From NCBI RefSeq assembly GCF_000380165.1, contig NZ_KB904653.1, positions 62,001 through 126,000 of the forward strand: DNA of 64,000 bases, given 5' to 3'. The position numbers and the translations under genes were made by a program. Numbering within the stretch: position 1 is the first letter of the stretch; each line of letters starts with the position of its first letter. The notes beneath the pieces are model-generated. The model was not told the origin of the DNA. It did no database searches and was given only the letters and a program-made list of their open reading frames with translations. The stretch is from Wenjunlia vitaminophila DSM 41686. Lineage in GTDB: Bacteria; Actinomycetota; Actinomycetes; Streptomycetales; Streptomycetaceae. This document shows positions 1 through 64,000 of this stretch, piece by piece.

Positions 1-1176
1 GGTGCTGGAACTGGAGGAGCTGCCCGAGTCGGTGGGGGTCGCCGAGTCGGTGTCACTGGGAGAGGGCGAGCAGCTCGGCGACTCGCTCGGCGACTCCGAC
101 GGGGACTCGCTGGGGGACTCGCTCGGCGACGCGGACCCCGTGTCAGTCGGGGACGGCTTGGGGCTGAGGGTGCCACCGCCGGTGACGGTCGGCTTCGGCT
201 TCGGCTTGACGGTGCCTCCGGCGCTCGAGCTCGCCGTGGGCGAGGTGCTGGGACGCGTGGTCATGTCCCGGTCCCGGCCGCTGTCCTTGCCCTTCTCCTT
301 GCCGCCGTCCGTGCTCCTGTCCCTGGGCGCCGGGGAGTCCGGGGACTCGGGCGTCGGGTTACCCGGACGGTCCGGCACCGCGTGGGCTCCGCCCTTGAAG
401 TACTCGAACCACGACGTGACCGTGTTCAGGTAGTCCAGGGAGTGGTTGTAACCGAGGATCGCGGTGTCCCGGTCGTCCTGGCCCGACAGGTCCCTGTCCC
501 CCGCGCACAGGTAGCCGCCGGCGGACAGGGCGGCGTCGAAGATGTTGTTCGGGTCGCTCCTGCCGTCGGCGTTGCCGTCCGCGCCCCAACGCGCCCAGGT
601 GGACGGGATGAACTGCATGGGTCCCACGGCGCGGTCATGCGTGGTGTCGCCGTCGTACCGGCCGCCGTCGGTGTCCGGGATGTTGGCGAAGCCGTCCCCG
701 TTGAGCTGGGGACCGAGGATCGGCGACAGGGTGGTGCCGTCCTCGTCCACGTTGCCGCCCCGGGCCTGGTTGGACTCCACCTGGCCGATCGCGGCGAGCA
801 GTTGCCAGGGCAGGTGGCACCCGGGATCGCTCCGGGACAGCGCCTTCTCGGCCTTGATGTAGGCCGCCAGGACCGTCGCGGGTATGCCCCCACCGGTCGT
901 CGGGACGGCGACACGGGGCGACGACGGGGTGGAGTCGGTCGGCGTGCTGGATCCGGTCGGCGTGTCGCCGGGCCGGTCCGTCGGGGGCAACTGGGTGTAG
1001 TAGGGGGAGTCACCGGAGACCGGGGGACCGGGAGGCGGGGTGAGCCGGTCCTCGTCGGCGGCCAGGGGAGCGGCCAGGCCGGGGGCCTGGGAGGCGGTCA
1101 GTGCCGCCATGGCCGCCGCCGCGATCGCGGTCCCCAACATTCCCCGGTGCATCCGGCCGAGCCGCCGTGGCGCCAT
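1..1176 (-). CDS. Secreted lytic transglycosylase-like protein (partial, C-terminus off window)
   Basis: Predicted cell-wall hydrolase cleaving peptidoglycan glycan strands outside the membrane. ATG at 1176 begins an Arg-rich n-region and an Ala-rich hydrophobic stretch (residues about 12-36), a likely signal peptide. A Pro/Thr/Ser linker follows, then a transglycosylase fold at about 95-260. Its probable catalytic Glu is E134 in VESNQARG, with downstream AVGPMQFIPSTWARWG and AILGYNHS blocks typical of MltB/SLT-like actinobacterial proteins. The C-terminal part is a Ser/Pro/Thr-rich tail with near-repeats of SPSE, still open at base 1, so the end is unseen. A purine-rich GGGAGGGGAC lies just before the ATG. 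Family assignment is firm at fold level; the exact cleavage chemistry is inferred. Confidence 0.85.
   Translation of the reverse strand, partial: MAPRRLGRMHRGMLGTAIAAAAMAALTASQAPGLAAPLAADEDRLTPPPGPPVSGDSPYYTQLPPTDRPGDTPTGSSTPTDSTPSSPRVAVPTTGGGIPATVLAAYIKAEKALSRSDPGCHLPWQLLAAIGQVESNQARGGNVDEDGTTLSPILGPQLNGDGFANIPDTDGGRYDGDTTHDRAVGPMQFIPSTWARWGADGNADGRSDPNNIFDAALSAGGYLCAGDRDLSGQDDRDTAILGYNHSLDYLNTVTSWFEYFKGGAHAVPDRPGNPTPESPDSPAPRDRSTDGGKEKGKDSGRDRDMTTRPSTSPTASSSAGGTVKPKPKPTVTGGGTLSPKPSPTDTGSASPSESPSESPSESPSESPSCSPSPSDTDSATPTDSGSSSSSST
74..133. repeat. Five 12-bp tandem units inside the transglycosylase tail
   Basis: Five imperfect 12-bp units of the CTCGGCGACTCG type run head to tail. On the minus strand they encode the SPSE-like repeat of the transglycosylase C-terminal tail, so the repeat keeps the reading frame. 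Confidence 0.8.
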
Positions 1177-1358
1177 GAGTCCCCTCCCGCGTTGGTTTCT
1201 CCGCCGCCGGGCGCGGTCCTGAACGGGCGTTCGCGCACCGGCAACCCGAGACCCTACGACAACTGTCCCGGGTTCCTCTACCGCGCCACGGCCACCGCCA
1301 GTGAGGAAGCGGTGAAGAAACCCGCAGGCCACACCGGGTTCCGGGCGATCAGAAACGG

Positions 1359-1364
1359 TAGGCT
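1359..1364 (+). promoter_or_regulatory. Possible -10 hexamer TAGGCT for the DUF4184 gene
   Basis: TAGGCT matches TANNNT and lies 38 nt before the GTG at 1403. I see no convincing -35 element, so this is a weak call. The rest of the 1177-1402 gap between the two divergent genes shows nothing I can identify. Confidence 0.3.
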
Positions 1365-1402
1365 ACGGAAGAGTTCCCGGTCCCGGCGGGGGGTGTGCCC
1401 AG

Positions 1403-2215
1403 GTGCCGTTCACCGTGAGCCACGCGGCGGCGGTCCTGCCCCTGGTCCGGGCGGACGGGACGGGACGCGGGCCCCTGCTCGCCTCGGCGCTCGTGGCCGG
1501 CTCCTTCGCCCCGGACGTGCCGTTCTACGCCGACACCCTGGTCGGCGGCGTGTACGGGTTCGGCTCCTTCACCCACACGCCGTGGGGTCTGCTGACCGTG
1601 GACGTGCTGCTCACCGCCGCGTTGCTGGCCCTGTGGTGGCTGCTGCGGGAGCCGCTGCTGGCCCTGGTGCCGGGGCGGTACCGGGGAGGGGTGGCGGCGT
1701 ACCTGATCGGAACCGGCTGGCGGCAACGGTCCTGGCCCGCCCTGGCCGGGGCGTTCTGGCTGTCCGCGGTCGTCGGCGCGGCCACCCACGTGGGGTGGGA
1801 CTCGTTCACCCACGAGGGCAGGGCCGGGGTGCGCGCGTTCCCGACGCTCGAGCGGACGGCGGTCGGCCACCCGCTGCACCGGTGGGCGCAGTACGGGGGG
1901 TCGGCCCTGGCCCTGGGGCTGATCGCGTGGTGCGGGGCGCGCGCGGTGCGCCGGCTGTCGCAGACCCCGGTCCCTGAGCGGGTGCCCCGGCTCTCCCCCG
2001 GTGGGTCTGCGCTGGCCTGCACCGGGGTGCTGGTACTGGCCGTGGCGGCGGCCGGGTACCGGTGCGTGACCGTGCCGCCGACCGGGGTGTTCGCCTGGGT
2101 GTCCACCGTGCTGTTCGGCGCGGGCGCCGGCCTCACCGCGGGCCTGGTCCTGTTCGCCCTGACGGTCCGGCTGCGGCGCGGGGAGCAGCGGTCCCGTTCG
2201 GCCCTCGGCCCCTGA
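1403..2215 (+). CDS. DUF4184 family integral membrane protein
   Basis: A 270-residue membrane protein of unknown function. The N-terminus MPFTVSHAAAVLPL and the SFAPDVPFY and SFTHTPWGLL blocks are hallmarks of the DUF4184 family. Four or five hydrophobic segments alternate with short loops, and conserved His/Asp residues (HVGWDSFTHEG at about 130) sit at membrane edges. The start is a GTG at 1403 behind a G-rich stretch; it gives the usual family N-terminus. The gene stands alone, divergent from the transglycosylase and convergent with the GNAT gene. The DUF assignment is strong; no biochemical role is known to me. Confidence 0.85.
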   Translation: MPFTVSHAAAVLPLVRADGTGRGPLLASALVAGSFAPDVPFYADTLVGGVYGFGSFTHTPWGLLTVDVLLTAALLALWWLLREPLLALVPGRYRGGVAAYLIGTGWRQRSWPALAGAFWLSAVVGAATHVGWDSFTHEGRAGVRAFPTLERTAVGHPLHRWAQYGGSALALGLIAWCGARAVRRLSQTPVPERVPRLSPGGSALACTGVLVLAVAAAGYRCVTVPPTGVFAWVSTVLFGAGAGLTAGLVLFALTVRLRRGEQRSRSALGP

Positions 2216-2255
2216 CTCCGTTGAGTCCGTTGACTCCGCCGGGGATTGTGCCCGC

Positions 2256-2822
2256 TCACCGGGGTCGCCGGGGTCGCCGGCCATCGGCCACGGGGGTCAC
2301 CGGGCGTCCTGCGCGGCGCCGTCCCCGGGGGGGCGAAGGGCCCTCCAGGTCGCGCACGAAGCGCAGGCCCGGGCGACCGTCGAGCCTGGTCCCCCCGACG
2401 GGGATGAAGCCGTTGCGGGCCAGCACCGTCCGCGAGCCGGCGTTGTCCAGCGTGGCGGCGGCCCGCAGGGTGGTCAACCGGTACTCGGTGGCGGCGAGGA
2501 CGCAGACCCGTCCCACGGCGGCGGTGGCCAGTCCTCGGCCCGCGGCCCGTTCGGCGATCCGGTACCCGAGGTCGGCGGAACCGTCCGCCAGGTCCACCAG
2601 GTTGACCCGTCCCAGCACCTCCCCCTGGGCGCCCACCAGGAGGTGGAAGGCGCACAGCCCCGCGTCCTGCTCGGCGAGCAGGTCCCGGTGCCGCTCGGCG
2701 AAGTGGGTGAAGTACCCGTCGCCGCGGTCCGGGACCGAGGCGGCGAAGTAGGCACGGTTCTCCCGCTCGAACGCCAGCACGGCCGGGGCGTGGTCGGGGC
2801 GGAGCCTTTGTAGCGTGAACAC
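2256..2822 (-). CDS. GNAT family N-acetyltransferase (RimJ/RimL type)
   Basis: Cytoplasmic acetyl-CoA-dependent N-acetyltransferase of 188 residues; acceptor unknown. The N-terminal LQRLRPDHAPAVLAFEREN and HLLVGAQGEVLGRVNLVDL segments match the RimJ/RimL branch. The acetyl-CoA pyrophosphate loop is seen in YRIAERAAGRGLATAAV, and SRTVLARNGFIPVG is the family's C-terminal helix/strand. The last 20 or so residues are Arg/Pro-rich and probably disordered. GTG start at 2822 lies 32 nt after the polA stop on the same strand, so it may be read through from polA. Its stop is 40 nt from that of the convergent DUF4184 gene. Confidence 0.85.
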   Translation of the reverse strand: MFTLQRLRPDHAPAVLAFERENRAYFAASVPDRGDGYFTHFAERHRDLLAEQDAGLCAFHLLVGAQGEVLGRVNLVDLADGSADLGYRIAERAAGRGLATAAVGRVCVLAATEYRLTTLRAAATLDNAGSRTVLARNGFIPVGGTRLDGRPGLRFVRDLEGPSPPRGRRRAGRPVTPVADGRRPRRPR

Positions 2823-2854
2823 CCGCGCATGCTACGTCGGCCGCGGCCCGTGGG

Positions 2855-5548
2855 TCAGTGCGCGGCGGTCTCCCAGTCGGGGCCGACGCCGATGGAGACG
2901 TCAAGGGGGGCGCGCAACGGGTAGGCACCGGCCATCTCCGCTCGGACCAGGGCCTCCACGGCGTCGCGCTCGCCCGGCGCCAGCTCGAGGACGATCTCGT
3001 CGTGGACCTGGAGGAGCATCCTGGAACGCAGGCCCTGGCTGGTCAGGGCGCGGTCCACCCGAAGCATGGCGATCTTGACGATGTCCGCCGCCGACCCCTG
3101 GATGGGGGCGTTGAGCGCCATCCGCTCCGCCATCTCCCGGCGTTGCCGGTTGTCGCTGTTCAGGTCGGGGAGGTAACGACGCCGGCCGAGCAGGGTCTCG
3201 GTGTAACCCGTGGCCCTGGCCTCCGCCACCACGCGCTGGAGGAAGTCCCGGATGCCGCCGAAGCGCTCGAAGTAGGTGTCCATCAGCTTGCGGGCCTCGT
3301 CCGCGCCGATCCCGAGCTGCTGGGAGAGCCCGAAAGCGGACAGGCCGTAGGCCAGGCCGTAGGACATCGCCTTGATCTTGCGGCGCATCTCGGCGTCCAC
3401 CTGCTCCGGAGGTACCCCGAAGACCTGGGAGCCGACCGTGGTGTGCAGGTCCTCACCGGAGGTGAACGCGGCGACCAACGAGTCGTCCTCGGAGAGGTGA
3501 GCCATGATCCGCAGCTCGATCTGGCTGTAGTCGGCCGTGAGCAGCGACTCGTGGCCCTCGCCCACCACGAAGGCACGGCGGATGCGCCGGCCCTCCTCGG
3601 TGCGGACCGGGATGTTCTGGAGGTTGGGGTCCACGGAGGACAGCCGCCCGGTGGCGGCGACCATCTGGTTGAACGTGGTGTGGATGCGCCCGTCCGGGGC
3701 CACCGACTTGATCAGGCCCTGCACGGTGGTGCGCAGCTTGGTCTGGTCGCGGTGACGCAGCAGGATCAGCGGCAGCTCGTGGTCGGTCTGGCCGGCGAGC
3801 CAGGTCAGGGAGTCGGCGTCGGTGGTGTACCCGGTCTTGATCCGCTTGGTCTTGGGCAGGGCCAGCTCGCCGAAGAGGACCTCCTGGAGCTGCTTGGGCG
3901 AACCGAGGTTGAAGTCGTGGCCCACCGCGTCGTGCGCGGCCTGCACCGCGCGCTGCACCTCCGCGCCGAACTGCGCCTCGAGTGCCTCCAGGGCGGCCCG
4001 GTCGGTGGCGATGCCGGTGCGCTCCATCCGGGCGAGGAGCGCGCTGATCGGCAGTTCGACGTCGTGCATCAGGGCGTAGGCGCCGTCCGCCTCCAGCCGG
4101 CCGGAGAACGTCTCGGCGAGGTCCAGGACGGTGCGGGCCTGCACCATCAGCGCATCGGTCTCGGCCTCCTCGTCGGCGAAGAGGTCCACCTGCCCGGGGG
4201 CCGCTGCGGCCCGCAGCTCCCGGCCCAGGTACTCCACCGCCAGGTCGTCCAGGGCGAAGGAGCGCCGGCCGGGCTTGATCAGGTAGGCGGCGAGCGCGGT
4301 GTCCATGGTGACGCCCTCCACCGTCCAACCGTGCTCGGCGAAGGCGCGCATCACGTGCTTGGCGATGTGCAGGGCCTTGGGCCGCGCCGGGTCGGCGAGC
4401 CAGGCCGCCCAGGCCCGTTCGTCGGCCTCGTCGAGCTGGGAGGGGTCGAACCAGGCTGCCGGGCCCGCGGCGGTGGCCAACGCCACCTCCCGCACGCTGC
4501 CCGCGCCCATGGCCCAGGTGTGCAGGGTGGCCACGCCGAGGACCTGGCCGGCGTGTTCGTCCAGCCAGGCGGCCAGCTCTCCGGCACCGAGCGCCCGCCC
4601 CTCGACGGCCACACCGGGCCCGAGGTCGGCCGCCTCCTCGACGGCCGCCGCCGGGTCCGCGGCGAAGATCCGCTCCCGGAAGTTGGGGTGGCGGAACTCC
4701 AGGGCGTCGAGCACCACGTTGAGCGTCGGGCGGTCGTAGGGCTGGCGGACCAGCGCCTCGGGGCCGCAGCCCAGCTCCACGTCCCGGACCAGCTCGGTCA
4801 GCCGGCGGTTGAGCTTGACCGTCTCCAGGTGGTCCCGGAGGTTCTGCCCGGCCTTGCCCTTGACCTCCTCGGCGCGGTCCACCAGCGCCGCGAACGAACC
4901 GAACTGCTTGACCCACTTCGCGGCCGTCTTCTCCCCCACCCCGGGGATGCCGGGGAGGTTGTCCGACGGGTCGCCGCGCAGCGCGGCGAAGTCGGGGTAC
5001 TGGCCGGGGGTGAGGCCGTACTTCTCCTCCACCTTCGCCGGGGTGAACCGGGTCAGCTCGGACACGCCCCTGGTCGGGTACAGGACGGTGACGTCGTCGG
5101 TGACCAACTGGAGGGCGTCCCGGTCGCCGGTGACGATCAGCACCTCGAAGCCGTCGGCAGCCGCCGCCGTGGCCAGCGTGGCGATGATGTCGTCGGCCTC
5201 GAACCCGGCCACCGCGAAGCGCGGCACGCTCATCGCGTCGAGCAGCTCCCCGATCAGCTCCACCTGCCCCCGGAACTCGTCCGGCGACTCCTTGCGGTTC
5301 GCCTTGTAGTCCGGGAAGTGCTCGGTGCGGAACGTCGCCCGGGAGACGTCGAACGCCACCGCGAGGTGGGTGGGGGCCTCGTCACGCAGGGTGTTCGCCA
5401 GCATGGAGGTGAAGCCGTAGATGGCGTTCGTCGGCTGGCCGGTGGAGGTGGTGAAGTTCTCCGCGGGGAGCGCGTAGAACGCCCGGTACGCGAGGGAGTG
5501 CCCGTCCAGCAGGAGCAGGCGGGGTCGGTTCGATCCTTTTGCTGCCAC
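2855..5548 (-). CDS. polA: DNA polymerase I
   Basis: Repair and Okazaki-fragment polymerase of 897 residues. In order: an N-terminal 5'-3' flap exonuclease (LLLLDGHSLAYRAF, GFEADDII, VTGDRDALQLV, helix-hairpin-helix GIPGVGEKTAAKW), a degenerate 3'-5' exonuclease domain, and a family A polymerase domain. Polymerase motifs are intact: A (DYSQIELR), B (RRKIKAMSYGLAYG) and C (VHDEIVLE). In the middle domain the metal-binding DxE is replaced (GVATLHTW) and the next Asp position reads IAKHVM, so proofreading is probably absent, as in many actinobacterial Pol I. GTG at 5548 was chosen over an upstream in-frame extension because homologues begin just before the LLLLDGHSLAYR block. Confidence 0.97.
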   Translation of the reverse strand: MAAKGSNRPRLLLLDGHSLAYRAFYALPAENFTTSTGQPTNAIYGFTSMLANTLRDEAPTHLAVAFDVSRATFRTEHFPDYKANRKESPDEFRGQVELIGELLDAMSVPRFAVAGFEADDIIATLATAAAADGFEVLIVTGDRDALQLVTDDVTVLYPTRGVSELTRFTPAKVEEKYGLTPGQYPDFAALRGDPSDNLPGIPGVGEKTAAKWVKQFGSFAALVDRAEEVKGKAGQNLRDHLETVKLNRRLTELVRDVELGCGPEALVRQPYDRPTLNVVLDALEFRHPNFRERIFAADPAAAVEEAADLGPGVAVEGRALGAGELAAWLDEHAGQVLGVATLHTWAMGAGSVREVALATAAGPAAWFDPSQLDEADERAWAAWLADPARPKALHIAKHVMRAFAEHGWTVEGVTMDTALAAYLIKPGRRSFALDDLAVEYLGRELRAAAAPGQVDLFADEEAETDALMVQARTVLDLAETFSGRLEADGAYALMHDVELPISALLARMERTGIATDRAALEALEAQFGAEVQRAVQAAHDAVGHDFNLGSPKQLQEVLFGELALPKTKRIKTGYTTDADSLTWLAGQTDHELPLILLRHRDQTKLRTTVQGLIKSVAPDGRIHTTFNQMVAATGRLSSVDPNLQNIPVRTEEGRRIRRAFVVGEGHESLLTADYSQIELRIMAHLSEDDSLVAAFTSGEDLHTTVGSQVFGVPPEQVDAEMRRKIKAMSYGLAYGLSAFGLSQQLGIGADEARKLMDTYFERFGGIRDFLQRVVAEARATGYTETLLGRRRYLPDLNSDNRQRREMAERMALNAPIQGSAADIVKIAMLRVDRALTSQGLRSRMLLQVHDEIVLELAPGERDAVEALVRAEMAGAYPLRAPLDVSIGVGPDWETAAH

Positions 5549-5555
5549 GCAGGGA

Positions 5556-5561
5556 ATCCTA
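5556..5561 (-). promoter_or_regulatory. Possible -10 TAGGAT of a near-leaderless polA transcript
   Basis: On the minus strand TAGGAT is followed by 7 nt and then the GTG start of polA. This is the distance expected when transcription begins at the start codon. AGGA inside it could instead act as a Shine-Dalgarno element, so the reading is ambiguous. Confidence 0.45.
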
Positions 5562-5655
5562 TGGCGCCCCACCGACAACGCGGGCGTACGCTTCAAGCTG
5601 AGCGCCGGACCACCACGGCCGGCACCGCAGCGGCGGAAGGGTGGGACAGGCAGCG

Positions 5656-8019
5656 ATGGCGACCATGCCCCCGAGCGACGATCCCGTGCAGGACGCACCC
5701 GAGGTCACCTCCCCGCGCCGGTCCGCGGCCGGCCTGCCGGCGGTCGCCCACTCACTGAGGATCGCCCAGGCCCAGATGGGTCCGGCCAGGGCGGCGCGGA
5801 CCCTGTTGCGGGTCAACCAGAAGGACGGTTTCGACTGCCCCGGCTGCGCCTGGCCGGAGGGCGGTCGGCGGCACCGCGCGGAGTTCTGTGAGAACGGCGC
5901 CAAGGCCGTCGCCGAGGAGGCCACCACCCGCCGGGTCACCGCGGAGTTCTTCGCCCGGCACCGGGTGGCGGACCTGGCGGAACGGTCCGGCTACTGGCTG
6001 GGGCAGCAGGGCAGGCTCACCGAGCCGATGCTGTTGGAGGAGGGGGCGGAGCACTACCGGCCGGTGTCCTGGGACCGCGCCTTCGACATCGTCGCCGAGG
6101 AGCTGGCGGCCCTGGACTCCCCGGACCAGGCGTTGTTCTACACCTCGGGCCGGACCAGCAACGAGGCCGCGTTCCTCTACCAGCTCTTCGCCCGCAAACT
6201 CGGCACCAACAACCTGCCGGACTGCTCCAACATGTGCCACGAGTCGTCCGGGAGCGCCCTGACCGAGACGTTGGGCGTGGGCAAGGGCAGCGTGTCCCTC
6301 GAGGACCTCTACCGGGCCGACCTGATCATCGTCGCCGGGCAGAACCCCGGCACCAACCACCCGCGGATGCTCACCGCCCTGGAGCGGGCCAAGGCCGGCG
6401 GCACCAGGATCATCACGGTCAACCCGCTGCCCGAGGCCGGGATGGAGCGGTTCAAGAACCCCCAGACGCTACGCGGCCTGGCCCGCGGCGGCACCCCGCT
6501 GACCGACCTCTTCCTGCACCTGCGCATCGGCGGGGACCAGGCCCTGTTCCGGGCCCTGAGCCATCTGGTGCTGACCACCGAGGGCGCGGTGGACACCGCG
6601 TTCGTCGAGGAGCACACCCACGGCTTCGAGGAGTTCGCCGCCGCTGCCCGCGAGCTGGACTGGGACCAGGTCCTGGCCGCCACCGGGCTCGACCGCCGCG
6701 CCATCGAGCGGGCCGCGGACATGGTCCTCCGAGCCAGGAGCGTCATCGTCTGCTGGGCGATGGGCCTCACCCAGCACAAGCACTCCGTGGCCACCATCCG
6801 CGAGGTGGTCAACTTCCTGCTGTTGCGCGGCAACGTGGGCCGGCCGGGAGCCGGTGTGTGCCCGGTGCGGGGCCACAGCAACGTCCAGGGCGACCGCACC
6901 ATGGGGATCGTGGAGCGCCCCACCGAGGCGTTCCTCGACGCGCTCGGCGCGGAGTTCTCGTTCGAGCCGCCCCGGCACCACGGCCACGACACGGTGGCGG
7001 CGATCCGGGCGATGCGTGACGGCGACGCCAAGGTGTTCTTCGCCATGGGCGGCAACTTCGTCTCGGCCTCGCCGGACACCGACGTCACCGAGGCGGCGAT
7101 GCGCCGCTGCCGGCTCACCGTGCAGGTCTCCACCAAACTCAACCGCTCGCACCTGGTCACCGGCGCCCGGGCGTTGATCCTGCCCACCCTGGGCCGCACG
7201 GAACGCGACGTCCAGGCCGGGGGCGAGCAGTTCGTCACCGTCGAGGACTCCATGGGCGAGGTGCACGCCTCCCGCGGCACCCTCCCCCCCGCCTCGGACC
7301 GGTTGCTCTCCGAGCCGGCGATCGTCTGCCGGCTCGCCCGCCGGGTCCTGGGCGCGGACGACCCGATACCGTGGGAGGACCTCGCCGCCTCCTACGACCT
7401 GGTGCGCGACTCCATCGAACGGGTCGTCCCCGGCTTCGCCGACTTCAACGCCCGGGTCCGCGTCCCCGGCGGGTTCACCCTCCCGCACGCCCCCCGCGAC
7501 TCCCGTGCCTTCCCCACCACCACCGGCAAGGCCAACTTCACCGCGGCACCCCTGGAGTACCCCGAGGTGCCCCCGGGCAGGCTGTTGCTCCAGACGCTGC
7601 GCTCGCACGACCAGTTCAACACCACCATCTACGGTCTGGACGACCGCTACCGCGGCATCCGCGGCGGCCGCCGGGTGGTCCTGGTCAACCCCGACGACGC
7701 CCGGGAGCTCTCCCTCACCGCGGGCTGCTACGTGGACCTGGTCAGCGAGTGGACCGACGGCACCGAGCGGCGCGCCCCGGGGTTCAAGGTGGTCACCTAC
7801 CCGACCGCCCGCGGCTGCGCCGCCGCCTACTACCCGGAGACCAACGTCCTGGTCCCTCTGGACGCCACCGCGGACACCAGCAACACCCCGGCGTCCAAGT
7901 CGGTGCTGGTGCGCCTGGAGCCCACCGGCTCCACCAGCCCGGCCACCGGACCGGGCGCCGGGCACGGCGCCCGGTCCACCGCGCAGGACACCGCGGACCC
8001 GTCCGGCCGGACCGTCTGA
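5656..8019 (+). CDS. Molybdopterin oxidoreductase, FdhA/YdeP family
   Basis: A 787-residue formate-dehydrogenase-like catalytic subunit binding a bis-MGD molybdenum cofactor; substrate not established. Near the N-terminus NQKDGFDCPGCAWPEGG and FCENGAK supply Cys 61, 64 and 78, the reduced Cys set of the YdeP group. NLPDCSNMCHESSG places a Cys at the expected Mo-ligand position. AGQNPGTNHPRM, NVGRPGAGVCPVRGHSN and RSHDQFNTTIYGLDDRYRG are further YdeP-type blocks. ATG 5656 follows GACAGG and is preferred over the GTG at 5641. No FdhD, Fe-S partner or cytochrome gene lies nearby, so it is an orphan subunit. It is divergent from polA. Confidence 0.9.
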   Translation: MATMPPSDDPVQDAPEVTSPRRSAAGLPAVAHSLRIAQAQMGPARAARTLLRVNQKDGFDCPGCAWPEGGRRHRAEFCENGAKAVAEEATTRRVTAEFFARHRVADLAERSGYWLGQQGRLTEPMLLEEGAEHYRPVSWDRAFDIVAEELAALDSPDQALFYTSGRTSNEAAFLYQLFARKLGTNNLPDCSNMCHESSGSALTETLGVGKGSVSLEDLYRADLIIVAGQNPGTNHPRMLTALERAKAGGTRIITVNPLPEAGMERFKNPQTLRGLARGGTPLTDLFLHLRIGGDQALFRALSHLVLTTEGAVDTAFVEEHTHGFEEFAAAARELDWDQVLAATGLDRRAIERAADMVLRARSVIVCWAMGLTQHKHSVATIREVVNFLLLRGNVGRPGAGVCPVRGHSNVQGDRTMGIVERPTEAFLDALGAEFSFEPPRHHGHDTVAAIRAMRDGDAKVFFAMGGNFVSASPDTDVTEAAMRRCRLTVQVSTKLNRSHLVTGARALILPTLGRTERDVQAGGEQFVTVEDSMGEVHASRGTLPPASDRLLSEPAIVCRLARRVLGADDPIPWEDLAASYDLVRDSIERVVPGFADFNARVRVPGGFTLPHAPRDSRAFPTTTGKANFTAAPLEYPEVPPGRLLLQTLRSHDQFNTTIYGLDDRYRGIRGGRRVVLVNPDDARELSLTAGCYVDLVSEWTDGTERRAPGFKVVTYPTARGCAAAYYPETNVLVPLDATADTSNTPASKSVLVRLEPTGSTSPATGPGAGHGARSTAQDTADPSGRTV

Positions 8020-8046
8020 CCGTCAACCTGGTAGACATCCCGTGAC

Positions 8047-8085
8047 CCGACAGGTGCGGCGCCCGCCAGGTGCCGCACCTGTCGG
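8047..8085. terminator. Perfect 14-bp hairpin between oxidoreductase and thioesterase genes
   Basis: Arms at 8047-8060 (CCGACAGGTGCGGC) and 8072-8085 are exact inverse complements around an 11-nt loop. It starts 28 nt after the oxidoreductase stop and has no U-tract. It may be a partial terminator or an mRNA-stability hairpin ahead of the thioesterase gene. Confidence 0.65.
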
Positions 8086-8143
8086 CCGCGTCATCGCGGA
8101 CGTCACCACCCCGACCTTCACCGGCACCGAGAGCGGGAGACCC

Positions 8144-8614
8144 ATGGCCGAGAGCACCGGCACCATCCACTTCCCCGAGGAGATCAAACAGCGTTTCGCG
8201 GACGTCGGCATCGACCTGCCGGCGCTGTTCTCCGGCGGGCACCTCGGCAACCGCATGGGCATCGTGGTGCTCAAGGCCTCGCCGGACGAGATCATCGGCA
8301 CCATGCCGGTGGAGGGGAACACCCAGCCCTACGGCCTGCTGCACGGCGGTGCGTCCGCGGTGCTTGCCGAGACCCTGGGCTCCATCGGCGCCATGCTGCA
8401 CGCCGGCCCGGAGCGGATCGCGGTCGGCGTGGACCTCAACGCCACCCACCACCGCGGCCTCGCCTCGGGAACCGTCACCGGCACCGCCACCCCGCTCCAC
8501 CGTGGCCGCACCACCGCCACCTACGACATCGCCATCACCGACGACAGGGACCGGCGGGTCTGCACCGCCCGCCTCACCTGCGCGCTGTTGGCCAAGCCGG
8601 CTCCGCGCGGCTGA
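8144..8614 (+). CDS. Hotdog-fold thioesterase (PaaI/EntH type)
   Basis: A 156-residue cytoplasmic acyl-CoA thioesterase-like protein. The diagnostic motif is PYGLLHGGASAVLAETLGS at about residues 62-80, with the HGG turn and a Glu in the following helix. GVDLNATHHRGLASGTVTG and ATYDIAITDDRDRRVCTARLTCALL complete the single hotdog domain. The ATG at 8144 follows GGGAGA. Substrate is not predictable; PaaI relatives hydrolyse hydroxyphenylacetyl-CoA, while EntH clears misacylated carrier proteins. It lies 124 nt downstream of the oxidoreductase and ends at a strong bidirectional terminator facing livF. Confidence 0.88.
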   Translation: MAESTGTIHFPEEIKQRFADVGIDLPALFSGGHLGNRMGIVVLKASPDEIIGTMPVEGNTQPYGLLHGGASAVLAETLGSIGAMLHAGPERIAVGVDLNATHHRGLASGTVTGTATPLHRGRTTATYDIAITDDRDRRVCTARLTCALLAKPAPRG

Positions 8615-8627
8615 CGCCCCGCACACC

Positions 8628-8670
8628 ACGGGGGGGCTCCCGGGTCGCTTCGCCCCGAGAGCCCCCCCGT
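8628..8670. terminator. Bidirectional terminator between thioesterase gene and livF
   Basis: ACGGGGGGGCTC (8628-8639) and its exact inverse complement (8659-8670) form a 12-bp G/C stem. It sits between convergent genes and can serve both. Confidence 0.85.
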
Positions 8671-8700
8671 CGACAACCAGCCTCGTCGACGACCAGCCGG

Positions 8701-9468
8701 TCAGGCGGCCCCTTCACCCAGGTAGGCGGCACGGACCCGGGGATCGGTGAGCAGGCCCTGAGCGTCGCCGGTCATGGCCACGGAACCGGTCTCGAGGACG
8801 TAGCCGCGGTTGGCCAGGGACAGCGCCTGGGCGGCGTTCTGCTCCACCAGGAGCACCGTGGTGCCCTGCTCGTTGATCTCCTTGATGATCTCGAAGATCT
8901 GCTGCACCACCAACGGGGCGAGACCCATCGACGGCTCGTCGAGCAGCAGCAGTTCCGGCCTGGCCATCAACGCCCTGCCGATCGCCAGCATCTGCTGCTC
9001 ACCACCGGAGAGGGTGCCGCCGAGCTGGCCGCGCCGCTCCGCGAGCCGGGGGAACAGGGTGAAGACCCGGTCCAGGTCCGCCTGGTCCACCGAGGCGAAC
9101 CGGTACGCCCCCATCTCGAGGTTCTCCAGCACCGTCATGGTGGCGAACACCCGGCGGCCCTCGGGCACGTGCCCGATCCCGAACTCCACCAGGTGGTGCG
9201 ACTTGATGCCGTCGATGCGCTCCCCGCGCAGCATGATCTCGCCGTGCCGCGGCTGGAGCATCCCGGAGATGGTGCGCAGCGTGGTGGTCTTGCCGGCCCC
9301 GTTGGCTCCGAGCAGGGCCACCACCTCGCCCTCGCCCACGGTCAGGTCGATGCCCTTGAGGGCCTCGATGGCTCCGTAGAACACGCGCAGGTCGCGCAGT
9401 TCCAGCATCGCCGGGACCGAGGCCGCGGTGCTGCCCCGCTCCTTGTCCAGCGGCACCGTCTCACTCAT
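8701..9468 (-). CDS. livF: Branched-chain amino acid ABC transporter ATPase LivF
   Basis: Second ATP-binding subunit of a Leu/Ile/Val-type importer, 255 residues, acting on the inner face of the membrane. Walker A is GANGAGKTTT, the signature LSGGEQQML and Walker B LLLLDEPSMGLAP; the H-loop is in VLLVEQNAAQAL. FYGAIEALKGIDLTV and GIGHVPEGRRVFATMTVLEN are typical of LivF rather than LivG. The start at 9468 overlaps the livG stop by 8 nt. An N-terminal extension of about 20 residues precedes the MLELRDLRVFYG core, so initiation at that inner Met cannot be excluded. It is the last gene of livKHMGF. Confidence 0.93.
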   Translation of the reverse strand: MSETVPLDKERGSTAASVPAMLELRDLRVFYGAIEALKGIDLTVGEGEVVALLGANGAGKTTTLRTISGMLQPRHGEIMLRGERIDGIKSHHLVEFGIGHVPEGRRVFATMTVLENLEMGAYRFASVDQADLDRVFTLFPRLAERRGQLGGTLSGGEQQMLAIGRALMARPELLLLDEPSMGLAPLVVQQIFEIIKEINEQGTTVLLVEQNAAQALSLANRGYVLETGSVAMTGDAQGLLTDPRVRAAYLGEGAA

Positions 9469-10363
9469 TGGACGTCTCTCCCGACTCGTGCTGCTCGGCG
9501 ATGATGTTCTCCACGGCGGCGGCGTCGTCGGCCGAGGTGCCGAGGTACGCCTCGATCACCGCGGGGTGGCGCTGCACCTCGGCCGGCGCCCCCTCGGCGA
9601 TCTTCTTGCCGAAGCTGAGCACCAGCACCCGGTCCGCCACCGACATCACCAGGCGCATGTCGTGCTCGATCAGCAGCACGCTCACACCCAGTTCGCTGTT
9701 GATCCGGCGGATCAGCTGTTCCAGTTCCAGCTTCTCGGTCGGGTTGGTGCCGGCTGCCGGCTCGTCGAGCAGCAGCACCTGCGGCCGGGTGGCCAGCGCC
9801 CTGGCGATCTCCAGGCTGCGCTGGTCGCCGTAGCTGAGCGAGGCGGCGAGTTCGTTGAGCTTGTCCTCGATGCCCACGAACCGCAGCAGCTCGTGGGCCC
9901 GCTCGTCGCTCTCCCGTTCGGCGCGGCGGGCGTTGGGCAGTCCGCACATGACGGAGATCGGACCGGCCTTGAGTCGGGTCTCGGCCGCGATCTTGACGTT
10001 CTCCAGGGCGGTCAACGCGCCGAACAACCGGATGTTCTGGAAGGTGCGGGCCAGTCCCAGGCGGTTCACCACGTGCGGCTTGCGGCCCAGGAGCTGGTGT
10101 TCCCTGCCGTCCGTGGAACGGAAGGTGATCCGTCCCTCCTGCGGGGTGTACGCGCCGGTGAGGGAGTTGAACAGCGAGGTCTTGCCGGCGCCGTTGGGCC
10201 CGATCACCGCCAGGATCTCCCCGCGGCGCATCTCCAGGTCCACGTTGTCCAGGCAGGTCAGACCGCCGAACCGGAGGGTCACCCCGGAGGTCTCCAACAC
10301 CGTGTCCCCGGCGGCGGCTCCGGGCACGGGGGTCCCGGACTCCTTGGTCACGTCGGTGGTCAT
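9461..10363 (-). CDS. livG: Branched-chain amino acid ABC transporter ATPase LivG
   Basis: First ATPase subunit of the importer, 300 residues. Walker A GPNGAGKTSLFN, signature LSYGDQRSLEIARAL (the LivG variant of LSGGQ), Walker B VLLLDEPAAGTNP and H-loop VLLIEHDM. LARTFQNIRLFGALTALENV is another LivG block. Compared with the usual 255-260 residues it has extra sequence at both ends: about 25 at the N-terminus and an acidic tail rich in A, E and D. The ATG overlaps the livM stop by 4 nt (ATGA), indicating translational coupling. Confidence 0.93.
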   Translation of the reverse strand: MTTDVTKESGTPVPGAAAGDTVLETSGVTLRFGGLTCLDNVDLEMRRGEILAVIGPNGAGKTSLFNSLTGAYTPQEGRITFRSTDGREHQLLGRKPHVVNRLGLARTFQNIRLFGALTALENVKIAAETRLKAGPISVMCGLPNARRAERESDERAHELLRFVGIEDKLNELAASLSYGDQRSLEIARALATRPQVLLLDEPAAGTNPTEKLELEQLIRRINSELGVSVLLIEHDMRLVMSVADRVLVLSFGKKIAEGAPAEVQRHPAVIEAYLGTSADDAAAVENIIAEQHESGETSNE

Positions 10364-11739
10364 GAGAACTTACCTCCCGCCGGCTCGGACATCGCGTCGG
10401 CGTCGCCCATGCCCTCCTCGGCCATCTTCAGCTCCCGCTGACGGCGGCGGGACGGCCAGACGCCCTGCGGCCGGTAGATCATCATGACCACGAGCAGCGC
10501 GCCGAGGTACATGTAACGGTCCTGCGGGTCCACGTAGTCCCGCAGCGCCTCGGGCAGCCACACCAGGAACGCGGCACCGATCAGCACGCCGGGGATGGAG
10601 CCCATCCCGCCGAAGATGACGTACGACAGCACCAGGATCGAGTACAGCAGCAGGAACGACTCCGGGTTGATGTACCCGACCTTGCTGGTGTAGACGACGC
10701 CGGCGATGCCCGAGGTGGACGCGCCGATGGCGAAGGCCATCAGCTTGTACTTCACGGTGTTCACGCCGTTGGCGGCGGCGGCCACCTCGTCCTCCCGGAT
10801 CGCCGTCCAGGCCCGGCCGATCCTGGAGTGCTCCAGCCTGGCGAACAGGATGATCAGCAGCACGATGAAGCCGAGCATCAGGTACCAGTACGGGATCGGG
10901 TCCAGCGACCACTCGTAGCTGAAGCCGCCGATGTCGATGGAGAAGTCGGGGACCAGGCGCGCGCCCGACGGGCCGTTGGTGAACCCGTCGGCGTTCTTGG
11001 CGATCAGGTAGACGATCTCGTGGAACCCGAGGGTGACGATCGCCAGGTAGTCACCGCGCAGCCGCAGTGTGGGCGCACCCAGCAGCAGACCCGCCAGCAG
11101 GCAGGTGACCACCGCGATCGGGATCACCCAGAAGTTGTTCAGCTCCACCGGTGGCTCGACCGGGAGCCGCCCGGTCCAGTAGGCCGTGCTGTACGCGCCC
11201 ACCGCGAAGAAGGCGAAGAACCCCAGGTCGAGGAGGCCGGCCCAGCCGATGACGATGTTCAGCCCGATGGCCAGCAGCGCGTACACCGCGATCTGGTCCA
11301 CCAGGACCGTCTGCCAGTACCGCTCGAGGCCGGACGGGAGGAAGATCGCCACCGCGAGCACCAGGGCGATCAGGCCCCACCGGAGCCTGGGGTCCTTGCG
11401 CACCTGGGCGGAGACCTTGTTCGCCGGGCCGCCGACCCCGCTCCTGACCGACTCCCAGCCCCGGCGGACCGGCTCGTCGACGAACTCCCGCAGCGCCCAC
11501 AGGCCGACGGTGATGGCCAGGCAGACCCACACGGTGGGGCCGGTGAAGTCGGCCTCGATCGCGCCGAACAGGTCGTCGGTGCTGCCCTGTTCCCCGGTGA
11601 CCAGGGTGAGCAGCAGCCCGAGCGCCACCATGGCGCCGAGCCGCTGGTACCGGGGCTGCTGGTACCAGGCGCGGTGCCGCAGCTTGGCCGCGGCTGCCGC
11701 CGTGCGGTTCAGCCCCGCGGAGGTGTCCACACTGCTCAT
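10360..11739 (-). CDS. livM: Branched-chain amino acid ABC transporter permease LivM
   Basis: Membrane permease of 459 residues. About 120 N-terminal residues form a soluble lead and two hydrophobic segments before the LivM core, making it longer than the roughly 320-residue minimum. Core blocks include IGLNIVIGWAGLLDLG, GDYLAIVTLGFHEIV, GRAWTAIREDEVAAAANG and FGGMGSIPGVLIGAAFL. The start was set at the ATG of MSSVDTSAG (11739), which has a GGGGAGGGCGG ribosome site and overlaps the livH stop by 4 nt. An in-frame upstream extension lies inside livH and is not credible. Confidence 0.92.
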   Translation of the reverse strand: MSSVDTSAGLNRTAAAAAKLRHRAWYQQPRYQRLGAMVALGLLLTLVTGEQGSTDDLFGAIEADFTGPTVWVCLAITVGLWALREFVDEPVRRGWESVRSGVGGPANKVSAQVRKDPRLRWGLIALVLAVAIFLPSGLERYWQTVLVDQIAVYALLAIGLNIVIGWAGLLDLGFFAFFAVGAYSTAYWTGRLPVEPPVELNNFWVIPIAVVTCLLAGLLLGAPTLRLRGDYLAIVTLGFHEIVYLIAKNADGFTNGPSGARLVPDFSIDIGGFSYEWSLDPIPYWYLMLGFIVLLIILFARLEHSRIGRAWTAIREDEVAAAANGVNTVKYKLMAFAIGASTSGIAGVVYTSKVGYINPESFLLLYSILVLSYVIFGGMGSIPGVLIGAAFLVWLPEALRDYVDPQDRYMYLGALLVVMMIYRPQGVWPSRRRQRELKMAEEGMGDADAMSEPAGGKFS

Positions 11740-12659
11740 GCCGCCCTCCCCAGACGCTCGCCCAGGATGCCCGTCGGCCGGAACATCAGCACCAGGATCA
11801 GGACCACGAAGCCGGCCACGTAGCGCCACTCCTCACCGAACAGCGGCACGGTGAGGGTCTCGGTGATCCCCAGCAGCAGTCCGCCGAGCATCGCTCCGCG
11901 CACGTTGCCGATGCCGCCGACCACGGCCGCGGCGAACGCGGTGATGCCCGGCAGGAAGCCCATGTCGAACTTGACCTGGTTGAGGTTGGCGAACAGGAAC
12001 CCGGCGACACCGCCGAGGACGCCGCCGATGACGAAGGTGCGCGAGATGACCTTGTCGATGTCCACGCCCATCAGCCCGGCGACCTCGGCGTCCTGGGCGA
12101 CGGCGCGGATGGCCTTGCCCATCTTGGTGCGGTTCACCAGCAGGTCGAGGCCGATCATCATCACCACGGCCGCGCTGAGCTGCAACATCTCGGTGATGTT
12201 GATCTCCGCGCCGAGGACGCTGAAGAGGTTCTTGTTGTCGTACATGTCCGGCAGGGACTTCGGGTCGCGCCCGAAGAGCTTGCCGGCGAGGTTGTACAGG
12301 AAGAACGAGGCGCCGATGGCCGTGATCAGGAAGATCAGTCGGGAGGCACCACGTCTGCGCAGCGGCCGGTAGGCCACCTTCTCCAGGCCGTAGGCGGTCG
12401 CCCCGCCGAACAGCGCGCCGGCGAGCAGGGCAACCGTGACCAGCACAACACCCATCGCGACTGATGGGTTGTCCCCCGGATCGATGAGGGTCAGGACGAT
12501 CAGGCTGCCGTAACCACCCATCATGAAGACCTCGCTGTGCGCGAAGTTGATGAGCTGGAGCACACCGTAGACCAGGGTGTACCCGATGGCGATGACGGCG
12601 TAGAGCGAGCCGAGCATCACCCCTAGGACGAGATAGTCCCAGAATTCACTTAGGGACAT
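11736..12659 (-). CDS. livH: Branched-chain amino acid ABC transporter permease LivH
   Basis: Membrane permease of 307 residues pairing with LivM. The N-terminal GVMLGSLYAVIAIGYTLVYG and INFAHSEVFMMGGYGS blocks are the family signature. Further conserved segments are VAQDAEVAGLMGVDIDKV, ANLNQVKFDMGFLPGI and AAVVGGIGNVRGAMLGGLLLG. About eight hydrophobic segments are visible. ATG at 12659 follows AAGGA. The 185-nt gap to livK holds a hairpin, so livH may be expressed below livK. Confidence 0.94.
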   Translation of the reverse strand: MSLSEFWDYLVLGVMLGSLYAVIAIGYTLVYGVLQLINFAHSEVFMMGGYGSLIVLTLIDPGDNPSVAMGVVLVTVALLAGALFGGATAYGLEKVAYRPLRRRGASRLIFLITAIGASFFLYNLAGKLFGRDPKSLPDMYDNKNLFSVLGAEINITEMLQLSAAVVMMIGLDLLVNRTKMGKAIRAVAQDAEVAGLMGVDIDKVISRTFVIGGVLGGVAGFLFANLNQVKFDMGFLPGITAFAAAVVGGIGNVRGAMLGGLLLGITETLTVPLFGEEWRYVAGFVVLILVLMFRPTGILGERLGRAA

Positions 12660-12783
12660 GGTGCTGATTCCTTGTCAGGGCTGAGGCGGGCCGCTGCCGG
12701 GTGCGGCGAGGGATGTCAGTCCTTCACGGCCCGCTGTCGGACGTGCGCTGGACGGCGCGGGAGGGTGACCCGCTTCGCGTCGA

Positions 12784-12813
12784 GGGCCGGGAGTAGATCC
12801 TGACTCCCGGCCC
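12784..12813. terminator. livK-livH intercistronic hairpin (partial terminator)
   Basis: GGGCCGGGAGT (12784-12794) pairs exactly with 12803-12813 around an 8-nt loop. It lies 31 nt after the livK stop on the minus strand and has no T-run. Hairpins here usually keep binding-protein mRNA more abundant than that of the permease genes. Confidence 0.7.
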
Positions 12814-12844
12814 CTCGCGCGATGGTTGATCGCTCGGGTCCGGC

Positions 12845-14014
12845 TCAGCCGATCAGCGAGTTGACCTCGCCCATGTAGCCGATCTTGCCCGACTTGACCT
12901 GGTACAGGTACACGTTCTCGCCCTTGAACTCACCGTTCTCCTGGAAGGAGAACTCCTTGGTCAGTCCCTTGTAGGTGGCCTTGCGCAGCGCCTCGCGCAG
13001 CCCCTCGCGGTCCACCTCGCCCTCGAGCTTCTTGATCTCCTGGATGATCATGTTGGTGATGTCGTAGGACTCGGCGGAGTAGGTCCCCGGAGGCCGCTTG
13101 AACTTCTTCTGGTACGCGTCGGAGAACGCCTTGGTCGACTCCTCGACGGTGGCGTCGGTGCAGGCGCAGGTCAGGTACCAGTTCTCCGAGGAGTCGCCGG
13201 CGAGCTCGATGAACTTGTCGTCCTTGGAGCCGTCACCGGAGATGCCCACGCCCTTGTAGCCGGCCTCCTTCAGCTTCTTGGCGAACGGCGACAGGTCCTG
13301 GTAGTAACCCGCGTAGACCAAGCCGTCGGCCTTGGAGTTGACCACGTCCTGGGCGGTGGCGCTGTAGTCCGGGCTCTTCTGCGGAACGCTCTTGCGGACG
13401 ACGCTGACGCCGGCGTCCTTCAGCCCCTTCTCGGTGACCTTGGCCAGGCCCTTGCCGTAGTCGGTCTTGTCGTCGATGACGTAGACCTTCTTGAGGCCCA
13501 GCTTCTTGCTGAGGTACTTGGCCCAGGCGGCGCCCTGCTGGTTGTCGTTGGCCACGCCCCGCAGGAAGCTGGTGTACTCGTTCTCCTCCTTGGTGATGTC
13601 CGGGTTGGTCGCCGAGGGCGACACGGTCACCAGGCCGGCCTCGGCGTACGCCGGGGACGAGGCGAACGTGGGTCCGGAGAACGCGGGACCGACCACGGCG
13701 ACCACGCCCTCGTCGTCGATCACCTTCTGGGCGGCGGTGGTGGCCTTGTCCGGCAGGCCCTGGTCGTCCGCGGCGACGTACTCGAGCTTGAAGTCCAGGT
13801 CGCCCTTGGCGTTGGCCTCGTCTATCGCGAGCTGGACGCCCTCCTGCATGTTCTCGCCCAGGGCGACGTTGTCACCGGAGAGCGGTCCCTGGAAAGCGAT
13901 CTTGTAGGTGCCGTCTTCGCCACCGGAGTCACTGCTGCACCCGGTCAGGGCCATGGCGCCGATGGCGCCGACGGCGAGTGGAGTGGCGAACTTCCTCATC
14001 ATCTTGTTGCGCAC
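12845..14014 (-). CDS. livK: Branched-chain amino acid binding lipoprotein LivK/LivJ-like
   Basis: Extracytoplasmic substrate-binding lipoprotein, 389 residues. The signal peptide ends at lipobox LTGC with Cys26 as the lipidation site. The mature part is a type I periplasmic-binding fold: YKIAFQGPLSGDNVALGENM, VVAVVGPAFSGPTFASSPAY, LVTVSPSATNPDIT and VYVIDDKTDYGKG. Its likely cargo is branched-chain or other amino acids, given the LivHMGF genes; the exact ligand cannot be read. Lys/Glu-rich codons make it less G/C-biased than its neighbours, as expected for a highly expressed secreted protein. First gene of the operon. Confidence 0.93.
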   Translation of the reverse strand: MRNKMMRKFATPLAVGAIGAMALTGCSSDSGGEDGTYKIAFQGPLSGDNVALGENMQEGVQLAIDEANAKGDLDFKLEYVAADDQGLPDKATTAAQKVIDDEGVVAVVGPAFSGPTFASSPAYAEAGLVTVSPSATNPDITKEENEYTSFLRGVANDNQQGAAWAKYLSKKLGLKKVYVIDDKTDYGKGLAKVTEKGLKDAGVSVVRKSVPQKSPDYSATAQDVVNSKADGLVYAGYYQDLSPFAKKLKEAGYKGVGISGDGSKDDKFIELAGDSSENWYLTCACTDATVEESTKAFSDAYQKKFKRPPGTYSAESYDITNMIIQEIKKLEGEVDREGLREALRKATYKGLTKEFSFQENGEFKGENVYLYQVKSGKIGYMGEVNSLIG

Positions 14015-14450
14015 GGGGAACTCCCTGATACCGCCCTGAACGTGTCGTCGCCACGCCGGTTCGATGGCGCGCCGACCGCCGCACGAACGTGCGGTGTGGC
14101 GGGAATCTATTGCGATGCTCGGGAGTCCAGATAGTCGGACGCTAGAGATGTGATCGGCCTGTGACCTGGGTCATGCGCCGGAAAGAGAACACTCCTTACC
14201 GGCTTCCGGACGCGGCCGGGGAATTCCAGGGAAAGCACCATTCGCCGGCCGACTATGTGATCTACATCTCGTCCCCATGTCGGACGGGTCATCCGGGGCC
14301 CAGATCCGGCGCCCGGAGCCCGGAACGGCCCCGCGGACCAACGCGGTCACGGCCCCCGGTCTCACGTCCTGGACGCCCTCGAGCACATGTCCACCGTTCC
14401 TCCAGCGCCCCCCGCCCCGGGGACACCGGGAGCCCGCGGGCGTGCCGCGG
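14015..14450. other. 436-nt intergenic region upstream of livK
   Basis: No credible gene. It must contain the livK promoter, but I could not pick a convincing -10/-35 pair. A TGACC-TG-GGTCA dyad lies at 14162-14173, and an ATGT-N5-ACAT dyad lies near 14257-14269. Either could be a regulator site. Short frames on both strands lack ribosome sites and family resemblance. Confidence 0.5.
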
Positions 14451-15083
14451 TCACTCCGTCCCGGAGCCCGACTGACCCTCGGCGATCACGGCCTCCGCGA
14501 CGGCCTGCATGGTGAGCCTGCGGTCCATGGACGTCTTCTGGATCCACCGGAAGGCGGCGGGCTCGGTCAGTCCGTACCTGGTCTGGAGGACGCTCTTGGC
14601 CCGGTCCACCAGCTTGCGGGTCTCCAGTCGCTGGGCGAGGTCCGCGACCTCCGCCTCCAGCGCCGCCAGCTCGGTGTACCGGGACACCGCCATCTCGATC
14701 GCCGGCACCAGGTCGCTCTTGGTGAACGGCTTGACCAGGTACGCCATGGCGCCGGCGTCCCGCGCGCGCTCGACGAGCTCCCGCTGCGAGAAGGCGGTGA
14801 GCATCAGCACCGGCGCGACCCGCTCCCCGGCGATCCGCTCGGCCGCGGAGATCCCGTCCAACACCGGCATCTTCACGTCCAGGATGACCAGGTCCGGGCG
14901 GTGCTCCTCGGCGAGTTTGACCGCCGTCTCGCCGTCCCCGGCCTCACCGACGACGAGGTACCCCTCCTCCTCGAGCATCTCCTTCAGGTCCAGGCGGATC
15001 AGTGCCTCGTCCTCGGCGATGACGACGCGGGTGGTGTGCGGCGGGACGTGGCTCTGCGCGTCAGCTTGCTCGGCGGTGCTCAC
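14451..15083 (-). CDS. pdtaR: ANTAR-domain response regulator (PdtaR type)
   Basis: Two-component response regulator of 210 residues that acts through RNA antitermination rather than DNA binding. The receiver domain (residues 18-130) has the acidic pair in VVIAEDEALIRLD, phospho-acceptor D69 in LVILDVKMP, and the conserved Thr and Lys in MLTAFSQ and YLVKPFT. After a linker helix, an ANTAR domain (about 150-205) reads KLVDRAKSVLQTRYGLTEPAAF and ends with TMQAVAEAVI. GTG 15083 follows AGGAG at a normal distance. No kinase gene is adjacent; in mycobacteria the partner PdtaS is encoded elsewhere. Divergent from tRNA-Leu. Confidence 0.92.
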   Translation of the reverse strand: MSTAEQADAQSHVPPHTTRVVIAEDEALIRLDLKEMLEEEGYLVVGEAGDGETAVKLAEEHRPDLVILDVKMPVLDGISAAERIAGERVAPVLMLTAFSQRELVERARDAGAMAYLVKPFTKSDLVPAIEMAVSRYTELAALEAEVADLAQRLETRKLVDRAKSVLQTRYGLTEPAAFRWIQKTSMDRRLTMQAVAEAVIAEGQSGSGTE

Positions 15084-15151
15084 GGGTCTCCTCGTGCTGG
15101 CAGGTGCTGCATTCTGAGAGTACCGAGCAGCGCCGGAGGGCGCGCGCACGG

Positions 15152-15157
15152 TACGCT
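15152..15157 (+). promoter_or_regulatory. Possible -10 (TACGCT) of tRNA-Leu
   Basis: TACGCT fits TANNNT and ends 13 nt before the mature tRNA 5' end, a normal spacing for a short tRNA leader. No clear -35 element was seen. Confidence 0.4.
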
Positions 15158-15170
15158 GTCTTTGCGACCG

Positions 15171-15254
15171 GCCCGGTTGGCGGAATAGGTTCACGCGCGG
15201 CCCTCAAAAGGCCGTGCCCTTCGGGGCATGTGGGTTCGAATCCCACACCGGGCA
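15171..15254 (+). tRNA. tRNA-Leu (anticodon CAA)
   Basis: An 84-nt type II tRNA. The acceptor arms GCCCGGT and ACCGGGC pair, followed by discriminator A. The anticodon stem is CGGCC/GGCCG with loop CTCAAAA, giving anticodon CAA, which reads UUG. A long variable arm (TGCCC-TTCG-GGGCA) and a GGTTCGAATCC T-arm are present. The 3' CCA is not encoded. This is not the UUA-reading bldA tRNA. Confidence 0.95.
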
Positions 15255-15270
15255 CCTCGACTTCCTCATG

Positions 15271-15303
15271 ATCCCCGCGGGCGCGTCGTTCGGTCGCGGG
15301 GAT
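15271..15303 (+). terminator. Terminator after tRNA-Leu
   Basis: ATCCCCGCG (15271-15279) pairs with CGCGGGGAT (15295-15303), followed by TTCCTCGT. It starts 16 nt after the tRNA. Confidence 0.75.
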
Positions 15304-15410
15304 TCCTCGTGCGTCCCTGACCGCCTTCCCACCGCCCGCTCCCTTCCGTTCGGCGCGCTCCGGGCGCGTCCGCCCCGCCGCGGTCCCCGCCCTCCGGACG
15401 GGTCGCCAGG

Positions 15411-15447
15411 AGGCCGCCGACCCCGGTGCGGAGGGAGACGGCGGCCT
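15411..15447. terminator. Terminator downstream of pyk
   Basis: AGGCCGCCG (15411-15419) and CGGCGGCCT (15439-15447) form a 9-bp stem, 43 nt after the pyk stop on the minus strand. Confidence 0.7.
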
Positions 15448-15490
15448 TCGATCCGTTCGGCCCAGAACGCGGCCGGTGCCGAGGACCGGC

Positions 15491-16915
15491 TCAGTGCTCG
15501 GCGGCGATGCGGTGGACGCGGACCAGGTTGGTGGAGCCCGGTGCCCCCGGCGGCGATCCCGCCGTGATGATCACCAGGTCGCCCTCCCGGCAACGTCCGA
15601 TCTTCAGCAGTTCGGCATCCACCTGTTCCACCATCTCGTCGGTGTGCGAGGCGAGCGGCCCGAGGAACGTCTCCACCCCCCAGGTCAGCGAGAGCTGGTT
15701 CCTGGTGGTGGGCTCCGGGCTGAACGCCAGCACCGGGATGGGCGAACGGTACCTGGAGAGCCGGCGGGCGGTGTCCCCCGACTTGGTGAACGCGATCAGG
15801 TACGTGGCCCCGAGGTAGTCACCCATCTCGGCGGCGGCGCGGGCCACGGCTCCGCCCTGGGTGCGGGGCTTGGTGCTCTCGATCAGTGGCGGCAGCCCCT
15901 TGGCCAACACCTCCTCCTCGGCCGCCGACACGATCCGGGCCATGGTCTTGACCGTCTCCACGGGGTACTTGCCGACCGACGTCTCCCCGGAGAGCATCAC
16001 CGCGTCGGTGCCGTCCAGCACCGCGTTGGCGACGTCGGACGCCTCGGCGCGGGTGGGACGCGAGGAACCGATCATGGAGTCCAGCATCTGGGTGGCCACG
16101 ATCACCGGTTTGGCGTTCCGTCGGGCCAGGCTGACGGCGCGCTTCTGCACCAGCGGCACCCGCTCCAGGGGCATCTCCACCCCGAGGTCGCCGCGGGCGA
16201 CCATGATGCCGTCGAAGGCGTCCACGATCTCCGCCAGGTTCTCCACGGCCTGGGGCTTCTCGATCTTGGCGATGACGGGGACCCGGTACCCCTCCTCCCG
16301 CATGACGCGGTGGACGGGCTCCACGTCCACGGCGCTGCGGACGAAGGACAGGGCCACCATGTCCGCCCTGACCCGCAGGGCCCAGCGCAGGTCCTCGACG
16401 TCCTTGTCGGACAGGGCGGGGACGCTGACCGCGACCCCGGGGAGGTTGAGGCCCTTGTGGTCCGAGACCACGCCCCCCTCGATCACCACGGTGCGGACCT
16501 CCGGTCCGTCCACGTCGGTCACCTCGAGGCTGACCTTCCCGTCATCGACGAGGATGCGCTCGCCCCGGGAGACGTCACCGGGGAGACCGTGGTACGTGGT
16601 GCTGCAACGGTGTCGGTCCCCGGGAACGTCCTCCACGGTGATGGTGAACTCGTCACCGCGTTCAAGGAGTACAGGTCCTTCAGCAAATTGTCCCAGTCGA
16701 ATCTTCGGACCTTGAAGGTCAACCAGGACTCCGACGCTTCGGCCTGATTCCTCCGCGGCCTTCCGTACGCGACGGTAACGCTCCTCGTGCTCGGCGTGGG
16801 AACCATGACTGAGATTGAATCTGGCCACGTCCATACCCGCCTCGACCAGGGCACGGATCTGGTCGTAGCTGTCGGTGGCGGGCCCAAGAGTACAAACGAT
16901 CTTCACTCTGCGCAT
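15491..16915 (-). CDS. pyk: Pyruvate kinase
   Basis: Converts PEP and ADP to pyruvate and ATP in lower glycolysis; 474 residues, normal length. Visible landmarks are KIVCTLGPA, DVARFNLSHGSHAEH, LVDLQGPKIRLG, the active-site region VIAKIEKPQAVENL, the metal-binding IMVARGDLGVEMPLE and the substrate loop PVIVATQMLDSMI. The C-terminal domain (about 350-474) holds TKSGDTARRLSRYRSPIPV and DLVIITAGSPPGAPGSTN. ATG at 16915 has no ribosome site but a -10-like hexamer 6 nt upstream, so it may be leaderless. Monocistronic. Confidence 0.97.
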   Translation of the reverse strand: MRRVKIVCTLGPATDSYDQIRALVEAGMDVARFNLSHGSHAEHEERYRRVRKAAEESGRSVGVLVDLQGPKIRLGQFAEGPVLLERGDEFTITVEDVPGDRHRCSTTYHGLPGDVSRGERILVDDGKVSLEVTDVDGPEVRTVVIEGGVVSDHKGLNLPGVAVSVPALSDKDVEDLRWALRVRADMVALSFVRSAVDVEPVHRVMREEGYRVPVIAKIEKPQAVENLAEIVDAFDGIMVARGDLGVEMPLERVPLVQKRAVSLARRNAKPVIVATQMLDSMIGSSRPTRAEASDVANAVLDGTDAVMLSGETSVGKYPVETVKTMARIVSAAEEEVLAKGLPPLIESTKPRTQGGAVARAAAEMGDYLGATYLIAFTKSGDTARRLSRYRSPIPVLAFSPEPTTRNQLSLTWGVETFLGPLASHTDEMVEQVDAELLKIGRCREGDLVIITAGSPPGAPGSTNLVRVHRIAAEH

Positions 16916-16921
16916 AAGTCG

Positions 16922-16927
16922 AGCCTA
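16922..16927 (-). promoter_or_regulatory. -10 hexamer TAGGCT for leaderless pyk
   Basis: On the minus strand TAGGCT is followed by 6 nt and the pyk ATG. Transcription would start at or within a base or two of the A of ATG. Confidence 0.55.
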
Positions 16928-17025
16928 GGCGCTACTCGTTGGTACGGCCCAGGTGATGGCCATCCGCAACGTGGCGCTGCGGTAAAGACTTTGTCGCAAG
17001 TAGGACCCTGGGCGCCGCCCCGACG

Positions 17026-17826
17026 TCAGCTTCGACCGGCCCGGAGATCCGGCCGCGTCATGCTGAACGACGCCGTCACCTCGGCGGATACCCGCTGCAA
17101 CTTCGGCTCGAGCTGGAGGGCGGGCGCGGCGCTCGCCCCGGGTGGACCCCCGGCACGCGCCCTGGCCTCTCCCCGGCCGAACCGGCCGTAGGGCATCGAC
17201 GGGTCCCGGTCCAGCCCGGTGTCCGCGAGGTCGAGCAGCGCCTTCAGCTCGGCGCCGAGCGCCTCGGCGTACTCCCGGGCCCGCTGCACCGCCTCGTGCA
17301 CGGCCTTCTGCCGGGCCTCACGGTGCACCGGGGAGTCGGGGCGCAGCGACCACCAGGGACCCGCCACACGGGTCAGCTCCAGGTCGGCGAGGCGGGTGGT
17401 GAGCTCGCCGAGCACGGTGAAGTCCGTGAGCGCCGCGCGGATCAGGACGCGGCCCTGGTAGGCCCGGACCTTCTCCCCCCGCCGGTCGTCGAGTTCCGGG
17501 GTGATGGAGAAGGCACCGCTGTCCACGGAGTCCACCGCCTCGGAACGGGTCTTCAGCAGGTCCAGGACGGCACTGTTGCGGCGGGTCAGCTCCTCCAGGG
17601 TGTGCCTGCGGTCCTTGCCCCGGGCGGTGACGGTGACGTGGATGGTGGCCAGCTCGGGCTGGGCCTCCACCATCGCCTCGCCGCGGACCCTGACCCGCGG
17701 CTCCTCGGCCGTACCGAACGGGGTCGGCAGGATCGGCGGCATGGGCAGCGGGGGAACCTGGGGGCGGCCCGGGGGCTCGGGCAGCGGTGGGGGCGCGGCG
17801 GGGAAGGGCGGCGGGGGGTTGGTCAC
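17026..17826 (-). CDS. SIMPL (DUF541) domain protein, apparently cytoplasmic
   Basis: A 266-residue protein of unknown role. After a Pro-rich N-terminal arm (residues 1-50, low complexity) comes a SIMPL/DUF541 domain: RVRVRGEAMVEAQPELATIHVTV, LDLLKTRSEAVDSVDSGAFSI and the KAVHEAVQRAREYAEALGAE helix. SIMPL proteins are often secreted, but no signal peptide or transmembrane segment is visible here. GTG at 17826 is set by a strong AAGGAGG site 5 nt upstream. Longer in-frame extension towards higher coordinates runs through desB in a shadow frame and is not used. The 170-nt gap from desB leaves co-transcription uncertain. Confidence 0.82.
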   Translation of the reverse strand: MTNPPPPFPAAPPPLPEPPGRPQVPPLPMPPILPTPFGTAEEPRVRVRGEAMVEAQPELATIHVTVTARGKDRRHTLEELTRRNSAVLDLLKTRSEAVDSVDSGAFSITPELDDRRGEKVRAYQGRVLIRAALTDFTVLGELTTRLADLELTRVAGPWWSLRPDSPVHREARQKAVHEAVQRAREYAEALGAELKALLDLADTGLDRDPSMPYGRFGRGEARARAGGPPGASAAPALQLEPKLQRVSAEVTASFSMTRPDLRAGRS

Positions 17827-17996
17827 GGTGCCTCCTTGACGCTCGCGTCTCCTGCTCGTCTCACAGGGGGTCATACCCACTGTGGCAGTGGCGGGTGCCG
17901 GTCGTTCAGCCGGGTCCCGGCCAAACGGCGCGGCCCGGCGGGGCGACCGCTCAGCGACGGAGGGACGGCGTTGGTCCGGAGCCGGACGGCGTTCGG

Positions 17997-19391
17997 TCAG
18001 GACGGGGGTTCGGAGCGGGGCGGGGGCTGGGGGCCGGGCGGGGGCTGCGGGTGGGCGAGGCCGAAGGTGGTGAAGGCGGTGCGCCCGGGCAACGGGTGGA
18101 CGGTGCGCCCCGTCAGCGCGTTGAGGATGACGGCCGAGCGCCAGGCGGCGAGCCCCAGGTCGGGGGCGCCCACGCCGTGGGTGTGCCGCTCCGCGTTCTG
18201 GACGAAGACCGAGCCGGTGACCGCGGGGTCGAGCACCAGCCGGTACTCCGCGTCCACCTCCGGGCGGCCGGCCGGGTCCCGGGCGACGTGGTCGGCGAGC
18301 GGCTCCAGCAGCGCGTCCACCGGGCGTTCGGCGTAACCCGTGGCCAGGACGACCGCGTCGGCGGTCAGGTCGCCGCGCACGCGCTGTTCCCGGTGCTCCA
18401 GGTCGAGTCGGACCCGGGAGCCGACCCGACGGGCCGCCACCACCGTCACGCCGGGGGTGAGCACCACGTCCGGCCACGGGTGGTGCAGCGACCGCCGGTA
18501 CAGCTCGTCGTGGATCAACCCGAGCGTCTCGGCGCTCACCGCCTTGTAGAGCTGCCACTGCGCCGGCACCAGCCGCTCCCTGACCTCGGGGGCCAGCCCG
18601 TGGAAGTAGCGGGAGTAGTCGGGGGTGAAGTGCTCGAGTCCCAGCTTCGAGTACTCCATGGGGGCGAACGCCGGTGTCCTGGCCAGCCAGGTCAGGCCCT
18701 CCCTGCCGGCGGGACGGTCCCGCAGCAGGTCCAGCAGCACCTCCGCCCCGGACTGCCCGGCGCCGACCACCACCACCCGCCCCGCGGCGCGCAGCCCGTC
18801 CCGGTGCCGCAGGTAGTCGGCGGAGTGCAGCACCAGCGCGCCGGGGTCCTCGACCAGGGGGCGCAGCGGCTCGGGGACGCTCGGTGCGGTGCCGACGCCG
18901 AGCACCAGGTTCCGGGCGGTCACCACGTGCTCGGTGTCGCCGCTGGTGACCGTCGCCTCGAACGCCTCCCGGGCCGGGTCCCACCGGACGGTGTCCACCT
19001 GGTGGCCGAAACGGCAGGACGGCAGCCCCTGGCTGGCCCAACGGCAGTAGGCGTCGTACTCGGCGCGGTCGATGTGGAAGCGTTCCGCGAGGTAGAACCG
19101 GAACAGCCGCTCGTGCTCCCGCAGGTAGTTGAGGAACGACCAGCGGCTGGTCGGCGCGACCAGGCTCACCAGGTCGGCGAGGAACGGCACCTGAAGGGTG
19201 GTGCCGTCGATGAGCAGCCCCGGGTGCCAACGGAAGCAGGGGCGCCGCTCCAGGAAGGCGGTGCGCAGTCCTGGGACGCCGTCGGCGAGGGCGGCCAGGG
19301 ACAGGTTGAACGGGCCGAGTCCCACGCCGAGCAGGTCAAGCGGGGGGTGGGCCGGGCCGGTGGGGGGCGGTCCCGCGGCGCCGGCGGTCAC
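17997..19391 (-). CDS. L-lysine/diamine/ornithine N-monooxygenase (IucD/SidA/DesB family)
   Basis: FAD- and NADPH-dependent N-hydroxylase of 464 residues that makes the hydroxamate precursor of siderophores. The FAD motif is LGVGLGPFNLSLAALADG, NADPH binding is VVVVGAGQSGAEVLLDLL, and VVLATGY is the family's C-terminal ATG motif. FRWHPGLLIDGTTLQVPFLADL and the NAERHTHGVGAPDLGLAAWRS block match the IucD/DesB branch. GTG 19391 overlaps the desA-like stop by 4 nt. Because the coupled gene is a basic amino-acid decarboxylase-like protein, N-hydroxycadaverine (DesB role) is the likely product; substrate is inferred. The last 30 residues are Pro-rich. Iron control is expected through the box upstream of the operon. 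Confidence 0.9.
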   Translation of the reverse strand: MTAGAAGPPPTGPAHPPLDLLGVGLGPFNLSLAALADGVPGLRTAFLERRPCFRWHPGLLIDGTTLQVPFLADLVSLVAPTSRWSFLNYLREHERLFRFYLAERFHIDRAEYDAYCRWASQGLPSCRFGHQVDTVRWDPAREAFEATVTSGDTEHVVTARNLVLGVGTAPSVPEPLRPLVEDPGALVLHSADYLRHRDGLRAAGRVVVVGAGQSGAEVLLDLLRDRPAGREGLTWLARTPAFAPMEYSKLGLEHFTPDYSRYFHGLAPEVRERLVPAQWQLYKAVSAETLGLIHDELYRRSLHHPWPDVVLTPGVTVVAARRVGSRVRLDLEHREQRVRGDLTADAVVLATGYAERPVDALLEPLADHVARDPAGRPEVDAEYRLVLDPAVTGSVFVQNAERHTHGVGAPDLGLAAWRSAVILNALTGRTVHPLPGRTAFTTFGLAHPQPPPGPQPPPRSEPPS

Positions 19392-20923
19392 CGGTGGGCT
19401 CCGGGGCGGGGCCGGTGCGCGCGGCCGGCCGGACCCGTGGCGGCGTCCCCGGGCTGCGCGGCGAGTTCCCGCAGGGCCGCGGGCACGGCGTCAGTGACCA
19501 GGGCCAGCAGGCGGTCCAGGTCCGCGCCGCGGACGTGCGGGTGCAGCAGCGTCGCCTTGAGCCACAGCCGGACCCGGCCGTCGGCGTCGGGCGCCCGGGA
19601 GCGGCCGAGCACCGCGCGTCCCTCGGTGAGCAGCCGTCGCCTGACCTCGGCGACCAGGGCGTCCCCCGCCGCGTCCGGGGCGGCGGCGACCGGACGGAAC
19701 AGCACGGTGCTGATGCCGCAGGGACCGGGGCGGCGGCGCAGCGCGGGGTGCGCGTCGATCCGCCCGGCCAGCCGTTCCGCGGCGTCCACGCAGTCCTCCA
19801 CGAGCCGGCCGAGGCCGGTGCGGCCCAGGGCCCGCAGGGTGACGGCCACCTTCAGCACGTCGGGGCGGCGGGAGGTGCGGGGGGACCTGCCCAGCAGGTC
19901 CGGCAGCCCGGCGTCGGTGTCGTCGGCGGCGTTGAGGTAGTCGGCACGGACGGCCAACGGGGCGAGGGTCGCGGCGTCGGCGACGGCGAGCGCCCCGGCG
20001 GCGATCGGCTGCCAACCCAGCTTGTGCAGGTCCAGGGCGACCGTGGCGGCCGAGGCGAGGCCGTCCAGGCGGCCGGCGAGGCGGCGGCTGAACAGCAGGG
20101 CGCCCCCGTAGGCGGCGTCCACGTGCAGTTCGGCCCGACGCGCGGCGGCGACCCGGGCCAGTTCGGGCAGGGGGTCGATCAGCCCCGCGTCGGTGGTTCC
20201 GGCGGTGGCCACCACCAGGGCGGGCCCGGGGACGTCGGCGAGCGCGCGGTCCACGGCGTCGGGGCCGAGCCTCCCGTCGGGGCAGTCCACGACGACCGGC
20301 GGGGCCAGGCCGAGCATCCAGGCGGCGCGGTGCACGCTGTGGTGGGCATTGGCCCCGCACACCACCTGGACGGGTGGGCCCTGCGGACGGCGGGCCCGTT
20401 CCCTGGCGAGCAGCAGCGCGACGAGGTTGGACTCGGTCCCGCCGCTGGTGATCAGCGCGTCCGGGGCGGTCCGGCCGGGGTAGACCAGCGCGGCCAGCGC
20501 CGCCGTGGTCTCCTCCTCCAACGCGCTCGCCGCCGGCGCCTGGTCCCAGGAGTCCAGCGACGGGTTGAGCGCGCAGGCCGCCAGTTCGGCCGCGACGGCG
20601 AGGGCCAGCGGCGGGCAGTGCAGGTGGCCGGCGCAGGCCGGGTCCGCTGGGTCGGCCGAGCCCTCGGTCACGGTTCGCACCAGGGTGCTCAACGCCGCCT
20701 CCGCTCCCACACCGTGGTCGGGCAGCACCGGGGCGCACCGGCGGCGGACCCGCCGGGCGACGGCGGCGGGTCCGCCGGGCGGCAGGGGTCCGCCCCGGGC
20801 CGCGGCCCCGGCGGCCAGCGCGTCGAGGGTGACCGCACCGAGCCGGCGCAGCTCCTCGATCCCGGCCGGGGTGGCCGCGAGAGCGGTGTCCGCCGGTTCG
20901 GGACGGGGAGCGGGGATCGACAT
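19388..20923 (-). CDS. PLP-dependent decarboxylase, DesA-like (probable lysine decarboxylase)
   Basis: Group II pyridoxal-phosphate decarboxylase of 511 residues, probably making the diamine used by the next gene. Landmarks: HLHCPPLALAVAAEL near the N-terminus, LITSGGTESNLVALLLAR, ANAHHSVHRAAWMLG (PLP-stacking His), HVDAAYGGALLF (PLP-nitrogen Asp) and LDLHKLGWQPIAAG with the Schiff-base Lys. The ATG at 20923 follows GAAGGGCACC. Lysine specificity is inferred from the coupled N-hydroxylase; aromatic or 2,4-diaminobutyrate decarboxylases share these motifs. Upstream sits a near-consensus iron box. Confidence 0.85.
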   Translation of the reverse strand: MSIPAPRPEPADTALAATPAGIEELRRLGAVTLDALAAGAAARGGPLPPGGPAAVARRVRRRCAPVLPDHGVGAEAALSTLVRTVTEGSADPADPACAGHLHCPPLALAVAAELAACALNPSLDSWDQAPAASALEEETTAALAALVYPGRTAPDALITSGGTESNLVALLLARERARRPQGPPVQVVCGANAHHSVHRAAWMLGLAPPVVVDCPDGRLGPDAVDRALADVPGPALVVATAGTTDAGLIDPLPELARVAAARRAELHVDAAYGGALLFSRRLAGRLDGLASAATVALDLHKLGWQPIAAGALAVADAATLAPLAVRADYLNAADDTDAGLPDLLGRSPRTSRRPDVLKVAVTLRALGRTGLGRLVEDCVDAAERLAGRIDAHPALRRRPGPCGISTVLFRPVAAAPDAAGDALVAEVRRRLLTEGRAVLGRSRAPDADGRVRLWLKATLLHPHVRGADLDRLLALVTDAVPAALRELAAQPGDAATGPAGRAHRPRPGAHR

Positions 20924-20959
20924 GGTGGCGGTGCCCTTCACTGGGGAACGCGGCGAAAG

Positions 20960-20978
20960 TGAGGTTAACCTCACCTCA
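20960..20978. promoter_or_regulatory. Iron box (DmdR/IdeR-type operator) for the desAB-like operon
   Basis: TGAGGTTAACCTCACCTCA matches the IdeR/DmdR consensus TTAGGTTAGGCTAACCTAA at 14 of 19 positions. It overlaps a perfect 16-bp palindrome (20959-20974). It lies 37 nt before the desA-like start, where a repressor would block the promoter. Iron-dependent repression is therefore predicted. Confidence 0.8.
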
Positions 20979-21122
20979 CCTCGCCGCGGCAGACCGCCGA
21001 GGCCCCGCACGGCCACCACCCCAGCGACACCCGACCGCGATCACAGTCCGGCGCCCCGTTCCTCCGGTGGTGACGGACCGGTCGGCCCCGCGCGGTCCGG
21101 CGCGGAGCCGACCGGTCCGCGG

Positions 21123-23597
<2,475 letters not shown>

Positions 23598-23656
23598 GGG
23601 CACATGCTGCCCTATCACCGGAGGCGGCTCACGTGAGCGGGTCACGACCACCCGCG

Positions 23657-23697
23657 GTTGCCGGGTCCCTCCGCCACGGCCGGAGGGACCCGGCAAC
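23657..23697. terminator. Strong terminator after gltD (17-bp perfect stem)
   Basis: The arms 23657-23673 and 23681-23697 are exact inverse complements of 17 bp with a 7-nt loop. The hairpin lies between the gltD stop and the pepN start on the minus strand. Confidence 0.88.
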
Positions 23698-23700
23698 GGC

Positions 23701-23739
23701 CGGTGCCCGCTCCCCCCACCAGGGAGGGAACGGGCACCG
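23701..23739. terminator. Second tandem hairpin after gltD
   Basis: CGGTGCCCG (23701-23709) pairs with CGGGCACCG (23731-23739), with an inner CTCCC/GGGAG pairing. On the minus strand this is the first of two hairpins met after gltD. Confidence 0.75.
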
Positions 23740-23764
23740 CGGTGAACGGGGTCCCGCGCCCCGC

Positions 23765-25220
<1,456 letters not shown>

Positions 25221-25228
<8 letters not shown>

Positions 25229-28200
25229 GTGCCGCCTCCATCATCTTGGCAACGGTCTCGGACTCCGACAGTCCGGCCTGCTCGGCGGCGTCCTTGGCGG
25301 CGAGCACTGCTTTGTAGTCACTGGGGATGATCTTGGAGAACCGCCGCACCGCGGCCTCCCAGTCCGCGAGCAGCGCCCGGGCCACGGTGGAACCGGTCTC
25401 CTCGTGGTGCCGGCGCACGATCTCCCGCAGCCAGGCCGCGTCCGCGGCGTCCGGCTCCTCGACCCCGACCATGCCGTGGTTCACGTGCGTCGGCTCCAGG
25501 TCGATCACGTAGGCGACGCCACCGGACATGCCCGCGGCGAAGTTCCGGCCGGTGTCGCCGAGCACCACCGCCCGGCCGCCGGTCATGTACTCGCACCCGT
25601 GGTCCCCCACGCCCTCGGCGACCACGGTGGCCCCCGAGTTCCGCACGCAGAACCGCTCGCCCACCCGGCCGCGCAGGAAGATCTCCCCGCTGGTCGCCCC
25701 GTAGGCCAGGGTGTTGCCGGCGATCACCGAGTACTCCGCCAGGTGGTCGGCGCCCCGGTCGGGGCGGACCACGAGCCGCCCGCCGGACAGCCCCTTGCCC
25801 ACGTAGTCGTTGGCGTCGCCCTCGAGCCGCAGGGTGATCCCGCGCGGCACGAACGCGCCGAACGACTGCCCGGCGGCACCGGTGAAGGTGATGTCGATGG
25901 TGTCGTCCGGCAGCCCGGAACCACCGAACTTCCGGGTCACCTCGTAGCCGAGCATGGTGCCCACGGTGCGGTTGATGTTCCGGATCGGGAGCTGGGCGCG
26001 GACCGGGGTGGCCTGCTCCGCGGACGGCGCGGCCAGCGCGTCGGCGGCCAGCTTGATCAGCTCGTTGTCCAGCGCCTTGGCCAGTCCGTGGTCCTGCTCG
26101 GTGGCACGGTGCCGCACCGCGCCCTCCGGCAGTTCGGGCACGTGCAGCAGCGGGGTCAGGTCCAGGCCCTGGGCCTTCCAGTGGTCCACGGCCCGGCTGG
26201 TGTCGATCAGCTCGACCCGGCCCACCGCCTCCTCGACCGACCGGAAGCCGAGCTCGGCCAGGAGCTCGCGCACCTCCTCGGCGACGAACTCGAAGAAGTT
26301 CACCACGAACTCCGCCTTACCGGCGAACCGTTCCCGCAGCACCGGGTTCTGGGTGGCGATCCCCACCGGGCAGGTGTCCAGGTGGCACACCCGCATCATC
26401 ACGCAGCCGGAGACCACCAGCGGTGCGGTGGCGAACCCGAACTCCTCGGCACCGAGCAGCGCCGCGATCACCACGTCCCGACCGGTCTTGAGCTGCCCGT
26501 CGGTCTGCACCACGATCCGGTCCCGCAGCCCGTTGAGCAGCAGCGTCTGCTGGGTCTCGGCCAGGCCGAGCTCCCAGGGACCACCGGCGTGCTTCAGCGA
26601 GGTCAACGGTGACGCGCCGGTGCCGCCGTCGTGGCCGGAGATCAGCACCACGTCCGCGTGGGCCTTGGACACCCCCGCGGCGACCGTGCCCACCCCGACC
26701 TCGGAGACCAGCTTGACGTGGACCCGCGCCCGCGGGTTCGCGTTCTTCAGGTCGTGGATGAGCTGCGCCAGGTCCTCGATGGAGTAGATGTCGTGGTGCG
26801 GCGGCGGCGAGATCAGCCCGACCCCCGGGGTGGAGTGCCGGGTCCTGGCCACCCACGGGTACACCTTGTGCCCCGGGAGCTGGCCGCCCTCACCCGGCTT
26901 GGCCCCCTGGGCCATCTTGATCTGGATGTCGTCCGCGTTGACCAGGTACTCCGAGGTCACCCCGAACCGCCCGGACGCCACCTGCTTGATCGCGGAACGC
27001 CGGGCCGGGTCGTACAGGCGCTCGGGGTCCTCGCCGCCCTCACCGGTGTTGGACTTCCCACCGAGCTGGTTCATGGCGATGGCCAGCGTCTCGTGCGCCT
27101 CCTGGGAGATCGACCCGTACGACATGGCACCGGTGGAGAACCGCTTCACGATCTCGCTGACCGGCTCCACCTCCTCCAGCGGGACCGGGGGGCGCTCCCC
27201 GGCCCGCAGCCGGAACAGGCCGCGCAGCGTCATCAGCCGCTCGGACTGCTCGTCCACCCGGTGCGTGTACTGCTTGAAGACGTCGTAGCGCCGGGCGCGG
27301 GTGGCGTGTTGCAACCGGAACACCGTGTCCGGGTCGAACAGGTGCGGCTCGCCCTCCCTGCGCCACTGGTACTCGCCGCCGATCTCCAGCCGGCGGTGCG
27401 CCGGGGTGATCCCGCCCGACGGGTACGCCCTGGCGTGCCGGGCCGCGACCTCCTGGGCCACCACGTCGAGGCCGATGCCGCCGAGCTTGGTGACGGTGCC
27501 GTGGAAGTAGCGGTCCACGAACTGCTGGTCGAGACCGATCGCCTCGAAGACCTGGGCGCCCCGGTAGGAGGCCACGGTGGAGATGCCCATCTTGGACATG
27601 ACCTTGAGCACGCCCTTGCCCAGCGCCTTGATCAGGTTGCGGATGGCCTGCTCGGGCTCCACGTCGGTGAGGAAGGTGCCCTCGCGGACCAGGTCCTCCA
27701 CCGACTCCATCGCCAGGTACGGGTTGACCGCCGCGGCGCCGTAGCCCACGAGAAGCGCCACGTGGTGCACCTCGCGCACGTCGCCGGCCTCGACGATCAG
27801 CCCGACGTTGTCCCGCTGCTTGGTGCGGATCAGGTGGTGGTGCACCGCGGAGGTGAGCAGCAGCGAGGGGATCGGGGCGTGCTCGGCGTCGGAGTGCCGG
27901 TCGGAGAGCACGATCAGCCGGGCACCGCCGGCGATGGCGGCGTCCGCCTCGGCGCAGATCTCGTCCAGCCGGGCGGCCAGCTCGGCGCCGCCGCCGGAGA
28001 CCCGGTAGAGCCCGGACAGGGTCACCGAGGTCAGCCCCGGCAGGTCGCCGTCGGCGTTGATGTGGATCAGCTTGGCCAGCTCGTCGTTGTCGATCACCGG
28101 GAAGGGCAGGGTAACCGTCCGGCAGGACGCCGGGGTGGGGCGCAGCAGGTTGCCCTGCGGCCCCAGCACGGACACCAGCGAGGTGATCAGTTCCTCTCGG

Positions 28201-29831
28201 ATGGCGTCCAGCGGGGGGTTGGTGACCTGCGCGAAGAGCTGGGTGAAGTAGTCGAACAGCAGCCGGGGCCGGGCGGACAGCGCGGCCAGCGGGGTGTCCG
28301 ACCCCATGGAGCCGATCGACTCGGTGCCCTGCCGCGCCATCGGCGCCAGCAGGACCCGCAGCTCCTCCTCGGTGTAGCCGAAGGTCTGCTGCCTGCGGGT
28401 GACCGAGGCGTGGGTGTGCACGACGTGCTCGCGCTCGGGCAGCTCGCCCAGGCGGATCATGCCGGTGTCCAGCCACTCCTGGTAGGGGTGCTCGGCGGCC
28501 AGCTCCGCCTTGATCTCGTCGTCCTCCACGATCCGGTGCTGCACGGTGTCCACCAGGAACATCCGGCCCGGCTGGAGCCGGCCCTTGCGCACCACCCGCG
28601 CCGGGTCGATGTCCAGCACGCCGACCTCGGAGGAGAGCACCACGAGACCGTCGTCCGTCACCCAGTACCTGCCGGGGCGCAGCCCGTTGCGGTCGAGCAC
28701 GGCACCGGCCACGGTGCCGTCGGTGAACGTGACGCAGGCCGGGCCGTCCCAGGGCTCCATCAACGTCGAGTGGTACTCGTAGAACGCGCGCCTGGCCGGG
28801 TCCATGGACTCGTGGTTCTCCCACGCCTCCGGGATCATCATCAGCACGCTGTGCGGCAGCGTCCGGCCACCGAGGTGCAGCAGCTCGAGCACCTCGTCGA
28901 AGGACGCCGAGTCGGACGCGCCCGGGGTGCAGACGGGGAAGACCCGCTCCAGGTCACCGGGGATGAGGTCGGTGGCGAGCTGCGACTCGCGGGTGCGCAT
29001 CCAGTTGCGGTTGCCGATGACGGTGTTGATCTCGCCGTTGTGCGCCACGAACCGGTAGGGGTGGGCCAGCGGCCAGCTCGGGAAGGTGTTGGTGGAGAAC
29101 CGCGAGTGGACCAGGGCCAACGCGGTCGCGAACCGCCGGTCGGACAGGTCCGGATAGAACGGCTCGAGCTGCCCGGTGGTGAGCATGCCCTTGTAGCACA
29201 GGGTGCGCGAGGACAGCGAGGCGAAGTAGACGTCCGCCTCCCGCTCGGCGCGCTTGCGCAGGACGAACGCGAGCCGGTCCAGCTCGAGACCGCGCAGGCC
29301 CGCGTCCGCGCGGACGAAGAGCTGCGCGAACCTCGGCATGGTGCCGCGGGCGGTGACGCCCAGCAGCTCGGGGGCCGTGGGCACCTGCCGCCATCCCAGG
29401 ACGACGAGGTTCTCCTCGCCGGCGATCTGCTCGATGGCACGACGCGCCGCGGCGTCCTCCTCGTCCCCCACCGGGAGGAACGCGATGCCGACGGCGTAGC
29501 CACCGGCCTCGGGCAGGGCGAAGTCCACGACCTCGCGCAGGAACGCGTCGGGGACCTGCACCAGGATGCCGGCGCCGTCACCGGTGTCGGGGTCCGAGCC
29601 CGTGGCCCCCCGGTGCTCCAGGTTCCGCAGGACGGTGAGGGCCTGCTCGACGAGGGCGTGGCTGGGCACGCCGTCCAGGTGGGCCACCAGGCCCACTCCG
29701 CAGGCGTCGTGCTCGTTGCGGGGGTCGTACATTCCCTGGGGGGCGGGGCGCCCGTCCATGTGGGCCCGGCCGGGGAACGCGTCGGGCGTGGAGCGCGTGG
29801 ACGCGGAACGCATCGGCTCTCCCGTCGTCAT
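25221..29831 (-). CDS. gltB: Glutamate synthase large subunit
   Basis: Alpha subunit (1536 residues) converting glutamine and 2-oxoglutarate to two glutamates. Order: N-terminal Ntn amidotransferase with nucleophile Cys44 in [16 protein letters not shown], so a 43-residue propeptide is expected; central domain; FMN-binding synthase domain ([25 protein letters not shown]); a 3Fe-4S cluster in [21 protein letters not shown]; and the GXGXG C-terminal domain ([16 protein letters not shown]). ATG 29831 (MTTGEPMRS) was chosen; an in-frame extension upstream crosses the predicted GlnR site. Ammonium/nitrogen control through GlnR is predicted. Confidence 0.96.
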
Positions 29832-29887
29832 GGCATATGCCTTGGTTAGTAAGACATGCGCATATGGGACGACGTTGGCCCTCTGCG

Positions 29888-29903
29888 ATTTCGTGCAGGT
29901 TAC
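29888..29903 (-). promoter_or_regulatory. GlnR-like nitrogen-control box upstream of gltB
   Basis: On the minus strand GTAAC-N6-GAAAT fits the actinobacterial GlnR half-box pattern gTnAc-N6-GaAAc, with only the last base differing. It lies 57-72 nt before the gltB start. Confidence 0.65.
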
Positions 29904-30124
29904 ATCATGACCGCGTACCGGGAAGCCGGATATACGGTCCAGCATATGGACAAATCGGGGGCGCGGGGCGGGCGACGGTGCCCGGGGCGCCCCATCTTCA
30001 TGCCCTCGGCGGCACCGGTTGAAACGACCACGAAACAAGCAGCGCGAGACGGGGTGACGAGCGGGACTCCACCGAGGGTTCACCTCCAACGATACGAGAT
30101 GCCCGCGCGTACCCCGCTGCCCCC

Positions 30125-30156
30125 GGTGACCGTCACCGCGGGTGACCGTCACCGCG
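30125..30156. repeat. Two direct copies of a 16-bp unit
   Basis: GGTGACCGTCACCGCG occurs twice head to tail (30125-30140, 30141-30156). Each copy contains the palindrome GGTGACCGTCACC, so it could be a dimer-binding site. Confidence 0.75.
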
Positions 30157-30161
30157 GGTGG

Positions 30162-30221
30162 CCGGAACGGGCACCGGAACGGGCACCGGAACGGGCACCG
30201 GAACGGGCACCGGAACGGGCA
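30162..30221. repeat. Five perfect 12-bp tandem repeats (CCGGAACGGGCA)
   Basis: Five identical copies of CCGGAACGGGCA lie in non-coding DNA downstream of lgt. Exact identity suggests recent expansion or conversion. Confidence 0.92.
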
Positions 30222-30249
30222 CGGCCCGCGCGGGGACCGCGCGGGCCGT
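30221..30249. terminator. lgt terminator
   Basis: A 13-bp perfect stem (30221-30233 with 30237-30249) closed by a 3-nt loop, 41 nt downstream of the lgt stop on the minus strand. Confidence 0.85.
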
Positions 30250-30290
30250 ACTCGGAAGGGGGCGTCCCGGTCGGGCCGGGCCGGGTGCGG

Positions 30291-31484
30291 CTAGCCGCGC
30301 TGACCGGCCCGGGAGCCGGAGGTCGGATTCTTCCCGGCCGGTCCCTCGTCGGCCGGGGCCGTCTTGGCGGTGGTGTCCGCAGTGGCGGCTTCGGCAGGGG
30401 TGGCCCCCGCGGGCGTGACCTCGGCGGGGGTGGCCTTGGTGGAGGCGGCCTTGGTGAGGGTGGCCTTGGTGAGGGTGGCCTTGGTGGGGGCAGCCGCCCC
30501 GTCGGCGGGGGGCTCGTCCGTGACGAGGACGCCCCCGGGCCCGTCCGTCCCGCCGGCCGTCCCCTCAGTGCCGGCCCCGGCGACATCGCCGTCCCGGTCC
30601 GCGACAGCCGGCTCTGCCTGCTCGGCCTGTTCTGCCTGTTCGGCCGCGCGGGCGGCCACCGCCGCTGGCTCGACCGTCTCCTCCCGACCGGGGTGCTTCT
30701 TCGCCGAGACCACCAGGGCGGCCACCGCGACGAGGAAGACCGCCACCGAGGTCCAGTTGTTCAGGCGCATGCCCAGGAACTCGTGGGCGTCGTCGATGCG
30801 CATGTACTCGATCCAGAACCGGCCGGCGGTGTACCCGGCGACGTACAGCGCGAACGCCCTGCCGTGCCCCAGCCGGAACCTGCGGTCGGCCCAGAGGACC
30901 AGCAGGGCCACCCCGACGCACCACAGGAACTCGTAGAGGAACGTCGGGTGGTACGTGGCCACGTCCAGGCTGTCGGCCGGACGCTTGTCCTCGGAGATCT
31001 CCAGCGCCCAGGGGACGTCGGTGGCCTTGCCGTAGAGCTCCTGGTTGAACCAGTTCCCCCAGCGGCCCACCCCCTGGGCGAGCACGACCCCGGGCGCGGC
31101 CGCGTCGGCGTAGGCCGCCAGGGAGATCCCGCGACGGCGACAGCCGATCCACGCACCCAGCGCACCCAGCGCGATCCCGCCCCAGATGCCCAGGCCGCCC
31201 TCCCAGATCTTGAAGGCGTCCATGGGGCGACCGCCGTCCCCGAAGTACGGCTCCGGGGTGGTCAGCACGTGGTAGAGCCGCGCGCCGACCAGGCCGAACG
31301 GAACCGCCCAGACGGCGACGTCGGCGACCGTGCCGTTGAGGCCGCCACGGGCGACCCAGCGGCGGTTGCCGAGCCAGATCGCCACGAAGAGGCCGAGCAG
31401 GATGCAGAAGGCGTAGCCGCGGAGCGGTACCTCTCCGAGGTAGATCACACCGCGATCGGGACTGGGGATGTATGCGAGGTCCAT
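30291..31484 (-). CDS. lgt: Prolipoprotein diacylglyceryl transferase with long C-terminal tail
   Basis: Integral membrane enzyme transferring diacylglycerol to the lipobox Cys of prolipoproteins such as LivK here. Of 397 residues, about 1-285 are the Lgt core with seven hydrophobic segments. The signature is GVGRWGNWFNQELYG and the conserved HPTFLYEFLW follows; GYTAGRFWIEYMRID lies near the last segment. The final 110 residues are a predicted disordered Ala/Thr/Glu-rich tail with EQAEQAEQAEP and repeated TKAT(L/P) units. Such tails occur in actinobacterial Lgt, but this part comes from a 15-bp tandem repeat. ATG 31484 gives the usual MDLAYIPSP start. Confidence 0.95.
   Translation of the reverse strand: MDLAYIPSPDRGVIYLGEVPLRGYAFCILLGLFVAIWLGNRRWVARGGLNGTVADVAVWAVPFGLVGARLYHVLTTPEPYFGDGGRPMDAFKIWEGGLGIWGGIALGALGAWIGCRRRGISLAAYADAAAPGVVLAQGVGRWGNWFNQELYGKATDVPWALEISEDKRPADSLDVATYHPTFLYEFLWCVGVALLVLWADRRFRLGHGRAFALYVAGYTAGRFWIEYMRIDDAHEFLGMRLNNWTSVAVFLVAVAALVVSAKKHPGREETVEPAAVAARAAEQAEQAEQAEPAVADRDGDVAGAGTEGTAGGTDGPGGVLVTDEPPADGAAAPTKATLTKATLTKAASTKATPAEVTPAGATPAEAATADTTAKTAPADEGPAGKNPTSGSRAGQRG
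30432..30491. repeat. Four 15-bp tandem units in the lgt tail
   Basis: Units of the GGCCTTGGTGAGGGT type repeat four times, the two central ones identical. On the minus strand they encode the TLTKA-like repeat in the Lgt C-terminal tail. Confidence 0.85.
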
Positions 31485-31756
31485 GTCACGGACGACGGTA
31501 CCTTGCGCGGCGGCCCATGTCCCAGGACGGGCGGGCGATCCGGGTGACGCGCCGCCGGTTGTGGACCCTGCGTCCCCGCCCCGACACCGTCCGTGGGGCA
31601 ACTCCGGATGGACCGGGCCCGGCGGCCGGGGCCCGGGAGCTGACGGCCACGCTCGCCCTGCTGGGGCCTGTTATCAGTTGGGGGCAGTGGCGTGGCTGCC
31701 CGTTGCCCCTGCGGCATCCGTGGCCCCGCCCGTCCGGGGGCCGCACGGCCAGCCGC

Positions 31757-32548
31757 TCAGCCGGCATCCGAACTGTCGTTGGCCTTCGCCACCAGCTCCT
31801 CGAGGCGGCGCGGGGTCAGCTCCTCCCCCGCTGGGTGGATCTTCTTCCCGTTGAGCAGCACGGTCGGGGTGGAGGTGAACGAGGACTTGGTGAACTCCTT
31901 CTGCACCCGGGCCACCCACTTCCGGAAGTGGTCGTCGTCCACGCAGCGCCGGAAGCCGCGGTCGCCCTTCAGCTTCGGCACCTCGTCGGCCAGGTCGATC
32001 AGGTGGGCTTTGTTCCCGAAGGCGTCGTCGGTCTCCGGCGGCTGGTTGGCGTACAGCACCCGGTGGTAGTCCTCGAAGGCGCCGGCGTCCTGCGCGCAGG
32101 CGGCGGCGTTGGCCGCCTTCTTCGAGCCGCTGCCCCCGACGTGGCTGTCGATGAACGAGACGATGGAGTACTCCGCGCGTGCCTTGCCGTCGTCGGTGAG
32201 GTTCCTGATCGTCTTGCCGAAGGCCTTCTCGAACTGTCCGCAGGCCGGGCAGCGGAAGTCCTCGAAGACGGAGATCGTCGCCTTGGCGTCCCTGGAACCG
32301 ACCGGGATGATCGTCTTGTGCTTGCCGACGGCCCCCTTGGGGACGGCCACCGGCCCGCCGGAGTCGGTGTTCCCGCCACCCTGGTTCACCACCAGGGCGC
32401 CCACCGCCCCGATCACCCCGGCCACGCCCACGGCCACCCCGACGGCGGCGACGGTGCGCCTGCGCCGGGCCCGGTCCTCGTCCTGCTGTCGCTGCTGACG
32501 AATCCGCTCACGTGCGGTGCGCTTGCGCTCTCGCTTCTCCTCGCTCAC
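31757..32548 (-). CDS. Membrane-anchored DsbA-family thioredoxin-fold protein
   Basis: Predicted extracytoplasmic thiol-disulfide oxidoreductase, 263 residues. A highly charged cytoplasmic N-terminus (residues 1-32, Arg/Glu/Gln) leads to one transmembrane helix at about 33-55. The DsbA-like domain follows, with active site FEDFRCPACGQFEKAFG (CPAC) and the cis-Pro loop in FTSTPTVLLNGKKI. Other Cys residues (AACAQD, FRRCVDD) may form a structural disulfide. GTG at 32548. It lies 138 nt downstream of trpA on the same strand behind a hairpin, and 272 nt upstream of lgt. Substrates are unknown. Confidence 0.9.
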   Translation of the reverse strand: MSEEKRERKRTARERIRQQRQQDEDRARRRRTVAAVGVAVGVAGVIGAVGALVVNQGGGNTDSGGPVAVPKGAVGKHKTIIPVGSRDAKATISVFEDFRCPACGQFEKAFGKTIRNLTDDGKARAEYSIVSFIDSHVGGSGSKKAANAAACAQDAGAFEDYHRVLYANQPPETDDAFGNKAHLIDLADEVPKLKGDRGFRRCVDDDHFRKWVARVQKEFTKSSFTSTPTVLLNGKKIHPAGEELTPRRLEELVAKANDSSDAG

Positions 32549-32665
32549 CCCGTACCCAACGAGCCGGGCCGGGCGGCGTTCGTGTCGCGGGGGCCACTCC
32601 CCCCCGAACGGGGGAAACGCGGGAGGTCCCGGGGTGGACCGGGTCCCGACGGGGACACCGGCCCA

Positions 32666-32686
32666 CCCCGGCTCCGCGGGCCGGGG
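32666..32686. terminator. Hairpin directly after trpA
   Basis: CCCCGGC (32666-32672) pairs with GCCGGGG (32680-32686), immediately next to the trpA stop. A short stem, so termination may be partial. Confidence 0.55.
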
Positions 32687-33493
32687 CTACCCCGCCCGGA
32701 CGCCCTTGGCCAGGTCCGCGGCGAGGTCGCGCACCCCGGCCAGCCCCGCGTCGAGGTCCTCCGCGTCCAGCAGGCGCTTGACGAAGGCGGAGCCGACGAT
32801 CACCCCGTCGGCGAACCCCGCGACCTCGGCTGCCTGCTCGGCGGTGGACACCCCCAGTCCCACACAGACCGGCAGCTCGGTGCTGGCCCGGGTGCGCCGC
32901 ACCAGGTCGGCGGCGTCGGCGCTGACGGCGGCCCGGGTGCCGGTCACCCCCATCAACGAGGCGGCGTAGACGAACCCGGTCCCGGCCGCGGTGATCTTCG
33001 CCAGGCGCTCGTCGCGGCTGCTCGGGGCGACCACGAAGACGGTGGCCAGCCCGTGCCGCTCGGCGGCGGCACGCCACGGGTCGGACTCCTCCACCGGCAG
33101 GTCGGGCAGGATGCAGCCGGCGCCCCCGGCGCCGGCCAGGTCGGCGGCGAACCGCTCCACCCCGTACCGGTCCACCGGGTTCCAGTAGGTCATCACCAAC
33201 ACCGGCGCCCCGGTCGCCCTGGTCACCGCCTCCACGGTGGCCAGCACATCGGTGATCCGCACCCCCTGGCGCAGCGCGATGTCGTCGGCGGCCTGGATCA
33301 CGGGCCCGTCCAGCACCGGGTCGCTGTGCGGCAGCCCCACCTCGACCACGTCACAGCCACCCTCGATCATGGCGGTCAGCGCCCGCACCGCGCCGTCCAC
33401 CGAGGGGAAGCCCGCGGGCAGGTACCCGACGAGGGCAGCCCGGCGCTCGGCCCTGGCCTCGGCCAGCACGTCGCTGAGTCGTTGCGCGCTCAT
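32687..33493 (-). CDS. trpA: Tryptophan synthase alpha chain
   Basis: Cleaves indole-3-glycerol phosphate to indole, which tunnels to TrpB; 268 residues, TIM barrel. The catalytic acids correspond to E51 in [11 protein letters not shown] and D62 in VLDGPVIQ. Phosphate-binding and late-barrel segments are [34 protein letters not shown] and [16 protein letters not shown] 33493 overlaps the trpB stop by 4 nt, fitting their fixed stoichiometry. Last gene of the trp run. Confidence 0.97.
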
Positions 33494-34755
33494 CGGTCGC
33501 CCTCCTGGGACGGGTCCTGCTCGGGGGAGGAGTCATACAGGCCGAAGTACCGGGCGGCGGTGTCCATGTCCTTGTCGCCGCGGCCGGAGAGGTTCACCAC
33601 CAGCAGCCCCTCGGGGCCGAGCTCGGCCCCGAGGACCAGTGCCCCCGCCAGGGCGTGGGCGCTCTCGATGGCCGGGATGACGCCCTCGGTGCGGGACAGC
33701 AGCCGCAGCGCCTCCATCGCCTCGGCGTCGGTCACCGGTCGGTACTCGGCGCGCCCGGTCTCCTTGAGCCAGGCGTGCTCCGGACCGATGCCGGGGTAGT
33801 CCAGGCCGGCGGAGATCGAGTACGGCTCGGTGATCTGGCCGTCCTCGTCCTGCAGGACGTAGGACCGCGAGCCGTGCAGCACCCCGGGATCGCCCACGGT
33901 GAGCGTCGCGGCGTGCTCGCCGCTGTCGATGCCGTGGCCGCCCGCCTCGAGGCCGACCAGGCGCACCCCCGGGTCCGGGATGAACGCGTGGAACAGCCCG
34001 ATGGCGTTGGAGCCGCCCCCCACGCAGGCCACCACGGCGTCCGGCAGGCGCCCGGCGCGTTCCAGGACCTGCCGGCGGGCCTCGACCCCGATGACCCGGT
34101 GGAAGTCCCGGACCATGACGGGGAACGGGTGCGGTCCCGCGACGGTGCCGAGCAGGTAGTGGGTGGTGTCCACGTTGGCCACCCAGTCGCGGAACGCCTC
34201 GTTGATGGCGTCCTTCAGGGTGCGGCTGCCGGACCGCACCGGGATCACCTCGGCGCCGAGGATGCGCATCCGGGCGACGTTGAGCGCCTGCCGCCGGGTG
34301 TCCACCTCGCCCATGTAGACGACGCACTCCAGGCCCAGCAGGGCGCAGGCGGTGGCCGTGGCGACGCCGTGCTGGCCGGCCCCCGTCTCGGCGATCACCC
34401 GGGTCTTGCCCATCCGCTGGGTGAGCAGGGCCTGGCCCAGCACGTTGTTGATCTTGTGTGAACCGGTGTGGTTGAGGTCCTCGCGCTTGAGGAAGATCCG
34501 GGCGCCGCCGGCGTGCTCGGCGAACCGGGGCACCTCGGTGAGCGGGCTGGGCCGCCCGGTGTAGTGGGCGAGCAGGTCGTTCAGCCGGGCCGCGAACGCG
34601 GGATCGGCCTTGGCCTTGTCGTACTCCGTGGCCACCTGGTCGATGGCGGCCACCAGGGCCTCCGGGACGAAGGCGCCGCCGAAGGAGCCGAAGTACCCCC
34701 GTGCGGTCGGCATCTGCCCGTCCGGATCAGGCAGGAAGAAGTTATCTGTGGACAT
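33490..34755 (-). CDS. trpB: Tryptophan synthase beta chain
   Basis: PLP enzyme condensing indole and serine to tryptophan; 421 residues. PLP binds Lys101 in [11 protein letters not shown]; the substrate loop is [17 protein letters not shown], and [10 protein letters not shown] is the phosphate loop. [18 protein letters not shown] is the usual N-terminal block. The ATG at 34755 follows AGGGGACCTGAC. An in-frame upstream extension exists but begins inside trpM and lacks homology. Paired with trpA by a 4-nt overlap. Confidence 0.97.
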
Positions 34756-34817
34756 GTCAGGTCCCCTGAGAAACGGCGCGACGGCGGACGTCGCGGCGGG
34801 ATGGGTGGTCCGCTGGG

Positions 34818-35054
34818 TCAGCGGAGACGCCATCGCCTGCCCTGGACCTGCCCCGGCTCGGGACCGAACACGTACCGGACCCGACGGCCGAGCACCCGGC
34901 GTGCGGGAGCACGGCAACCACGGGGACGGCAGCCGGGACGCAGCGCGGCCCAGGGGTCGCGGCTCGCGTGGGACCGGCTGGAACGGGCGCGGGGGTGCCC
35001 CGACCGGGCCGGGACGGTGCCCGGCCGGTGGTGCGGGGAGGCCCAGGTGCGCAT
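34818..35054 (-). CDS. trpM: TrpM-like small basic protein between trpC and trpB
   Basis: A 78-residue Arg-rich peptide. Its C-terminal half, [16 protein letters not shown] then [20 protein letters not shown], closely resembles what I recall of the Streptomyces TrpM family, a small modulator of tryptophan biosynthesis encoded at the same trpC-trpB site. Two Cys in CRPRGC are conserved in that family to my memory. The N-terminal 40 residues are not recognisable, and no ribosome site precedes ATG 35054. A TAAGCT hexamer 6 nt upstream suggests a leaderless start. The end (34818) is firm; the start less so. Confidence 0.72.
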
Positions 35055-35060
35055 GGGCGC

Positions 35061-35066
35061 AGCTTA
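35061..35066 (-). promoter_or_regulatory. Possible -10 TAAGCT for trpM-trpB-trpA
   Basis: On the minus strand TAAGCT sits 6 nt before the trpM ATG, placing transcription initiation at the start codon. It would give trpM-trpBA an internal promoter within the trp cluster. Confidence 0.4.
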
Positions 35067-35092
35067 GCGTCGTCCGGGGCGGCGCGTCGCGG

Positions 35093-35902
35093 TCAGTCGC
35101 GACCGGGCCGCAGCGCGGGGTGGGCGCCGGCCGCGACCAGGTCCGCCACGGCCGCCCTGGGGTCCCTGCCGGTGACCAGGGACTCGCCGACCAGCACGGC
35201 GTCCGCGCCCTCGTTGGCGTAGGCGATCAGGTCGTGCGGGCCGCGCACCCCGGACTCGGCGACCTTGACCACGCCGTCGGGCAGGACGGGGGCGACCCGG
35301 GCGAAGTTGCCGCGGTCCACCTCCAACGTCCGCAGGTCCCGGGCATTGATCCCGATGACCCTGGCGCCGGCGTCCAGCGCGCGCTTCGCCTCGTCCTCGT
35401 CGTGGACCTCGACCAGGGGGGTGAGTCCGATCGACTCGGCGCGTTCGATCAGGGAGACCAGCGCGGGCTGCTCCAGCGCGGCCACGATGAGCAGCGCGAG
35501 GTCGGCGCCGTGCGCCCTGGCCTCCCAGAGCTGGTAGGAGGTGACGATGAAGTCCTTGCGCAGCACGGGGATGTCCACCCGGCCCCGCACCGCCTCGAGG
35601 TCGGCCAACGAACCGCCGAACCTGCGGCGCTCGGTCAGCACGCTGATCACTGCGGCGCCGCCCGCCTCGTAGTCCGCGGCGAGGCCGGCCGGGTCGGCGA
35701 TGGCCGCCAGCGCGCCCTTGGACGGGCTGGACCGCTTGACCTCGCAGATGACCTTGACGCCGTCCCCGCTGAGCGCGGCCACCGCGTCCTTGGCGGGGGC
35801 CGCCGACGCGGCCCTGGCCTTGAGCTCGTCGATCCCGACCTGGGCCTGGCGCTCGGCGAGGTCGGCGCGGACTCCGTCGATGATCTCGTCGAGCACGCTC
35901 AC
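35093..35902 (-). CDS. trpC: Indole-3-glycerol-phosphate synthase
   Basis: Ring closure of carboxyphenylamino-deoxyribulose phosphate to indole-3-glycerol phosphate; 269 residues, TIM barrel. Conserved blocks: [62 protein letters not shown] and [11 protein letters not shown]. No TrpF domain is fused. GTG 35902 ([15 protein letters not shown]) has AAGGGG upstream and matches homologues; an in-frame GTG nine codons earlier is less likely. It sits 165 nt after DUF2752 and 38 nt before trpM. Confidence 0.96.
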
Positions 35903-36067
35903 GCGAGGGACCCCTTCTGTGGAAGACACGGGGCGCTTCCGGTACCGAACCGCGTCGACGGACGGTTCCGGTCACGCAAGGCGATGGTATCCACCTCCGG
36001 TCGAGGGTCGCTCATCGGGCACCGCGGGTCCCGCGGGGTGGACAACTCCGGACAAGTGCAGGAACCG

Positions 36068-36502
36068 CTATGGGGCCAGCCCCGCCCCGAACGGCAGATT
36101 CCGGACGATCATGAAACTCAGGGCGACGGCGCCCAGCAGCCAGGCGTACAACGGCCGGAAACGTACCTCCGTCTCCCGCCCGCGCACCGCGTTGACCAGC
36201 CACGCGGTCCACAGCGCGGCGCCGCCGGCCAGGGCGAGCGGCACCAGGGCGTTGTCCCCGAACGCCGCCGCGGGGTCACCGTGCGCCAGGGCGTGGACGG
36301 CGCGCAGCCCGCCGCAGGCGAAGCAGGAGATCCCGGTGGCCCTGAAGAGGGGGCAGACCGGGTAGTGGCCGGGTTCGTGCGGGTCCACCACGCCGACCAG
36401 GGCGACCGCGGCCGCCGCCGCGGCCAGGACACCGAGCGGGGGCCACACCCGGTGGGCCGGGGTGGCCCGCCCGGCGAGGGGGTCGGCCGACGTTCGGGTC
36501 AC
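36068..36502 (-). CDS. DUF2752 membrane protein in trp cluster
   Basis: A 144-residue membrane protein of unknown function with three or four hydrophobic segments. The DUF2752 hallmark is visible: DPHEPGHYPVCPLFRATG followed by ISCFACGGLRAVHAL. This includes the usual Cys motif (CFACGG). GTG 36502 was chosen over an Arg-rich in-frame extension reaching 36562. It follows the HGxxPAAW gene by about 100 nt. The association with trp genes is conserved in related actinomycetes as far as I recall, but no role in tryptophan synthesis is known to me. Confidence 0.82.
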   Translation of the reverse strand: MTRTSADPLAGRATPAHRVWPPLGVLAAAAAAVALVGVVDPHEPGHYPVCPLFRATGISCFACGGLRAVHALAHGDPAAAFGDNALVPLALAGGAALWTAWLVNAVRGRETEVRFRPLYAWLLGAVALSFMIVRNLPFGAGLAP

Positions 36503-36604
36503 CTGGTGATTGTCCCCCGGTGTCCCGCGCCGGGCACCCCCTGGACGCGTCGGGCGCGGCACCCGCCATGGGTACCGCGCCCGGGGTGGTGCCTGGTCCG
36601 GGGG

Positions 36605-36922
36605 TCAGCGCACCGAGGACTCGTCGCGTGACTCCCCCGCGGAACGCTCCTCGTCCGCGTGCTCCCGGTCCCCGCCGGACGGGCTCGCGGACCCTCCGGC
36701 AGGGGCCTGCGCGCGCAGCGGCGCGTTCGGCGGGGTCTTGCCCATCCCCGCCATCTGCATGGCCTTGCCGACGACACCCCCGAGCAGGACCACTCCGAAA
36801 CCGGCCCACATCAGCGGCAGGTTGGTCATCACCACGGCGCCGCCCGCGACGCAGAAACCGATGAAGGCGATGGTCACACCGGTCCATGCGGCGGGGGTGT
36901 GTCCATGGGCGCTTGCCGACAT
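36605..36922 (-). CDS. HGxxPAAW-motif small membrane protein
   Basis: A 105-residue protein with two transmembrane helices (about residues 12-55). The N-terminus MSASAHGHTPAAWTGVTIAF carries the HGxxPAAW signature of a small actinobacterial family. A charged, probably disordered C-terminal tail follows. ATG 36922 is set by AAGGAG at 6 nt. It lies between TIGR02234 and DUF2752, both also membrane proteins. Function unknown. Confidence 0.83.
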   Translation of the reverse strand: MSASAHGHTPAAWTGVTIAFIGFCVAGGAVVMTNLPLMWAGFGVVLLGGVVGKAMQMAGMGKTPPNAPLRAQAPAGGSASPSGGDREHADEERSAGESRDESSVR

Positions 36923-37010
36923 GACTGCTCCTTGTCGTTCCTTCGGTGGCCCGGTGGGGCCCGTCTTCATTGTCCTCCGGACGGCGGTGCGCCGTCACCC
37001 GGGGGGCGGA

Positions 37011-37792
37011 TCACTGGTCGGTGGGGTCCTCGCCCCGGTCCAGGGCCCGCCACAGGTCCGCGGAACGGTCCTGGCCCTCGGCACGGGCGGCCCGGCGGGG
37101 GGCCCGCGCACCACCGGGCGCCTCGTAGCGGCTGGACATCCCGGGCCAGTCCCTGCCCTTGGCGAGCGCCAGCAGGCCGGCGAGGAGCAGCAGCGCCCCG
37201 CCGGCGGCGGCCACCCAGGGCCAGGCGGTGTGGGTGACCTCCACGGCGGTGGCGTCGGAGAGCCCGGAGGCCTGGGCGGCGTCGTCGTCCAGGGCGGAGG
37301 AGTCGGCGGCGCCGAGCACCGCGGTGGCGACGGTGACCGCGCCGGAGAGGGCGAGCAGCGCGGACACCAGCACCCGGCCGGTGCGCCGCACCGCGAACAC
37401 GGCCACCAGCGCGGCGAGGCCCACCAGGGCCAGTGCGCCGGGGACCGCGGTGACGTCGCTGCCCCGTGCGGACACCGACAGCAGGGTCTGCTGCCCGAAC
37501 CGCACCGCCACCTCGCCCTCGGCCCAGGTCCGGCTGACCGCGTACAGCACCAGCGCCGCCCCGCTGACGCCCAGCAGCAGCGCGGCGGCGATGGTGCGGC
37601 GGGGGGCGGGGGGCCGAAGCGGCTCCTGGGCCGCGGCCTGGTCACGGCCGGTGTCGGGGCCGGTGGCCCCGCCGTCGGGGCGCCCGGGGTCGGGTCCGCC
37701 GCGCGGCACCACGGTGGCGGTGGCCGTCGGCGCGGCGTCGGGCGCGCCGTCCTCCCCGGTGTCCCGCGGGGCTGGGGGCTGGGTCATGGGGC

Positions 37793-37796
<4 letters not shown>
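37011..37796 (-). CDS. TIGR02234 family (trp-region conserved) membrane protein
   Basis: A 261-residue membrane protein named for its constant place beside trp genes. After a Pro/Ala/Gly-rich N-terminal arm (about 60 residues) come four hydrophobic segments: [57 protein letters not shown] and [19 protein letters not shown]. The soluble C-terminus holds [11 protein letters not shown] and [16 protein letters not shown] 37796 overlaps the trpE stop (GTGA), with GGAGA upstream. Function unknown; coupling suggests co-production with anthranilate synthase. Confidence 0.88.
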
Positions 37797-39325
<1,529 letters not shown>

Positions 39326-39336
39326 GGCCGGCCAGC

Positions 39337-39702
39337 CTAGTCCGCGGCGCCCAGCGTGAGCTGGTCCGCGTCGAAACAGGTCCGGTCGCCGGTGTGGCAG
39401 GCGCCGCCCACCTGGTCCACCTTGACCAGTACGGTGTCCCCGTCGCAGTCCAGCGCGACCGACCTCACCCGCTGGACGTGCCCCGAGGTGTCCCCCTTGA
39501 CCCAGTACTCCTGGCGGCTGCGGCTGTAGTAGGTGCACCGCCCGGTGGTGAGGGTACGGTGCAGTGCCTCGTCGTCCATCCAGCCGACCATCAGCACCTC
39601 ACCGGTGTCGTACTGCTGGGCGACGGCGGGGAACAGGCCCTGGGCGTCGCGCTTGAGGCGGGCGGCGACGGACGGGTCAAGCGATGAGGGACGCGCAGGC
39701 AT
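39337..39702 (-). CDS. hisI: Phosphoribosyl-AMP cyclohydrolase
   Basis: Third step of histidine synthesis, opening the adenine ring of PR-AMP; 121 residues, monofunctional (no HisE part). [54 protein letters not shown] and the zinc-binding [11 protein letters not shown] are all present. ATG 39702 is chosen ([11 protein letters not shown]). It is separated from the main his operon by about 4 kb of plus-strand genes and heads the trpE run instead. Confidence 0.95.
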
Positions 39703-39770
39703 GACCCCATTGTGCCGGTCCGGGGAACGGTCCCGGCCGGGGGGCTCTCCGCCCGGCAACCGGGCTCTGC

Positions 39771-39780
39771 AACAATTGTT
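39771..39780. promoter_or_regulatory. AACAATTGTT palindrome in hisI/septum-gene divergent region
   Basis: A perfect 10-bp AT-rich palindrome within a GC-rich 143-nt divergent region, roughly midway between the two start codons. It may be an operator; no regulator is assigned. Confidence 0.35.
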
Positions 39781-39845
39781 CGCACTGCGTCACGAGTTGG
39801 TTCCACACCGCCGTCACCGTCACCCGTTAGGTGCAAACTTCGACC

Positions 39846-40847
39846 ATGAGTTCTCCCCCGCCCGCACCGGGCCCCTTCTCGGGTGACCAGCCCCCGACCG
39901 GCCAGCCGCCGGGGGGTCAGACCCCGCCGCCGCCCTCCGGGGGCGGGGCGTTCGGGCCGCCCCCGGAGGGCTTCGGCCCGGCAGCGGACGGGATACCGGG
40001 GCAGCACCCGACGGCGCCCCCGCCGGTCGGCGGCTACGGCGGCCAGCCCCCGGGGGGCTACGGCGGACCGGGCGGGTACGGGGGACCGGGCGGCTACGGG
40101 GGGTACGGCGGGCCCGGTGGACCGGGCGGGCCCCCGCCGGGCGGGAACGGCCGCGGACGGGGCAGGGCCGTGGCGGTCGCCGTGACCGCCGTCGTGGTCG
40201 TCGCCCTGGCCGTGGGCGGGGTGGTCGCGTTCGCCGGGAGCGACGACGATGACGGGGGCGAGACGACCTCCAGCCCCTCGCCGTCGTCCTCCGCCTCCTC
40301 CTCCCCGTCGGCCTCGGCGTCGTCCTCCGCGTCCCCGGACTGGACTCCGACGCTTGACCCGTCGATGTTCCCCACCTATCCGGTGCCCAGCGTGGACATC
40401 AGCGACCTGCCGACCTTCAGCTTCGACCCGGACATCCTCGACGACCTCGAGGACCTGACGCGGAGCCCCGAGCCGAGCACGGACACCAGCTCGATCCCGT
40501 ACGTCTCGCTCAAGAAGGGCGAGTGCTTCAACACGCCCAGCCTCACCACGGGCATCGACACGATCAAGAAGGTCTCCTGCAACCAGCGCCACGACGCCGA
40601 AGTGATCGGCACCGTCGCTCTTTCGGGTGCTTTCTCCTCGGACAAGGCAGTGACCACCAAGGCCACCAAGCTCTGCCAGACCCAGTGGAACAACGCCGCA
40701 AACCGGCAGGGGGACGGGCGGAGCTACTACACCTACGTCCTCAGTCCCGTGCTGTCCACCTACGACACCGGCGTGCGCTCGGCGTCGTGCTCGCTCACCC
40801 TCAGCGACAAGCCCGGCGGGAAGAAACTCACCGCACCGCTCAAGTGA
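39846..40847 (+). CDS. Pro/Gly-rich membrane protein with septum-formation domain
   Basis: A 333-residue membrane protein. The cytoplasmic N-terminus (residues 1-105) is Pro/Gly-rich with GGYGGPGGYGG-like repeats. One transmembrane helix follows (AVAVAVTAVVVVALAVGGVV), then a Ser-rich acidic linker. The extracytoplasmic C-terminal domain begins LKKGECFNTP and contains VSCNQRHDAEVIGTVAL, matching the Septum_form family with four Cys. ATG 39846 is preferred to a GTG five codons earlier. The name of the family suggests a cell-envelope role, but no function is proven. Confidence 0.82.
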   Translation: MSSPPPAPGPFSGDQPPTGQPPGGQTPPPPSGGGAFGPPPEGFGPAADGIPGQHPTAPPPVGGYGGQPPGGYGGPGGYGGPGGYGGYGGPGGPGGPPPGGNGRGRGRAVAVAVTAVVVVALAVGGVVAFAGSDDDDGGETTSSPSPSSSASSSPSASASSSASPDWTPTLDPSMFPTYPVPSVDISDLPTFSFDPDILDDLEDLTRSPEPSTDTSSIPYVSLKKGECFNTPSLTTGIDTIKKVSCNQRHDAEVIGTVALSGAFSSDKAVTTKATKLCQTQWNNAANRQGDGRSYYTYVLSPVLSTYDTGVRSASCSLTLSDKPGGKKLTAPLK

Positions 40848-40886
40848 TCCTGGGGTGGCTCTATGGGGTAGGTCGGCGACCGGCCG

Positions 40887-40892
40887 TACGCT
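40887..40892 (+). promoter_or_regulatory. -10 TACGCT for a leaderless TIGR03085 transcript
   Basis: TACGCT is followed by 7 nt and then the ATG at 40900; there is no ribosome site in that interval. Confidence 0.5.
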
Positions 40893-40899
40893 GGAACAC

Positions 40900-41535
40900 A
40901 TGTCGACTCATGCCCAGCGTGAACGCCTGCTCCTCGCCGACCTGCTGGAGAGTGCCGGGCCCGACGCGCCCACCCTGTGCGACGGCTGGCGGACCCGTGA
41001 CCTCGCCGCGCACGTCGTCGTGCGTGAGCGTCGCAGCGACGTCATGGGCGGGGTGCTGGTCAAGGCCCTCGCCCCGCGGATGGCCCGGGTCCAGGCCGAG
41101 TACGCCGCCCGCCCGTACGACGAGTTGCTCCAGCTCATCCGCAGCGGACCGCCGCGCCTCTCGCCGTTCGCCCTGAAGCAGGTGGACGAGGCCGCGAACA
41201 CCGGCGAGTTCTTCGTGCACAGCGAGGACGTCCGGCGCGCCCAACCGGACTGGACGCCCCGGGAGATCGACCCGGTCTTCGCCGACGCCCTGTGGAAGCG
41301 GCTGGAGAGCACCGCCCGCATCCTCGCCCGCAAGACACCGGTCGGCCTGGTGCTGCGCCGCACCAACGGGCAGACCGCGGTCGCCCACAAGGGCGCCCCT
41401 GTGGTCACGGTCGTCGGGGAGCCCGGCGAGCTGCTGCTCTTCGCCTTCGGGCGGACCTCTCACGCCGACGTGAAGACCGAGGGCGACAAGGAGACCATCG
41501 CCAGACTGCTGGCGGCGCCGATGTTGGGCATGTGA
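40900..41535 (+). CDS. TIGR03085 family protein (DinB/maleylpyruvate-isomerase-like fold)
   Basis: A 211-residue soluble protein of the TIGR03085 group, related to the DinB/mycothiol-dependent isomerase four-helix fold. The N-terminal RERLLLADLLESAGPDAPTL then CDGWRTRDLAAHVVVRERR is diagnostic, followed by YDELLQLIRSGPPRLSP and NTGEFFVHSEDVRRAQPDW, with His residues placed as metal ligands in that fold. Enzymatic activity is not known. Its stop overlaps the start of the ABC exporter gene by 4 nt, so the two are co-translated. Confidence 0.88.
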   Translation: MSTHAQRERLLLADLLESAGPDAPTLCDGWRTRDLAAHVVVRERRSDVMGGVLVKALAPRMARVQAEYAARPYDELLQLIRSGPPRLSPFALKQVDEAANTGEFFVHSEDVRRAQPDWTPREIDPVFADALWKRLESTARILARKTPVGLVLRRTNGQTAVAHKGAPVVTVVGEPGELLLFAFGRTSHADVKTEGDKETIARLLAAPMLGM

Positions 41536-43550
41536 CCAGCACGGCGAGCGGCACCGACGGGGGCCGGCACGAGGTTGGGCGACCCGCCGCGTCGCAGCAC
41601 TCCCCCGTGCCGGCCGAGCCCCAGCACCCCGCGGAACTGCGCCGGATCGCCCGGCTCTTCACCCCCTACCGCGGCCGGCTGGGGCTCGTGCTCGTCCTCA
41701 TCGGGGTCACCTCGCTGGTCTCGTTGGCGTCCCCCTTCATGCTGCGGGAGATCCTGGACACCGCCATCCCCCAGGGCCGCACCGGGCTGCTGTCCGCCCT
41801 GGCCCTGGGCATGATCGCCGTCTCGGTGGTGAGCAACGCGCTCACCGTGGTGCAGACGCTGATCTCCACCACCGTCGGCCAGCGGGTGATGCACGACCTG
41901 CGGGTGCGGGTGTACAGCCACCTCCAGTCGTTGTCGCTGGGCTTCTTCACCCGCACCAGGACCGGTGAGATCCAGTCCCGGATCGCCAACGACATCGGCG
42001 GCATGCAGGCGTTCGTCACCAACACCGCCACCACCGTCGTCTCCTCGGCCACCACCGTCGTCGCCACGGTGGTGGCGATGTTCGCCCTGGACTGGCGGCT
42101 CTCCCTGATCACCCTCGTGCTGTTCCCCGGCTTCGTGTGGATCAGCCGCAGCGTGGGGAGGGAACGCCGCAGGATCACCCGCCGGCGCCAGGAGAAGGTG
42201 GCGCTGCTCACCGCGAGCGTGGAGGAGTCGCTGTCGATCAGCGGCATCCTGCTGGGCCGCACCATGGGACGGGGCCCGGGGCTGGTCGAGGAGTTCACCC
42301 GGCAGTCGCACGAGCTGGCCGAGTTGGAGGTCCGCTCCTCGATGGCGGGGCGCTGGCGGCACGCGTCCATCCAGATGGTGATGTCGGTGATCCCGTCCGC
42401 CATCTACTGGGGTGCCGGGCTGACCGTGGCCGGTGGGGACGCGTTGATCTCGGTGGGCACCATCGTCGCCTTCGTCACCCTCCAGAACGCCCTCTTCGGA
42501 CCGACCATGGCGCTGCTGCGGATGCAGGTGCAGGTCCAGAGCAGCCTGGCGTTGTTCGCCCGGGTCTTCGAGTACCTGGACCAGCGGCCGGAACTGACCG
42601 AGAGGCCCGACGCCCGACGGGTGCCGCGCGACGGCATCCGCGGTGAGCTCGCCTTCGAGCACGTGGTCTTCCGGCACGGCCCGGACGACCCACCGGTCCT
42701 CAACGACGTCACCCTGCGGGTCCCCCCGGGCAGCAGCCTCGCCCTGGTGGGCACCACCGGCGCCGGCAAGTCCACCCTGGCGCTGCTCGCCGCCCGGCTC
42801 CACGACCCGACCAGCGGCAGGGTCACCCTGGACGGCACGGACCTGCGCGACCTGTCCTTCGACACCGTCGCCGACGCGGTGGGCGTGGTGTCCCAGGAGA
42901 CGTACCTGCTGCACGCCTCGATCGCCGACAACCTGCGCTTCGCCAAGCCTGACGCCACCCACGAGGAACTGGTCGCGGCGTGCCGGGCCGCCCAGGTGCA
43001 CGACCGGATCGCGGAGCTGCCGCAGGGGTACGACACGGTGGTGGGCGAGCGCGGCCACCGTTTCTCCGGCGGGGAGAAGCAGCGGCTGGCCATCGCCAGG
43101 ACCCTGCTGCGGGACCCGCCGGTGCTGGTGCTCGACGAGGCGACCAGCGCGCTGGACAACCAGACGGAACAACAGGTCCAGCAGGCCCTGGACGCCCTGG
43201 CCCGGGGCCGCACCACGGTGACCATCGCCCACCGGTTGTCCACGGTGCGGGGGGCGGACCGGATAGCGGTCCTTGACCGGGGGCGCGTGGTGGAGTGCGG
43301 CACCCACGAGGAACTGCTGGCCCTGGGCGGCCACTACGCCAGGCTGTGGAGCAGGGGCGACGGCCGGCCGGCAGCCGGCCCCACGGACGCGGCCGGCGCG
43401 GACCCGTGGAACGGGGAGCAGGAGCCGGGGCCCACACCGGAGCCAGCCGCCCCGGAGCCCGCCGCCGCGGACCCCGCCCCGACCGACGCCGGGCGGCCGG
43501 CCGGCCCGCGGCCTGAGCTGGCCGGCCCCGCGGCGGCCCCGGGGGGCTGA
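41532..43550 (+). CDS. ABC exporter, fused membrane and ATPase domains
   Basis: A 672-residue half-transporter (MsbA/MDR type) expected to act as a dimer. A six-helix membrane domain spans about residues 40-330 (LVLVLIGVTSLVSLASPFML and following). The ATPase domain has Walker A GTTGAGKST, signature FSGGEKQRLAIARTLL, Walker B VLVLDEATSALD and H-loop TIAHRLSTV. The signature begins FSGGE, a mild LSGGQ variant. The last 60 residues are Pro/Ala-rich. GTG 41532 overlaps the TIGR03085 stop (GTGA). Substrate unknown. Confidence 0.92.
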   Translation: MTSTASGTDGGRHEVGRPAASQHSPVPAEPQHPAELRRIARLFTPYRGRLGLVLVLIGVTSLVSLASPFMLREILDTAIPQGRTGLLSALALGMIAVSVVSNALTVVQTLISTTVGQRVMHDLRVRVYSHLQSLSLGFFTRTRTGEIQSRIANDIGGMQAFVTNTATTVVSSATTVVATVVAMFALDWRLSLITLVLFPGFVWISRSVGRERRRITRRRQEKVALLTASVEESLSISGILLGRTMGRGPGLVEEFTRQSHELAELEVRSSMAGRWRHASIQMVMSVIPSAIYWGAGLTVAGGDALISVGTIVAFVTLQNALFGPTMALLRMQVQVQSSLALFARVFEYLDQRPELTERPDARRVPRDGIRGELAFEHVVFRHGPDDPPVLNDVTLRVPPGSSLALVGTTGAGKSTLALLAARLHDPTSGRVTLDGTDLRDLSFDTVADAVGVVSQETYLLHASIADNLRFAKPDATHEELVAACRAAQVHDRIAELPQGYDTVVGERGHRFSGGEKQRLAIARTLLRDPPVLVLDEATSALDNQTEQQVQQALDALARGRTTVTIAHRLSTVRGADRIAVLDRGRVVECGTHEELLALGGHYARLWSRGDGRPAAGPTDAAGADPWNGEQEPGPTPEPAAPEPAAADPAPTDAGRPAGPRPELAGPAAAPGG

Positions 43551-43582
43551 CCCCCGACACCGTTGTGGGGGCTGGCTGGCTA

Positions 43583-43758
43583 GGGCCTGTCTGATGAATC
43601 CCGCCTGGGTCGTGACGCCTGGCACGCACGCTCGCTGCGTTGTCGGGATCGTCCATGTACGGCCCAGTACGAGGACGACCCCCCGCCTTGCGATCGCACG
43701 CACCAGACGCCGCGACCCCCGCCCTCCGGGCGGACGGCGCCACTCATCAGACAGGCCC
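43583..43758. mobile_element. 176-bp MITE-like element abutting the hisF stop codon
   Basis: Terminal inverted repeats GGGCCTGTCTGATGA (43583-43597) and TCATCAGACAGGCCC (43744-43758) are exact, and the flanking CTAG on both sides extends the symmetry to 18 bp. This fits a TA or CTAG target duplication, as produced by several IS5/IS630-type transposases. The interior has no gene and is itself imperfectly palindromic: TCGTGACGCCTGG near the left end faces CCAGACGCCGCGA near the right, and the centre folds around GTAC-N9-GTAC. It looks like a non-autonomous element. It lies between two convergent genes and may act as their terminator. Confidence 0.8.
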
Positions 43759-44528
43759 TAGCGGACCAGGTACCCGGTCTGCCGCAGCGCGTCCTTGACC
43801 TGGGTGATCCGCAGCTCCCCGAAGTGGAACACGCTGGCGGCCAGCACCGCGTCGGCGCCGGCGGCCACCGCCGGGCCGAAGTGCTCGAGCCGCCCGGCAC
43901 CCCCGGAGGCGACCACCGGCACGCCGACCTCCGCCCGCACGGCCTTGATCATCTCGGTGTCGTACCCGTCCTTGGTGCCGTCCGCGTCCATGGAGTTCAG
44001 CAGGATCTCCCCCGCGCCGAGCCCCGCGGCGCGGGCCGCCCACTCGACCGCGTCCAGGCCGGTCCCCCGACGCCCGCCGTGGGTGGTGACCTCGAACCCG
44101 GAGGGGGTCACCGTGCCCGGCGGACAGCGCCGTGCGTCCACCGAGAGCACCAGCACCTGGCGCCCGAACCGCTCGGCGATCTCCCGGACCAGCTCGGGGC
44201 GGGCGATGGCGGCGGTGTTCACCCCGACCTTGTCCGCGCCGGCCCGCAACAGCCGGTCCACGTCCTCGGCGGTGCGCACCCCGCCGCCCACGGTGAGCGG
44301 GATGAACACCTGTTCGGCGGTGCGGCGCACCACGTCGTAGGTGGTCTCCCGGTCGCCGGAGGAGGCGGTGATGTCCAGGAAGACCAGTTCGTCGGCGCCC
44401 TCGGCGTCGTAGACCTTCGCCATCTCCACCGGGTCGCCGGCGTCCCGCAGGTTCTGGAAGTTGACGCCCTTGACCACCCGGCCGCCGTCCACGTCCAGGC
44501 AGGGGATGACCCGCACGGCCACGCTCAT
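43758..44528 (-). CDS. hisF: Imidazole glycerol phosphate synthase cyclase subunit
   Basis: Uses ammonia from HisH to form imidazole glycerol phosphate and AICAR; 256 residues, TIM barrel. The catalytic Asp pair is seen in [15 protein letters not shown] (D12) and [46 protein letters not shown] and [14 protein letters not shown] are the other loops. The start overlaps the ridA stop by 4 nt. The TAG stop at 43758-43760 is shared with the edge of the MITE-like element, so the C-terminus (TGYLVR) may have been slightly altered by the insertion. Confidence 0.96.
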
Positions 44529-45046
44529 GTCCGGTCTCCTGGTTCCGCCCGGTCCCCCGGGCCGGCCGTGTCGGCCTGGCCTGCTGTGTCGGCCGTGTCG
44601 GCCTGGCCTGCTGTGTCGGCCTGGCCCGCCGGCACCGGCTCCGGCCGCCCGCCGCTGGGGCGCACGGCCTCCAGCTCGACTTCCACCAGCACGCGGGGGT
44701 CCACGAAACCCGAGACCACCAGCAGGGTGGCCGCCGGGCGCTGCGCCCCGAACTGCTCCAGGTGGGCCCGGCCGACCGCCTCGAGATCGCGGGCGTGGGT
44801 GAGGTACATCCGGGTCCTGACCACGTCACCCACCCCGAGGCCGAACTCCCGCAGCGCGTCGAGCCCCACCCCGAAGGCCGTCCTGGCCTGCCAGTAGGGG
44901 TCCCCCTCGTGCTGCACCCCGCCCCCGGTCAGGGCCGTGCAGCCGGAGACGAACACGAAGTCGCCCGCCTCGACCGCCCGCGAGGCACCGTAGGCGTCCC
45001 CCCAGGGCGGTTCTGCCGGGACCCGGCGTCCGGGGCTCGTGGTCAT
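44525..45046 (-). CDS. Rid (YjgF/YER057c/UK114) family protein in the his operon
   Basis: A 173-residue Rid-fold protein between hisA and hisF, linked to both by 4-nt ATGA overlaps. The core is [42 protein letters not shown] and [21 protein letters not shown]. Where RidA enamine deaminases have PAR(S/T), this protein reads PAAT, so the usual catalytic Arg is missing. It may belong to the Rid4-7 groups of uncertain function. The last 35 residues form a GQADTA-type repeat tail that looks non-structural. Confidence 0.88.
44568..44630. repeat. 18/9-bp tandem repeats in the Rid tail
   Basis: GTGTCGGCCTGGCCTGCT occurs at 44568-44585 and 44595-44612. A 9-bp half unit lies between, and a near-copy follows at 44613-44630. 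Read on the minus strand it encodes the GQADTA tail. Confidence 0.88.
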
Positions 45047-45774
45047 CGCGACACCGCCTCCAGGGCCTCGGTGAGGGTGAACGCCTGGTCGTACAGCGCC
45101 TTGCCGGTGATGGCGCCCTCCACGCCCAGCGGCACCAGCTCGGCCAGCGCCCGCAGGTCGTCGAGGCTGGAGACGCCTCCGCTGGCCACCACGGGACGGT
45201 CGGTGGCGGCGCACACGTCGCGCAGCAGGCCCAGGTTGGGGCCGGTCATGGTGCCGTCCCTGGCCACGTCGGTGACCACGTAACGGGCGCAGCCGTCGGC
45301 GTCCAGCCGGGCGAGCGTCTCGTACAGGTCGCCGCCGGCCCTGGTCCAGCCCCTGCCGCGCAGCGTGGTGCCGCGCACGTCGAGGCCGACGGCGATCCGG
45401 TCGCCGTACTCCGCGATGGCCCCGCGCACCCAGTCCGGGGACTCCAGCGCCGCCGTGCCCAGGTTGACCCGGGCGCAGCCGGTGGCGAGCGCCGCCTTGA
45501 GCGAGTCGTCGTCGCGGATGCCGCCGGACAGCTCGACCCGCACGTCGAGCCGGCCCACCACCTCGGCGAGCTGTTCGCGGTTGTCCCCGGTGCCGAACGC
45601 GGCGTCGAGGTCCACCAGGTGGACCCACTCGGCGCCCGCGGACTGCCAGGCGAGGGCGGCCTCGAGCGGGTCCCCGTACCCGGTCTCGGTGCCGGACTCG
45701 CCCTGGACGAGTCGCACGGCCTGGCCGTCGCGGACGTCGACGGCGGGCAGGAGGATGAGGCGGTTGCTGCTCAT
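45043..45774 (-). CDS. priA: Bifunctional PriA (HisA/TrpF) isomerase
   Basis: TIM-barrel sugar isomerase of 243 residues acting on ProFAR (histidine) and, in actinobacteria, also on PRA (tryptophan). The acidic pair is D13 in [15 protein letters not shown] and the Asp of [44 protein letters not shown] and [13 protein letters not shown] are phosphate loops. Double function is inferred from the phylum and from the lack of trpF in this trp/his segment. ATG 45774 follows GGAGA. Overlaps ridA by 4 nt. Confidence 0.92.
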
Positions 45775-45877
45775 GGGCAAGGTCTCCGGGGGCTGGGGCG
45801 GTGCTTGCGGGTGGTGGGTCTCGCCCAGGACCCGGACTCGTTCCGGGACCCGGGCTGCCGTTCGGGGTCGGACCGGG

Positions 45878-46510
45878 TCAGAGGGTGTCGAGCCAGTTGC
45901 GCAGCAACTGGGCTCCGGCGGAGCCGGACTTCTCGGGGTGGAACTGGGTGGCCCACAGCGGCCCGTTCTCCACCGCCGCGACGAACGGCTCGCCGTGGGT
46001 GCTCCAGGTCACCAGTGGCGGGCGGAGGTGCTCGGAGGGCTCCAGCTCCCAGGAGCGGACTCCGTAGGAGTGGACGAAGTAGTACCGGGTGTCCGCGTCG
46101 AGACCGGCGAAGAGACGGGAGCCCTCGGGGGCCTTGACCGTGTTCCAGCCCATGTGCGGGACGACCGGGGCACGCAGCGGTTCCACCGTGCCCGGCCACT
46201 GGTCGCAGCCCGGGGTCTCCACCCCGTGCTCCACCCCGCGGGTGAACAGGACCTGCATGCCCACGCAGATGCCGAGCACCGGGCGCCCACCGGACAGCCG
46301 CCGGCCGACGATCCAGTCCCCGCGGGCCTCGGTGAGCCCGCGCATGCACGCGGCGAACGCCCCCACCCCGGGGACCAGCAGTCCGTCCGCGTCCATCGCC
46401 GCGTCGAAGTCAGAGGTGATCTCCACGTCGGCGCCGACGTGGGCCACGGCCCGCTCGGCGGAGCGGACGTTTCCGAAACCGTAGTCGAACACGACTACCC
46501 GTTTGCTCAT
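45878..46510 (-). CDS. hisH: Imidazole glycerol phosphate synthase glutaminase subunit
   Basis: Class I glutamine amidotransferase supplying ammonia to HisF; 210 residues. Catalytic Cys82 is in [11 protein letters not shown], and the His/Glu pair in [37 protein letters not shown] and [15 protein letters not shown] are standard HisH blocks. It starts 55 nt after the 50-aa membrane gene and lies 103 nt before priA. Both the nucleophile elbow and oxyanion loop look intact. Confidence 0.96.
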
Positions 46511-46565
46511 CTTCTCCGGCCCCCTCGGGAACGAAAGGACCCCGCCGGAACGGGGACGGGCAGGG

Positions 46566-46718
46566 CTACAGCCACATCGCGCCGGCGCCCAGGGCCATCG
46601 CGGCGCCGATGCCGAGCAGCACGATCAGGCTCTTCGGCATCTTCTGCTTGGCGAAGGAGACCACCCCGCCGGTGAGGAAGAGGCCCAACGCGATCAGGAC
46701 GACACCGCCGCCGCTCAT
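46566..46718 (-). CDS. 50-aa two-helix membrane protein in the his operon
   Basis: A small hydrophobic protein starting [20 protein letters not shown], then a short basic loop [10 protein letters not shown] and a second helix ending AGAMWL. Its ATG overlaps the hisB stop by 4 nt (ATGA), a strong sign that it is translated. Helix-loop-helix topology with a positively charged loop predicts both ends outside. Small proteins occur at this site in other actinomycete his operons as I recall, without a known role. A hisH partner or membrane tether is speculation. Confidence 0.78.
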
Positions 46719-47308
46719 GACAGGGAACCCTTCGTCGACGGGATGGCGGTCTGCCGCGGGTCCGGCTCGGCGGCCTGGCGCAGCGCCCTAGCGAGCGCCT
46801 TGAACTGGCACTCGACGATGTGGTGGGCGTTGCGTCCGTAGGGGACGTGGACGTGCAGGGCGACCTGGGCCTGCGCCACGAACGACTCCAGGATGTGCCG
46901 GGTCATGGTGGTGTCGTAGGCGCCGATCATCGGGGCCATGCCGTCCGGCTCGCGGTGCACCAGGTAGGGGCGGCCCGAGAGGTCCACCGTGACCTGGGCC
47001 AGCGACTCGTCCAGCGGCACCGAGGCGTCGCCGAACCTCCGGATGCCCCGCTTGTCACCCAGCGCCTGGCGGAACGCGGCACCGAGCGCCAACGCGGTGT
47101 CCTCGATCGTGTGGTGGGTGTCGATGTGCAGGTCGCCGTCGGTCTTCACGGTCAGGTCGAACAGACCGTGCCGACCGAGCTGGTCCAGCATGTGGTCGAA
47201 GAAGCCGACGCCGGTCGAGACGTCGACCCGCCCGGTGCCGTCCAGGCCGATCTCAACCAGGACCGAGGTCTCCTTGGTGGTGCGTTCCACCCGGCCCACG
47301 CGCGTCAC
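46715..47308 (-). CDS. hisB: Imidazoleglycerol-phosphate dehydratase
   Basis: Mn-dependent dehydratase of 197 residues, monofunctional (no phosphatase domain). Metal-binding repeats are [49 protein letters not shown] and the MTRHILESF helix. GTG start at 47308, 6 nt after the hisC stop. It is translationally coupled to the 50-aa gene. Confidence 0.97.
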
Positions 47309-47314
47309 GGTCGC

Positions 47315-49722
<2,408 letters not shown>

Positions 49723-49729
49723 TCTGTTA

Positions 49730-49735
49730 AGTGTA
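49730..49735 (-). promoter_or_regulatory. -10 TACACT of the his operon (leaderless hisD)
   Basis: On the minus strand TACACT is followed by TAACAGA (7 nt) and the GTG start of hisD. The expected transcription start coincides with the start codon. Confidence 0.6.
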
Positions 49736-49935
49736 GAGAGCCGACCTCAGTGCGGCGGCGCATCACCACTCCGTGAGACGACACCCACACCGGCGGCCCC
49801 GCCGGAACCACCGCCCCGGTCCGTCCCGGCAGAACCAGGGAAACCGCCCCACGGGCGGTGCCGTGCCGGTACTCTCGCGGGCGCAGACACCGCTCCAGCC
49901 ACCGTCGGGGGCCGGCCAGGAGGGAGGCGTCGTCC

Positions 49936-51489
49936 ATGACCGAGCCGCCGAGCGACTTCACCGCCACTGAGGGCCGGTTGTGGCAGGCGTTCCGCCACGG
50001 CGACGTCTGCGACCTGCGCACCGGTGTCCCCGAACTGGACAACCCGAACACCAGCCGCGTCTGGGGTCCCGAGCGGACCGTGCGGGCAAGCGCGGTGGCC
50101 CGGCTGCTCCTCGACGGCCCCCAGCCGGTCCCGGGAACGGTCTGCGCCCTGAAGCTGTCCGGCGCCCGGATCTCCGGTTCGCTCAGCCTCGCGGGCGGCA
50201 CCGTCTCCCCCTACGTGGAGCTGCACGACTGCCAGTTCGAGGAGCAGCTCCTGATGCCCGAGTGCAGCTTCACCACGCTGCGGATGGTCCGTTGCGCCAT
50301 CCCCCGGATCGAGGCCGCGCGCATGTCCACCCAGGGCGACCTGCACCTGCCGCAGTGCACGGTGCCCGGGGGCATCCGCATCACCGACGCCAGCATCGGC
50401 ACCGACCTGCTGCTCAACCAGCTCGTGGTCCACTCCGACCGGCACGGCCGGGCCATCTCCGCGGACGGCCTCACCGTCACCCAGGACGTCGAGGCCGAGC
50501 TGATCAGGGCCGTCGGGGAGATCAGCCTGCGCAGCGCCCGGATCGGCGGGCGGCTCAGCCTGCGGGGCAGCTCGCTGCGGAACCCCACCGGACGCCAGGC
50601 CCTCAACGCCGCGCGGATCGCCATCGAGCACACCCTCTACCTCAGCTCGGGGTGGGAGAGCGACACCCTCAGCGGCACCGGCACCCCGCCGCGCGGGGTC
50701 CGCACCCGGAACTTCACCTGCGACGGCGGGATCCGGCTCGACGACGGCCGGTTCGGCAACGCGCTGGTGATCAACCGCGCCCGCTTCCGGCTCACCGCCG
50801 GCCAACAGCTCTCCCTGCGCCGGATCCAGACCCCGGAGCTGCGGTTCACCCCGCAGGCCCCGCCCACCGGGCGGATCGTGCTGTCCAGCGCCAGGGTGGG
50901 CAACCTGGCCACCGAGGCCGCCTGCTGGCCCGGGGCCGGCATGATCGACATATCCGACTTCAGCTACGTCTCGCTCCGCCCCACCGGCCCGTTCCCGCTG
51001 CGGGCCCGCCTGGAGTGGCTGGCCAACGCCACCCCCGAGTACAGCCCCGAGCCGTACGAGCAGCTCGCGGCGGCGCTGCGGGCCGACGGCATGGACGAGG
51101 AGGCCCGCGAGGTGCTGCTGGCCAAGCAGCGCCGCCGCCGGGAGACCCTCCCCCTGGCCACCCGCATGTGGGGGTACGCCCAGGACCTCACCGTCGCCTA
51201 CGGCTACCGCCCCGGCCGGGCCGCGGTGTGGATGGCGGTGCTGTGGGCGATCGGCTCGGTGTACTTCACCCGGAACCCGCCCGAGCCGCTGAAGGACGGC
51301 GAGGGCCCCACCTGGCAGCCCCTGCTGTACGCCCTGGACCTGCTGTTACCCGTGATCGACCTGGGCCAGGACAACGCCTGGCGGACCTCCGGCCTCCAGC
51401 AGTGGGCGGCCACCGCGATGGTGCTCGCGGGCTGGGTCCTGGCCACCACGGTGGCGGCGGGCGCCTCCCGCCTGCTCCGGCGGAACTAG
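49936..51489 (+). CDS. Beta-helix protein with C-terminal two-TM pore-like domain
   Basis: A 517-residue protein; homologues are often labelled membrane-associated oxidoreductase, a name I cannot support since no cofactor motif is seen. Residues about 50-360 show regularly spaced I/L-G/S-L-S turns (GARISGSLSLAGG, SARIGGRLSLRGSSL, SARVGNLATEAA), as in pentapeptide-like right-handed beta-helices. A helical linker follows, then TM1 (AAVWMAVLWAIGSVYF), a short hydrophobic LLYALDLLLPVIDLGQ segment and TM2 (WAATAMVLAGWVLATTVAAG), resembling a TM-P-TM pore. The segment contains a TTA codon (51346-51348). ATG 49936 has GGAGGGAGG upstream. Confidence 0.78.
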   Translation: MTEPPSDFTATEGRLWQAFRHGDVCDLRTGVPELDNPNTSRVWGPERTVRASAVARLLLDGPQPVPGTVCALKLSGARISGSLSLAGGTVSPYVELHDCQFEEQLLMPECSFTTLRMVRCAIPRIEAARMSTQGDLHLPQCTVPGGIRITDASIGTDLLLNQLVVHSDRHGRAISADGLTVTQDVEAELIRAVGEISLRSARIGGRLSLRGSSLRNPTGRQALNAARIAIEHTLYLSSGWESDTLSGTGTPPRGVRTRNFTCDGGIRLDDGRFGNALVINRARFRLTAGQQLSLRRIQTPELRFTPQAPPTGRIVLSSARVGNLATEAACWPGAGMIDISDFSYVSLRPTGPFPLRARLEWLANATPEYSPEPYEQLAAALRADGMDEEAREVLLAKQRRRRETLPLATRMWGYAQDLTVAYGYRPGRAAVWMAVLWAIGSVYFTRNPPEPLKDGEGPTWQPLLYALDLLLPVIDLGQDNAWRTSGLQQWAATAMVLAGWVLATTVAAGASRLLRRN

Positions 51490-51503
51490 CGGTTCCTGGT
51501 GCC

Positions 51504-51529
51504 GCCGGCCCACGGGTGCGTGGGCCGGC
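51504..51529 (+). terminator. Terminator after the beta-helix gene
   Basis: GCCGGCCCACG (51504-51514) pairs exactly with 51519-51529 over a GGTG loop, 15 nt past the stop. Confidence 0.8.
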
Positions 51530-51549
51530 TGGGTTGGGGGGCGCCTGGG

Positions 51550-51604
51550 CGGGGGCTGCTGGGCCGTGCCCCCGGGCGTCGGGACCGGGGGCTGCTGGGC
51601 CGTG
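51550..51604. repeat. 19-bp direct repeat pair
   Basis: CGGGGGCTGCTGGGCCGTG occurs at 51550-51568 and 51586-51604, within a low-complexity G-rich spacer between convergent genes. Confidence 0.8.
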
Positions 51605-51711
51605 GGCTTTCTGGGCCGGGCGGCTTTCTGGGCGTGGCCCGTGCCCGAGGGGGCGGGCCGTGGCCCTTCAGGCGCCGGGGCCCGGGGCCCCCGCTCCGTT
51701 CGCCGTGGCCC

Positions 51712-52671
51712 TCACGCCCCCCGGGCCCGCAGGAACGCGCTGGTCGAGCAGACCCCCACCAGCTCGAGCAGGTCGCTGTCGGCCAGGTGCCGGTCCGCGG
51801 CCTCCTTCACCCCCGGCCAGTTGCGGTCCCCGTAGTCGTCCACCACCACGATCCCGCCCGGCGCCACGATCTCCTCCACCCAGGCCAGGTCGTCCGCCAC
51901 GCCCTCCGCGGAGTGGTCCCCGTCCACGACCACCACGCCGTAGGACCGGTCGGAGACGGCGTCGCGGACCTCCGGGTCGCCGGAGAACCCCGGGCGCACC
52001 CGCACCCGCTCCGGGTCCACCCCGGCCAGCGCCAGGTTGGCCCGCAGCACCTGCTCGCTGACCGGTGAACCGGACGGGTCCCTGCCGTTGCGGGTGCCCG
52101 GCTGGAGCTGCACGTCCGCCAGCGGGTCCACGATCGTCAACGAGCAGGTGAGCCCGAACCGGGAGAGCTGCCGGGCCAGCGCCCCGGAGAACAGCCCGAA
52201 CAGCGTCCCGATCTCCAGCACCTCCGCGTTGGGCGGCCCCAGCAGCGGGGTGGCGGTGAGCTTCCCCAGGATGTTGGCGGTCCCCCCGGCCATCCGGCCG
52301 ACCCCGCGCATCTCCACCTCCACCAGGGTGCGGTACGCCGCGACCACCTGCGCCCGGGCGTCCTTCGCCCCGGTGGTCGCGGCCACCTCCCCCGACAGGG
52401 TGTCGATCAGGCCCTTGGTGGGCAGCCGGGACGCCGGCCGGCCCCCCTCCTTGCCGAGCAGCAACTCCAGCGCGTACCGCGGCACCCTGGCCTCGTCGAG
52501 CTCCCGGCGGGCCTCGGCCAACTCGGCGGACAGCGCGTCCACCCGCGCCCGCAGCTCCCGGGCCTCACCGGCACTCCCCCGGCGGACGCCCCGCTCGATC
52601 CGGCGGTCAAGCTCACTGATGATCGGCCGCAGCGCCCTGCGGGCCACCTGCGACGTCAAGACGGATCCCAT
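51712..52671 (-). CDS. Class I SAM-dependent methyltransferase with N-terminal coiled coil
   Basis: A 319-residue predicted methyltransferase of the Methyltransf_24 type. The first 80 residues are Arg/Glu/Ala-rich and probably coiled coil (ELRARVDALSAELAEARREL). The Rossmann domain starts near residue 155 with motif I VLEIGTLFGLFSGALARQL, then LTIVDPLAD, VVVVDGDHSAEGVADDLAW and APGGIVVVDDYGDRNWPGV. Substrate unknown; relatives act in glycan or secondary-metabolite modification. ATG 52671 (MGSVLTSQVARR) is preferred; a GTG 78 nt upstream is possible. Confidence 0.84.
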   Translation of the reverse strand: MGSVLTSQVARRALRPIISELDRRIERGVRRGSAGEARELRARVDALSAELAEARRELDEARVPRYALELLLGKEGGRPASRLPTKGLIDTLSGEVAATTGAKDARAQVVAAYRTLVEVEMRGVGRMAGGTANILGKLTATPLLGPPNAEVLEIGTLFGLFSGALARQLSRFGLTCSLTIVDPLADVQLQPGTRNGRDPSGSPVSEQVLRANLALAGVDPERVRVRPGFSGDPEVRDAVSDRSYGVVVVDGDHSAEGVADDLAWVEEIVAPGGIVVVDDYGDRNWPGVKEAADRHLADSDLLELVGVCSTSAFLRARGA

Positions 52672-53264
52672 ACCCGCACCCCAGCAGAGCCGCCCCCCGC
52701 CCACCAGCACCTCCCGCCGGGTTTCGCCCGCCGTACGCCGACTGTTCACCCACGGGTCGGCGGCCGGTGGGACGGGGTCAGGCGGCCCCGTCCCGGAGAG
52801 GTGAGTCGGGCTCGTTCACCGGCCGCCCAGGTGGACGACGCGGACAGCGGGGTGGCGCGGTAGTCGCCCCCGCCCTGCTTGGCCTCGGCGGTGATGCGAC
52901 TCAGACTTGCTGACTGCTGGTCCCTGCGGGCCCGCTCCGCCGCGATCTCGTCGGCCGCCCGGTCCGGCGCACCAGCTCGGCGATCTCACGATCGGCCTCC
53001 GGTGACAGCGGCACCACCTTGTCCGCCCGGTACGCGGGGAGCTCGGGCTTCCCCAGCGGTTCGGCGACGGCCTGGATCGTGACCGGCGACAGCAGGGCCG
53101 GGACGAGCGGCATGGCCACGATCGCCGCGTCGCAGCCACCGCGCCCGGCCCTGGTGCACCCCGCTGACGAACTCGCTGTGGGTTCCCCGCTGTCCCCTCC
53201 ACGTCTGTGCCGAAGGAGTCACCGTCGGCGAACGGGAACACCGGCTACTGGGCACACCGGCCAC
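52672..53264. other. 593-nt stretch without a convincing gene; possible decayed coding DNA
   Basis: No intact gene. On the minus strand a 72-codon frame at 52901-53119 encodes a plausible soluble fragment (VAEPLGKPELPAYRADKVVP, SPEADREIAELVRR), but it lacks a ribosome site. Overlapping frames in other phases (52816-53241, 52986-53264) are Arg/Pro-rich and unlike proteins. The pattern fits a frameshifted remnant downstream of the LamG gene. I cannot name its family. Confidence 0.4.
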
Positions 53265-55238
53265 CTATCCATCAGCCAGCACATGGGTGCTGACCTGGTT
53301 CGGTGTCATCCCACCGACCCACACGCGTACTTCCGCCAAGGTGCCGGGAAGGTACCGCCCCGGTGTGCCGCCGTTACTTCCACGTCCGATGGCGAGTTCA
53401 CCGGAGCCCTGTTCTTCCGCCGCGAAACCGGCGTCCTCTCCCATTCCCTGGTGGAACCGCCCGACCATCAGGTGCAACGCACCGTAACGGGGGGCACCGG
53501 CGTCCGACCACTCCTCCGAGGCGTCGAACACGCCGGTGAGCTGCACCCAGGTGTCGAGTTCAGCGAGTTCCTGGGACGAGGCCGTCGCAGTTGCGATCAC
53601 CGCGCCCGTGCTGTCGGTGTCGTGGCGGACGAACCGCCAGATCCCCCCGTCCGCGAAGGTCTTTTCGAACCACAGTGCCCAGGAGGCGTCCTGGCCGGAC
53701 TGCTGGCCCACGATCTGCGCGGTGTAGCCGATGGGTTTGTCGGCGAGCTGCTGTGAGTTCAGGCGTACCTTGGCGGTGACCGTGAAGGAACCGGTTTCGT
53801 CGATGACGGGGCCCGTGGTGTGCGCGTAGGCGGTGGTGCCGTTGAGAACGAGTTCGTTGGCCGCCTCGTCCAGGACGGCGCCGCCGGAGAGGATCATCGG
53901 GCCGGCTGGGTACGGTGAGCTCTGGGGGATCTGGGTGCCGGTGGCGGAGGTGGCGTCCCAGGAGGCGACGAGTTCCACCCCGGGCTGGCCGTCGGCGTCC
54001 AGCAGACGGGCGTCCTGCCTGAGATCCGCTTCGGCCAGTGCCTGTTGCCAGAGTTGGACCTCGTCGATCCGACCGCGGAAGTACTGGTCGTAGATGCCCT
54101 GGGACTTGTGGCGGCCGAACTGCAACCCTTCGGTGCTCTGCCAGGGCTCGTAGGTCGCGGCGGCCTGCGCGGCCACGACGGGTTGGCCCTGGGGGCGGCC
54201 GTTGACGAAGAGCTGGATGGTGTCGTTGGTCCTGTCGGTGTCGCCCTTGGTGTCGAACACCCCGGCGAGGTGGGTCCACACCTTCAGGGGTGGCTCCTGG
54301 GCGTCGGAGGACGAGCGGATGTAGGCGGGTTGGTCGCTGTCGCGGTCGGTGCGGTTGAACACCCACTTCCTCGCGGTGGCGGAGTAGTAGAGGGCGAACG
54401 CCGAGGTGTGTGTTCCCGGCGCGGCCAACACGACGTGGTTGGTGGTGGCGTCGGTCAGGTAGGCCCAGGTGGAGACGGTGAAGGACTCCTGGGTGTTGAC
54501 CGCGGGGGCGGCGGTGGCCGCGTAGCCGCCCTGGCGGGTGGTGTCGGTGGTGTCGTTCAGCCACAGGGACTGGTCCAGCCCGCCGCGCCTGGCCATCGGT
54601 GACCAGTCGGCGCCGGTGGTGTGGAGCGTGGCGTCGTGCCGGACCCCCTCGGTGGCGGAGTCCACGGCGGTGGTGACGGCGGACCCCTGGGTGCCGTCGT
54701 CGAAGTGCCAGCGGCCCACCGGTCCGCTCGGGGATGCCACCGCGAAGGAGAACTCCTGTGGGGGACCCCATCTGTCGTGGGCGTCGCGGGCCTCGACGGA
54801 CAGGATCTGCAGACCGGCCAGTGGTGGCGTCACGCTGATCTGGGTGCTGGTGGTGCTGTTGACGATGGTGGAGGTGGTGGAGGTCAGCAGCCGCCAGCGG
54901 TAACCGGTGATGTCGGTGTCGGTGTCGGCGGGGTTGGGGGCGAGGGTGAAGGTGCCGGCGATACCGGGGCCGCCGTTGCCGACGCACGCGTCAGCGGCGC
55001 ATTCGGTGTAGGGGCCGTTGGAGGTGATCACCGGCGGCTTGGGCGCGGTGGGGTCGATGGGCGACCCGGTGGACCCCGCCCGCTCCGACGGCGACATTCG
55101 CGCGGTCGCGGACGGACCTCCAGCCGCAGGCTGGGCGACAGCCAACGGCGCGGGGGCCAACAACCCCACCACCGTCACCACACCCACCAACGCCGCCCCA
55201 CCCGCACGCCAACGACCGACGCGCCCACGGACACCCAC
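53265..55238 (-). CDS. Secreted protein with two LamG (concanavalin-like) domains
   Basis: A 657-residue secreted protein. The N-terminus is basic, then hydrophobic (AALVGVVTVVGLLAPAPLAVAQ), a signal peptide cleaved near AVA/AQ. A Thr/Ser-rich Ig-like region (SNGPYTECAADACVGNGGPG) follows. Two LamG jelly-rolls come next: one with SFTVSTWAYL, TWTHLAGVFD-like VWTHLAGVF and FRGRIDEVQLW; the second with SFTVTAKVRL and LAEVRVWVGGM. Actinobacterial LamG proteins of this layout bind glycans or carry toxin modules; no such module is seen. GTG 55238 is the likeliest start; the frame is open to 55301. Codon use is less G/C-biased than neighbours. Confidence 0.83.
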   Translation of the reverse strand: MGVRGRVGRWRAGGAALVGVVTVVGLLAPAPLAVAQPAAGGPSATARMSPSERAGSTGSPIDPTAPKPPVITSNGPYTECAADACVGNGGPGIAGTFTLAPNPADTDTDITGYRWRLLTSTTSTIVNSTTSTQISVTPPLAGLQILSVEARDAHDRWGPPQEFSFAVASPSGPVGRWHFDDGTQGSAVTTAVDSATEGVRHDATLHTTGADWSPMARRGGLDQSLWLNDTTDTTRQGGYAATAAPAVNTQESFTVSTWAYLTDATTNHVVLAAPGTHTSAFALYYSATARKWVFNRTDRDSDQPAYIRSSSDAQEPPLKVWTHLAGVFDTKGDTDRTNDTIQLFVNGRPQGQPVVAAQAAATYEPWQSTEGLQFGRHKSQGIYDQYFRGRIDEVQLWQQALAEADLRQDARLLDADGQPGVELVASWDATSATGTQIPQSSPYPAGPMILSGGAVLDEAANELVLNGTTAYAHTTGPVIDETGSFTVTAKVRLNSQQLADKPIGYTAQIVGQQSGQDASWALWFEKTFADGGIWRFVRHDTDSTGAVIATATASSQELAELDTWVQLTGVFDASEEWSDAGAPRYGALHLMVGRFHQGMGEDAGFAAEEQGSGELAIGRGSNGGTPGRYLPGTLAEVRVWVGGMTPNQVSTHVLADG

Positions 55239-55342
55239 CAGACACCACCCCAACTCCCGTACGTCACCCGGGGGTCGGGTGATCACCAAGGTGGTATCCA
55301 ACCGGTCACAGCGAGTACACGTCTAGACCACGCAACCTCCAG

Positions 55343-55407
55343 ATTTCCTCCCCAACTCACAGAAATGCCATGTCACTGTAGTGTGGTGATCGACACAGTT
55401 TCACCAC
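55343..55407. repeat. Dispersed motif, copy 1
   Basis: This segment shares CCTCCCCA, GAAATGCC(A/G)TGTCA and CACAGTTTC-(2)-CAC in the same order and orientation with 62117-62179. It lies upstream of the LamG gene and contains a GTGGTG-N13-CACCAC dyad (55383-55407). Confidence 0.6.
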
Positions 55408-55462
55408 GTCATGAACGTGATCAGCAGGGGCACCGAGCCGGACGCCGGTTACGTGCTCGCGG

Positions 55463-55882
55463 TCACGGCGTCGCCGCTTCCTGCCCGCCGCCGCCCTCCG
55501 CGGGAACGGCGCGGGTGGCCATGTGCGCCTGGCGCATCCGCCCATCAGGGGCGAACCGGCCGAAGAAGTAGACCTCGATGGCGAGGTCCTTGCCGCGCTG
55601 CGAGGAGTGCAGGGTGTAGCGGGCGGCGAGCCGGTCACCGTCGGCGACGGCCTCGTGCACCTCCATGCGGATGGTGGGCCGGTTCTTGCGGACCGGGCGG
55701 GTGTGCGCGATGAGCTTGCCGCGGTCGATCCGGTGCCCGTCGGCGATCTCGACGATGTCCGGGGTGTGGTAGCGGTCGACGATCAGCGCCGCGTCCTCGT
55801 CCGTCCGCAGCAGGTCCTCGGTGAAGGAGGTGAAGAAGTCGGCGATGAACTGCCTGGGGTCGGCGTTGCCGAGTGGGCCCAT
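55463..55882 (-). CDS. SnoaL-like (NTF2-fold) protein
   Basis: A 139-residue small alpha/beta-cone protein. FIADFFTSFTEDLLRTDEDAA, VDRYHTPDIVEIADGHRIDR, EVHEAVADGDRLAARYTLHS and EVYFFGRFAPDGRMRQAHMATR follow the SnoaL/NTF2 pattern of helix then curved sheet. ATG 55882 has GGGAGA upstream; longer in-frame sequence runs into the divergent tetR gene and is ignored. Its role is unknown; the TetR neighbour and the operator in their shared promoter suggest ligand-induced expression. Confidence 0.85.
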   Translation of the reverse strand: MGPLGNADPRQFIADFFTSFTEDLLRTDEDAALIVDRYHTPDIVEIADGHRIDRGKLIAHTRPVRKNRPTIRMEVHEAVADGDRLAARYTLHSSQRGKDLAIEVYFFGRFAPDGRMRQAHMATRAVPAEGGGGQEAATP

Positions 55883-55910
55883 GTCTCTCCCGTCCGGGGC
55901 TCGTGATCTT

Positions 55911-55923
55911 TTACACGGTGTAA
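55911..55923. promoter_or_regulatory. TetR operator TTACACGGTGTAA
   Basis: A perfect 6-bp-armed palindrome around a central G. A second, weaker copy TTGACAAGATGTAA is at 55945-55958. The first overlaps the predicted -10 of the SnoaL gene and the second its -35. It is the likely binding site for the adjacent TetR protein. Confidence 0.72.
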
Positions 55924-55951
55924 GGTATGCATCCTCCAATAACTTTGACAA
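55922..55951 (-). promoter_or_regulatory. Promoter of the SnoaL-like gene
   Basis: On the minus strand -35 TTGTCA (55946-55951) and -10 TACCTT (55922-55927) are separated by 18 nt. The transcription start would fall inside the TTACACGGTGTAA operator. Confidence 0.55.
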
Positions 55952-55961
55952 GATGTAAGAG

Positions 55962-56576
55962 ATGACTTTTTCCTCAGCCCGCAACCGCCGTGCCGACGCC
56001 CGCCGCAGCAGGGCGGCCATCCTGGAGGCCGCGACCCGGGTCCTCAACGCCGAACCCGACGCCAGCCTGGAGACGATCGCCGGCGCCGCGGGCGTGACGC
56101 GCCCCACCGTCTACGCCCACTTCCCCTCGCGGGAGCAGTTGCTGCTGGCCGTCGTCGACCGGATCACCGACGAGGCCATCGCCGCCATGGACGCCGCCGA
56201 CCCCGACACCGGCCCCGCCGCGGACGCCCTGCTGCGGATGCTCGACGCCGGCGCGCAGGTGACCGGGCGCTACCCCGTCCTGCTGCAACTCATCAGCGCG
56301 CATCCCGTCAGCCCGGAGGCCGACCACGACCGGCACACCCCCGTCGCCGACCGGATCAGGCGCGTCATCCAACGCGGCCGACGGACCGGGGAGTTCGACG
56401 ACCGGCTCCCCGTCGACTGGCTGGTCGCGGCGACCATCAGGCTCGGCCATGCCGTGAGCGAGGAGCAGGACGCCGGCCGGCTGTCCGCCACGGCCGCACC
56501 GGACGTCCTCCGCACCAGCCTGCTCCGCCTGCTCGGTGCCACCGCACGAGCGGGTTCCGCACCTCGGCCCCGGTGA
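55962..56576 (+). CDS. TetR family transcriptional regulator
   Basis: A 204-residue repressor. The N-terminal helix-turn-helix (residues about 12-60) reads RSRAAILEAATRVLN, SLETIAGAAGVTRPTVYAHF and PSREQLLLAVVDRI, a textbook TetR DNA-binding domain. The ligand domain is variable (YPVLLQLISAHPVSPEAD, VDWLVAATIRLGHAVSEEQ). ATG 55962. It is divergent from the SnoaL-like gene over 79 nt holding two dyads, so autoregulation and control of that gene are likely. Inducer unknown. Confidence 0.92.
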   Translation: MTFSSARNRRADARRSRAAILEAATRVLNAEPDASLETIAGAAGVTRPTVYAHFPSREQLLLAVVDRITDEAIAAMDAADPDTGPAADALLRMLDAGAQVTGRYPVLLQLISAHPVSPEADHDRHTPVADRIRRVIQRGRRTGEFDDRLPVDWLVAATIRLGHAVSEEQDAGRLSATAAPDVLRTSLLRLLGATARAGSAPRPR

Positions 56577-56625
56577 GTACGCGGCCGGCGTCCCCGTCCC
56601 GTGGTTCCGGGCCGGCCGTGCGAGC

Positions 56626-56663
56626 GGCCCCGTCCCCGGCCCCGGTGCGGTGGGGACGGGGCC
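56626..56663. terminator. Bidirectional terminator between tetR and ABC permease gene
   Basis: GGCCCCGTCCCC (56626-56637) pairs exactly with 56652-56663 (12 bp). It lies between convergent stops. Confidence 0.82.
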
Positions 56664-56694
56664 AGGAGCTGTGGGTTTCCGGCCATGGCGGGTG

Positions 56695-59070
56695 CTACTC
56701 GGTGCGCAGGGCGGTGGCGGTGCGGGTCCTGGCGGCCCAGCCCGCGGGCAGCAGTGCCCCGAGGACGGCGATGAGCACGCCGCCGAGCGCCAGCAGGGCC
56801 AGTTCCCCGGCGCCGTAGACCGTGATCACGGAGTCGGGCAGGTGGTAGCCGGCGCTGTCGCCCATGGCGGGGATGACCTCGTGGTGCAGGGCCACACCCA
56901 GCGGGACGCCCAGCGCCCCACCGGCGAGGCCGGTCAGGACGACCGAGGTGACGACCATCGCGACGACCTGTCGGGGGGTCATGCCCAGCGCCCGGTGCAC
57001 GCCCAGTTCCCGGACGCGTTCGCGGGTGTCGAGCAGGACGCCGTTGAGCACCCCCAGGGCGGCGACCGCCACCAGGGTCAACGTGAGCAGTGCGGCCAGG
57101 GCCTTGAGGGCGGCGGACGAGTCGCTGCCGGCGCCGGGCTCGGACCCGCCGGGCCGGGCGGTGAGCCCCAGGGGCTCCAGTTCGGTGTTGAGCGCGTCGA
57201 CGTAGCGGGCCACGTCGGTGCCGGCGGTGACCGCGACCTCGTGGCGGTCGGGCCTGAGGTCCGGTTCCGTGGTGGTGAGGGTCCTGGCGTCCACGAACAG
57301 CGCCATGCCGTCGTCCCGGGTGTCGAAAACCTCGCCCACGATCCGGACCCGGGCCGCGCCGCCTCGGCCGTTGACCGTGACGGTGTCGCCGACCTGCGTC
57401 CCGGTCGCGGCCAGGAACGGGGGCGGCACCACGGCTTCGCCCGGTCCCTCGATCCAGCGGCCGGAGATCATCTGGTAGTCGCCGAAGGACGCGTCGCCGC
57501 GGAACGCACGGACGGTGACGGCTCCGGACACCCCGCTGACCGAGGCCTCGGTGGCGGCGATCCCGTAGTGCGCGCGGGTCCCGGGCTGGGCGTCGAGCAC
57601 CGCGGTGACCCTGGCTGGGTCGGGCAACTCGGGCAGCCCTGTCTGCGGTTCCTCGGGCGGGCCCTCGGCGGGCGCTGGGGCGGGCCCTGCGGCGGAGTGC
57701 TCCGGCGGGGTGAACTCCACGACGACGTCGGCGGTGCTGTGTTCCTTGGCGGCGATCACCTCGTCCACCGACGAGCCCAGGCCCAGGGTGAAGGTGACGG
57801 CGGCGGCGCCGAACACGACCGCCGCGCCGACGCCCAACGTCCGGGCGGGCCGCGCGAAGGGGCGGGCCAGGCCGAGGGCGACCGGCCGGGGCAGCGGGAG
57901 CCGCCCGGCCAGCCGGACGGCCCGTCTGCCGCGGCCGGTGGGCCCGGTGCGCCCGACGGCGATCGCGTCCACGGTGCGCAGCCGTCCGCCCCGCCAGGCG
58001 CTGGCCCAGGCGGTCGCGGCCACCACGCCGAGCACCCCGGCGACCACGGCCACGTCCACCCACGGCTCGACGGCCAGGGCGGACGTGCGGTAGGCCGTCT
58101 CGGTGTCGGACAGCAGGGGCACGGCGAGCAGGTGCCCCACGACCAGGCCGAACGCTGCGCCGACGGCCGAGGGGACGAGGGCCTGGGCCACATGGGCCCG
58201 CACCACCTGGGCCGGGGTGAAGCCGACGGCCTTCAACACGCCAATCCGACGCAGACCCGAACTGACGGTGCCGGAGACCACGTTGCCGACGATGAGTGCC
58301 GACATGGCCAGGCCCAGGAGTCCAAAGGCGACGAGGAAGGGGACGTACAGGGCGGTGTCGCGCTCCGCCTCCTTCTTCGCGGTCAACCAGGACCTCGCCC
58401 CGGTCACCGCCCCCTCGGGGACGCCCGCCGTCACCGCCGCGCGGCCCTCGGTGATCTGGGCGGCGGTGTCCGCCTCCGTGAAGCGGTAGAGCATCTGGTA
58501 CCCGCCGGCCGTGCCGGGCGGGGTGAGGGCGGCGACCTGCGAGGGCGCCACCCAGGCGTCGGCGGTGCCGGTGACCGAGCGGGCGGTGCCGACGATGGTG
58601 AGGGCCGGGGCGCCGGGAAGGTCGGGGAACTCCAGTTGTTCGCCCACCGGCCGCATCCCGAGGTCGGCGGACATGACGATCTCGCCGGGCCCCGTGGCCC
58701 ACCGCCCCGAGGTCAACGTGACGTCGTCAACCGCTCCCTCGGGTTCGGCGCGGCCGACGACGGCGAGCAGCGGCCCGAACTCCGACGCCGCCGACACGGT
58801 GCGGAACGGGCCGGAGGCCGCGGCGACCCCGGCGGTGTCGGCACTGGCCTCCAGCCGCGCCGCGGTGGTGCGGTCCGCGTCGAACTCCACGGACAGGTGC
58901 GCGCCGTGCTGGTCGGCGAAGGCGTCGTCGAACGGCGCGCTCGAGGCCACCAGCAGGGAACCGCCGAGGACGGACGCGGCCACCGCCATCATCGTGGCGA
59001 GGAGGATCACCAGGGTGGACACCCGGCGGCGTCCCACGCCGGAACGCACGACGCGGCCGAGGGCGCTCAT
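56695..59070 (-). CDS. MacB-like FtsX-type ABC permease
   Basis: A 791-residue membrane protein with two FtsX repeats. The N-terminal helix (TLVILLATMMAVAASVLGG) is followed by a large extracytoplasmic domain, then FtsX block one (LLGLAMSALIVGNVVSGTVS, RRIGVLKAVGFTPAQVV). A second external domain follows, then block two (LVAVAALGVLNGVLLDTRER, ELGVHRALGMTPRQVVAMVV) and a C-terminal helix. This layout is typical of actinobacterial antimicrobial-peptide or lipoprotein exporters. It overlaps the ATPase gene by 4 nt. Substrate unknown; the divergent sensor kinase suggests envelope-stress induction. Confidence 0.92.
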   Translation of the reverse strand: MSALGRVVRSGVGRRRVSTLVILLATMMAVAASVLGGSLLVASSAPFDDAFADQHGAHLSVEFDADRTTAARLEASADTAGVAAASGPFRTVSAASEFGPLLAVVGRAEPEGAVDDVTLTSGRWATGPGEIVMSADLGMRPVGEQLEFPDLPGAPALTIVGTARSVTGTADAWVAPSQVAALTPPGTAGGYQMLYRFTEADTAAQITEGRAAVTAGVPEGAVTGARSWLTAKKEAERDTALYVPFLVAFGLLGLAMSALIVGNVVSGTVSSGLRRIGVLKAVGFTPAQVVRAHVAQALVPSAVGAAFGLVVGHLLAVPLLSDTETAYRTSALAVEPWVDVAVVAGVLGVVAATAWASAWRGGRLRTVDAIAVGRTGPTGRGRRAVRLAGRLPLPRPVALGLARPFARPARTLGVGAAVVFGAAAVTFTLGLGSSVDEVIAAKEHSTADVVVEFTPPEHSAAGPAPAPAEGPPEEPQTGLPELPDPARVTAVLDAQPGTRAHYGIAATEASVSGVSGAVTVRAFRGDASFGDYQMISGRWIEGPGEAVVPPPFLAATGTQVGDTVTVNGRGGAARVRIVGEVFDTRDDGMALFVDARTLTTTEPDLRPDRHEVAVTAGTDVARYVDALNTELEPLGLTARPGGSEPGAGSDSSAALKALAALLTLTLVAVAALGVLNGVLLDTRERVRELGVHRALGMTPRQVVAMVVTSVVLTGLAGGALGVPLGVALHHEVIPAMGDSAGYHLPDSVITVYGAGELALLALGGVLIAVLGALLPAGWAARTRTATALRTE

Positions 59071-59819
59071 CGGGCCTGCTCCGAAACGATGTCGGCCGAA
59101 GCGGTGCCGTGCGAGGCGATGTCGCGGGAGGCGGTGTCGCGGGAGGCGGTGTCGGCGGTGATCCGGCCGTCCGTCAGCCGGACGGTGCGGTGGGTGCAGG
59201 ACTCGGCCAGGCCGACGTCGTGGGTGACCACGACGAGCGTCTGGCCGTCGGCGTTGAGGTCGGCCAGGAGCCGGCTGACGTCCTGGCCGGAGGCCGTGTC
59301 CAGGGCCCCCGTCGGCTCGTCGGCCAGGAGCAGCGGCGGGCGGTTCATCAGGGCCCGGGCGATGGCGACGCGTTGGCGTTCCCCGCCGGAAAGCCGGCCC
59401 GGGTAGGTGTGGGCGTGCCGGTCGATCCCGAGGGCCTGGAGGAGTTCCGCGGCGTGGCGGTGCGCCTCGGCGCGGGGGGTGCCGGCGAGTTGGGCGGGGA
59501 GCAGGACGTTGTCGGTGACGGTCAGGTCGTCGAGCAGGTTGAAGAACTGGAAGACCATGCCGATCTTGGCCCGCCGCAGCCGCGCGGACGCCGCCTCGCC
59601 CATGTCGTCGACGCGCACGCCGTCCACGGTGACGGTTCCGGTGTCGGGGCGGTCCAGGCCCGCGACGAGGTTGAGCAGGGTGGACTTGCCGCTGCCGGAC
59701 GGGCCGAGGATCGCGACGGCCTCGCCGGGCAGGACGGTCAGCGACGCGTCGCGCAGCGCGGGCGGCCCGTCGTCGTACCTGCGGGTCACCTGTTGCAGCT
59801 CGATCACGGGCGTGGGCAT
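59067..59819 (-). CDS. MacB/LolD-like ABC transporter ATPase
   Basis: ATPase partner of the FtsX permease, 250 residues. Walker A GPSGSGKST, Q-loop MVFQFFNLLDDLTV, signature LSGGERQRVAIARAL, Walker B LLLADEPTGALD and H-loop VVVTHDVGLAE match the MacB/LolD group. The last 25 residues are an SRDTA-type repeat encoded by a 15-bp tandem repeat. ATG 59819 follows AAGGAGCC upstream. Divergent from the kinase gene over 207 nt, which should hold both promoters. Confidence 0.94.
   Translation of the reverse strand: MPTPVIELQQVTRRYDDGPPALRDASLTVLPGEAVAILGPSGSGKSTLLNLVAGLDRPDTGTVTVDGVRVDDMGEAASARLRRAKIGMVFQFFNLLDDLTVTDNVLLPAQLAGTPRAEAHRHAAELLQALGIDRHAHTYPGRLSGGERQRVAIARALMNRPPLLLADEPTGALDTASGQDVSRLLADLNADGQTLVVVTHDVGLAESCTHRTVRLTDGRITADTASRDTASRDIASHGTASADIVSEQAR
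59101..59160. repeat. Four 15-bp tandem units in the ATPase tail
   Basis: GCGGTGTCGCGGGAG-type units repeat four times with few changes. On the minus strand they encode the SRDTA/SHGTA tail of the ATPase. Confidence 0.85.
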
Positions 59820-60026
59820 CAACGGCTCCTTCGGTCGGTGTGGCGTTGGGGACGCTAGGTGCGCCGCGGGTTCGGCCACGTCGGCCGCCGGAGGCATTTC
59901 GGGTACCGCGCCGGGGTGAGGCCGCGGGAGGTCATCCCTGCGATGTAGGCGGCTGGTGTATCCCGCCGGTCCGGGACGGTCGTCGGACGGATGCCGCGGC
60001 GTCGGGGCGGCGGCGAGAATGAGCCG

Positions 60027-61373
60027 GTGATCAACGTGGGTTCGGTGAGGGACCGGCTGGGCGCGGCGGTCCGCCTGGTGACGCGGCCGACGGGTCCGCG
60101 TCCCAGGCCCGCGTTGCGCGGCCAGGTGTTCGACGTGGCGCTCGCGCTGCTGCTGTGCGTCGGCGCCACCGGTTACGCCCTGGACGCGGCGGACGGCCAG
60201 GTGCGGATCGCGGGGGACGGCAAGGTGCCGGTGGACCAGGCGGACAGGGGCAGGTTCGTGTACCCGGTCGGGGGCCAGGTGTACCCGATCTTGGTGCAGG
60301 TGGGGAAGCCGGCCGGGCCGGGCGGGGTCGCCGGTCTCGTGGCGCTGGCGGTGGTCGCCTCGTTGTCCCTGGCCCTGCGCCGTCGCTTCCCGCTCTCCGT
60401 GCTGTGGACGGTGATGGTCACCGCGGTGCTGACCCCGCACGACATGGTGAGGCTGACGTTCTACGCCCTGGTCATCGCTGTCTTCAGCGCCGCGGCCTAC
60501 AGCCCCTACCGGGTGCCGACCCTGGCGACGCTGCCGGTGTCGCTGCTGGTCGTGAGCACGGGCGCGGAAGCGGCCACCGTCCCCTACCAGTACGTCCGGT
60601 ACGTCCCGATACTCATCCTGGTCACCATGGCCCTGGTCGCCCACGGGCTCCGCGCCTGGAAGCTGTGGGCCGACGAGAGCCGGACCCGGCTCACCGCGCT
60701 GGAGCGCGAGCAGGCCGAGGCGTTGCGCAGGGCGGTGGAGCTCGAGCGGGCCAGGATCGCCCGGGAGCTGCACGACGTGGTGACCCACAACGTCAGCGTG
60801 ATGGTCATCCAGGCGGGCGCGGCCCGCAAGGTCATGGCCGCCGACCCCGGGCAGGCCGGTGAGGCGTTGCTCGCGGTCGAGGCGGGCGGCCGGGCCGCCA
60901 TGACCGAACTCCGCCAGGTGATGGGGCTGCTCACGATGGACGGCGACGGTTCGGACCCGGCCGACACCGCGGACCTGACGCCGCAACCGGGTCTGCGCCA
61001 GTTGGAGGCGCTGGTCAAACGGCTGCCGGACAGCGGGGTCGCGGTTGACCTGAGCGTGGTCGGGCCGGCGCGTCCCCTGCCGCCCGGGGTGGAGCTCACC
61101 GCGTACCGGGTGGTGCAGGAGGCGTTGACCAACACGGTGAAGCACGCGTCGGGGGCGAGGGCCACGGTGACCATCGAGTACGGCCAGGACCGGCTGCGGG
61201 TGGAGGTCGCCGACACCGGGGGCAGGCCGGGCGCGACCGCGGGCACCGGCAGCGGGCGCGGGCTGGTCGGGCTGCGCGAGCGCCTGGCCGTCCACGGTGG
61301 GACCCTGCGCACCGGACGGCGTCTCAGCGGCGGCTACCGTGTGGAGGCGACGATTCCCCTGGAGGCACCGTGA
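60027..61373 (+). CDS. Sensor histidine kinase (NarL/LiaS group)
   Basis: Membrane sensor kinase, 448 residues. Four or five hydrophobic segments lie at about 35-215 (VALALLLCVGATGYALDA, VAGLVALAVVASLSLAL, FYALVIAVFSAAAY, LILVTMALVAHG) and surround a short extracytoplasmic loop. A helical linker leads to a HisKA_3 dimerisation motif with phospho-His249 in RARIARELHDVVTHNVSVM. The HATPase region has VVQEALTNTVKHASGA, VEVADTGG and GRGLVGLRERLAVHGG. GTG 60027. Its stop overlaps the regulator start (GTGA). Likely controls the divergent ABC exporter. Confidence 0.93.
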   Translation: MINVGSVRDRLGAAVRLVTRPTGPRPRPALRGQVFDVALALLLCVGATGYALDAADGQVRIAGDGKVPVDQADRGRFVYPVGGQVYPILVQVGKPAGPGGVAGLVALAVVASLSLALRRRFPLSVLWTVMVTAVLTPHDMVRLTFYALVIAVFSAAAYSPYRVPTLATLPVSLLVVSTGAEAATVPYQYVRYVPILILVTMALVAHGLRAWKLWADESRTRLTALEREQAEALRRAVELERARIARELHDVVTHNVSVMVIQAGAARKVMAADPGQAGEALLAVEAGGRAAMTELRQVMGLLTMDGDGSDPADTADLTPQPGLRQLEALVKRLPDSGVAVDLSVVGPARPLPPGVELTAYRVVQEALTNTVKHASGARATVTIEYGQDRLRVEVADTGGRPGATAGTGSGRGLVGLRERLAVHGGTLRTGRRLSGGYRVEATIPLEAP

Positions 61374-62062
61374 CCGGGTCGCTGCGCGTGGTGGTGGCCG
61401 ACGACCAGACACTGGTCCGAACCGGCTTCCGGATGATCCTGACGGCCGACGGGATCGACGTGGTCGCCGAGGCCACGAACGGTGCCGAGGCCGTCGAGGC
61501 GGTGCGGCGCACCCGACCGGACGTGGTCCTGATGGACGTGCGGATGCCGGAGCTCGACGGGCTCGAGGCGACCCGGCGCGTCCTGACCGGCGCCCCGGAC
61601 GAGCCACGCGTGATCATCCTGACCACCTTCGACCTCGACCGCTACGTCTACGCCGCGCTGACCGCGGGGGCCAGCGGCTTCCTCCTGAAGGACGTCACCC
61701 CCGAGCACCTGGTCGCCGCGGTCCGCACGGTCCGCCGTGGTGACGCGCTCCTCGCGCCGTCGATCACCCGCCGCCTCGTGGAGCGGTTCGCGCACCGGGA
61801 CCGCGGGAGCGCGGCGGTCCACCGCGACCTCGCCTCCCTGACGCCGCGCGAACTGGAGGTCCTCGGCCTGCTGGCCCGGGGTATGAGCAACGCCGAACTC
61901 GCCGGCCGCCTGCACCTGTCCGAGGCGACCGTCAAGACCCATGTCGCCCGCATCCTCGCCAAGCTCCAGCTCCGCGACCGGGTCCAGGCCGTGATCACGG
62001 CTTATGAGACCGGACTGGTCAGCGTCGGGGAACGGCCGGACGACGCGTCACACGGGAACTGA
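61370..62062 (+). CDS. NarL/LuxR-type response regulator
   Basis: DNA-binding partner of the kinase, 230 residues. The receiver has VVVADDQTLVRTGF, phospho-acceptor D56 in VVLMDVRMPELDG, ILTTF (Thr switch) and LLKDV (Lys). The C-terminal LuxR helix-turn-helix is LTPRELEVLGLLARGMSNAE followed by HLSEATVKTHVARILAKL. The GTG start overlaps the kinase stop by 4 nt. Probable target is the promoter region 59820-60026 shared with the ABC exporter genes. Confidence 0.95.
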   Translation: MTGSLRVVVADDQTLVRTGFRMILTADGIDVVAEATNGAEAVEAVRRTRPDVVLMDVRMPELDGLEATRRVLTGAPDEPRVIILTTFDLDRYVYAALTAGASGFLLKDVTPEHLVAAVRTVRRGDALLAPSITRRLVERFAHRDRGSAAVHRDLASLTPRELEVLGLLARGMSNAELAGRLHLSEATVKTHVARILAKLQLRDRVQAVITAYETGLVSVGERPDDASHGN

Positions 62063-62116
62063 ACACAAACGAGCAACGAGTTCGTGGCCGTTCCGGGGGC
62101 CCGGTCTCCCTTCCGA

Positions 62117-62179
62117 ATTTCCCTCCCCATTCCATGAAATGCCGTGTCAGAGCAACGGCACCGAGCACAGTTTCGTCAC
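62117..62179. repeat. Dispersed motif, copy 2
   Basis: Counterpart of 55343-55407, sharing CCTCCCCA, GAAATGCC(G/A)TGTCA and CACAGTTTC-(2)-CAC in order. It lies 132 nt upstream of the sugar-binding protein gene. The local sequence is more AT-rich than its surroundings. Confidence 0.6.
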
Positions 62180-62310
62180 AACCCCCACCGATCACGTACA
62201 GACGCCACGTGGTTGAACGCCACAGCGCAAGGGCAGTTTTACGTTCCGGCACCACACCGTCCGTCCGAGGGTCCCACCCGCATGCCCGCCTTCGGCCAGA
62301 AGGAGCCGCC

Positions 62311-63774
62311 ATGAACGCAACGCCGGCACGTCCCGCACGGCCCGTACGTTCCGCCTCCTCGTCACGCCCGGCAGCACGGACCGCGAGCCCGCGGGGCGCC
62401 GCCGGGCGACCGCGGCACAGACCGCTGGTCGCCGGGACGCTGGGCGCCGCGCTGGCCCTGTCGCTCGCCGCGTGCGGGGGCGGGTCGGACGGCGGGGGCT
62501 CGAGCGACACCGTCGAGGTGGTCTACAACCGCAGCACGGACAACAACAACCGCTTCATGGACGAGTACCTCCAGAACGTCAAGGCCGAGTTCGAGGAGGC
62601 CAACCCCGGGAAGAAGGTCAAGCTCACCCCGATCACCGCCCCGCAGGGCGACTACTACTCCAAGGTCCAGCTCATGCTACGTTCGCCGCGGACCGCCCCG
62701 GACCTGGTCTACGAGGACACGTTCCTGATCAACTCGGACATCGAGAGCGGGTACCTGACGCCGCTGGACGACTACCTGGGGGACTGGCCGGACTGGTCGA
62801 AGTTCGTGGACACCGCGAAGGCCGCCGCCAGGGCGCAGGACGGCAAGACGTACGGCGTCCCGGACGGTACAGACACCCGCGGCCTGTGGTACAACAAGCG
62901 GCTCTTCGAGAAGGCGGGGCTGCCGGTGCCCTGGGAGCCGAAGAACTGGGACGAGGTGCTGGACGCCGCCAGGACCGTGAAGAAGAAGCTGCCCGGCGTC
63001 ATCCCCATGCACGTCTACACCGGCAAGGGCCCCGGCGAGGCGGCGTCCATGCAGGGGTTCGAGATGCTGCTGTACGGCACGGGCGACGGGACCGGGCTCT
63101 ACGACGACGAGCGGGACAAGTGGGTCGTCGGCAGCCAGGGCTTCCTGGACTCGCTCGAGTTCCTGGACACCGTCTTCGAGGAGGAGCTCGGCCCGCCGCG
63201 GGAGCAGGCGCTGGACCCGAACGTCGAGACCAGCGTGGCCACCCAGTGGCTGCCCGAGGACAAGCTCGCCATCGACCTGGACGGGTCCTGGATGGGCAAC
63301 AAGTGGATCAAGACCGGTGCCAAGCCCTGGCCGCAGTGGTCACAGGTGCTGGGGCAGGCCGCCATGCCGACGCAGGAGGGGCAGGCCCCCGGCAAGGTGA
63401 GCATGTCCGGCGGCTGGACCTGGGCCATCCCCGCCAAGTCCAACAACGCCGACCTCGCCTTCGAGTTCATCAAGTCCCTCCAGACCCAGAAGAACGCGGT
63501 GGACTACAACATCCGCAGCGCCAACATCGCCGTCCGCCAGGACGTGGCGAGCGACCCGGCGTACCTGAAGTCCATGCCGGGGGTGGAGTTCTTCACCGGC
63601 CTGGTGAAGTACACCAAGTACCGTCCGGCGCTGCCCGCCTACCCGCAGGTCTCCACCGCGATCCAGGAGGCCATGGAGGCGGTGACCACCGGCCAGGCCG
63701 ACCCCGCGAAGGCGCAGCGGACCTATGACGAGACGGTGAAGAGCGTCACCGACGGCGCGGTCACCGGCGGTTGA
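62311..63774 (+). CDS. Sugar ABC transporter substrate-binding lipoprotein
   Basis: Extracellular solute-binding protein (family 1, MalE-like), 487 residues. An unusually long basic N-terminus (about 37 residues) precedes the hydrophobic signal and lipobox SLAAC with Cys55. The mature part includes EFEEANPGKKVKLTPI, APDLVYEDTFLINS, GVPDGTDTRGLWYNKRLFEKAG and MSGGWTWAIPAKSNNADLAF, typical of sugar-binding proteins. ATG 62311 is set by AGAAGGAG at 6 nt. It is followed after 5 nt by a permease gene. The ligand, probably an oligosaccharide, is not readable. Confidence 0.93.
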   Translation: MNATPARPARPVRSASSSRPAARTASPRGAAGRPRHRPLVAGTLGAALALSLAACGGGSDGGGSSDTVEVVYNRSTDNNNRFMDEYLQNVKAEFEEANPGKKVKLTPITAPQGDYYSKVQLMLRSPRTAPDLVYEDTFLINSDIESGYLTPLDDYLGDWPDWSKFVDTAKAAARAQDGKTYGVPDGTDTRGLWYNKRLFEKAGLPVPWEPKNWDEVLDAARTVKKKLPGVIPMHVYTGKGPGEAASMQGFEMLLYGTGDGTGLYDDERDKWVVGSQGFLDSLEFLDTVFEEELGPPREQALDPNVETSVATQWLPEDKLAIDLDGSWMGNKWIKTGAKPWPQWSQVLGQAAMPTQEGQAPGKVSMSGGWTWAIPAKSNNADLAFEFIKSLQTQKNAVDYNIRSANIAVRQDVASDPAYLKSMPGVEFFTGLVKYTKYRPALPAYPQVSTAIQEAMEAVTTGQADPAKAQRTYDETVKSVTDGAVTGG

Positions 63775-63779
63775 CGCCG

Positions 63780-64000
63780 ATGGGGGCGTTGACGACGACG
63801 TCCGGCGCGCGCGGGTCCACCAGTGGCCCCTTGGCCACCGGTGGGCCCGGCCGCGGGTTCCGGGCCCGCCGGACGCTGCTGCGGGGGCTGCCCCTGGTCC
63901 CGGCCGTGGTGCTGCTGGTGGTGTTCATGGCCGGGCCGATCGGCTACTGCGTGTACTACGCGTTCACCGACATGCGGCTCACCGGTTCCGCGGAGACCAC
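63780..64000 (+). CDS. Sugar ABC transporter permease, MalF type (partial)
   Basis: N-terminal 73 residues of an inner-membrane permease, cut by the window end. After a Gly/Thr/Arg-rich lead of about 35 residues comes the first helix, LVPAVVLLVVFMAGPIGYCV, and YYAFTDMRLTG, the usual opening of MalF/UgpA-like permeases. It starts 5 nt after the binding-protein stop, so the two form one operon. A second permease presumably follows outside. Confidence 0.85.
   Translation, partial: MGALTTTSGARGSTSGPLATGGPGRGFRARRTLLRGLPLVPAVVLLVVFMAGPIGYCVYYAFTDMRLTGSAET

Follow-up and report, generated by a model that had tools for sequence, protein, structure and literature searches.

The gene at positions 49936 to 51489 of the window (the whole stretch of 64,000 nucleotides that was analyzed) encodes a 517-aa protein in which a predicted right-handed β-helix precedes a membrane module that, judging from structure models, very probably has a channel-like fold. 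We see about an even chance that this is a channel-fold protein with a divergent filter, probably a tetramer, whose membrane part is coupled to a β-helix in the cytosol; given a channel-like fold, we put ion conduction at somewhat better than even. The sequence-only reading of this DNA had presented a β-helix joined to a small channel as a novel architecture. Proteins combining a pentapeptide β-helix with Ion_trans_2, such as Nostoc P0011, already exist in the databases, and the 517-aa protein is a filter-divergent variant of this known β-helix plus two-TM channel architecture, so that the earlier reading was right in part. The features are as follows.

48412..49722, reverse strand: hisD (histidinol dehydrogenase), divergent neighbor, given for context and named from its sequence and its place in the his cluster
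49920..49927, forward strand: GAGGGAGG, a likely ribosome-binding site, judged from the sequence
49936..51489, forward strand: whole gene, 517 aa, ATG at 49936, stop at 51489 (ORF reading; divergent synteny with hisD)
49936..50076, forward strand: N-terminal cap, residues 1-47, with a helix at 10-21 (AlphaFold2)
50077..50982, forward strand: β-helix, residues 48-349 (AlphaFold2, pLDDT mostly >90)
50998..51144, forward strand: three helices, residues 355-403, with the motif PYEQLA..LR..G.D..AR.VLLAK..RR (AlphaFold2; profile-shared with pentapeptide/Ion_trans_2 proteins)
51154..51192, forward strand: helix before TM1, residues 407-419, pLDDT ~72-84, a possible slide-helix equivalent (AlphaFold2, VIA-align)
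51199..51219, forward strand: YGYRPGR motif before TM1, residues 422-428, among the most conserved stretches (alignments)
51211..51273, forward strand: TM1, residues 426-446 (AlphaFold2, hydropathy)
51274..51318, forward strand: turret-like loop, residues 447-461, of varying length among relatives (AlphaFold2, alignments)
51319..51345, forward strand: short helix at the pore-helix position, residues 462-470 (PLLYALDLL), pLDDT 92-93, D468 ~95% conserved (AlphaFold2, alignment)
51346..51369, forward strand: extended filter-like loop, residues 471-478 (LPVIDLGQ), no TVGYG, P472 invariant, Q478 ~95% conserved (AlphaFold2, alignment)
51370..51393, forward strand: loop to TM2, residues 479-486, W482 conserved (AlphaFold2, alignment)
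51394..51477, forward strand: TM2, residues 487-514 (AlphaFold2, hydropathy, alignment)

The open reading frame is not a chance one. Matches to the 517-aa protein come from 48 of 61 related genomes and 20 of 30 genera, and among the matches listed hisD is the divergent neighbor at 78 of the 80 Streptomycetaceae loci (named loci, nearly all from Streptomyces), the other two, where this neighbor is not shown, being short contigs. This presence and synteny mark the gene as old, syntenic, and conserved, and the protein occurs in most soil Streptomyces; phyla outside Actinomycetota were sampled via plasmids only. In the ORF list, the gene is flanked by hisD and by a gene for a putative methyltransferase. 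The hisD gene is a stable neighbor but is divergently transcribed, and its proximity does not count as evidence for a role of the protein in histidine synthesis. Searches of Pfam, NCBIfam, PADLOC, PHROGs, and PDB sequences returned no meaningful match.

The β-helix of about 300 residues, which had been proposed from regularly spaced turns, is borne out by the AlphaFold2 model, where it is right-handed and spans residues 48-349. VIA-align comparisons of this part gave Z of 17-19 against right-handed β-helix proteins, including the pentapeptide protein HetL (Z 17.9, rmsd 3.2 over 232 residues). Tailspikes and lyases reach similar Z, so the match to HetL is generic, and this fold is common to many families besides the pentapeptide-repeat proteins. 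The model shares the right-handed β-helix with HetL and MfpA; these two are pentapeptide-repeat proteins, whereas the 517-aa protein matches neither the pentapeptide families of Pfam nor PF07885. Several distant homologues do pass the PF13576 (pentapeptide) cut-off.

The whole-protein AlphaFold2 run, which used 64 homologues, had a mean pLDDT of 92.4 and a pTM of 0.83; residues 404-517 modeled alone reached a pLDDT of 84.5 and showed the same elements. A helical region (residues 355-419) joins the β-helix to TM1, and residues 462-478, PLLYALDLLLPVIDLGQ, form a short helix plus an extended loop between TM1 and TM2, with block pLDDT values of 92 for the short helix (462-470) and 83 for the loop (471-486). 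That two runs on different alignments agree lends weight to this interhelical arrangement. The earlier description of two hydrophobic helices with a short hydrophobic segment between them agrees with the hydropathy profile, in which the two TM helices stand out as peaks (19-mers starting at 427 and 492); a weaker peak at 459 corresponds to the interhelical loop segment, and a single marginal one, at 69, falls inside the β-helix. The net charge is positive before TM1 and after TM2 and negative in the loop between them, which suggests that both ends are cytosolic and that the loop faces outward.

The likeness of this region to the pore loop of two-TM channels, pointed out from the letters alone, holds at the level of the predicted fold, not of function. 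A Foldseek search, suggested at the same time, matched the module to K+-channel pores, and VIA-align assigned the β-helix part to right-handed β-helix proteins. With the whole model as query against PDB, KcsA rows had the highest probability (0.92-0.98; target TM 0.61-0.67; E-values near 1), and with residues 404-517 alone all 50 of the 50 rows listed were K+-channel structures, with probabilities of up to 0.99 for KcsA and target TM-scores mostly of 0.6-0.7 (0.72 for 4h33); the E-values of the channel matches were weak, from 0.1 to 2. VIA-align superimposed the module on KcsA (Z 8.3-8.6, rmsd 2.8-3.5, 85-90 residues) and on 4h33 (Z 8.5, rmsd 2.4, 84 residues), pairing model residues 18-114 with KcsA residues 22-117, a range that takes in TM1, TM2, and the intervening loop. 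NaK rows came first by Z and were not relied on because of their rmsd of 11. The tool's own note rates a VIA Z of 8-10 as middling where helical bundles are concerned; since such values can be common for helical arrangements, we place the weight on the uniformity of the rows and the agreement of the two predictions. A profile of the module found no channel among PDB sequences, and the TM-pore helix-loop-TM subunit fold of the K+-channel pore superfamily is present in the module by prediction only. The model shares this fold with the pore subunits of KcsA, MthK, and KirBac, and may also have their conserved TM2 glycine in G499 (the VIA-align chain ends are compatible with a pairing of G499 with KcsA G99). 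In contrast to these channels, it has LPVIDLGQ in place of the TVGYG filter and a large β-helix before TM1.

No T-x-G-[YF]-G filter was found between TM1 and TM2 in the 517-aa protein or its aligned relatives. Among 65 aligned modules, P472 is invariant (65/65), and D468, Q478, and G477 are kept in 60, 59, and 56, respectively, whereas the filter-like positions I474 and D475 vary; in alignment A5, the TM2 residues G499, W500, L502, G509, and R512 are invariant. The segment LLYALDLLLPVIDLGQ, which holds P472, is well conserved, though its rank of 43 among 502 sixteen-residue windows does not make it the most conserved part of the protein, as had been anticipated. Loss of the second helix in homologues, named beforehand as an observation that would speak against a pore module, was not seen: the relatives inspected over the whole module retain TM2 as well as the loop segment. 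Many relatives read TVGYGYRP directly before TM1 (in several, within DxTVGYGYRP), a string identical to the K+ filter, where the 517-aa protein reads TVAYGYRP (51195-51212 region). This string was rejected as a filter, as it precedes TM1 and no hydrophobic segment lies upstream of it; a motif search would therefore mislead.

Profile comparisons point to a sequence link between the module and pentapeptide/Ion_trans_2 proteins. The Nostoc plasmid protein P0011 consists of pentapeptide repeats, a CGYGEQPFR motif, TM1, Ion_trans_2 (PF07885, E 9e-10), and TM2. When the module profile (31 sequences) was compared by HHalign with ten plasmid-borne proteins related to the pentapeptide/Ion_trans_2 protein, the match had a probability of 93% and a score of 49.8, against 15.1 for the reversed profile and at most 15, 21, and 38 for column shuffles in blocks of 1, 5, and 20. 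Addition of four intermediates (L242, L204, L247, and L241) raised these values to 97% and 70.5, against 17.9 for the reversed profile and at most 49 and 63 for shuffles in blocks of 20 and 30. For the loop and TM2 by themselves, no clear signal was obtained (17.6 versus shuffle maxima of 14.5-23.7); the link thus comes mostly from the stretch that leads up to and includes TM1. Of the intermediates, L242 combines an NYLNPLGFGDI loop, in which GFGD is kept, with the same CGYGYQP motif, and L204, L241, and L247 have eroded loops behind the motif before TM1 that they share with the module. P0011 and the haloarchaeal plasmid proteins of this kind share with the 517-aa protein the order β-helix, helical segment, (C)GYG..P.R motif, TM1, loop, and TM2. 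The haloarchaeal members are annotated as pentapeptide repeat or potassium channel family proteins, and most keep TLGYGD-like loops, whereas the 517-aa protein lacks a K+ filter. Our literature search found no study of pentapeptide-channel fusions.

If the module does function as a channel, its fold suggests a pore made by four subunits, in which TM2 would provide the lining and segment 462-478 would fold back into the membrane from the outer side. The β-helix may sense a ligand or partner and, together with the helices that follow it, could move TM1 and TM2 via helix 407-419, much as the slide helix of Kir channels acts on TM1; the invariant G499 may serve as a hinge. Ordinary K+ selectivity is unlikely, as TVGYG is missing, and a conducting pore would be expected to be weakly or differently selective. 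A further, tentative reading, to which we give less than an even chance as a whole, is that of a separate widespread lineage that would conduct ions via a new filter, gated by the cytosolic β-helix, in most Streptomyces, with that filter built on the invariant proline and the conserved glutamine (P....[LF]GQ); such a lineage would have been overlooked owing to the lack of a Pfam match and to misleading labels. If the protein conducts, a conserved, hisD-adjacent protein of nearly all Streptomyces would be an unrecognized channel whose filter departs from the K+ signature, and it would offer a test case for a channel fold without TVGYG and for gating by a β-helix.

The main competing explanation, somewhat doubtful but to be taken seriously, is that the module descends from a channel and no longer conducts, serving as an oligomeric anchor that would keep four β-helices on the membrane to provide a platform or a sensor. 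The loss of the K+ filter, the variability of I474 and D475, and the eroded loops of sister families that carry this motif ahead of TM1 (L204, L241, L247) are all consistent with this possibility. Against it stands the strong conservation of P472, D468, and Q478 across actinobacteria, which a mere anchor would not need, although these residues could still be structural. Were the module non-conducting, it would clearly exemplify a channel fold that has been put to new use as an anchor.

It is unlikely that the module is an ordinary anchor made of a two-TM hairpin and an interfacial helix and that its channel likeness reflects a preference of AlphaFold2 and Foldseek for a familiar arrangement. 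Such an explanation would fit the weak Foldseek E-values, the middling VIA Z, and the weak profile signal of the loop plus TM2, but it has to contend with the agreement of the two predictions, the exclusive presence of K+ channels among the 50 rows listed for the module, and the profile link to Ion_trans_2 proteins whose domains come in the same order.

HalA of the Hailong anti-phage system is an ion channel that has a part for sensing in the cytosol, an arrangement to which the one predicted for the 517-aa protein can be likened. Its C-terminal part was among the structural matches of the module in VIA-align, with a Z of 9.0 but a high rmsd of 5.3 over 100 residues; no sequence match between the two proteins was found. 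HalA is described as an ion channel that poly-dA blocks (PMC13275509). We nevertheless regard it as quite improbable that the 517-aa protein serves a conflict or anti-phage system as a channel effector in the manner of HalA: caspase-family genes are found near two distant plasmid homologues, and in one case CU044_2847 genes as well, but among the loci listed hisD adjoins the gene in nearly all Streptomycetaceae, a housekeeping-like setting rather than a defense island, and PADLOC gave no match. HalA also pairs with halB (nucleotidyltransferase), whereas the ORF list shows no sign of halB beside the 517-aa gene.

Finally, the idea that the protein is an oxidoreductase, for which only the labels of relatives speak, was rejected as highly implausible: as the sequence-only reading had noted, no redox motif backs the label (GxGxxG, CxxC, CxxCH, and YxxxK were searched for in the 517-aa protein and none was found, leaving it without nucleotide, haem, or metal motifs), there is no enzyme family match in Pfam or NCBIfam, and the predicted fold is a β-helix plus a channel-like hairpin. 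The labels “oxidoreductase” and “membrane-associated oxidoreductase” were found on Streptomyces plasmid homologues, the label of the hisD-adjacent orthologue not being among those seen; on these relatives the name is misleading, whether or not the protein conducts.

Plasmid homologues from Rhodococcus, Acaryochloris, Shinella, Microvirga, Roseomonas, Rhizobium, and Sinorhizobium have the same order of parts. In their alignment, the loop proline and the module glycines 144 and 154 (G499 and G509) are invariant, the length of the loop varies, and Q478 is replaced in some members. The homologue on the Acaryochloris plasmid pMB04 (L119/L250, 20663-27137) occupies two ORFs that overlap. It has CU044_2847 family genes on one side and a caspase family gene on the other, and NB-ARC and TIR genes are close by, which is a conflict-system setting. 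A distant homologue on Sinorhizobium meliloti pSymA (L121/L251, 53654-60950) is found near caspase family and C1 peptidase genes, and the one on a Roseomonas gilardii plasmid (L122, 1964-3654) is encoded in two ORFs, one for the β-helix and one for the membrane part. Two open frames of ~1,050-1,200 residues in Actinomycetota (L196 and L200, in G393 and G429) appear to carry much longer β-helices before the same membrane module.

The PF07885 ion-channel domain was not found in the assembly to which the window belongs (G000, 99% complete), whereas most genomes sampled in the phylum have one. The same genome encodes a second protein (L192, G000:C26:30402-30629 and around) with canonical pentapeptide repeats, after which come the motif SGYGLRASRAL and, at the end, two TM segments with a long loop that has eroded; this sister family is common on Streptomyces plasmids.
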